34,421 bases of DNA, taken from Candidatus Cloacimonadota bacterium. GTDB taxonomy: Bacteria > Cloacimonadota > Cloacimonadia > Cloacimonadales > TCS61. Position numbers and translations under genes: made by a program. A model generated the notes under the pieces. The model was not told where the DNA came from and ran no database searches. It was given only the letters and a program-made list of their open reading frames with translations. The stretch is taken from assembly GCA_018645365.1 (NCBI GenBank), contig JABGOP010000018.1, forward strand, positions 1-34,421, in the 5' to 3' direction. The first letter of the stretch is position 1; each line of letters begins with the position of its first letter. Below, piece after piece: positions 1 through 34,421 of this stretch.

Positions 1-56
1 TTCGTGAAGGTGGAAGAACTATCGGTGCTGGCGTTGTTGGTACGGTTATTGACTAA
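1..56 (+). CDS. tuf: Elongation factor Tu, C-terminal end (partial)
   Basis: Only the last 17 codons and the TAA stop are in the window. They read REGGRTIGAGVVGTVID, the near-invariant C-terminus of EF-Tu, the GTPase that carries aminoacyl-tRNA to the ribosome. The stop is 12 nt before rpsJ, so the str operon appears to run straight into the S10 operon. The 5' part lies outside the window. Confidence 0.95.
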   Translation, partial: REGGRTIGAGVVGTVID

Positions 57-68
57 TTCGGAGGAATT

Positions 69-389
69 GTGGCTAAAAAAAAAAGAAATGATACCATTCG
101 GATTAAATTGAAAGCATACGATTTTCGTTTGCTCGATAAATCTGTAGCGGAAATTATCAACAGTACCAAAAATACGGGTGCAAAAATTGTTGGTCCGATT
201 CCGCTTCCAACGGATAAATCGATTTACACTGTTTTAAAATCTCCCCATGTAAACAAAAAAGCTCAAGAGCAGTTTGAAATGCGTGTTCATAAAAGGTTGA
301 TTGATATCGTTAATCCTACTCCGCAAACCACTACTGCCCTCAAAAAACTTAATTTACCTGCTGGCGTTCATGTGGAAATCAAGGTTTAG
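69..389 (+). CDS. rpsJ: 30S ribosomal protein S10
   Basis: S10 is a small-subunit head protein, also known as the antitermination factor NusE. The 106-aa product has the usual length and the family features IRIKLKAYD near the N-terminus and GPIPLPTDK around residues 42-50. The start is a GTG preceded by GGAGGA only 3-4 nt upstream, which is close spacing. The next in-frame ATG (codon 7 region) would cut the conserved N-terminus little, but the GTG gives the typical MAKK start. First gene of the S10 cluster, 12 nt after tuf. Confidence 0.97.
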
Positions 390-401
390 AGGAGTTGAAG
401 A

Positions 402-1025
402 ATGATAGGTTTAATAGGAAGAAAAATAGGAATGACACAAGTTTTCGATAAAGACGGAAAAAGAATTACCGTTACTGTTGTTCAGGCTGGACCTTGTGGT
501 GTGGTTCATAGAAAAACTGTCGAAAAACATGGTTATGATGCAGTACAACTCGGTTATGAAGAGGTTACAGAAAAAAAACTCAACAAACCGAAAATTGGTC
601 ATCTCAAAAAACATAACAGCCCCCTTTATAGATATTTGAAAGAATTCAGATTGAAGGAATATAAAGATATCGAAGAGGGTGAGGTTTTTGATGTGAGCAT
701 GTTTGTGGAAAATGAAATTATCGAAATTACTGGAAAATCTAAAGGTAAAGGTTTTACTGGTGTGATGAAAAGACACGGATTTCACGGCTTCAAAGCTACT
801 CATGGTGTACACGAATCTTATCGTGGACCAGGTTCTATTGGGCAATGTGCAACTCCAGCGCGTGTTTTCAAAGGTAAGAAACTTCCCGGTCATAAGGGTG
901 TTGAGCAAATTTCAATTTTCAATGTAAAAGTTGTAAAGGTTGATATTGAAAAGAATCTTATTCTCGTCAAAGGTGCAGTTCCGGGACATCGTAACAGCAT
1001 CATTAGATTGAGAAAAGAGATGTAA
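402..1025 (+). CDS. rplC: 50S ribosomal protein L3
   Basis: L3 is an early-assembly large-subunit protein whose internal loop reaches the peptidyl-transferase centre. The 207-aa product starts MIGLIGRKIGMTQVF and contains GKGFTGVMKRHGFHG and HGVHESYRGPGSIGQCATP, the loop region typical of L3. The ATG follows an AGGAG site 8 nt upstream. It lies 12 nt after rpsJ and 12 nt before rplD, in the standard S10 order. Confidence 0.98.
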   Translation: MIGLIGRKIGMTQVFDKDGKRITVTVVQAGPCGVVHRKTVEKHGYDAVQLGYEEVTEKKLNKPKIGHLKKHNSPLYRYLKEFRLKEYKDIEEGEVFDVSMFVENEIIEITGKSKGKGFTGVMKRHGFHGFKATHGVHESYRGPGSIGQCATPARVFKGKKLPGHKGVEQISIFNVKVVKVDIEKNLILVKGAVPGHRNSIIRLRKEM

Positions 1026-1037
1026 TGGAGCGAAATA

Positions 1038-1673
1038 ATGTTGAAAGTAAATAAATATTCAGTAAAAGGTGAAGAAGTTGGCAAGGTTACCCTTCCAAAA
1101 TCACTTTTTGCCGTTGAATCTAAAAATCCAAAAATCTTGTTGTACGAAGTTATCAATATGTATTTGGCGAATCAGCGTCAAGGTACATCTGCGGTAAAAA
1201 CTCGTGCAGAAGCTCATGGTAGCGGTAGAAAGTTGTATCGTCAAAAAGGAACTGGTAATGCTAGACCTGGTAATTTGAGAACTCCGATTCGTGTTGGTGG
1301 TGGTAATGCGTTTGGCCCGAAACCAAAAGATTGGACGAAAAAAATACCTAAGAAAAAGAAGCGTTTGGCTTTGAAGCTTGCCCTTACAGCAAAAGCAAAT
1401 GAAAAGCAAGTTATTATTATCGAAGATTTGAAATTCGACAAGCCAAACACAAAAGCCGCACTTGAATTATTATCAAAAATATCCGCAGAACAAGGTAAAA
1501 AATTGATTCTTATTGATGGTACAGATCACAATATTATCAAAGCTTTTTCCAATATTCCGCGCGTTTTGATGAACAGGGCAGATAGCACATTTGCATATCA
1601 AGTGTTGAACACAAATAGCTTAATTATCACAGAATCTGCACTCAAAAAATTGACGGAGGTATTTGAAAAATGA
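1038..1673 (+). CDS. rplD: 50S ribosomal protein L4
   Basis: L4 lines the peptide exit tunnel, and in enterobacteria it also represses its own S10 operon. The 211-aa product shows the basic tunnel loop (GSGRKLYRQKGTGNARPG then RVGGGNAFGPKPKDW) at about residues 61-98 and the C-terminal SLIITESALKKL. No S10-type leader is visible, because rpsJ follows tuf directly, so L4 autoregulation of the enterobacterial kind is not supported here. Its TGA overlaps the ATG of rplW (ATGA). Confidence 0.98.
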   Translation: MLKVNKYSVKGEEVGKVTLPKSLFAVESKNPKILLYEVINMYLANQRQGTSAVKTRAEAHGSGRKLYRQKGTGNARPGNLRTPIRVGGGNAFGPKPKDWTKKIPKKKKRLALKLALTAKANEKQVIIIEDLKFDKPNTKAALELLSKISAEQGKKLILIDGTDHNIIKAFSNIPRVLMNRADSTFAYQVLNTNSLIITESALKKLTEVFEK

Positions 1674-1957
1674 AAAATCCGAGAGAAATTTTGATAGCGC
1701 CGATTATCACAGAAAAATCGTCTGGAATGCAAACTTCAAATAATTCCTACACTTTTCAGGTGAGTAAAATTGCGAATAAAATTGAAATTAAAAAAGCGAT
1801 TGAGAAAATTTTCAATGTTACTGTTTTGAATGTTAATACTATTAATCAACGCGGAAAAGTTAAGCGAATGGGTAGATATTCTGGCAAAAGAGCAGATTGG
1901 AAAAAGGCAATTGTAAAACTTAAAGAAGGCGATTCCATCGCGGAATTCGAAGCATAG
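1670..1957 (+). CDS. rplW: 50S ribosomal protein L23
   Basis: L23 sits at the tunnel exit and is the docking site for trigger factor and SRP. The 95-aa product has the family pattern LIAPIITEKSSGM at the N-terminus, and FNVTVLNVNTINQRGKVKRMGRYSG in the extended loop. It overlaps rplD by 4 nt, and its ribosome-binding site (GGAGGT) lies inside rplD, so the two are probably translationally coupled. Confidence 0.97.
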   Translation: MKNPREILIAPIITEKSSGMQTSNNSYTFQVSKIANKIEIKKAIEKIFNVTVLNVNTINQRGKVKRMGRYSGKRADWKKAIVKLKEGDSIAEFEA

Positions 1958-1966
1958 GAGATTGTA

Positions 1967-2800
1967 ATGGGAATTAAAACATATAGACCAATTACTCCGA
2001 CGATGCGATTCAAAACTGGTTTCACTTTCGAGGAAATCACAAAAACAAAACCAGAGAAATCTCTAACAGTTCATCGTCATCAAAAAGCTGGTAGGAATAA
2101 TCAAGGTAGAATCACTTGTCGTCATCGTGGTGGTGGTCACAAAAGACATTATCGCATCATTGATTTCAAAAGAAATAAAATGGATATTCCGGCACGCGTT
2201 GCCGCTATCGAATACGATCCGAACAGAAGTGCAAGAATTGCATTGTTGTTCTATAAAGATGGCGAAAAAAGATACATTTTGGCACCGAAAGGCTTGGAAG
2301 TGAACGATTGGGTTTTGGCTAGTTTAGATGCTGAAATTAAAGTTGGAAACACACTTCCGCTTGATCGTATTCCACTCGGAACGATTATTCACAACATTGA
2401 GTTGAAGCAAGGTCAAGGTGGTAAAATTGCGAGAAGTGCGGGAAGTTACGGACAGATTGTAGCGAAAGAGAAAGGTTATGTTCATGTGAAGATGCCTTCA
2501 AACGATGTTCACTTAATTAGAAAAGAGTGTGCGGCTACGATAGGTCAGGTTGGAAATTCGGAACACAATACGATTAATTATGGTAAAGCTGGTCGTAAAC
2601 GCTGGTTGGGAATTCGTCCTACGGTTCGTGGTGTAGCGATGAATCCTGTAGATCACCCGATGGGTGGTGGCGAGGCTAAAACTTCTGGTGGTGGTCATCC
2701 AGTATCACCTTGGGGTGTTTTGGCGAAAGGCGGAAAAACCAGAAAGAAGCATAAATATTCCGATAAATATGTGATAAAATCTAAAAAGAAGAGGAAGTAA
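1967..2800 (+). CDS. rplB: 50S ribosomal protein L2
   Basis: L2 is needed for subunit association and peptidyl-transferase activity. The 277-aa length is standard. Diagnostic segments are [22 protein letters not shown] near residue 43, and [14 protein letters not shown] with [10 protein letters not shown] near the C-terminus, which holds the conserved His that approaches the active site. SD AGGAG lies before the ATG. The last codons contain the Shine-Dalgarno site for rpsS, which starts 3 nt after the stop. Confidence 0.98.
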
Positions 2801-2802
2801 TT

Positions 2803-3066
2803 ATGGCTCGTTCGATAAAGAAAGGACCTTTTGTGGATGCTCATCTTGAAAAGAAAGTAGATGAGATGATAAAACAAAACAAAAAAGAAGTGATTAAAAC
2901 ATGGTCGAGAAGATCAACAGTTCTGCCAAAATTTGTGGAACACACATTTGCAGTTCATAACGGTCGCAAATTCATACCAATTTACATCACAGAAGATATG
3001 GTGGGGCACAAATTAGGAGAATTTTCTCCGACTCGTACATATCGTGGTCATAAAGTAAGTAAATAA
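2803..3066 (+). CDS. rpsS: 30S ribosomal protein S19
   Basis: S19 forms a head complex with S13 and contacts the A-site finger and tRNA. The product is 87 aa, with [10 protein letters not shown] at the N-terminus, [12 protein letters not shown] in the middle, and [16 protein letters not shown] near the end, all S19 signatures. The ribosome-binding site GAGGAAG overlaps the end of rplB, consistent with coupled translation. Confidence 0.97.
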
Positions 3067-3085
3067 GGAAATGGGAGCTTAACTA

Positions 3086-3448
3086 ATGGAAGCAGTAGCA
3101 AAAGTAAAAAATCTTAGGGGTTCGGCACGAAAAGCGAGACTTGTTTTAGACTTGATTCGTGGAAAAGATGTGCCATCAGCTCAAAGAATATTGCTTTTTT
3201 CAAAAAAATCTGTAGCTCCGAAAATTGCCAAACTTCTCAATTCGGCAATTGCGAACGCTACAATGAAAGAAGGCAAGACGGATATTGAAAATATGATTGT
3301 TAATGAAGTTTACGCTGATGATGGACCAATTATGAAAAGGCAACGTCCACGCGCTCAAGGTAGAGCCACAGTTATCAGAAGAAGAACTTGTCACATAACA
3401 TTGCGTATTAAAGACATTCAGGAGGAATCTAATGGGTCAGAAAACTAA
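3086..3448 (+). CDS. rplV: 50S ribosomal protein L22
   Basis: L22 lines the exit tunnel with L4 through a long beta hairpin. The 120-aa product has LRGSARKARLVLDLIRGK at residues 9-26 and a basic hairpin containing MKRQRPRAQGRATVIRRRTCHI. The C-terminus runs a few residues past the usual end (EESNGSEN) and overlaps the start of rpsC by 17 nt, the longest gene overlap in the ribosomal cluster. Confidence 0.97.
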   Translation: MEAVAKVKNLRGSARKARLVLDLIRGKDVPSAQRILLFSKKSVAPKIAKLLNSAIANATMKEGKTDIENMIVNEVYADDGPIMKRQRPRAQGRATVIRRRTCHITLRIKDIQEESNGSEN

Positions 3449-4079
3449 TCCGATTGGGTTTAGAATTGGTATAAACAAGAAGCATGACTCTATTTGGTTT
3501 GCTCAAGGCAGAGAATATATCGATAATTTTCACGAAGATTTGAAAATTAAAAAATATATCAAGAAGAGATTGAGTGACGCTATGGTCTCTAAAGTTAGAA
3601 TCGCCAGAAAAACAAAATCGATTACAGTAGATATTCACACTGCGAGACCTGGACAAGTTATTGGTCGTCAAGGTGCGGAGATTAACAAGTTAAGAGGCGA
3701 ACTTAATATTTTGGTAAATCAACATAAAGAGAACAAATTGAATGTGATGATTAACATTCAAGAGATCAAAGACCACTGGATGGATGCCGCTTTGGTTGGT
3801 GCCGAAATTGGGCAACAATTGCAAAAAAGAACAGCATTCAGAAGAGCAATGAAATTTGCTATTCGTAACGCGATGAGAGCAGGTGCACAAGGTATTAAAA
3901 TACAATGTGCCGGCAGATTGGGTGGTGCGGAAATGGCAAGAACAGAACGATATCAAGAAGGAAGAACACCACTTCATACTTTGAGAGCGGATATCGATTA
4001 TGCACATACTCCGATTGAAACGGAATATGGTATTATCGGCGTGAAAGTGTGGATTTATAAGGGTGATATTCTTGATTAG
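3432..4079 (+). CDS. rpsC: 30S ribosomal protein S3
   Basis: S3 is at the mRNA entry channel and contributes to ribosomal helicase activity. The 215-aa product starts GQKTNPIGFRIGI. It has a KH domain with PGQVIGRQGAEINKLR at about residues 74-89, followed by the C-terminal S3 domain (GAEMARTERYQEGRTPLHTLRADIDY). The start lies inside rplV (17-nt overlap) behind AGGAGG, which clearly fixes this ATG. Confidence 0.97.
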   Translation: MGQKTNPIGFRIGINKKHDSIWFAQGREYIDNFHEDLKIKKYIKKRLSDAMVSKVRIARKTKSITVDIHTARPGQVIGRQGAEINKLRGELNILVNQHKENKLNVMINIQEIKDHWMDAALVGAEIGQQLQKRTAFRRAMKFAIRNAMRAGAQGIKIQCAGRLGGAEMARTERYQEGRTPLHTLRADIDYAHTPIETEYGIIGVKVWIYKGDILD

Positions 4080-4091
4080 GGAGAGTGAATA

Positions 4092-4508
4092 ATGTTATCA
4101 CCGAAGAAAGTAAAATATAGAAAACAACAAAAAGGTCGTCGAAGAGGTTTGGCTTATCGTGGCTCTACCATTAGTTTTGGCGATTATGGTATGATTGCGT
4201 TAGACGCAGGTTGGATTACAAGTCGTCAGATTGAAGCTGCTCGTGTGGCGATTACTCGTCAAATGAAGAGAGGCGGAAAATTGTGGTTGCGTATTTTTCC
4301 TGACAAACCTGTCACGAAAAAGCCAGCTGAAACGCGAATGGGTAAAGGTAAAGGCGCTCCCGAACATTGGGTAGCAGTGGTTAAGCCAGGAAGAATTCTT
4401 TTTGAATTTGAAGGCGTAGATTCCAAAGTTGCTAAAAGAGCTGTTGAATTGGCTGGTCACAAATTGGCCATCGGCACAAAAATCATTTTTAGAGAGGGGA
4501 TCGAGTAA
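4092..4508 (+). CDS. rplP: 50S ribosomal protein L16
   Basis: L16 binds near the A site and helps position aminoacyl-tRNA. The 138-aa product begins [19 protein letters not shown] and contains [16 protein letters not shown] and [23 protein letters not shown], both standard family segments. Its TAA stop overlaps the rpmC ATG by one base (TAATG). Confidence 0.98.
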
Positions 4509-4705
4509 TGAAAGTTGCTGAAATGCGTGAATTAAGTATCGATGAATTAAACGCAAAGTTAAATGATTTTGTGGAAGAGTTATTTAATCTTCGTTTTCAA
4601 CAATCTACCAGTAGATTGGAAAATGCGGATAATATTGTGAAAATTCGAAAGAACATCGCTCGAGTTAAAACGCTAATAACCGAAAAAGAAAAATCGATAA
4701 GATAA
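4508..4705 (+). CDS. rpmC: 50S ribosomal protein L29
   Basis: L29 is a small helical hairpin beside L23 at the tunnel exit. The 65-aa product has the motif ELFNLRFQQSTSRLEN and the terminal VRKNIARVKT-type helix (seen here as IRKNIARVKTLI). Start and stop codons overlap with rplP (TAATG), so it is likely translated by reinitiation. Confidence 0.96.
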   Translation: MKVAEMRELSIDELNAKLNDFVEELFNLRFQQSTSRLENADNIVKIRKNIARVKTLITEKEKSIR

Positions 4706-4716
4706 AAGAGGGTATG

Positions 4717-4968
4717 ATGACCGGTAGAAAAATTACGAAAATTGGGACAGTTGTTAGTGATAAAATGGATAAAACTATTGTTGTTAGTGTTCAAAGACAA
4801 TACAAACATCCACTTTACAAAAAAATTGTCAGAAAACACAAAAAATTCAAAGCTCATGATGAGAACAACGATTGCAAAATGGGTGATGTTGTCGAAATTA
4901 TCGAAAGCAAACCGTTGAGCAAAGAAAAACGCTGGGCTTTGAATAACATAATCGAAAGAAGTAAATAG
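4717..4968 (+). CDS. rpsQ: 30S ribosomal protein S17
   Basis: S17 is a primary 16S-binding OB-fold protein. The product (83 aa) contains [18 protein letters not shown] and [20 protein letters not shown], both diagnostic. Two ATGs are adjacent, at 4714 and 4717. The GAGGG site ends one base before the first ATG but leaves a 4-nt spacer to the second, so I prefer 4717. The ORF track uses 4714. Confidence 0.96.
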
Positions 4969-4979
4969 GGGAGTTTGCA

Positions 4980-5348
4980 ATGATCCAAGCTCAAACAAAA
5001 TTAGTTATAGCTGATAATTCCGGTGCAAAAAAAGCACAATGTATCAAGGTTATTGGTGGTTCTGGTAGAAGATATGCGACAGTTGGTGATGAGATAGTTG
5101 TTGCTATCAAATCTGCCATTCCAAACAGCAAAATCAAAAAAGGTTCGGTTCAAAAAGCAGTTATCGTGCGCACAAGCAAAGAAGTGGCACGAGTAGATGG
5201 TTCTTACATAAAATTTCAAGATAACGCCGCGGTGATTATCGATGAAAGAGGTGAACCACTCGCAACGCGTATTTTCGGACCAGTAGCGCGCGAATTGAGA
5301 GATAAGCATTATATGAAAATCGTTTCGTTGGCGCCAGAAGTTATTTAG
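4980..5348 (+). CDS. rplN: 50S ribosomal protein L14
   Basis: L14 lies at the subunit interface and binds the silencing factor RsfS. The 122-aa product is full length and highly conserved: [22 protein letters not shown] at the start, VVRT-like segment (VIVRTSKEV), [27 protein letters not shown], and the terminal [10 protein letters not shown]. First gene of the spc-type section, 11 nt after rpsQ. Confidence 0.98.
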
Positions 5349-5356
5349 GAGAAATG

Positions 5357-5677
5357 ATGGCTGATAAAAAAATGAGAATCAAAAAAGGTGATAATGTTGT
5401 CGTCATTACGGGCAAATATAAAGGTGTGAAAGGACAAGTTTTGCAAGCTATTCCAAAAACAGGAAAAGTAATTGTGGAAAAAGTTAATTTCATCAAAAAA
5501 CACACCAAACCGACACAACAAAATCAGCAAGGTGGAATAGTGGAAAGAGAAGCACCAATAAATGTTTCTAATGTAAAGCTATTCAATGAAAAAATTAACG
5601 ATGTAACACGCGCGGTATTCAAAAAAGTGAAAGACTCTCGTGTACGCGTTTGCCAGAAAACTGGTGATGAAATTTAA
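5357..5677 (+). CDS. rplX: 50S ribosomal protein L24
   Basis: L24 initiates assembly of the large subunit. The 106-aa product has a KOW motif at the N-terminus ([23 protein letters not shown]) and the later [20 protein letters not shown] typical of L24. There are adjacent ATGs at 5354 and 5357. GGAG (5348-5351) leaves only 2 nt before the first and 5 before the second, so 5357 is preferred. This is the same arrangement as in rpsQ. Confidence 0.96.
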
Positions 5678-5688
5678 GGAGCGGGATA

Positions 5689-6234
5689 ATGAATAGAATG
5701 TTAGAAAAATACAGAAAAGAAGTAATCCCCGCTTTGATGAAACATTTTGATTATAAAAATGTTAATCAGGTTCCAAAAATCGAGAAGATTTCTGTGAATA
5801 TGGGTGTGGGAGCTGCTACTGAAAACAAAGCAATTTTGGATAATGCCGTCAAAGATATGGTGGTTATTACAGGTAGAAAGCCAATCATCACAAAAGCAAC
5901 GAAATCTATTTCGAATTTCAAATTGAGAGAAGGGATGCCGATTGGTTGCAAAGTCACCCTTCGTCGTGAAGTGATGTATGAATTTTTGGATAGATTAGTT
6001 TCAATTTATCTTCCGAGAGTTCGAGATTTTAGAGGCGTATCAGGAAAATCTTTTGATGGTCGCGGAAATTATTCTTTGGGAATCAAAGATCAGACGATTT
6101 TCCCAGAAATTGATTATGATAAAATCGATGCATTGCGTGGAATGGGTGTTACAATCGTAACTTCTGCAAAGACAGATGAAGAAGGCAGAGAATTGCTTCG
6201 TTCATTTGGAATGCCATTCAAAAAAGTGAAGTAA
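5689..6234 (+). CDS. rplE: 50S ribosomal protein L5
   Basis: L5 binds 5S rRNA in the central protuberance and touches P-site tRNA. The 181-aa product shows [77 protein letters not shown] and [20 protein letters not shown], in the usual order. Length is normal. A GGAG site precedes the ATG. Confidence 0.98.
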
Positions 6235-6244
6235 GGGAGTTATT

Positions 6245-6430
6245 TTGGCTAAAAAATCATGGATTGTTAAACAAAAAAGAGAAGCAAAATTTGCTTCAAG
6301 AAGATATAGCCGTTGTAAAGTTTGCGGCCGTTCACGCGCATATATGAGAAAATTTGGATTGTGTCGTATATGTTTCCGAAAATTGGCTTCTGAAGGTCAA
6401 ATTCCGGGCATAAGAAAAGCAAGTTGGTAA
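6245..6430 (+). CDS. rpsN: 30S ribosomal protein S14, zinc-binding type (type Z)
   Basis: This is the short 61-aa form of S14 that keeps a zinc ribbon: CKVC at about residues 24-27 and CRIC at about 39-42. The [21 protein letters not shown] segment and the ending IPGIRKASW are diagnostic. Translation starts at TTG (6245), preceded by GGGAG at a suitable distance; the peptide [12 protein letters not shown] is what the family expects. No zinc-independent paralogue is in the window. Confidence 0.97.
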
Positions 6431-6446
6431 AAAATAAGGAGAAAAA

Positions 6447-6860
6447 ATGAGTGTAACTGATCCGATCGCTGATGCTATTACGAAAATTAGGAACGCATAT
6501 CGGGCTGATCATAAGAGTGTAACTGTGGATCACAGTAAAATTAATGAGTCTATCATTAAATTACTTGATCAAGAGAATTTTATAAATAGTTACGAAATTA
6601 TTGAGAGAGACCCGAAAAAGAAGATTAACAGAAAGAAGATGTTTATTAATTTACGCTACACAAACGAAGGGAAACCGGTTTTGTTTGGTATCGAGAGAAT
6701 TAGTAAGCCGGGTTTAAGAATTTATGTGAATGCAAATAACATTCCATCTGTTTACAATAATACCGGATGTGCAATTATTTCGACCAGTAAAGGTGTAATG
6801 GTCGATAGAGATGCTCGCAAGTTTCATGTTGGTGGCGAGTTTGTTTGCAAAGTTTGGTAG
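6447..6860 (+). CDS. rpsH: 30S ribosomal protein S8
   Basis: S8 is a primary 16S rRNA binder of the platform, and in E. coli it is the translational repressor of the spc operon. The 137-aa product starts with DPIADAITKIRNA and ends with ISTSKGVMVDRDARKFHVGGEFVCKVW; ISKPGLRIY lies between. The ATG follows AAGGAG. Whether it represses this operon cannot be judged from sequence alone. Confidence 0.97.
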   Translation: MSVTDPIADAITKIRNAYRADHKSVTVDHSKINESIIKLLDQENFINSYEIIERDPKKKINRKKMFINLRYTNEGKPVLFGIERISKPGLRIYVNANNIPSVYNNTGCAIISTSKGVMVDRDARKFHVGGEFVCKVW

Positions 6861-6868
6861 GGGGAATT

Positions 6869-7447
6869 ATGTCTAGAATAGGAAAAATTCCAATAAAAAT
6901 TGCAGATGGTGTAAAAGTTGACATTAAAAAAGACTTAGTAACAGTTTCCAGCAGTAAAGGCGAAATGATTTTTCCGCTTAAAGAGGGAATTGATGTTATT
7001 GAAGAAAATGGTCAAATAATTGTGAGCCGTAAAGATGATACGAAAGAACAAAAAGCTTTTCACGGTCTCACTAGGTCGATAATTAACAATAATATTATTG
7101 GTCTCTCACAAGGTTTCAAAAAAGAATTACAGATTATTGGAACTGGATATTCTGCGGAAGTAATCGGACCTTGGGTAAAACTAAGCGTTGGTTTTGCACA
7201 CGAAATTTTGTTGCAAATTCCTGAAACACTCAATGTGGTCGCCGAATTGATTCCAAGAAGAGAGCAAGGTGCCCTTGGTGTTCAAGCAGAAATCAAAATA
7301 GAAGGTTACAATAAAGAATTAGTCGGAAAATTTGCTGCAGAAATTAAGAGATGTCGTCCACCGCTAAATTACGCAACAGGTAAAGGTATTCGTTACAAAG
7401 GCGAATATATCAAAATTAAGCCGGGCAAATCTGCCGCAACCGAATAG
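6869..7447 (+). CDS. rplF: 50S ribosomal protein L6
   Basis: L6 supports the GTPase-associated region near the sarcin-ricin loop. The start is placed at MSRIGKIPI (6869) behind TAGGGGGA, not at the 6845 codon of the ORF track, which would add eight residues overlapping rpsH. The 192-aa product contains the L6 signature near the C-terminus (RPPLNYATGKGIRYKGEYIKIKPGKS). It is slightly longer than the usual 175-180 aa. Confidence 0.96.
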   Translation: MSRIGKIPIKIADGVKVDIKKDLVTVSSSKGEMIFPLKEGIDVIEENGQIIVSRKDDTKEQKAFHGLTRSIINNNIIGLSQGFKKELQIIGTGYSAEVIGPWVKLSVGFAHEILLQIPETLNVVAELIPRREQGALGVQAEIKIEGYNKELVGKFAAEIKRCRPPLNYATGKGIRYKGEYIKIKPGKSAATE

Positions 7448-7457
7448 AGGTAGAATT

Positions 7458-7832
7458 ATGAAGAAAACAAAAGCAGCTTATAAAAAGAATTTTAATCGTA
7501 GCAGAAGAAAATTTGCTATCCGAAATAAGATTTCTGGAACTGTAGAAATTCCACGCTTAACGGTAACACGAAGTTTGAAAAATTTTACCGTTCAGTTGAT
7601 TGATGATGTGAATGGTCACACGTTACTCAGTTTATCTACAACTTCCAAAGATGTGAAAATCGATAGTTCAAAAAAGAGAACTGAGCAAAGTTTTGAGCTC
7701 GGAAAACAATTTGGCGAACTTGCAAAAGTAAAAAAAATTACCAAAATCGTATTTGATCGAAACGGCTATTTGTTTCACGGCAGAGTGAAAGCTTTTGCAG
7801 ATGGCGTTAAAAAATCCGGTTTGGAATTTTAG
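7458..7832 (+). CDS. rplR: 50S ribosomal protein L18
   Basis: L18 binds 5S rRNA with L5. The 124-aa product keeps [48 protein letters not shown] and the C-terminal [27 protein letters not shown], which are clear L18 features. An AGG-type Shine-Dalgarno site lies in the 10-nt gap after rplF. Confidence 0.97.
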
Positions 7833-7840
7833 GGGGAACT

Positions 7841-8395
7841 TTGAAACAAGATAGAAAAAATCAATCCCAAAATAATGAACCACGCTTTGAAGTGGAAAAG
7901 ATAATTGCAATCAACAGAGTTGCAAAAGTGGTGAAAGGTGGTAGAAACTTTAGTTTTAACGCAATTGTAGTAGTTGGCAACAAGGATGGACGCGTCGGAG
8001 TGGGAGTTGGAAAAGCAAACGAAGTTGGTTATGCTATTCGCAAAGCGACAGATCGTGCTGGGAAAAATATGTTTTCAGTGCCAATTACAAATGGAACAAT
8101 TCCACACGAAATGGTAGGAAAATTTAGTGCAAGTAAGATTCTTTTGAAACCTGCATCTCCAGGTACTGGAGTTATTGCGGGTGGACCAGCTCGTGCTATT
8201 TTGGAAGCAGTTGGAATTCAGAATATTCTCACAAAATCTTTGGGTTCAAACACACCAGCTAATGTTGCAAAAGCTACTGTTGTTGGTCTCAAATCTTTGA
8301 GAACAATTTATGAAGTTGCTAACTTACGCGGTAAAACAGTAGCTGAAATTACTGGAAGAGAAGAGATTCTAAAAACTGCGGAGGAAGTAAAATGA
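7841..8395 (+). CDS. rpsE: 30S ribosomal protein S5
   Basis: S5 acts in decoding accuracy and lies at the mRNA entry. The 184-aa product has the double-stranded-RNA-binding-like N-terminal domain ([39 protein letters not shown]) and the C-terminal [19 protein letters not shown]. The start codon is TTG at 7841 after AGGGGGAAC, giving a short charged leader ([16 protein letters not shown]) before the fold. The stop overlaps rpmD by 4 nt. Confidence 0.96.
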
Positions 8396-8739
8396 AATTG
8401 AAAGTAACTCAAATTCGTAGCACAATCGGCAGAAAGGAAGATCAAAAAAGAACGATTATAGCGCTTGGTTTGAATAAAATCAATAGGTCAAGACTTCACG
8501 ACGATAATGCTGTAATTCGTGGTATGATAAACAAAGTTTCTCATTTGGTAAAAGTTGAAGAAGTGAAACCAGCTGAAAAAATAGCTCCGAAAAAAGCTAA
8601 AAAACCGGCTGTTAAAAAAACAACTGTCAAAAAAGAGACAAAAGTAACTCCGAAAAAAGCAGCAACTTCAACTGCAAAAAAAGTGGCTCCAAAAACAGCC
8701 AAAAAAGTTGAAAAGCCTGCTCCGAAAAAAGCGGAATAA
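8392..8739 (+). CDS. rpmD: 50S ribosomal protein L30 with long Lys/Ala/Pro C-terminal tail
   Basis: Residues 1-58 form a normal L30 ([54 protein letters not shown]). The protein then continues for about 57 residues of low-complexity sequence rich in Lys, Ala, Pro and Thr, with recurring units such as APKKA, TPKKA, APKTA and APKKA, resembling histone H1-like or mycobacterial-type basic tails. Typical L30 stops at about 60 aa. There is no sign of a frameshift or of a second gene. The tail probably contacts rRNA, but that is inference. Overlaps rpsE by 4 nt. Confidence 0.95.
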
Positions 8740-8748
8740 GGGGAAAAT

Positions 8749-9198
8749 ATGAAACTTCATGAAATGAAACGACCGAAAATCAAACATAAAAAACGATTGG
8801 GAAAAGGTGAAGGTAGTGGTTTTGGTAAACAAGCTGGTAAAGGTCATAAAGGTCAAAAATCTCGCTCCGGCGGTAATATTCCTTTGTGGTTTGAAGGTGG
8901 ACAAATGCCATTGCAGCGTCGCGTACCCAAAAGAGGATTTACTAATATTTTCAAAAAACACTTCAGAATTGTAAATTTGGAAACTTTACAACAATTTGAC
9001 GATACTGATTTTGACATTGAAAAAATTGAGAGCCTTAATCTCGTCCGAAAATTGAGAGCAAGAGAAACAGCTCCGATTAAAATTTTGGCGAAAGGTGGCG
9101 AGGAATTCAAAAAAACCATCAATATCAAAGCGAATAGCTTTTCTAAAACTGCTAAAGAATTGATTGAAAAAAATGGTGGGAAAGCGGAGGTAGTTTAA
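8749..9198 (+). CDS. rplO: 50S ribosomal protein L15
   Basis: L15 is a late-assembly large-subunit protein. The 149-aa product has the glycine- and lysine-rich N-terminal extension (RLGKGEGSGFGKQAGKGHKGQKSRSGG), then FEGGQMPLQRRVPKRGF, both diagnostic. Its TAA is immediately followed by the GTG of secY with no gap; the secY ribosome-binding site GGAGG lies inside the last codons of rplO. Confidence 0.97.
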   Translation: MKLHEMKRPKIKHKKRLGKGEGSGFGKQAGKGHKGQKSRSGGNIPLWFEGGQMPLQRRVPKRGFTNIFKKHFRIVNLETLQQFDDTDFDIEKIESLNLVRKLRARETAPIKILAKGGEEFKKTINIKANSFSKTAKELIEKNGGKAEVV

Positions 9199-10509
9199 GT
9201 GTTAAAAGGAATTAGTAATATATTCAAAATTCCCGATTTAAAAAAGAAAATACTCTTTACTGCACTTATTCTCATTATTTACAGATTGGGTAGTTTTATC
9301 CCGATTCCGGGAATTAACTCGACAGCGATTCAACAATTTATGGGTGCAGCCACAAAAGATGGTGGCAACCTGTTTGGAATGTTAGATTTGTTTGTGGGTG
9401 GAAACTTAGGAAGAGCGTCAGTTTTTGCTTTGGGTATAATGCCCTACATTACCACTTCTATTGTTATTCAACTTTTAGGTGGAGTAATTCCATTTTTTGA
9501 AAGATTGAAAAAAGAAGGTGCGGAAGGTCAAAAAAAGATAGCTCAATATACAAGATACGGAACGGTTGTGGTAGCAGCTTTTAATGCTATTGGTATCACA
9601 ATGTTTCTCAAATCTATCGACGGTGCTGTGACAACTCCAAATCCACTTTTGTTCATTTTCACCAGTGTTATCACGATGGTAACAGGTGTTATTTTCATTA
9701 TGTGGCTCGGTGAGCAAATCACTGAAAATGGAATTGGAAACGGTATTTCATTAATTATTTTTGCTGGAATTATTGCGCGTTATCCGGGCGGATTTTGGCA
9801 AATGTATGAAATGTTGCAAGCTGGAGCAATCAGTATATTTACCATCATTGCAGTTTTGATTGTGATGGTTTTGGTAACTGCATCAGTGGTGCTTATTACG
9901 CAAGGTGTTCGCAAAATACCAGTTCAATATGCGAAAAGAATTATTGGTAGAAAAGTTTACGGTGGACAGAGTACTCACATTCCACTCAAAGTGAATACAG
10001 CGGGTGTGATTCCGATTATTTTTGCGGGTGCTATTTTGATGTTTCCTCGCACGATTGCTACTTTTTTCCCAGATAGCGAATTTATGAACGGAATGGTGCG
10101 ATTACTATCACCAGGCGCATTTTTATACACGACTCTTTATGTAGGACTCATCATTTTCTTTGCTTATTTCTACACAGCTATGGTGCTTAATCCAATCGAA
10201 ATGGCAGAAAATATGAAAAAATATGGTGGTTTTATTCCAGGTAGAAAACCGGGTAAAAAAACCTCCGATTATATCAACAGTATTTTGGCGAGAATTACTT
10301 TGCCAGGTGCTGCATTTTTCGCGTTTATTGCGGTCTTACCACAATTTATGCAAAAATGGACGGGCATACCTTTCATCTTTGGTGGAACGGGAACTATTAT
10401 TGTTGTAGGTGTTGCACTTGACACTTTACAGCAAATAGAATCTCATCTCGTGATGCGTCATTACGAAGGTTTCATGAAGAAAGGCAAATTGCGCGGTCGC
10501 AGAAGATAG
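9199..10509 (+). CDS. secY: Protein translocase subunit SecY
   Basis: SecY is the channel of the Sec translocon in the inner membrane. The 436-aa product has about ten hydrophobic segments and family motifs: YRLGSFIPIPGIN (TM1 and plug entry), FALGIMPYITTSIVIQLL, GIGNGISLIIFAGI, and the cytoplasmic loop with GRKPGKKTSDYI. It starts with GTG directly after the rplO stop, with SD GGAGG 8 nt upstream. No adk gene follows, unlike in many spc operons; map comes next after 34 nt. Confidence 0.98.
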   Translation: MLKGISNIFKIPDLKKKILFTALILIIYRLGSFIPIPGINSTAIQQFMGAATKDGGNLFGMLDLFVGGNLGRASVFALGIMPYITTSIVIQLLGGVIPFFERLKKEGAEGQKKIAQYTRYGTVVVAAFNAIGITMFLKSIDGAVTTPNPLLFIFTSVITMVTGVIFIMWLGEQITENGIGNGISLIIFAGIIARYPGGFWQMYEMLQAGAISIFTIIAVLIVMVLVTASVVLITQGVRKIPVQYAKRIIGRKVYGGQSTHIPLKVNTAGVIPIIFAGAILMFPRTIATFFPDSEFMNGMVRLLSPGAFLYTTLYVGLIIFFAYFYTAMVLNPIEMAENMKKYGGFIPGRKPGKKTSDYINSILARITLPGAAFFAFIAVLPQFMQKWTGIPFIFGGTGTIIVVGVALDTLQQIESHLVMRHYEGFMKKGKLRGRRR

Positions 10510-10543
10510 ATCTTTTATTTGTATAGAGTGAAGGGAAGTAATA

Positions 10544-11302
10544 ATGATTTCGATTAAAAATAGTGCAGAGATTACTAAAATGCGCGAAGCAAATCGGATT
10601 GTAGCATTGTTACTTCGAGAATTGGAAAGTATCATTAAAGTCGGAGTTTCTACCTTTGAGATAAATAAATTTTCTGAAAAGTTGATAAAATCTGAAGGTG
10701 GAAAACCAGCTTTTAAAGGTTACAGTGTGTCGGGTCTTTCTCCATTTCCCGCGGCAATCTGTGCTTCTGTAAATTCTTGTATTGTGCACGGCATTCCTTC
10801 CAAGAAGGAAATTCTGCAAGATGGCGATATTATCGGCGTTGATGTGGGTGTGTACAAGAATGGATTTTACGGTGATGCAGCTCGAACTTATCGAGTTGGG
10901 CAAATTTCTGCAAGTGCAGAAAAGTTGTTACAAATCACGCAAGAAGCATTGGAAAGAGGAATGGCTCACGCAAAAAATGGTGCCAGAGTTGGTGATGTTT
11001 CAAATGCAATTGGTTCGTTTATAGAAGCGAATGGTTATTTTGTGGCTGATAGTTTGACTGGTCACGGAATTGGTCGACAACTTCATGAAGAGCCAATGAT
11101 CCCAAATTTTGGATTAAAAGGGAAAGGTCCGAGATTGAGAAAAGGGATGACAATTGCGATTGAACCGATGGTAAATATTGGTACCAATAAAGTTATGGAA
11201 AATGGTTGGGAGTATTTTACAGCGGACGGAACATTATCTGCTCATTTCGAAAATACTATTCTCATTACCGATGGTGAACCGGAAATTTTATCGGTTTGCT
11301 AA
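10544..11302 (+). CDS. map: Type I methionine aminopeptidase
   Basis: This cytosolic di-metal enzyme removes the initiator Met from new proteins. The 252-aa product shows the pita-bread ligands: D in GVDVGVYKNGFYGDAARTY (two Asp), H in GHGIGRQLHEEP, E in IAIEPMVNIG, and E in HFENTILIT. The substrate His is in CIVHGIPS. There is no N-terminal zinc-finger extension, so this is the plain type Ia form. The ATG has SD GGGAAG. It lies in the ribosomal operon between secY and infA. Confidence 0.97.
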   Translation: MISIKNSAEITKMREANRIVALLLRELESIIKVGVSTFEINKFSEKLIKSEGGKPAFKGYSVSGLSPFPAAICASVNSCIVHGIPSKKEILQDGDIIGVDVGVYKNGFYGDAARTYRVGQISASAEKLLQITQEALERGMAHAKNGARVGDVSNAIGSFIEANGYFVADSLTGHGIGRQLHEEPMIPNFGLKGKGPRLRKGMTIAIEPMVNIGTNKVMENGWEYFTADGTLSAHFENTILITDGEPEILSVC

Positions 11303-11322
11303 AATGAAAAAAGAGAAGTAAT

Positions 11323-11541
11323 ATGGCAAAAGAAGGCGTTATTGAAGTTGAAGGTGAAGTGATTGAAGTGCTTCCAAACATGAAATTTAAGGTAAAATTG
11401 GAAAACGGACATATCATTTTGGCTCACAGTTCAGGGAAGATGAGAATGCACTACATCCGCATTCTGGTTGGTGATAAAGTTAAAGCAGAACTTTCACCAT
11501 ACGACCTCAATCGAGGCAGAATTGTATATCGCTACAAATAG
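11323..11541 (+). CDS. infA: Translation initiation factor IF-1
   Basis: IF-1 occupies the 30S A site during initiation. The 72-aa product is a single S1-like OB fold: [65 protein letters not shown]. That is the complete, highly conserved protein. It is followed after 9 nt by rpmJ, the usual partner order. Confidence 0.98.
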
Positions 11542-11550
11542 GAGAGAACG

Positions 11551-11667
11551 ATGAAAGTAAGAGCATCTGTAAAACAGATTTGTAAAGATTGTAGAGTTAT
11601 TAAACGAAAAGGGATAATTAGAGTTATCTGTCCCTCAAACCCAAAACATAAACAGAGACAAGGTTAA
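11551..11667 (+). CDS. rpmJ: 50S ribosomal protein L36
   Basis: This gene is absent from the ORF track because it is short (38 aa). The reading frame from the ATG at 11551 gives [21 protein letters not shown]...[12 protein letters not shown], a typical L36. Zinc ligands are visible as C11, C14, C27 and H33, so it is the zinc-binding form. The ATG is preceded by AGGAGAG. It sits between infA and rpsM as expected. Confidence 0.97.
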
Positions 11668-11680
11668 ATTAGGAGGATGA

Positions 11681-12031
11681 GTGGCACATATCGCAGGAGT
11701 TGATATACCTAAAAAAAAGAGAGTGGTAATAGGGTTGACCTATATTTTTGGCATTGGAAAATCATTGTCGCAAGAGATTTTGAAAAAAGCCAATGTTGAT
11801 GAAAATACAAAAGTTCAAGACCTTACAGACGAAGAAGAAAAAATGCTTCGTGCAATTATTCAGGACGATTATGAAGTTGAAGGCGATCTTAGAACGAAAA
11901 GAACTTTAGACATTAAGCGTTTAATGGAAATTGGCTGTTATCGTGGAATTAGACACAAAAAAGGTATGCCAGTTCGAGGTCAAAGAACGCATACAAACGC
12001 GAAAACAAGACGCGGACGCAAGAAAAAATAA
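11681..12031 (+). CDS. rpsM: 30S ribosomal protein S13
   Basis: S13 is a head protein that contacts P-site tRNA and bridges to the 50S. The 116-aa product starts [26 protein letters not shown] and contains [28 protein letters not shown] at the C-terminus. The start is GTG (11681), with a strong AGGAGG four bases upstream. Begins the alpha-type section. Confidence 0.97.
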
Positions 12032-12040
12032 GAGGTTATA

Positions 12041-12433
12041 ATGGCTAAAAATGTAAGAAAAACTAAAAAGAAAAAAGTAAGAGTTTCCTTTAACGAAGGT
12101 GTTGTGGCAATTCATTCAAATTTCAACAACACGATTGTTTCACTCACAGATAAAGCTGGTAATCTTTTGGCTTGGTCGAGTGGTGGGAAAATTGGTTATA
12201 AAGGTTCAAAAAAGAGTACCCCGTTTGCGGCTCAGTTAGCTGGTGAAGAAGTGGCAACAGCAGCATTGGAAATGGGAATCCGAAAAGTTCAAGTTACAGT
12301 AAAAGGACCAGGTGGTGGACGTGAATCTGCGATTAGAGCTTTAGATTCAAAAGGAATTGAAGTGATTATGATAACAGATACAACCCCGCTTCCGCACAAC
12401 GGTTGCCGACCACGAAAATCAAGGAGAGTATAA
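12041..12433 (+). CDS. rpsK: 30S ribosomal protein S11
   Basis: S11 forms part of the platform and the mRNA exit. The 130-aa product contains [41 protein letters not shown] and the C-terminal [20 protein letters not shown], complete and canonical. Two bases separate its stop from the rpsD ATG. Confidence 0.98.
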
Positions 12434-12435
12434 TT

Positions 12436-13071
12436 ATGGCAAGATATACAGGACCATCATGTAGGTTATGCCGCAGAGAAGGCACAAAGCTCTTTTTGAA
12501 AGGTGCTCGTTGCAGTTCTGCAAAGTGTGCAATGGAAAAACGACCTTACATTCCAGGTGAACACGGTAATGGAAAAAGGTTTAATAAAAAAATGAGCGAT
12601 TATGGTATTCACCTTCGTGAAAAACAAAAAGTTCGTCGTATTTATGGGATTTTGGAAAAGCAATTTAGAAAATATTTCAAAATGGCTGCGAAAAAAACTG
12701 GTGTTACCGGTGAAAACTTGCTCAAGTTCTTGGAGATGAGACTCGATAATGTGGTTTACAGAATGGGGTTTGCACCTTCAAGAAAATCTGCAAGACAGAT
12801 TATTCGTCACGGACACATCATTGTGAATGGAAGAAAAGTTGACATTCCTTCTTTCTTATTGAAAGCAAATGACGAAATTAAAATTAAAGAAAATAGGAGT
12901 CAAATGCCACTTATTCAAGAAGCGATGGAAGCTTCTACCGAAGTGGATAGTATCGATTGGTTCAAAGTGGATAAACCCAAATTTACTGGTACTGTTTTGA
13001 ATATTCCAAGTCGTGAACAAATTCAACTTGATGTTGATGAACGACTTATCGTTGAGTATTACTCCAAATAA
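12436..13071 (+). CDS. rpsD: 30S ribosomal protein S4, zinc-binding type
   Basis: S4 nucleates 30S assembly and has an S4 RNA-binding domain (MRLDNVVYRMGFAPSRKSARQIIRHGHIIVNGRKVDIPSF). The start is set at MARYTGPSC (12436), 33 nt downstream of the ORF-track start, which would intrude into rpsK. The 211-aa product has cysteines at 9, 12, 26 and 31, the C9-C12-C26-C31 pattern of zinc-binding S4. In enterobacteria S4 represses the alpha operon; no evidence either way here. Confidence 0.97.
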   Translation: MARYTGPSCRLCRREGTKLFLKGARCSSAKCAMEKRPYIPGEHGNGKRFNKKMSDYGIHLREKQKVRRIYGILEKQFRKYFKMAAKKTGVTGENLLKFLEMRLDNVVYRMGFAPSRKSARQIIRHGHIIVNGRKVDIPSFLLKANDEIKIKENRSQMPLIQEAMEASTEVDSIDWFKVDKPKFTGTVLNIPSREQIQLDVDERLIVEYYSK

Positions 13072-13089
13072 TTAAGAGGAGAAAATTTT

Positions 13090-14103
13090 ATGAAACTTCT
13101 TGAACCGTTACAACTGCCCGAACAGGTGCAGATTGACGAAAATAGCTACACGCCGACTTACGGCAGATTTGAGATTGGACCATTGGAAATGGGATTTGCC
13201 ACTACAATTGGCAACACTTTACGCCGAGTTCTGCTCTCATCAATCCAAGGTGCGGCAGTACGATTTGTAAGAATCGAAGGATTGCATCACGAATTTACAC
13301 CAATTCCAGGTTCAAATTGTGATTACATTGATTTGATTTTGAGATTGAAACAAATCATCATCAAAACTGAATCACTCAGCGAACGCAAGTTTGTGTTGGA
13401 GCATAAAGGGATTGGGATGATTACTGCTGCTGAGATTAACGATAACGATGAATTTCAAATTGTGAACAAAGATTTGGTTCTTTTGGAAATGACGGAAGAT
13501 GTCGAATTTAGAATGGAATTTTGGATTGGAACTGGTCGTGGCTATGAACCTTCCGAAAATCATGATATGGATGAGATGCCGCTTGGTACAATCCCGATAG
13601 ATTCTATCTATTCTCCAATCACAAAAGTGAAATATACGGTTGAAGATCAGCGTGTTGGTGAAAAAATTGATTTTGATAAACTGATTCTCGAAATTACAAC
13701 AGATGGAAGTGTAGATCCGAAAGATTCCCTTTTTCTGGCAGCAAAATTATTGCGCGACCTTTACGACAAAATGGTTCTTTTCGAAAATGAACCAAAATAT
13801 ATCGAAGAGATTGAAGTGGATCCAGAACTAGAAAATTTGGAAAAAATTCTCGATAGTAAAGTTCATGAACTTGAATTATCGGTTCGTTGTAGCAATTGTT
13901 TGAATGACGCTGAAATCGATAAAATAGGTGAATTAGTGAGTAAAACTGAACCTCAAATGTTGAAATACAGGAATTTCGGTAAAAAATCTTTGGACGAAAT
14001 AAAAGAAACTTTACACAAATTCGACCTTTCACTCGGAATGGATGTGGAAGGAATTCGCAAAAAAATCGAAGATGCGAAAAATAGAGTTTTGGTTAAAAAA
14101 TAA
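13090..14103 (+). CDS. rpoA: DNA-directed RNA polymerase subunit alpha
   Basis: Alpha dimerises to scaffold RNA polymerase, and its C-terminal domain binds UP elements and activators. The 337-aa product has the N-terminal domain (FEIGPLEMGFATTIGNTLRRVLLSSIQGAAV) and a complete C-terminal domain (LELSVRCSNCLNDAEIDKIGELVSKTE...NFGKKSLDEIKETL). The arginine equivalent to E. coli R265 is kept in SVRCSNCL. Eighteen nt after rpsD, with SD AGAGGAG. Confidence 0.98.
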   Translation: MKLLEPLQLPEQVQIDENSYTPTYGRFEIGPLEMGFATTIGNTLRRVLLSSIQGAAVRFVRIEGLHHEFTPIPGSNCDYIDLILRLKQIIIKTESLSERKFVLEHKGIGMITAAEINDNDEFQIVNKDLVLLEMTEDVEFRMEFWIGTGRGYEPSENHDMDEMPLGTIPIDSIYSPITKVKYTVEDQRVGEKIDFDKLILEITTDGSVDPKDSLFLAAKLLRDLYDKMVLFENEPKYIEEIEVDPELENLEKILDSKVHELELSVRCSNCLNDAEIDKIGELVSKTEPQMLKYRNFGKKSLDEIKETLHKFDLSLGMDVEGIRKKIEDAKNRVLVKK

Positions 14104-14117
14104 AGAAGGTACTGATT

Positions 14118-14492
14118 ATGAGACATAGAGTTAAAGGTAGAAAATTTGGTTTAGAAAAAGGACACCGAAATTTGATGATGAAAAATTTGGTAAGTTCTTT
14201 GGTGATACACGGTAGAATAAATACGACACAGGCGAGAGCAAAAGAGATGCGTGGTATGGCTGAAAGAGTGATTACTTACGGCAAGAAAGGTAGTGTTCAC
14301 GCTAGAAATTTAGCTTTCAAATATTTGCAAGATAGAACGCTTGTGAAAAAAGTATTTGACGAAATTGCACCTCGCTACAAAGATGTGGAAGGTGGATACA
14401 CAAGAATTATGAAAAACGGTTACCGTACTGGTGATAGAGCACCGATGGCGATAATCGAATTTGTAGAGCATTCCCCCAAAAAAGAAGACTAA
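14118..14492 (+). CDS. rplQ: 50S ribosomal protein L17
   Basis: L17 lies at the tunnel-exit side of the 50S. The 124-aa product begins MRHRVKGRKFGLEKGHRNLMMKNLVSSLVIHGRINTTQARAKE and later has GGYTRIMKNGYRTGDRAPMAIIEFV, diagnostic for L17. It is the last gene of the superoperon; a strong hairpin follows 20 nt after its stop. Confidence 0.98.
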   Translation: MRHRVKGRKFGLEKGHRNLMMKNLVSSLVIHGRINTTQARAKEMRGMAERVITYGKKGSVHARNLAFKYLQDRTLVKKVFDEIAPRYKDVEGGYTRIMKNGYRTGDRAPMAIIEFVEHSPKKED

Positions 14493-14512
14493 TTTGTTTT
14501 CTTTGTCCCTCC

Positions 14513-14540
14513 TGAAAGCCCCACTTTTGTGGGGCTTTCA
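14513..14540 (+). terminator. Terminator of the S10-spc-alpha superoperon
   Basis: A 12-bp perfect stem TGAAAGCCCCAC / GTGGGGCTTTCA with a TTTT loop lies 20 nt after the rplQ stop. The downstream side is AAATTAAAT, so the T-tract is weak, but the stem is GC-rich and uninterrupted. It closes the ribosomal operon before mgtE. Confidence 0.85.
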
Positions 14541-14551
14541 AATTAAATAGT

Positions 14552-14579
14552 TAGACAAAAACAATAAAATAATTATCAT
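14552..14579 (+). promoter_or_regulatory. Candidate sigma70-type promoter for mgtE
   Basis: TAGACA (14552-14557) and TATCAT (14574-14579) are separated by 16 nt and stand 28 nt before the mgtE ATG, after the ribosomal terminator. A small palindrome TCTCAAATGAGA (14581-14592) follows. Promoter consensus in this lineage is unknown, so this is only a match to the general bacterial pattern. No Mg2+ riboswitch fold was recognised in this short region. Confidence 0.35.
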
Positions 14580-14606
14580 CTCTCAAATGAGAATTTGGAG
14601 TGTAAA

Positions 14607-15938
14607 ATGAAACAATTTACCCTAAATCAAACAGTTAAATTGATTGAACAGAACAAAATCACATTGCTCAAAAATGAGATAAATAGATGTCATTCAGGCG
14701 ATATTTCGCAAATAATCAACAACCTTTCAGAAGAATATCAAATTTTGGTTTTTAAACTTTTAAATTTGGAAAATGCCGCAGATGTACTGCACGAGCTTTA
14801 TGATGAAGTACGCGAAAATATCATCGAAAATACACCCCAAAAAAATCTTTTTAATATTGTAGATGAGATGGATTCTGATGAAGCGACTGACCTTGTTTCC
14901 GAATTAGAAGAGGATTTAGCAGATGAAATTTTGAGTAATATTGACAAAGAAGATTCAGCTGAAATTGTAAAATTGCTCAAATATGACGAGGAATCTGCTG
15001 GTGGTTTGATGCAGACCGAAATTATCGCGGTTCAGCAAAATATGAAACGCGATGAAGTTATCGAATATATTCGCAAAAATGTGGATGATGCCGAAAATAT
15101 TCATTATGTTTTTGTGGTGGATGACGACAATAAATTATTAGGTTTGTTTGAAGTTACTAAATTGCTACTTGCTGAAAAAAATAAACAAGCAATTGATTTG
15201 ATGGAAGATGAAATGATTTCGGTGAATGTAGATGTGGATCAGGAAGAGACGGCACATCTTTTCCGTAAATATGACCTTTTTATCTTGCCGGTGATAGATG
15301 CAAAAAATCATCTTTTAGGGCGAATTACAGTTGATGATATTATCGATGTTATTGATGAAGAAGCTAGTGAAGATGCTTACAAAATGGTTGGTTTGGAGAA
15401 TGAAGATAGAGTTTTTACCACTCCCTTAAACTCTGTAAAAAAGCGTTTACCGTGGTTATCGTTGAATTTATTTACTGCTCTTTTAGTTTCTTCGGTGGTG
15501 GGAGTTTTTCAACAAACCATTGAGAATCTCTCTATTTTAGCAGTTTTAATGCCCATTGTGGCAGGTTTAGGCGGAAATTCTGGTACGCAAACTCTCACTG
15601 TGATAACGCGCGGTATTGCCCTCGGTGAGCTCACAATTCACAACACATCCAAGGCTATTTTGAAGGAAATTACGGTTGGCACCATTAATGGTATAATTGT
15701 TGGCTCGGCGGCAATGTTGATGGCGTATTTGCTGAAAGGCGATATAATGTTGGGCGTTGTTTTGGGTGTGGCGATGATCTGCAATATGTTTATTGCGGGC
15801 TTAGTTGGGTCTATTATTCCCGTGGTAATGAAGTTATTGAAAATTGACCCTGCTCTTGCTTCCAGTGTGATTATTACAATGCTGACTGATATTGGCGGTT
15901 TTGCATCATTTTTGGGATTAGCAACGCTTTTGTTATAG
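14607..15938 (+). CDS. mgtE: Magnesium transporter MgtE
   Basis: MgtE is a dimeric inner-membrane Mg2+ channel gated by its cytosolic domains. The 443-aa product shows the order expected: an acidic helical N domain (about residues 15-120), a CBS pair (about 130-250; AGGLMQTEIIAVQQNMKRDEVIEYI and DLFILPVIDAKNHLLGRITVDDIIDVI), the connecting segment KRLPWLSLNLFTALLVSSVVGVF, then about five membrane helices with VAGLGGNSGTQTLTVITRGIALGE, the pore signature. I use the ATG at 14607 with GGAG 6 nt upstream rather than the upstream TTG at 14595 in the ORF track. Single-gene unit between two terminators. Confidence 0.95.
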   Translation: MKQFTLNQTVKLIEQNKITLLKNEINRCHSGDISQIINNLSEEYQILVFKLLNLENAADVLHELYDEVRENIIENTPQKNLFNIVDEMDSDEATDLVSELEEDLADEILSNIDKEDSAEIVKLLKYDEESAGGLMQTEIIAVQQNMKRDEVIEYIRKNVDDAENIHYVFVVDDDNKLLGLFEVTKLLLAEKNKQAIDLMEDEMISVNVDVDQEETAHLFRKYDLFILPVIDAKNHLLGRITVDDIIDVIDEEASEDAYKMVGLENEDRVFTTPLNSVKKRLPWLSLNLFTALLVSSVVGVFQQTIENLSILAVLMPIVAGLGGNSGTQTLTVITRGIALGELTIHNTSKAILKEITVGTINGIIVGSAAMLMAYLLKGDIMLGVVLGVAMICNMFIAGLVGSIIPVVMKLLKIDPALASSVIITMLTDIGGFASFLGLATLLL

Positions 15939-15942
15939 CAGG

Positions 15943-15970
15943 AAAACCGCTCTGGAAAGAGCGGTTTTTA
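15943..15970. terminator. Bidirectional terminator between mgtE and the amidohydrolase gene
   Basis: AAAACCGCTCT GGAA AGAGCGGTTTT forms an 11-bp perfect stem with T- and A-tracts on both sides, so it can serve the + strand (mgtE, stop at 15938) and the - strand (gene ending at 15983). Its sequence is almost the same as the terminator near the right edge of the window. Confidence 0.9.
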
Positions 15971-15982
15971 CAGATTAAGATA

Positions 15983-17389
15983 CTATAAAATAATTTTATC
16001 AAATTTCAAAAAATTCACACCTGTATTTTGCTGTGCTTTTATAATTAAATTTTTGCTAATTTCGTTTTGTTTTATAATGAGATTTTCCAAATTAATTTTA
16101 CTTTTTCCGTTTTCAATTTGGACTTTTCCATTAACCATCAAGTAATCAACGGGTCTCATTCTTTGCGTGAAAACAAGTGCTGCCAGTGGATCGGAAAGGG
16201 CACCAGCATATTCCAGCTGATTGAGCGAAAACATTGCAATATCAGCTTGTTTTCCAACTTCTAAACTGCCGATGTCATCGCGACCAAGAGCCATCGCCCC
16301 GCCGCGAGTAGCAATGCGTAAAACTTCGCGAGCTGTGAGCCAAAATTCTGGTTTTCGCAGACGACTTAACAACATTGCCTGTCGAATTTCCGAAAGCATA
16401 TTGCTCGAATCATTTGAAGCCGAACCATCCACACCCAAACTGACTGCAACGCCAGCTTGTAACATTTCTTTGATGCGTGCGATTCCGCTTCCTAATCGCA
16501 TATTTGAAGATGGGCAGTGTGAGATTCCCATTCCACATTTTCCCATTTTGGCAATTTCTTCATCAGAAAGATGAACCGCGTGAGCGACCCAAACGTTGCC
16601 GCCTATCCAATTCAAATTTTCGAGATATTTTGCCGGTCTATCGCCAAATTTTTCGATGCAGAAATTTTCTTCATCAATTGTTTCTGCCAAATGTGTATGA
16701 ATCATCAAATTTTCTTTTTTTGCTAATTCTGCAGTTTGTTTCATCAATTGTGCGGTAACCGAAAACGGTGAGCAAGGTGCCAAAGAAATGCGTGTCATTG
16801 CTCCATTTTTTTGATTATGATATTTCTCAATTAGTCGTTTAGAATCTTGCAAAATTTCAGCTTCTGTTTGCACGACATCGTCAGGTGGAAGTCCGCCATC
16901 TTTCTTACTGAGCGACATTGAACCACGCGTTGGTTGAAAACGAATGCCCAATTTTTGAGCAGCGTCAACTTCTATATCAATTAAGTTTTTCCCACATTTT
17001 TGTGGAAAAAGATAAAGGTGATCTGAACTCGTGGAGACACCGCTTAGCATCATTTCTAATAACCCAACCTGTGTGCTGACCGCCACCGCATCTTCATCAA
17101 TTTCACGCCAAATTTCGTAATGATTGATGAGCCAATCGAATAATTCTTGATTTTGCATTTTGGGGATATTGCGCGTAAGAGATTGGAATAAATGGTGATG
17201 AGTATTTATAAAACCTGGCAATACGACCATTTCAGAGGCATCGATGATTTGGTCAAAATCACCTTTCAAATTATTTTTCCCGATGGAAATGATTTTATCG
17301 TTTTCGATGAGGATATGACCACCATTCCACTCTTCCATTTTGTCATTCATGGTAGCAATATATTTTGAATTTTGAATTAATGTTTTCAT
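15983..17389 (-). CDS. Amidohydrolase, probable 8-oxoguanine deaminase (TRZ/ATZ family)
   Basis: A metal-dependent deaminase of the COG0402 type. Metal and active-site segments are visible: INTHHHLFQSLTR at residues 62-74, MIHTHLAET near 230, VAHAVHLSDEEI near 270, and LGVDGSASNDSSNM near 320. The block GLPPDDVVQTE and the STSSDHLYLFP segment are features I associate with characterised bacterial 8-oxoguanine deaminases and hydroxyatrazine hydrolase relatives. 468 aa is a usual length. The ATG has AAGGA 6 nt upstream and overlaps the maf stop (ATGA), so the two are cotranscribed. It could instead deaminate S-adenosylhomocysteine/methylthioadenosine or guanine; substrate is not proven. Confidence 0.7.
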   Translation of the reverse strand: MKTLIQNSKYIATMNDKMEEWNGGHILIENDKIISIGKNNLKGDFDQIIDASEMVVLPGFINTHHHLFQSLTRNIPKMQNQELFDWLINHYEIWREIDEDAVAVSTQVGLLEMMLSGVSTSSDHLYLFPQKCGKNLIDIEVDAAQKLGIRFQPTRGSMSLSKKDGGLPPDDVVQTEAEILQDSKRLIEKYHNQKNGAMTRISLAPCSPFSVTAQLMKQTAELAKKENLMIHTHLAETIDEENFCIEKFGDRPAKYLENLNWIGGNVWVAHAVHLSDEEIAKMGKCGMGISHCPSSNMRLGSGIARIKEMLQAGVAVSLGVDGSASNDSSNMLSEIRQAMLLSRLRKPEFWLTAREVLRIATRGGAMALGRDDIGSLEVGKQADIAMFSLNQLEYAGALSDPLAALVFTQRMRPVDYLMVNGKVQIENGKSKINLENLIIKQNEISKNLIIKAQQNTGVNFLKFDKIIL

Positions 17390-17964
17390 AAAATTTCCTT
17401 CAACATTTTATAGAAAAGCGAAATCGGAAAGCCCATTACATTAAAATAGCAACCCGAAATTTTTTTCACAAATTGGCTTCCAAAACCTTGAATTCCATAG
17501 GCTCCAGCTTTGTCAAATGGCTCGTTTGTTTCAATATAATTTTCGATTTCTTTTGCCGAAAGGGTAGAGAATTCTACTCTTGTTTTTTCGTAATTCACAT
17601 AAATTTGATTTTTGTATGAAACCGCGATTCCCGTGTACACATAATGGAAATTGTCGGAAAGTTCGGTTAAAAATTGAGCTGCTTGAAATTTGTCTTTTGG
17701 CTTTTCCAAAATGCGTTTATCAGCAAAAACGATAGTATCCGCCGCAACGATTAGATTGTCGTTATTAACTCGATTTCGCACGGCGAGTGCTTTGTTTTTG
17801 GCGTGAAATTTCACCAGTTTTATGGGATTTTGGGAAACAGTTTTTTCCTCAATGTCGGCAGGCATTTGTAATGCTTTGATGCCAACCAAATCGAAAATTT
17901 CTTTTCGACGTGGTGACGCGGATGCCAAGATAATTTGCTTATTTTCTAATAATTTATGAATCAC
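17386..17964 (-). CDS. maf: Maf-family nucleotide pyrophosphatase
   Basis: Maf proteins hydrolyse nucleoside triphosphates to monophosphates, acting on dTTP/UTP and on modified nucleotides such as m5UTP, m5CTP or pseudo-UTP, and so keep them out of nucleic acids. The 192-aa product has LASASPRRKEIFDLVGI at residues 13-29, VAADTIV near 73, and FDKAGAYGIQGFGSQFV, the last closer to the YhdE (dTTP/UTP) subgroup than to YceF. The start is GTG at 17964, preceded by AGGAG at 6-nt spacing. It is the first gene of a two-gene unit with the amidohydrolase. Confidence 0.92.
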   Translation of the reverse strand: MIHKLLENKQIILASASPRRKEIFDLVGIKALQMPADIEEKTVSQNPIKLVKFHAKNKALAVRNRVNNDNLIVAADTIVFADKRILEKPKDKFQAAQFLTELSDNFHYVYTGIAVSYKNQIYVNYEKTRVEFSTLSAKEIENYIETNEPFDKAGAYGIQGFGSQFVKKISGCYFNVMGFPISLFYKMLKEIL

Positions 17965-18023
17965 TTTATACTCCTAAATTTCTTTAAAATTTCAACACAT
18001 TCAATTTTCTACGCATTCATTTC

Positions 18024-18029
18024 TTGACA
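18024..18029 (+). promoter_or_regulatory. -35-like hexamer TTGACA upstream of the CDP-alcohol phosphatidyltransferase gene
   Basis: A perfect TTGACA lies 50 nt before the ATG at 18080, in the divergent gap between maf and this gene. No good -10 hexamer is visible at 16-18 nt (AAATAA at 17 nt), so the call is weak. The surrounding 115-bp gap is very AT-rich and holds nothing else I can name. Confidence 0.25.
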
Positions 18030-18079
18030 ATAAATTTAATTAAAAAAAATAAGAGAAGTATAAAATAAAAGAGGTTAAA

Positions 18080-19015
18080 ATGAAAAAAAATGACAGTTTT
18101 CAAAATAAAAAAACAGAGATTTTAGAGTATAATCGTAAAATATTTAGAGAGTTCAAAAAATCGTTGAAGGACACAATTTTTGATGAGACTTTGACGCTCT
18201 ACATTTTGCGACCAATTGCATTTGTCTTCGTGAAAATTCTTTATCCAACATCAGTTACACCAAATCAAGTTTCGTTTGCCGCCATTATTTTGGGTTTTAT
18301 TAGTGCTTTTTTTTTCGCACTTGGAGATGTCTCATTTGCTGGTATTCCACACATAAATTTTATCATCGGTGGAATTTTGTATTTCTTCATTTTAGTTTTA
18401 GATTGTGTGGACGGAATGATTGCACGATTGAAAAAAAATGGCACGCTAACTGGCAGAATTATCGATGGTTTTGCAGATTATACTGTGGGGATTTCCGTTT
18501 ATATTGGCTTGGGAATTGGTTTCGATAAAATGGGTGGTTTAGGCTTTCCAATTTCACATTGGTGGCTTTTGATAATTGCAGCCGCGAGTCATATTTTTCA
18601 TTCTGTGATTGTGGATTATTATCGCGTTGAATTTATGTCACACGGGTTGGGAAAATCTGGTTCAGCGTGGGAAGACAAGAATAAATTTAAGGCAGAATTA
18701 GCAAAAATTAAACATGAAAAAGGTCACATTATTGATAAGTTTTTGATAACGCTTTACATCGGTTATTCTCATTTACAACTTTTTCAATTAACAAAAAAAG
18801 AGAGTTTTGAGCAAAAATCATATTTTGACGCGAACCAATTTTTGATAAAATTATGGTTTTGGATAGGTCCAACGGCTCATATTTTTGCCCTAATTTTCGC
18901 AGTTATAGTTTTTCGAATAGAATATTTTTTCATTTATACTATCGGAATCGCCAATATTTATATGCTCGCTTTGTGGATAATTCAAGTGAAAATTAAACAG
19001 AAACTTAGAGCTTAA
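18080..19015 (+). CDS. CDP-alcohol phosphatidyltransferase family protein
   Basis: An integral membrane enzyme that joins a CDP-activated lipid and an alcohol (or a CDP-alcohol and a lipid). The full signature DxxDGxxARx8GxxxDxxxD is present as DCVDGMIAR-LKKNGTLT-G-RII-D-GFAD at about residues 112-137. There are about six hydrophobic segments, a roughly 55-residue soluble N-terminus, and a charged insert (about 190-230) between helices. At 311 aa it is longer than PgsA or PssA (about 180-250), so it is not one of those by length; substrates are unknown. SD AAGAGG. It converges on kdtA with only 2 nt between the stops. Confidence 0.85.
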   Translation: MKKNDSFQNKKTEILEYNRKIFREFKKSLKDTIFDETLTLYILRPIAFVFVKILYPTSVTPNQVSFAAIILGFISAFFFALGDVSFAGIPHINFIIGGILYFFILVLDCVDGMIARLKKNGTLTGRIIDGFADYTVGISVYIGLGIGFDKMGGLGFPISHWWLLIIAAASHIFHSVIVDYYRVEFMSHGLGKSGSAWEDKNKFKAELAKIKHEKGHIIDKFLITLYIGYSHLQLFQLTKKESFEQKSYFDANQFLIKLWFWIGPTAHIFALIFAVIVFRIEYFFIYTIGIANIYMLALWIIQVKIKQKLRA

Positions 19016-19017
19016 AG

Positions 19018-20286
19018 TTATTCTAAAATTAGTTTAATTATTTTTTCGGAACCGTGTGAATTGTCTTCTACAAATTTGAAAGTTGCTTCTTTTAGCATTT
19101 TCAATTTTGATGAATTATTCATTAAATTAAAAAAAACAGCCAAATCATTTGCTGAAAAAGTCATCTTCCCTAAATTCAAATTATGCATTGAAATGGCTTC
19201 GTCCAAAATTTTAATATTCGGTCCAAAAGAAACAGCACAACCGTAAACAGCTGGCTCAATCACGGAATGGACACCTGCACCGAAACCAGCACCAATGTAA
19301 GCTAAATCGGCGTATTTGTAAAGGTCGGCGAGAATTCCGACGCTATCTACAATTACCGCATTTGCTTCAATTTTGTCTTTCATTTGGGAAAATCGTTGAG
19401 CAGAAATTTTATTTTTTGCTAACTTATTTTCGATTTTTAGAAGCGTTTTTTCATCTACTTCGTGTGGCACGAAAATCAATCTATTTTCCAAGTTATTGAG
19501 AGATTTATCACCGTTTGGGTATCGTATTTTTATTGCACCAAACACGACATCAAAATCAGATTCAATGATGCTTCCAAAAATAATGTTTTTAGAATCACAA
19601 ATATTTTTTGGAAAATGCTCTGTTTTATTTTGTTTTTTTCGTTCGATTATTTGGTCAAATCGAGTATCGCTAATTGTAATAATTTTGTCATTGGAAACAA
19701 GTTTTTTGAAATTATTAGCCAATCGTTCAGAGCCAGCTATAACTAAATCAAAATGTTTAAAAACCCAAGAATTTAAAGCTTTTAATGGCCATTTCAAACG
19801 AGATGATTCATCGTATAAATTGCCGTTTATGAGATATGTTTTTACCTTAAATAATTTAGCGAAAAATAGATGGGTTGGCCAAATATCGTGACGCGTAATG
19901 ATGAGTATTTCAGGTTGGAATTTTTTGAAAAAAAGGTAAACACTTCCCGCAAAATCGAAGGGTAAATAGCAAACAGCATCGAATAAACTAGAATCTTTTT
20001 CTTTTTCAAAAATCGTAGGTGAAAAAAAACTTTGTAACACAAAATATTTGTCATGATCAACTCGTCTTAAAATTGGTTTCAACTGTTCAAATTCACCCGC
20101 TGAAGCAGCGTGTAAAATGATTAATTTGCGTTTTAATTTTTTTTGTTTAATTTTAATTAATGCACTTTTCCATGAAATTGGTAAATCTCTAAAACGCGTT
20201 CTAATTTTATGGTTAAAAATGCTCGAAAAAATTAGAATTATCCACAAAATTGGAGATAAAATCAGATATAAAAAATATAATAACAT
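19018..20286 (-). CDS. waaA: 3-deoxy-D-manno-octulosonic acid (Kdo) transferase
   Basis: WaaA/KdtA transfers Kdo from CMP-Kdo to the lipid A precursor at the inner membrane, the first core sugar of LPS. The 422-aa product has a hydrophobic N-terminal anchor (residues 1-24), then LIILHAASAGEFEQLKPILRR with the family's catalytic acid, IITRHDIWP, GSERLANNFKKL, IFVPHEVDE, and AYIGAGFGAGVHSVIEPAVYG, the nucleotide-binding GT-B part. It is the last gene of the nine-gene glycan operon, 6 nt after the HAD gene; no clear Shine-Dalgarno site is visible. It shows that the cell makes Kdo-lipid A. Confidence 0.93.
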   Translation of the reverse strand: MLLYFLYLILSPILWIILIFSSIFNHKIRTRFRDLPISWKSALIKIKQKKLKRKLIILHAASAGEFEQLKPILRRVDHDKYFVLQSFFSPTIFEKEKDSSLFDAVCYLPFDFAGSVYLFFKKFQPEILIITRHDIWPTHLFFAKLFKVKTYLINGNLYDESSRLKWPLKALNSWVFKHFDLVIAGSERLANNFKKLVSNDKIITISDTRFDQIIERKKQNKTEHFPKNICDSKNIIFGSIIESDFDVVFGAIKIRYPNGDKSLNNLENRLIFVPHEVDEKTLLKIENKLAKNKISAQRFSQMKDKIEANAVIVDSVGILADLYKYADLAYIGAGFGAGVHSVIEPAVYGCAVSFGPNIKILDEAISMHNLNLGKMTFSANDLAVFFNLMNNSSKLKMLKEATFKFVEDNSHGSEKIIKLILE

Positions 20287-20292
20287 TAATTT

Positions 20293-20796
20293 TTAGCGAT
20301 ACTTCAAAATGGTGTCCACAAATTCGCGAAATGCCCCATCACCACCATTGCGACTTGTTATCAAATCTGGATCAAATTGGTCTAAAATGATGCTACTTTT
20401 TGGCATTGCAGTCAAACCGACTGATTTTAAAACATCTAAATCATTGATATCATCGCCGATATATGCTACCGCTTCTAACGAAATATTCAGCTTTTGGCAC
20501 AAAGATTTTAACCTTTTTAATTTTTCTTTTTCGCCCAAAAATAAATGCTTAATTTTTAGTTTTTCTGCTCTTCGTTTGACCATTTCGGTACTTTCGCCAG
20601 TCATAATCGCAACTGGGATTTTGTGTTTTTCCAAAATGTGCATTGCCATGCCATCGTAGGTAGAAAATGCTTTTATCGTTTCACCTTCAGCGGTGTAATA
20701 CATTTTTGCATCTGTCCAAACGCCATCAATATCGGTCGCAATCAATTTTATGTTTTTAGCATTTTTTTTGAATTTATTTTCATTAAATTTTACCAT
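20293..20796 (-). CDS. HAD phosphatase, type C0 (nonulosonate-9-phosphate phosphatase or KdsC-like)
   Basis: A 167-aa HAD enzyme with no cap domain. The nucleophile motif is DIDGVWTD (Asp22, Asp24); T66 (AIMTG) is motif II; a Lys of motif III and GDDINDLDVL complete the site. KdsC proteins carry TGR at the specificity position, but here it is TGESTEMVKRRAEKLK, giving E68, R76 and K79. As I recall, these match E56, R64 and K67 of the Bacteroides KDN-9-phosphate phosphatase BT1713, with the same 12-residue offset as the nucleophile aspartates. It overlaps the neuB stop by 7 nt, which supports a role in dephosphorylating a sialic-acid-9-phosphate. Because kdtA follows, a Kdo-8-phosphate role, or both, cannot be ruled out. 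Confidence 0.85.
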   Translation of the reverse strand: MVKFNENKFKKNAKNIKLIATDIDGVWTDAKMYYTAEGETIKAFSTYDGMAMHILEKHKIPVAIMTGESTEMVKRRAEKLKIKHLFLGEKEKLKRLKSLCQKLNISLEAVAYIGDDINDLDVLKSVGLTAMPKSSIILDQFDPDLITSRNGGDGAFREFVDTILKYR

Positions 20797-21839
20797 TCGA
20801 TGTCCTCTTCATTCATTACTGTATCGGCCAAAATGTCAATTTTAGATTTTTTACCGATTAAATTTTTAATTTTCATTGGTGAAATTCCACTACCAGGACC
20901 TTTGGTGGTCAACATTTTTCTTGTAATTATATCACCTTTTTTGATATCAACGAAAGATACGATACTTTTCGCTAATTTCTTAAATATGGGTGCCTCAGAT
21001 TCTTGCATCTCCTTTTGAAAAACCCCCATTGCTTCTTCGATGTGATGAATATCTCGCACCATTTTTGCAAAGCCTTGTGGTTCAAGTGATGCCGCGTGAT
21101 CTCCACCCTTCATAGTGCGATCGAGAGTAAAATGTCGTTCGATAATTTTTGCACCCAATGCTACTGCAACTGGTGGAATGGCGATGCCTTGTTCGTGTCC
21201 AGAATACCCAATTATTGCATTTGGAAATTCAGCTTTATAGGTGTGCAAAACATTCAAATTTATTTCGTCAAATTTTGCAGGATAAGTTGAAGTGCATTGT
21301 AAAATTGCAATTTTTTGATTGAACTGCTCAACATGCTCAACGGCCTGTTTTACAATTGACATATTTGCCATTCCCGTTGATAAAATCATCGGTTTATTTT
21401 TCTTCGCAGTATGCTCTAATAATGGAAAATTAGTTAAATCTGCAGATGCCATTTTGAAAAATTGAACTCCCAATTCATCTAAAAAATCGATACTTTCTTC
21501 ATCCCAACCCGATGCTGAAAATTGAATATCCAGTTGCTTACAATAATCCAACAATTCACGATAATCCGATTCAGAAAGTTCAAGTGCATGTTTGTGTTCA
21601 CCGTAAGTTTTTCCAAAACTATTTCGATTATCATAAGACATTTCCAAGCCTTCTTTGGTCAAAATTCGACTGATTGTCCGCTTTTGCAATTTCACTGCAT
21701 CTGCACCGCAATCTTTTGCTTCGTCGATTAATTGTTTAGCAATATTTATATCGCCTTGATGGTTAATTCCAATTTCAGCAATAACAAATGTTTGTTGTTC
21801 GTCACCAACTAATTTATTTCCTAGCTTGATTGTTTTCAT
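20790..21839 (-). CDS. neuB: NeuB-family sialic acid synthase, NANS-like (probable 9-phosphate synthase)
   Basis: Condenses PEP with an N-acylmannosamine or its 6-phosphate. The 349-aa product has the TIM-barrel NeuB domain (FVIAEIGINHQGDINIAKQLIDEAKDCGADAVKLQK at the N-terminus) and a C-terminal SAF antifreeze-like domain from about residue 285 (KSIVSFVDIKKGDIITRKMLTTKGPGSGISP). Segments such as FGKTYGEHKHALELS, FSASGWDEESIDFL, FFKMASADLTNFPLLEHTAKK and IGYSGHEQGIAI resemble animal NANS more than the usual bacterial NeuB, LegI or PseI, which read GLSDHT at the last site. Strong SD AAGGAGAAAA. Overlaps neuA by 4 nt. Substrate is not proven: ManNAc-6-P or Man-6-P. Confidence 0.9.
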   Translation of the reverse strand: MKTIKLGNKLVGDEQQTFVIAEIGINHQGDINIAKQLIDEAKDCGADAVKLQKRTISRILTKEGLEMSYDNRNSFGKTYGEHKHALELSESDYRELLDYCKQLDIQFSASGWDEESIDFLDELGVQFFKMASADLTNFPLLEHTAKKNKPMILSTGMANMSIVKQAVEHVEQFNQKIAILQCTSTYPAKFDEINLNVLHTYKAEFPNAIIGYSGHEQGIAIPPVAVALGAKIIERHFTLDRTMKGGDHAASLEPQGFAKMVRDIHHIEEAMGVFQKEMQESEAPIFKKLAKSIVSFVDIKKGDIITRKMLTTKGPGSGISPMKIKNLIGKKSKIDILADTVMNEEDIEW

Positions 21840-22516
21840 TTTTTCTCCTTTAATTTTTGATATATTTTCTCTAACATTATAAAATCTATTTCGCTATCGA
21901 TTTCACCTGAATATTCTTCATCAAAAATGATATGCCCAATTTTTCCACCCAATCTATTCCCAGTCTTCTCAAAATTATCTCGACTAAAAATATACAGCGA
22001 GCCATTTTCAACATACCGAATATCTTCAGTTTTCATATCTTGTCGTCTAGGTCGATTTAAATAATTGTATTCGGCGATTGTTTTATTATCTTTAATTCTC
22101 CAAAAAAACCGATGAGTTGGAGAAATGGATAAGAGCGATTCACAACCATTTTTTATAAATTTTTCTATCGCATTTTGCACTGCATTTTTTGGTCGAATTG
22201 GGCTGGTTGCTTGCAATAAAACAATAATGTCAGGTTTAGGTGATATTTCTGAAATAGCATGTTCAATTGCAGATTCGGTCGTTGCTGTGTCTCCTGAGAT
22301 TTCATTAGGTCGCCAAATAATTTTTGCACCAGCATTTTTTGATATATCTGCAATTTCCTTATCATCAGTCGAAACATAAACAGCATTCATCAACTTCGAT
22401 TGCAACGCATGTTCAATTGAGTGAATAATTAATGGTTTTCCACCGAAATCTTTGATATTCTTTCCTGGGACACCTTTGCTGCCACCGCGTGCTGGAATTA
22501 TTGTGATGATATTCAT
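21836..22516 (-). CDS. neuA: CMP-N-acylneuraminate cytidylyltransferase
   Basis: Activates sialic acid (or a relative such as KDN) with CTP to CMP-sialic acid. The 226-aa single-domain product has IPARGGSKGVPGKNIKDFGGKPLI at residues 7-30, VSTDDKEIADI, LLQATSPIRP, RPRRQD near 153, YVENGSLYIF near 166, and EIDSEIDF near the C-terminus, the metal-binding motif of the family. No phosphatase domain is fused; that function is in the neighbouring HAD gene. Overlaps both neighbours by 4 nt. Confidence 0.95.
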   Translation of the reverse strand: MNIITIIPARGGSKGVPGKNIKDFGGKPLIIHSIEHALQSKLMNAVYVSTDDKEIADISKNAGAKIIWRPNEISGDTATTESAIEHAISEISPKPDIIVLLQATSPIRPKNAVQNAIEKFIKNGCESLLSISPTHRFFWRIKDNKTIAEYNYLNRPRRQDMKTEDIRYVENGSLYIFSRDNFEKTGNRLGGKIGHIIFDEEYSGEIDSEIDFIMLEKIYQKLKEKK

Positions 22517-23130
22517 TTTAAGTAATCCTTTAATAAAACAACTTTTTTAGTTAAAAGTAATGATTCAATATACTTCTTTTCACCATCCATATTGTGTTTT
22601 GTTGCTTTTTTAACAATATTTTTTTCGATTAACCATCGCGTTAGACGATTCTCATTATAATGCGTTTGGGAGTCAATAAAGAAATCGAAACCATGGATAA
22701 CAACTTTATCAAAATTATCTAAACCCCACATTATTGATGATGTCCCAGTTGTTGGGCGAGTTACACCAATTTGTTTTTCATATTTCAACATTTTGTTGTT
22801 AGAAATTAGCTCATAATTTGAACGCTGAGTGCCAAGTCTTTTTTCTATCCGCTGATGAATTGCATCACCCTTCCTTGATAATATTTCAGCAGGGATAAAT
22901 ACTACAATTCTATCTGGTTTATCAATCCTTTTTTTCAATCCCTGATTTGCTCCATTAAACCAAATATCTGTTTTATTTCCAACATATTTCTCATATTTTT
23001 CAATTGAATAATTATTAATACGAGCAATATTGGAAAATTGGTTAATTTCTTTGCCATATTGATAATTCAATGCCGAAGAACCATTTGCAATTATTAATAA
23101 AATATTTGATGTATTTAGTAAATTACTCAT
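22513..23130 (-). CDS. GT29-like sialyltransferase candidate
   Basis: The 205-aa protein has no signal peptide, but all four sialylmotifs of family GT29 can be read in order. Motif L is at residues 11-57 (IIANGSSAL...YGKEI..FSNIARINNY....VGNKTDIWF). Motif S is at 124-151 (RPTTGTSSIMWGLDNFDKVVIHGFDFF). Motif III is HYNE at 157-160. Motif VS, HX4E, is at 179-184 (HNMDGE). It overlaps neuA by 4 nt, the gene that would make its CMP-sialic acid donor. Animal GT29 enzymes are Golgi proteins of 300-400 aa, so this would be a minimal soluble form. The donor is inferred; the acceptor is unknown. Confidence 0.75.
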   Translation of the reverse strand: MSNLLNTSNILLIIANGSSALNYQYGKEINQFSNIARINNYSIEKYEKYVGNKTDIWFNGANQGLKKRIDKPDRIVVFIPAEILSRKGDAIHQRIEKRLGTQRSNYELISNNKMLKYEKQIGVTRPTTGTSSIMWGLDNFDKVVIHGFDFFIDSQTHYNENRLTRWLIEKNIVKKATKHNMDGEKKYIESLLLTKKVVLLKDYLK

Positions 23131-23150
23131 TTTTGATATCCTAATTTAGA

Positions 23151-23170
23151 GTACTCTTATTTAAGAGTAC
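23151..23170 (-). repeat. Perfect inverted repeat in the glycan operon
   Basis: GTACTCTTA TT TAAGAGTAC is a 9-bp perfect inverted repeat with a 2-base centre, in the only sizeable gap (51 bp) of the - strand operon, between the LicD-family gene and the GT29-like gene. On the - strand it is not followed by a T-tract, so it is not an obvious terminator. It may be a processing or attenuation hairpin, or a protein site. Confidence 0.5.
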
Positions 23171-23181
23171 CTTTATAAACA

Positions 23182-24261
23182 TTAATGTTCCTCTTTGTAG
23201 ATAGATCCATCATCCAATGCAACATTCCATTCTTTGACGGGTGTTTTCCAGTTTTTACCATATTTCACTTTTAAAAATTCTTCGGGATTTGATGGAACTG
23301 GAATCATTTTACCATAAAATTCTATTTCTTCTATTGAATCAAAGAAAACTTTTTTATGATATGCATTTCTATCCCAAACAACATATTTATAAACTTCTTC
23401 ATTTCGATTTGGGAGTTGACCTAAGTAATAGACAAATAAATCTAGGCATAAATCTTCTTTTAAAAAATGATTTTTTCGAGGATAAACTTTGATTACACGA
23501 TAATTTCCCAGTTGCCATAAACCATCAATTGACTTAAACTCTTTTACACTTACATAATATTGTTTCTTTAGATTTGAAATCATTTTCTTCATCTTTAAAT
23601 CAGATGAATATTTCATCCCCAAATCTAAATCATGGTCCCATGGGATTAACTTTTTATCTCTTATAGCACCAAGTAAAGTGCCACCTTCAATCCAATAATC
23701 AACATTACTATTTTTAAGAATATCATTAACATCAAGTAATAATTTTACTGCTTTTTTTTCAGATTCAGAATCGAAAGAAACTGAATGTTTTTTATAAAAA
23801 GATAACATCAAATCAGCACGATACTTATTTACAAATGATGATAAATTGTGTGGAATTTTCAAATCTAAATTATCTAAGATTTTAGTTTCTATTGCTAAAT
23901 CAGTTTTTTTCAGTTTTACATCTGCACCACCAAGATGCATTGTGAAATTTTCGTCAATAGATTTTAGTATTGAAAGGCGAATACTATCAGAATTTTTTTT
24001 GAAAAAAGTAGGCTTAAAACGAAGTCGGTAAAATAACTTGCCATTACTTTTTTTAGGCTTTATAATAATTTTATTGAAAATCAGGATTAAAAATAATTTT
24101 ACAAGTTTAATCTTAGAAAAAGGAAAAAGATATAAATGTAAATTGGGGGAATATTTGAAAATATCACCCTCAGAAAAACCAACGAGTGAATCTGCACCTA
24201 TAATATATTTTATATTGACTCTGTCTAAATTTTTTATAACTATTTTATGAAATGGTTTCAT
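23182..24261 (-). CDS. LicD/fukutin-family phosphotransferase with a degenerate second LicD-like half
   Basis: LicD proteins transfer phosphocholine, and fukutin/FKRP relatives transfer ribitol- or glycerol-phosphate, from CDP donors to glycans. The C-terminal half (about 185-359) has the nucleotidyltransferase signature NVDYWIEGGTLLGAIRDKKLIPWDHDLDLGM with DHDLD at 209-213, a second DLCLDLFVYYL segment, and the closing VPSNPEEFLKVKYGKNWKTPVKEW. The N-terminal half (about 15-152) seems to repeat this plan without the acidic residues: NIKYIIGADSLVGFSEGDIFKYSPNLHLYLF and then IPHNLSSFVNKYRADLM. Downstream of tagD and the glycerophosphotransferase (TAATG overlap), so CDP-glycerol is the likely donor. 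The gene is strikingly AT-rich. Confidence 0.75.
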   Translation of the reverse strand: MKPFHKIVIKNLDRVNIKYIIGADSLVGFSEGDIFKYSPNLHLYLFPFSKIKLVKLFLILIFNKIIIKPKKSNGKLFYRLRFKPTFFKKNSDSIRLSILKSIDENFTMHLGGADVKLKKTDLAIETKILDNLDLKIPHNLSSFVNKYRADLMLSFYKKHSVSFDSESEKKAVKLLLDVNDILKNSNVDYWIEGGTLLGAIRDKKLIPWDHDLDLGMKYSSDLKMKKMISNLKKQYYVSVKEFKSIDGLWQLGNYRVIKVYPRKNHFLKEDLCLDLFVYYLGQLPNRNEEVYKYVVWDRNAYHKKVFFDSIEEIEFYGKMIPVPSNPEEFLKVKYGKNWKTPVKEWNVALDDGSIYKEEH

Positions 24262-25322
24262 TATTCCTCTATTTGTTTTTTTTCATCAGTTTTGATAAAA
24301 TGTTCAATCATTTTCATCATTCTTTGTGATGTCTTACCATCATATTTATAGCAACTTTGCTCTGTCCAATAATTTTGTTTATCACTGATTTGATTGATAT
24401 TTTTCACTGCATTTTCAATTGCTAAATCAATTTCTTGAGGTTTAGAAGAATTCCCAAAATCCCAATCTTCATCAACATATGGAATTTTAAATGGTCTTAA
24501 TTTTCTGTCTGTTTTCATTTCTTGTTCGAGTCTCTCGTCAGAAATCCACGAATCACCCTTGCGTTTATCAACCTCTGGAAAACATCCTGGATAATTTGGT
24601 AATATCATCTGAATTACTTGCTTTTTTAAAATACTTGCTTCTGCCAAGACAGATGACACATCGCTGATAATAATATCGGCTAAATGCAAAAATTGATTTA
24701 TATTTCCATCTGTTGGCACAATTGCACCATATTTTTTTGCTAACCGATAATCGGCTGAATGTGGGACAATAATTAGATTTTCGAGGTGCTGTAAGTATTT
24801 TACATTATGTATTCCAGCATCTTTATTTCGCTTGCCACCCCACGATGGTGCAAATAAAATAATTGGTTTTTTAGAATCCAACCCTAATTTTTCACACATT
24901 TCTAACTTATTGATTTCAACTTTTAGCAAGTCATCAATTTTAGGATAACCACCCAATAAACCATTTTTAAAATCTGGGTTTATCGCTTCCATTTTTCGTT
25001 TAAAAACTTCACCTGGATAAAATAATATTGCAGATTTATGAAAGAAATTATATTTGTATGTGTAATACTTCATTGGACTTAAGCCATGCTCAATGTAGAT
25101 GTATTGCCCTTTCCAACCAGAATTTTGCAATCGATAAAGAGGTTGATCATAAGCAATTATAATTAGGTTTGAAATACCTTTCATCAATTTTCGATTACGA
25201 AAACTATGTTTATGAACTTTACTTAATTCAACATCCCAACCATTATTTTTCATTAATTGGAATAGCGGAAGAATGCTTGAGTATCCTTTTGGTGTTGAAT
25301 AAATGAAGTCTATTTTTTGCAC
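24261..25322 (-). CDS. CDP-glycerol:glycerophosphate glycerophosphotransferase family protein (TagB/TagF-like)
   Basis: A GT-B fold transferase of the teichoic-acid type that adds glycerol-phosphate from CDP-glycerol to a lipid or glycan acceptor. The 353-aa product has YIEHGLSPMKYY, GYPKIDDLL, ILFAPSWGG at about 158, IVPHSADYR, ADIIISDVSSVLAEASILKKQVIQM, and the C-terminal CYKYDGKTSQRMMKMI, all typical of PF04464. It lacks the membrane-anchoring N-terminus and extra domain of full TagF and is closer to TagB length. The start is GTG at 25322, overlapping the tagD TAG by one base (TAGTG). Confidence 0.88.
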   Translation of the reverse strand: MQKIDFIYSTPKGYSSILPLFQLMKNNGWDVELSKVHKHSFRNRKLMKGISNLIIIAYDQPLYRLQNSGWKGQYIYIEHGLSPMKYYTYKYNFFHKSAILFYPGEVFKRKMEAINPDFKNGLLGGYPKIDDLLKVEINKLEMCEKLGLDSKKPIILFAPSWGGKRNKDAGIHNVKYLQHLENLIIVPHSADYRLAKKYGAIVPTDGNINQFLHLADIIISDVSSVLAEASILKKQVIQMILPNYPGCFPEVDKRKGDSWISDERLEQEMKTDRKLRPFKIPYVDEDWDFGNSSKPQEIDLAIENAVKNINQISDKQNYWTEQSCYKYDGKTSQRMMKMIEHFIKTDEKKQIEE

Positions 25323-25720
25323 TATACTTTACCCTGTCCAGAGAGTTCTTGCTTAATTTCTGTCGTTGAGATACCTTCAGTTCGTCCTAAATAAACGACT
25401 TCACAAAATTCTTTCAAAAAATCAAATTTGCCTTTCCAATCATCGCCTATTACAAATACATCAATTTCGTGGTTTTTGACATCTGTTATTTTTTGTTTCC
25501 AATTGGTTTCAGGAATGACTTCATCTACATATTTGATAGCTTCGACAATTTTGGCACGCTCTTCAAAGGGGTGAACGCATTTTTTGTTTTTACCTAAATT
25601 AAACTCATCTGTCGAAACGGCTACAACAAGATAATCACCGAGCTTTTTTGCTCTTTTCAACAAATTTAAATGACCAATGTGAAAAAGGTCGAAAGTGCCG
25701 TATGTAATTACTTTTTTCAT
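25322..25720 (-). CDS. tagD: Glycerol-3-phosphate cytidylyltransferase
   Basis: Makes CDP-glycerol from glycerol-3-phosphate and CTP. The 132-aa product has the nucleotidyltransferase site GTFDLFHIGHLNLLKRAKKLGDYLVVAVSTDEFN at residues 8-41, FEERAKIVEAIKYVDEVIPE, VIGDDWKGKFDFL, and YLGRTEGISTTEIK at the end, all as in TagD. It supplies the donor for the next gene and probably for the LicD-family gene. Overlaps the ABC exporter gene by 4 nt (ATGA). CDP-ethanolamine-type relatives (RfaE/ECT) are less likely from the RTEGISTT motif. Confidence 0.93.
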   Translation of the reverse strand: MKKVITYGTFDLFHIGHLNLLKRAKKLGDYLVVAVSTDEFNLGKNKKCVHPFEERAKIVEAIKYVDEVIPETNWKQKITDVKNHEIDVFVIGDDWKGKFDFLKEFCEVVYLGRTEGISTTEIKQELSGQGKV

Positions 25721-27612
25721 TTTTCTTTGAATTGCATCTCGTGCAATTTTTTGTATTTTTCACAAGTTTTTAGGAGTTCGGTATGTTTACCAATTTCGAT
25801 AATTTTGCCATTGTCCATTACCACGATTTTATCAGAAGACAGAATTGTGGATAAGCGGTGTGCGATTACGATGACCGTTCGATTTTTGGTGGCTTGTTCG
25901 ATTGCTTTTTGCACTTTGTGTTCTGCCTCAGAATCGAGTGCACTGGTTGCTTCATCAAAAATTAAGATGGGAGGATTGCCCACGATTGCCCTCGCGATGC
26001 ATAATCGCTGTTTTTGTCCGCCAGAAAAGTTTGAGCCTTTTACCGAAAGCTGGGAGTTATAATTTTTAGGTAATTTTTCGATAAATTCATCTGCATAAGC
26101 AATTTTTGCAACTTTTTTGATTTCATCATCGCTAATTTTGCTGAGTGAACCGTAACGAATATTTTCGGCAATTGTTTCTGAAAATAAGATAGATTCTTGC
26201 GTTACTGTTCCCATTAAAGTTCGTAAATTTCGTAATTTGAAATTTTTCACATTTTCGCGATCAATCAAGATTTCACCTGAATCCACATCGTACATTCGCG
26301 TTAAAAGGTTGATGAGAGTTGTTTTTCCCGAGCCACTATTTCCAACTAAAGCTATTTTCTCACCTTTATTTATGGTGAAATTGATGTTAATTAAAATTTT
26401 CGTGGTTGGTGTGTAAGAAAAACTTACATTTTTGAACTCGATTATTTGCTCAAAAGTTGCTTTTTTGATTGGATTTTTAGTTTCTGTAATTTCTGAAGTT
26501 CGGTCGATAATTTCCGAAATTCTATCTAAGGAAACATTTGCTTTTTTGATGTTTGCGTAGATTTTCGTAAGTACTTTCATCGGGTGCTGAATGGAGAAAA
26601 TAGCCAGCATAAAAGCGATAAAGCTTCCGAATGAAAAGTTGAGGTTTGGGTTCAAAACTTGATTTCCGCCGATGATGAGAATGATGACGCCCGTTGTAAC
26701 ACCGATTGTCTCCGAAAGTGGAACATTGAATGCACTGTAAGCTACTGATTTTCGCCAATATTTGAAATGTAATTTATTGATTTCGCGAAATTTAGTCATC
26801 TCGAATTTTTCGCGAGAAAAAGCTTTTACGATACGCATATTATTGAGTTTTTCCTCAACATTCGAGAACATATTTGATGACTGTTGCTGAATTCGTTTTG
26901 AATATTTTTTTATTTTATTTCCCAAAAAATAGAGAATTAAACTGAAAATCGGGAATAATATCAAACTGATGAGGAATAGTTTTGCGTTGATGAAAATAGC
27001 GATGCGTGCAAAAACGAAAATGAGGATAATGTTTTTGAGTGATTCAAAAATAGAGGTAACCAAAAAATTACCAATGATATCCACATCTGAAACCATTCTA
27101 ACGAGTGAATCGCCGACTTTGTTTTTGTTGAAGAATGCCAAAGATTGGTACAAATACTTACGATAAATGAGATTGCGAATATCTTTGATTGTGTGTCCTC
27201 GCAGATTGGCAAACAAAATTCTTTGTCCAAAAAAGAAGAAATTTTTCAGTAAAGTTATCGACAGTAACGAACCACCAATAATCCATAAAAGAAGGTGGCT
27301 ATCGGTTTTTTCTAAAATAAGACTAAGGTTGTCCAAAAGAGGTTGGAGTGTATCTTTATTGGACATTTTCAGCAAACTTCCGTATTGTGATGTGAATGCG
27401 GAAATTGTTTCTGTTACCGCATTCCAAAATGCAGGAAAATTAGTGTAAATTATTTGGTTGGTCGTTTTTTTGAAAACATTATCCATCAGTGGAATTGCCA
27501 AAGTGATGCTGGCTCCACTGAAAATTGCAAATCCAACCATAAAGAACAACCCCGAAATGAGATAGTTCCAATGTTGGAGCGTAATTTTCAAAATTCTTTT
27601 CATGTTTTTCAT
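25717..27612 (-). CDS. MsbA-like ABC exporter (fused transmembrane and ATPase domains)
   Basis: A type IV half-transporter with about six membrane helices (residues 1-360), a large periplasmic loop after TM1 containing the insert NTDT-like region, and a complete ATPase domain: Walker A GNSGSGKTT near 415, Q-loop TQE, signature SNFSGGQKQR, Walker B ILIFDEATSALD, and H-loop IAHRLS. 631 aa is slightly longer than E. coli MsbA (582), owing to the TM1-TM2 loop. Context with kdtA and glycan genes suggests lipid A/LPS or another lipid-linked glycan as substrate. First gene of the operon. I start at ATG 27612; the ORF track starts at the TTG just before it. Confidence 0.85.
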   Translation of the reverse strand: MKNMKRILKITLQHWNYLISGLFFMVGFAIFSGASITLAIPLMDNVFKKTTNQIIYTNFPAFWNAVTETISAFTSQYGSLLKMSNKDTLQPLLDNLSLILEKTDSHLLLWIIGGSLLSITLLKNFFFFGQRILFANLRGHTIKDIRNLIYRKYLYQSLAFFNKNKVGDSLVRMVSDVDIIGNFLVTSIFESLKNIILIFVFARIAIFINAKLFLISLILFPIFSLILYFLGNKIKKYSKRIQQQSSNMFSNVEEKLNNMRIVKAFSREKFEMTKFREINKLHFKYWRKSVAYSAFNVPLSETIGVTTGVIILIIGGNQVLNPNLNFSFGSFIAFMLAIFSIQHPMKVLTKIYANIKKANVSLDRISEIIDRTSEITETKNPIKKATFEQIIEFKNVSFSYTPTTKILININFTINKGEKIALVGNSGSGKTTLINLLTRMYDVDSGEILIDRENVKNFKLRNLRTLMGTVTQESILFSETIAENIRYGSLSKISDDEIKKVAKIAYADEFIEKLPKNYNSQLSVKGSNFSGGQKQRLCIARAIVGNPPILIFDEATSALDSEAEHKVQKAIEQATKNRTVIVIAHRLSTILSSDKIVVMDNGKIIEIGKHTELLKTCEKYKKLHEMQFKEK

Positions 27613-27665
27613 CAATGTTTTCCACCAATTTATTTAAAAAAGAAAAATTTATGATTGGGTGTTTA

Positions 27666-27671
27666 TGTCAA
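27666..27671 (-). promoter_or_regulatory. -35-like hexamer upstream of the glycan operon
   Basis: On the - strand a perfect TTGACA occurs 54 nt before the ABC exporter ATG, in the 185-bp divergent gap with rpsO. TAAATT follows at 14 nt, which is short for sigma70 but also fits the TAnnTTT shape of Bacteroidetes promoters. Weak call; no operator was recognised. Confidence 0.25.
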
Positions 27672-27694
27672 TAAGAAATTAGCGGGTAGGAAGA

Positions 27695-27793
27695 ATGGCT
27701 AACTTATTTAGAAAAAATCCTTTACAAAGAAAAGCCTATTTTTTCCGTTGCACAACGCACTGGAAATGGTGTGATAAAAATAAAGGAGGATGA
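27695..27793 (+). other. Candidate 32-codon upstream ORF before rpsO
   Basis: ATG at 27695 opens a 32-codon frame ([19 protein letters not shown]...) that ends in TGA at 27791-27793, immediately after the rpsO Shine-Dalgarno site (AAAGGAGGA) and 4 nt before its ATG. It has a poor AGGAAG site. A frame this short could arise by chance, and no family is recognised. Confidence 0.2.
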
Positions 27794-27797
27794 TAAA

Positions 27798-28067
27798 ATG
27801 GCATTAACAAACCAAGCTAAAACGGCTGTCATGGTAGAGTTTAAACTCCATGATTCAGATACTGGATCACCCGAAGTTCAGGTTGCACTCATTACGGAAA
27901 GAATTAAATCGATCACCGAACATTTGAAAATTCACAAGAAAGATTTTCATTCTAGACGCGGGCTTTTGCAGTTAATCGGAAGACGAAGAAGATTGTTGAA
28001 ATATCTTAGCAATAAAGATGTGAAGCGATATCGTGAACTGATTAAATCTCTCGGACTTCGTAAATAA
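27798..28067 (+). CDS. rpsO: 30S ribosomal protein S15
   Basis: S15 is a primary 16S rRNA binder and forms an intersubunit bridge. The start is set at [15 protein letters not shown] (27798), with AAAGGAGGA 7 nt upstream; the ORF track begins 27 nt earlier at a GTG. The 89-aa product contains [19 protein letters not shown] and [22 protein letters not shown], both diagnostic, and is the exact usual length. pnp follows, the classic rpsO-pnp pair. Confidence 0.97.
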
Positions 28068-28079
28068 AATGGAACTTGG

Positions 28080-28113
28080 TAGAGGGTGAATTAATTCACC
28101 CTCTATCGTTTTT
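28080..28113 (+). terminator. Terminator after rpsO
   Basis: TAGAGGGTGAATTAATTCACCCTCTA is a perfect 26-base palindrome followed by TCGTTTTT, 13 nt after the rpsO stop. It can form a stem of about 11 bp with a 4-base loop. It would end part of the rpsO transcripts before pnp, as the t1 terminator does in E. coli. Confidence 0.8.
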
Positions 28114-28132
28114 GAACGGGTGGGGAATGCTT

Positions 28133-28179
28133 AGCAATAAACTAAATCTAATTTTGAGAATTGGTTTTAGTTTATTGCT
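28133..28179 (+). promoter_or_regulatory. Long hairpin in the pnp leader
   Basis: AGCAATAAACTAAA (28133-28146) pairs perfectly with TTTAGTTTATTGCT (28166-28179), and after a 3-base mismatch AATT pairs with AATT, so 18 of 21 positions pair around a 5-base loop. It lies about 40 nt before the pnp ATG. In E. coli a double-stranded stem here is cut by RNase III and underlies PNPase autocontrol; the same role is inferred. Confidence 0.6.
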
Positions 28180-28217
28180 TATATTCTCCACTTAAATGCA
28201 TAAAATAAGGAGAAAAA

Positions 28218-30428
28218 ATGCACAATTTTAACATTACAAAAAAAACAATTGAAATTGCTGGAAAGACATTAACAATGGAAACTGGCAGAATGGCAAAACA
28301 GGCAAATGGATCTGTTTTTATTACTTACGGCGAAACGAGTGTTTTGGTCACCGCTACTGCTTCAAAAGAGGCAAGAGAAGGAACGGACTTTTTTCCGTTA
28401 ACCGTAGATTACATCGAGAAAATGTATGCTTCTGGGAAAATTCCAGGTGGATTTTTCAAACGAGAAGCAAGACCAACAACAAATGCGACTTTAAACGCAA
28501 GGTTAATCGATAGACCAATCAGACCACTTTTCCCAAAAGGCTTTAGAAATGCGGTTCATGTGGTGATTACCGTGCTTTCATACGATGGTGAGAATGACCC
28601 AGGTGCTTTGGGTATTTTGGGTGCTTCGGCGGCTCTTTCTATTTCTGATATCCCATTTCACGGACCTATTGCTAGCGTAAAAGTTGGTATCGTAAATGAC
28701 GAAATAGTTATCAATCCGACCACTGAACAAATGGAAGCATCTGTTTTAGATTTAGATGTGGCAGCTACTGCATCTTCCGTTGTGATGATCGAAGCTGGAG
28801 CAAAAGAAGTTTCAGAAGAAAAAATGATGGACGCTATTTACACTGGTCATGAAACAATTAAAAAACTTGTGGATTTTCAAAAAGAATTTATACAAGGTAT
28901 CGAAGTGGCAAAAATGGATGTTGTACTCGATGTCGTGCCAGCTGAAATTTTGGAAAAAATAGAAGCAAAATATGGCAACGACATTAAGAATGCAGCTAAT
29001 GTAAGTGGAAAATTAGAGCGTTACGAAGCAGTCGATAAAATCAAAACAGATATTTTGGAAAATGCAAAAAAAGAACTTTCTGAAGATGAATTTACATTAA
29101 ATGAAAGATGGTATAAAAATGCATTTGAAGAGATTTTCACAAAGTTTATTCGTTCAGCAATTTTGCACAATAATCATCGTGTTGATGGGCGTGGAATGGA
29201 TGACATTCGAGCGATAACTTGTGAAATTGATGTGTTACCTCGCGTGCACGGTTCGGCTCTTTTCACGAGAGGTGAAACGCAATCTTTGGGTGTCATCACA
29301 CTTGGAACTGGTCGTGATGAGCAAATTATCGATGGGTTAAAAGAAGAATACAAAAAATCATATTATTTGCATTATAATTTCCCACCATTTAGCGTTGGTG
29401 AGGCTGGTTTTATGAGAGGACCAGGGCGTCGCGAATTAGGCCATGGAGCGTTGGCAGAACGAGCGTTATTGCCGGTAATGCCGACGACAGAACAGTTTCC
29501 ATACACAGTTCGAGTTGTTTCCGAAATTTTGGAATCGAACGGTTCATCATCAATGGCGACAGTTTGTAGCGGTACTTTGGCGATGATGGCGGGTGGAGTT
29601 CCGATTTCTAAACCAGTAGCCGGAATTGCGAATGGTCTAATTATGGAAGGCGACGACTATTGCGTGCTTACCGATATTATGGGCTTGGAAGATCATCTTG
29701 GCGATATGGATTTCAAAGTAACTGGAACTTTTGATGGAATTACGGCGATGCAAATGGACATCAAAATTGAAGGAATCACAAAAGATATTATGGGAATTGC
29801 ACTCGCAAAAGCGAATGTTGCCAGAACTTATATTTTGAATAAAATTGTGGATGCGATTGAAAAACCACGAGAAGAACTAGCTGAAAGTGCTCCTAAAATT
29901 GATTCGATGAAAATAAATCCTGATAAAATTGGTGCGGTTATCGGTTCTGGTGGTAAAATGATTAAGCACATTATCGAAGTTAGTGGTGCTGACCTCGAAA
30001 TTAATGATGACGGTACAGTACGCATTGCATCTGCAGACAATGAAGCAATTGCACTTGCGAAAAAAATTGTAACCGACATTGTTTCCGACCCAGAAATGAA
30101 CGCAATTTATGAAGGAACGGTTACTCGTATCGAAGTTTATGGTGTTTTTGTGAAATTTATGAGTGACACAAAAGAGGGTTTAGTTCATATTTCTCAGGTT
30201 CATCAAAAGCGTATTGATAAAGTGGATGGAATGTTTAAACTCGGCGATAAAGTTAATGTTAAATTTATCGGGTTAGACAGAGGTAAGGTTAAGCTGACGA
30301 TGAAAGATGTGGATGGAAATCCAGAACCTTCACCAGAAAATATTCAAAAATATGATCCAAATAGAAGTAAACCAGAGGAAAAAAAATCAAGAGATTGGAA
30401 TCGAAACGATAGGAATCGTCGGAGATAA
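28218..30428 (+). CDS. pnp: Polyribonucleotide nucleotidyltransferase (PNPase)
   Basis: A phosphorolytic 3'-5' exoribonuclease and RNA degradosome component. The 736-aa product contains two RNase PH domains (residues about 10-140 and 315-460; FKREARPTTNATLNARLIDRPIRPLFP and HYNFPPFSVGEAGFMRGPGRRELGHGALAERAL), the linking alpha-helical domain, a KH domain (KIGAVIGSGGKMIKHI near 575), and an S1 domain (YEGTVTRIEVYGVFVKF near 635). The C-terminus is a short charged tail ending KSRDWNRNDRNRRR. SD AAGGAG. Two bases separate its stop from the next gene. Confidence 0.97.
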   Translation: MHNFNITKKTIEIAGKTLTMETGRMAKQANGSVFITYGETSVLVTATASKEAREGTDFFPLTVDYIEKMYASGKIPGGFFKREARPTTNATLNARLIDRPIRPLFPKGFRNAVHVVITVLSYDGENDPGALGILGASAALSISDIPFHGPIASVKVGIVNDEIVINPTTEQMEASVLDLDVAATASSVVMIEAGAKEVSEEKMMDAIYTGHETIKKLVDFQKEFIQGIEVAKMDVVLDVVPAEILEKIEAKYGNDIKNAANVSGKLERYEAVDKIKTDILENAKKELSEDEFTLNERWYKNAFEEIFTKFIRSAILHNNHRVDGRGMDDIRAITCEIDVLPRVHGSALFTRGETQSLGVITLGTGRDEQIIDGLKEEYKKSYYLHYNFPPFSVGEAGFMRGPGRRELGHGALAERALLPVMPTTEQFPYTVRVVSEILESNGSSSMATVCSGTLAMMAGGVPISKPVAGIANGLIMEGDDYCVLTDIMGLEDHLGDMDFKVTGTFDGITAMQMDIKIEGITKDIMGIALAKANVARTYILNKIVDAIEKPREELAESAPKIDSMKINPDKIGAVIGSGGKMIKHIIEVSGADLEINDDGTVRIASADNEAIALAKKIVTDIVSDPEMNAIYEGTVTRIEVYGVFVKFMSDTKEGLVHISQVHQKRIDKVDGMFKLGDKVNVKFIGLDRGKVKLTMKDVDGNPEPSPENIQKYDPNRSKPEEKKSRDWNRNDRNRRR

Positions 30429-30430
30429 AA

Positions 30431-31729
30431 ATGAATTTGATTAAGAAAATTGGAGATAAAAAAGCTGTTATTGGCGTGGTAGGACTCGGTTATGTAGGTT
30501 TGCCGATGGCAGTAACTGTAGCCAGGAAAGGTTTCAAAGTAATTGGAGTAGATGTGAGTGAACATGCTGTTTCAAGCGTGAATGCTGGCAAAAATTACAT
30601 TGGCGATGTGGACGATGCAGAACTTGCAAAACTTGTAAACCAAGGTATGTTGAAAGCATCGCTTTCTTACGATGTGATGCAAGAATGCGATGTGGTTATG
30701 ATTGCAGTTCCTACTCCGCTCGATAAATATCAGCAACCAGATTCGAGTTATGTGCAAGCTTCAGTAAATTCGTTGGCGGAAAACGTTTCCCCTGGCACAC
30801 TTGTTATTTTGGAAAGCACGACATATCCAGGCACAACAAAAGAGATAGTTGCGCCCGCATTTGAAAAAAAAGGTTTTGCTGTTGGAAAAGATATTTTTGT
30901 AGCTTTTTCACCTGAGCGGGTTGATCCAGGAAACAAGGATTACAAAACCAATAACACGCCAAAAGTTGTGGGTGGAATGACCCCAAAATGTAATGAAGTT
31001 TCCAAATTTTTTTACGAAGCAATTTTAGATGCTCCAATTTATCTTGTTTCCAGTCCAGCTATTGCCGAAATGGAAAAAATTTACGAAAATACATTTAGGA
31101 ACATCAACATTGCATTGGCAAACGAGATGACCATTCTTTGCGAAAAAATGGGGCTTGATGTGTGGGAAGTTATCGAAGCTGCTAAGACAAAACCTTACGG
31201 TTTTATGGCATTTTATCCAGGTCCTGGTATTGGTGGACATTGCATTCCACTCGATCCATTTTATTTAACTTGGAAGGCGAGAGAATACGGTTATCACACG
31301 CGCCTCATTGAACTTGCAGCGGAAATAAATAACGCGATGCCACAATTTGTGATTGATAAATTAGTGAAAGCTTTGAATAAAAAAGGGTTAGCGCTTTCCA
31401 AATCTAATATTCTGATTTTGGGAGCAGCTTACAAAAAAGATATTGAAGATATGCGTGAATCTCCCATTCAAGATATTATTGTCCTTTTGGAAGAAAACAA
31501 GGCGAAATTTGATTACAACGATCCACACGTTCCGAAGTTTCATAATGAACTAAACGATAAGCACTACACTACGGTTGGACTCGAAAATATTGAGAAATAC
31601 GATGCGGTGATGATTATCACAAATCATACTGCATACGATTATAAAGACATTCTGAAACGCGCTAAACTCGTATTGGATACGCGCCATGCGTGTAACGGAA
31701 TGGTAGCAGAAAACCTGATAAAAATGTAA
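30431..31729 (+). CDS. UDP-N-acetylhexosamine 6-dehydrogenase (WbpA/WecC-like)
   Basis: An NAD-dependent nucleotide-sugar dehydrogenase. The 432-aa product has the Rossmann motif VIGVVGLGYVGLPMAVTVARKGFKVIGVDV at residues 14-42, FSPERVDPGNKDY, the central helix AIAEMEKIYENTFRNINIALANEM, and the catalytic loop GPGIGGHCIPLDPFYLTW with the active cysteine. This pattern is closest to the UDP-GlcNAc 6-dehydrogenases of O-antigen clusters (WbpA); UDP-ManNAc (WecC) or UDP-Glc are alternatives. It follows pnp by 2 nt, an odd neighbour for a surface-sugar gene. Confidence 0.88.
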   Translation: MNLIKKIGDKKAVIGVVGLGYVGLPMAVTVARKGFKVIGVDVSEHAVSSVNAGKNYIGDVDDAELAKLVNQGMLKASLSYDVMQECDVVMIAVPTPLDKYQQPDSSYVQASVNSLAENVSPGTLVILESTTYPGTTKEIVAPAFEKKGFAVGKDIFVAFSPERVDPGNKDYKTNNTPKVVGGMTPKCNEVSKFFYEAILDAPIYLVSSPAIAEMEKIYENTFRNINIALANEMTILCEKMGLDVWEVIEAAKTKPYGFMAFYPGPGIGGHCIPLDPFYLTWKAREYGYHTRLIELAAEINNAMPQFVIDKLVKALNKKGLALSKSNILILGAAYKKDIEDMRESPIQDIIVLLEENKAKFDYNDPHVPKFHNELNDKHYTTVGLENIEKYDAVMIITNHTAYDYKDILKRAKLVLDTRHACNGMVAENLIKM

Positions 31730-31799
31730 TTTTTTATCAATTGAAATGTTAATGTCGAAAATTTGGAAATTGGAGTTAACAGAATTTTAGGAGGATTTT

Positions 31800-32771
31800 A
31801 TGGCTGAATTTGAAGATGTAAAATTGAAACAATTGAATTTGCCGGATAAGAAAAAAATGATAACAATCGCCATTATTGTGATTGGATTGATTATTGTTTT
31901 TACCGGTTTGTACACTGTAAACCCAGAAGAGATGGGCGTGATTCAAAGATTTGGGAAATATTTGAATAAAACCGAGCCTGGTTTACATTTCAAAATTCCA
32001 TTTGGAGTAGATAAACTCACGAAAGTAAAAGTGAAGCAAGTTTACAAAGAGGAGTTTGGTTATCGTACGCTTAAAGCTGGTGTGAAAACGCAATATTCTC
32101 GTCGTGGTTACGATTATGAATCTGTGATGTTGACGGGTGATTTGAATATCGCCGATGTCGAATGGATTGTGCAATATCGTATCAACGATCCGCAAAAATA
32201 TCTCTTCAATGTCAGAAATGTAGAAGAGACAATTCGTGATCTTTCAGAATCGATTATGCGACAAGTTATTGGAGATCGCAGTGTGGACGAAGTTATCGTC
32301 TTAAACAGAAAAGAGATTGCCGATGCGGCTCATCAAAAATTGGCAACGGCTTTGGATAAATATGAAACTGGGATTGAAATTGTTACCGTGAATTTGCAAA
32401 ATGTGAATCCACCCGAAAAGGTTAAGCCAGCATTCAACGAAGTAAATTCGGCTAAACAAGAAAAAGAACGCATTATAAATCAAGCTTGGCAGAAGTATAA
32501 TGAGATAATTCCAGAAGCACGCGGAAAGGCGAAACAAACAGTTGAGGAAGCCGAAGGTTACGCGATTAATCGTGTAAATCGTGCTACTGGTGATGCTTCT
32601 CGTTTTACGCAGATTTACAAAAAATATCGTAATGCAAAAACAGTAACACGCAAAAGAATGTACCTTGAAACAATGCAAAATATTCTTCCAAAAGTTGAAA
32701 AAATTTACATTGTAGATGAAGAACAAAAAGGCATCTTGCCTCTTCTAAATTTAGACAAAGGAGGAAAATAA
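31800..32771 (+). CDS. hflK: HflK, FtsH-modulating membrane protease regulator
   Basis: HflK and HflC form a large SPFH/prohibitin cage around FtsH in the inner membrane. The 323-aa product has one N-terminal membrane helix (about residues 20-40, IAIIVIGLIIVFTGLYTV), then VNPEEMGVIQRFGKYLNKTEPGLHFKIPF and the band-7 domain (VEWIVQYRINDPQKYLFNV, LSESIMRQVIGDRSVDEVIVLNRKEIA), followed by a long helical tail. It lacks the glycine-rich N-terminal stretch of E. coli HflK (about 420 aa). SD AGGAGG. hflC starts one nt after its stop. Confidence 0.93.
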   Translation: MAEFEDVKLKQLNLPDKKKMITIAIIVIGLIIVFTGLYTVNPEEMGVIQRFGKYLNKTEPGLHFKIPFGVDKLTKVKVKQVYKEEFGYRTLKAGVKTQYSRRGYDYESVMLTGDLNIADVEWIVQYRINDPQKYLFNVRNVEETIRDLSESIMRQVIGDRSVDEVIVLNRKEIADAAHQKLATALDKYETGIEIVTVNLQNVNPPEKVKPAFNEVNSAKQEKERIINQAWQKYNEIIPEARGKAKQTVEEAEGYAINRVNRATGDASRFTQIYKKYRNAKTVTRKRMYLETMQNILPKVEKIYIVDEEQKGILPLLNLDKGGK

Positions 32772-32772
32772 A

Positions 32773-33702
32773 ATGAAAAAGACAATTATATTTTTCGCAA
32801 TTGTAGCCATAATCATTTTGAATGCTTTCTATGTTGTGGATGAAAAAGAACAGGTGATTATCACGCAGTTTGGTGACCCAGTTGGAGAAGCCATCACAGC
32901 TGCTGGATTGCACATAAAAGTTCCATTTATCCACAAGGTTCATTATTTTGAAAAGAGGGTTTTGGAATGGGACGGTGATCCAAAGCAGATTCCAACTTCC
33001 GATAAACGCTATATTTGGCTTGATACATTTTCGAGATGGCAAATAATTGATCCACTCAAGTTTTACGAGACAACCAGATATGAAAATTCGGCTCACAGTC
33101 GACTCGATGATATCATTAGCGGTACGACGCGCGATGTTGTTAGTTCTTATAATTTGATAGAAATAGTCCGCGATTCAAATCGTGAAATGGAATTTACGCA
33201 AGAATATAGCGAAAATACTTTTTCAGATGATAAGGTAAAAAATAATATCGAGATTGGTCGTGAACAAATTTCGATAGATATTTTTAATTTGGCAAAACCA
33301 AAAATAGCAGAATACGGCATAGAATTGATTGATGTCCAGATTAAAAGATTGAATTATAATAAAGAAGTTCAATCGAAAGTTTTTGATAGAATGATTTCTG
33401 AACGTAATAAAATTGCCGCAAAATACCGCTCGGAAGGTGAAGGTAAAACCTCTGAAATTTTGGGTAAAATGCAGAAAGAATTAGATCAAATTCAATCTGA
33501 TGCTTACAAAATTGCGGAAGAGATTAAAGGTGAAGCAGATGCGAAAGCAATCAAAATTTATGCAGATGCCTATAACCTTGATACCGAGTTTTACGAATTT
33601 ATGAAGACTTTAGAAACTTATGAGCAGACAATTAACAAGAAAACCACGCTCATTATGACAACGGATAGTGATTATTATAAATTCATAAAGCAATCAAATT
33701 AG
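32773..33702 (+). CDS. hflC: HflC, FtsH-modulating membrane protease regulator
   Basis: Partner of HflK. The 309-aa product has a short N-terminal membrane helix (residues 3-21) and the band-7 domain: VDEKEQVIITQFGDPVGEAITAAGLHIKVPFIHKVHYFEKRVLEWDGDPKQIPTSDKRYIWLDTFSRWQI, then RMISERNKIAAKYRSEGEGKTSEILGKMQKELDQIQSDAYKIAEEIKGEADAKAIKIYADAY in the coiled-coil region, as in E. coli HflC. SD AAAGGAGG from the hflK end. Its TAG is directly followed by the tadA ATG. Confidence 0.95.
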   Translation: MKKTIIFFAIVAIIILNAFYVVDEKEQVIITQFGDPVGEAITAAGLHIKVPFIHKVHYFEKRVLEWDGDPKQIPTSDKRYIWLDTFSRWQIIDPLKFYETTRYENSAHSRLDDIISGTTRDVVSSYNLIEIVRDSNREMEFTQEYSENTFSDDKVKNNIEIGREQISIDIFNLAKPKIAEYGIELIDVQIKRLNYNKEVQSKVFDRMISERNKIAAKYRSEGEGKTSEILGKMQKELDQIQSDAYKIAEEIKGEADAKAIKIYADAYNLDTEFYEFMKTLETYEQTINKKTTLIMTTDSDYYKFIKQSN

Positions 33703-34149
33703 ATGCAATTTTCAGACGAATATTGGATGCAGTTTGCCCTTGCAGAAGCGCAAACTGCATTTTCTAAAGGTGAAGTGCCGATTGGTGCTGTGCTGGTGAA
33801 AGATAATGAAGTTATTGCATCTGCACATAATTTAACAAAAAATAACAGTTTGAAGCACGCGGAAAAATTGGTGATAGAAAAAGTAATTTCGTGTGGCGAA
33901 AAATATTTGAATGACTATTCGCTCTATGTAACGGTGGAACCTTGTTTGATGTGTGCGGGTGTCATTATTTGGTCACGAGTTGGCAAAGTTGTTTTCGGTT
34001 GTTACGATGAAAAAGCGGGTGCAGTTGGTTCCGTTTATAATGCTTTGTTAGATAAAAATTTCAATCATCAGCCACAAGTAGTTTCTGGTATTTTGGGAAA
34101 AGAAAGCTCAGAATTAATCACAAAGTTTTTTAAAAATAAACGCCGTTAG
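33703..34149 (+). CDS. tadA: tRNA-specific adenosine deaminase
   Basis: Converts A34 to inosine in tRNA-Arg(ACG). The 148-aa product has the zinc site of the cytidine deaminase fold: HAEKLVIEKV near residue 53 (His and catalytic Glu) and VEPCLMCAGVIIWSRVGKVVFGCYDEKAGAVGSVYN. The last block, with AGAVGS, is typical of TadA. HAEKL replaces the more common HAEIL/HAEML. It starts immediately after the hflC stop with no clear Shine-Dalgarno site, so translation is probably coupled. Confidence 0.93.
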   Translation: MQFSDEYWMQFALAEAQTAFSKGEVPIGAVLVKDNEVIASAHNLTKNNSLKHAEKLVIEKVISCGEKYLNDYSLYVTVEPCLMCAGVIIWSRVGKVVFGCYDEKAGAVGSVYNALLDKNFNHQPQVVSGILGKESSELITKFFKNKRR

Positions 34150-34159
34150 TTTTTTTTGA

Positions 34160-34248
34160 GGAGAGTTGCCGGAGCGGTTGAACGGGGCGGTCTCGAAAAC
34201 CGTTGTACCTTCTGGGTACCCAGGGTTCGAATCCCTGACTCTCCGCCA
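34160..34248 (+). tRNA. tRNA-Ser(CGA)
   Basis: Acceptor stem GGAGAGT pairs with ACTCTCC, followed by the G discriminator and an encoded CCA. The anticodon stem GCGGT/ACCGT carries the loop CTCGAAA, so the anticodon is CGA, reading UCG. The long variable arm has the stem GTACC/GGTAC, and the T arm is CAGGG-TTCGAAT-CCCTG. This type II cloverleaf is tRNA-Ser. It starts 10 nt after tadA and is probably cotranscribed with it. Confidence 0.97.
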
Positions 34249-34272
34249 GATTTATGTCAACGCATTTTAATA

Positions 34273-34300
34273 AAAAACCGCTCCAAAAGGAGCGGTTTTT
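34273..34300. terminator. Bidirectional terminator between tRNA-Ser and the - strand gene
   Basis: AAAAACCGCTCC AAAA GGAGCGGTTTTT is a 12-bp perfect stem with A- and T-tracts at both ends. It serves tRNA-Ser on the + strand and the gene ending at 34332 on the - strand. Nearly identical to the terminator after mgtE. Confidence 0.92.
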
Positions 34301-34331
34301 ACATCCTACTTCAACAAAGAGAAAAGTTGTT

Positions 34332-34421
34332 TTACTTCAACAAAATCATCTTCTTTGTATCGACAGTAATACCATCTACAACAAGTTTGTAGAAATAGAT
34401 TCCACTTGAGACAGGTTTATT
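34332..34421 (-). CDS. C-terminus of a secreted/surface protein with a Por/type IX-type sorting domain (partial)
   Basis: Only the last 29 codons and the TAA are in the window, entering from the right edge on the - strand: NKPVSSGIYFYKLVVDGI...KKMILLK. The pattern SSGIYFYKL followed by a strand ending KKMILLK is the end of the type A sorting domain (FlgD-like beta fold) on proteins exported by the type IX/Por secretion system, found in the FCB group. The rest of the protein is outside the window, so its function is unknown. The ORF track lists only a spurious + strand frame here. Confidence 0.75.
   Translation of the reverse strand, partial: NKPVSSGIYFYKLVVDGITVDTKKMILLK

Follow-up and report, generated by a model that had tools for sequence, protein, structure and literature searches.

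A conserved RNA hairpin before pnp in one order of Cloacimonadota carries an anti-Shine-Dalgarno and may work as a nuclease-operated switch

The window analysed here, that is, the whole stretch of 34,421 nucleotides, is contig C20 of a 1.79-Mb assembly and carries the genes for ribosomal protein S15 (rpsO) and polynucleotide phosphorylase (pnp) one after the other. The PNPase of the window is complete and all its close relatives are from Candidatus Cloacimonadota. A sequence-only reading of this DNA had placed a long stem in the spacer, after the rpsO terminator (28077-28113) and before the pnp ATG (28218), and Pfam confirmed both S15 and PNPase as the products of the flanking genes. The features of the locus are the following.

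27798..28067, + strand: rpsO, ribosomal protein S15 (Pfam PF00312, E 2.3e-36); precedes pnp in nearly all relatives examined
28077..28113, + strand: intrinsic terminator of rpsO, a 14-pair stem and a T run; similar terminator hairpins are at the same place in relatives
28118..28193, + strand: whole pnp leader hairpin (fold z -9.3; covariance model 65.1 bits; covariation)
28118..28129, + strand: 5' arm of the outer helix, GGGUGGGGAAUG, Shine-Dalgarno-like, masks the anti-Shine-Dalgarno (fold; outer-helix pairs covary)
28133..28139, + strand: 5' strand of the invariant core, AGCAAUA (75 distinct leaders, one G.U exception)
28140, + strand: site of the conserved mismatch, with partner 28172 (unpaired in 74 of 75 leaders, mostly A.C; A-U in the window only)
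28141..28171, + strand: inner covarying helix, 28141-28153 with 28159-28171, and apical loop 28154-28158 (fold, covariation)
28173..28179, + strand: 3' strand of the invariant core, UAUUGCU (75 leaders)
28182..28193, + strand: 3' arm of the outer helix, UAUUCUCCACUU, which holds the anti-Shine-Dalgarno UUCUCC at 28184-28189 (in silico opening of the Shine-Dalgarno; pairing with the own Shine-Dalgarno across leaders)
28207..28214, + strand: Shine-Dalgarno of pnp, AAGGAGAA (sequence; folds of Shine-Dalgarno opening)
28218..30428, + strand: pnp, polynucleotide phosphorylase of 736 aa with RNase PH, KH and S1 domains, ATG at 28218 (Pfam; relatives)

The hairpin in the rpsO-pnp spacer contains some 31-33 pairs. 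The region 28120-28200 folds at -34.8 kcal/mol against a mean of -11.5 for shuffled sequences (z -9.3), and none of 200 shuffles was as stable. The arms that had been noticed before, 28133-28153 and 28159-28179, do exist and form the innermost two thirds of this larger element. The stem they build stood up to inspection, although the earlier count of 18 paired positions in 21 did not, since there are 19 Watson-Crick pairs, one G.U and one U.U mismatch. A 3/2-nt internal loop divides this inner stem (28133-28179) from the outer helix, formed by 28118-28129 with 28182-28193. When the whole 34-kb window was searched for inverted repeats of at least 16 nt with arms no more than 60 nt apart, the hairpin arms were the sole non-overlapping pair listed, the other four pairs being overlapping palindromes. 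The element is not followed by a T run and was discarded as a terminator. Only 4 nt separate it from the end of the rpsO terminator, so that its transcript must be supplied by read-through of that terminator or by a promoter located further upstream.

The rpsO-pnp spacers of relatives were taken from two collections and a stem with the same core was present in most of them. The 7-bp core AGCAAUA/UAUUGCU shows no variation among 75 distinct leaders, apart from one A-U pair that has become G.U. This set favours the core, because the initial collection of leaders demanded GCAAT and ATTGC; spacers without the core were examined separately and a genome-wide covariance model was used afterwards. The position adjoining the core is unpaired in 74 of the 75 leaders (62 A.C, 7 C.C and five others). 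The window is the one leader without the mismatch, having an A-U pair at 28140/28172. Covariation in aligned relatives, which had been proposed as a check, was found in both the outer and the inner helices. In a 22-pair structure 14 pairs showed two-sided changes and 89% of the cells were paired (45 thinned sequences), and the covariation score was 0.348, where shuffles gave 0.165 and slid registers no more than 0.186; 0 of 500 shuffles were as good. The leaders are related sequences, and P values are for this reason to be taken as guides. In the paired columns G.U was found in 130 cells and A.C in 52, an excess indicating that the structured strand is the mRNA (sense) strand. For this strand analysis alignment A2, which holds both strands, was used and the best-scoring strand was chosen for each locus. 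The hairpin is thus a conserved, covarying RNA structure kept in the sense of the mRNA, and it is almost certainly a cis-regulatory RNA of pnp.

We have run the covariance model R1 on 125 genomes of the phylum and combined its matches with a search for pnp. Within the order the start of pnp was located in 93 genomes, and 85 of these have the element (a count made from two tables), R1 having been built partly from sequences that it later matched. Outside the order it was found in 0 of 16 genomes, G109 giving only a marginal match (E 0.03), and it is absent from the sampled sister class-level lineages of Cloacimonadota. Each genome has one site, before pnp, plus an echo of the same place on the opposite strand, and the next best matches of the model fall short by at least 35 bits and are mostly located within coding sequence or a tRNA. 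This distribution, with one site at pnp and within one order only, indicates an element that is specific to pnp and to the lineage. A regulon of several sites was considered and rejected: second-best matches in seven genomes reached 20-24 bits against 61-69 at pnp, and those examined sit in coding sequence or tRNA with one exception, in G064. There (L205:807-890, G064:C23:8406-8489) an isolated, near-perfect hairpin AGCAATAAGCGTGAA...TTCACGCTTATTGCT lies away from pnp and shares the core of the pnp leaders, being the only second site examined that is outside coding sequence and tRNA.

Within the order, no comparable hairpin was found in f3 and f7. In the leaders of f11 (L123) and of one f9 genome (L130) the stem is long and lacks the core; a variant of the core is present in L131, and the stem of one f6 genome (L124) is diverged. 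Loss of RNase III was rejected as the cause of hairpin loss, since genomes of f3, f7, f12 and f13, where the hairpin is absent, keep the enzyme. G036 (L152), G048 (L133) and the f13 genomes (e.g. L135-L138) have short rpsO-pnp spacers with no hairpin while RNase III is present. These relatives represent either natural losses or primitive absences and would be useful comparators. A further locus of the Cloacimonadota type, L076 (JABMPU010000054.1), is titled Armatimonadetes bacterium; its BLAST values equal those of L009/G010 and the genome is probably mislabelled.

An anti-Shine-Dalgarno lies in the 3' arm of the outer helix, where UUCUCC at 28184-28189 complements GGAGAA of the Shine-Dalgarno (SD) of pnp. 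The consequences were followed in thermodynamic folds, in which proteins and translation are ignored. In the window the predicted probability of the SD being unpaired was 0.994 with the stem intact and also 0.994 with the stem nicked and both arms kept, and it fell to 0.001-0.036 when the 5' arm was lost, whichever 5' end between 28155 and 28185 was tried. Changing the anti-SD in silico, with the 5' arm lost, brought SD opening back to 0.904. Over 79 leaders the mean SD opening was 0.62 with the 5' arm in place and 0.09 without it, and dinucleotide-shuffled arms gave 0.26 instead of the latter value (Wilcoxon p 8e-12). The own arm paired with the own SD at -8.67 kcal/mol, compared with -6.00 for the reversed arm and -5.90 for shuffled arms, so that pyrimidine content alone does not explain the pairing. 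Furthermore, arms swapped between leaders gave -7.94 kcal/mol against -8.67 for the own ones, and 0 of 20,000 permutations were as good. In 32 representatives of less than 80% similarity own pairs were still better than swapped ones (-8.25 versus -7.16 kcal/mol, P 0.00015), this thinning lessening the relatedness behind the statistics and leaving some of it. The other strands of the hairpin, including the inner strand and the 5' arm, had no excess of pairing with the SD.

Altered SDs go together with altered arms. The arm of L125 was the best of all 79 for the SD of L125, and both L075 and L150 have an altered SD, GGAGCAGAA, and an altered arm, UUUUUGCCCC. Leaders with diverged stems keep the switch as well, SD opening going from 0.54 to 0.03 in L123, from 0.66 to 0.02 in L130 (no core) and from 0.56 to 0.00 in L131 (variant core). 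On the other side, seven of the 79 leaders (L022, L023, L025, L026, L126, L128 and L129) had little or no extra closure of the SD and two f6 leaders had no SD switch in the folds, for which the anti-SD has to be described as frequent rather than universal. The folds made after loss of the 5' arm often paired UGC of the core 3' strand with GCA of AUGCA, a possible contact of the core with the start codon that amounts to three pairs with an invariant partner. Taken as a whole, the anti-SD is probably used as a switch.

The outer helix and its anti-SD, both missing from the sequence-only reading, suggest a mechanism. In the reading that we consider most likely (probability of roughly 0.6) nucleases operate the hairpin as a switch of translation, and PNPase in this way keeps its own synthesis in check. 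While both arms are paired, even if nicked, the SD would be free. RNase III would cut the long stem in mRNA that reads through from rpsO. The 5' arm, still in a duplex, would now have a free 3' end, from which PNPase, when abundant, would digest it. The released 3' arm would then pair with the SD, translation would stop and the message would decay. The role of the invariant core and the conserved mismatch would be to guide RNase III, or some other protein that binds dsRNA, into position. The stem (-34.8 kcal/mol) is far more stable than the alternative pairing (about -8.5 kcal/mol), so that switching at equilibrium is not expected and one of the arms must be destroyed. This requirement fits the action of RNase III followed by a 3' exonuclease, for which PNPase is the obvious candidate given that the gene is its own. 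RNase III was found in 115 of the 125 genomes, this one included (G000:C15:21093-21746, 220.6 bits, over the cut-off), and a homologue of RNase E/G in 14 of 16. We consider it rather probable that the stem is a substrate of RNase III. Structure, strand, specificity and masking of the SD come out of the computation; cleavage, digestion and feedback are what we infer, and we give about an even chance to the complete loop in which PNPase destroys the 5' arm.

RNase III needs little sequence specificity, and a fully invariant core of 7 bp is therefore not explained by this enzyme alone. A specific binder of the core may be involved, and this is the main rival to the switch as described. In its pure form a dsRNA- or KH/S1-type protein, either PNPase or another factor, would read the core and the mismatch and control translation or stability without any cleavage. 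The core in 75 leaders and the unpaired position in 74 of them exceed what RNase III is known to need, and autogenous translational repression by E. coli PNPase, independent of RNase III, has been reported (cited in PMC10362022). However, the window itself has an A-U pair in place of the mismatch, L123 and L130 have no core yet retain both a long stem and the SD switch, and the stem is too stable to open at equilibrium, all of which makes control by binding without cleavage rather improbable. Slightly better placed, albeit still unlikely, is that RNase III only processes the transcript, its cut separating pnp from rpsO read-through or setting the stability of the mRNA, with no feedback by PNPase and the anti-SD unused. 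The long stem and the presence of RNase III agree with this, and so does the similarity in layout to Streptomyces, where an RNase III-cut hairpin lies between rpsO and pnp (PMC5872136), but it leaves unexplained why the complementarity to the own SD goes beyond that of swapped or shuffled arms, as well as the invariant core and its mismatch.

Two other explanations move the function away from the leader RNA. The sequence-only reading had offered as its alternative a DNA operator overlapping a pnp promoter with TATATT at 28180-28185, a hexamer that has five of the six bases of a -10 box, and an inverted repeat is a possible operator. Actually, no promoter was predicted at 28150-28190 and no -35 hexamer lies at a usable distance from TATATT, which is not kept in aligned relatives. 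The variable length of the loop and the G.U bias of the sense strand point to RNA, a conserved non-palindromic mismatch is at odds with an inverted repeat read as DNA, and the terminator is only 4 nt away, so that this alternative fell and an operator is very improbable. Even less credit can be given to transcription of the opposite strand into an antisense or trans-acting RNA of the kind of the E. coli SraG, which is antisense to the rpsO-pnp spacer. The model R1 does match the opposite strand too, because the stem is nearly palindromic, but opposite-strand scores were about 10-45 bits lower per locus (with a model built on sense sequences), G.U exceeds A.C on the sense strand and there was no match to SraG.

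The proposed nuclease-operated switch can be compared with what is known for pnp in other bacteria. The sequence-only reading was correct in that the stem stands where E. coli has its own pnp leader stem and is a cis element at the level of the mRNA. Both lie between rpsO and pnp, consist of a long imperfect stem upstream of the SD and have the same enzymes available (RNase III, and PNPase with KH and S1 domains). In contrast, a search of the E. coli locus (L092) with the model R1 gave no match at E up to 10, the foot of the E. coli stem does not pair with an SD, and neither a 7-bp invariant core nor an anti-SD is described for E. coli in the literature searched. When the 5' arm of the E. coli K-12 leader was removed in the folds, its 3' foot GAAGAUCGGG paired with codons 3-7 of pnp, UCCGAUCGUUC, at -13.9 kcal/mol; 6% of shuffles were as good, which makes this pairing a lead only. 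The suggestion that the E. coli control is conserved in a distant phylum could not be maintained, as the element belongs to one order only and no sequence similarity to the E. coli leader was detected. Its confinement to the order, its absence from sister lineages and the lack of an E. coli sequence match make an independent or convergent solution the better reading.

In another phylum, the Actino-pnp RNA (RF01688) is likewise a conserved cis-regulatory RNA of pnp (Weinberg 2010, PMC2864571). It had no match in the window at 27500-28600 with E up to 1, and none in 19 relatives at the gathering score. Streptomyces, also from a different phylum, has a hairpin upstream of pnp that is cut by RNase III, and an anti-SD logic is unmentioned in the available part of PMC5872136; the comparison of sequences was made via Rfam only. 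SraG (RF00082) and the S15 leader (RF00114) belong to the same operon region of E. coli and the hairpin matches neither of them, the search for SraG on the strand opposite to pnp having matched only the E. coli control. Actually, the hairpin matches no Rfam family: with E up to 1, the region of the window gave only sub-threshold chance matches (mir-335, rliD, MIR2863 and psbA 3'UTR). The element is not described in the literature searched, which was mostly outside subscription journals, so that absence there is weak evidence.

In E. coli the mRNA of PNPase is protected from RNase E-dependent cleavage by a short RNA, which PNPase degrades (Jarrige 2001, via PMC10362022), and how the loss of this 5' RNA leads to loss of translation has been described variously, as decay by RNase E or as probable translational repression (PMC10362022). 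In addition, RNase III represses PNPase in bacteria of several phyla, among them Borrelia, Streptococcus and Campylobacter (reviewed in PMC8708148). The Cloacimonadota sequence suggests a concrete step, namely that removal of the mask frees the anti-SD, and if this is true, cutting by RNase III, removal of the 5' arm and loss of translation would be physically connected. The leaders might then form an order-specific family of pnp leader RNAs with an irreversible switch thrown by an exonuclease, in which the 5' arm of an RNase III-cut stem is the mask and is destroyed by PNPase, a proposal that we see as about equally likely to be right or wrong. The RNA family itself is outside Rfam and comes from a phylum of which few members have been cultured; its existence suggests that autocontrol stems of pnp arose more than once. 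Upstream of and into rpsO (27737-27854 of the window) there is also a weak match to the Rfam S15 leader (15.5 bits versus a gathering score of 39.5), possibly a diverged site of S15 autoregulation.
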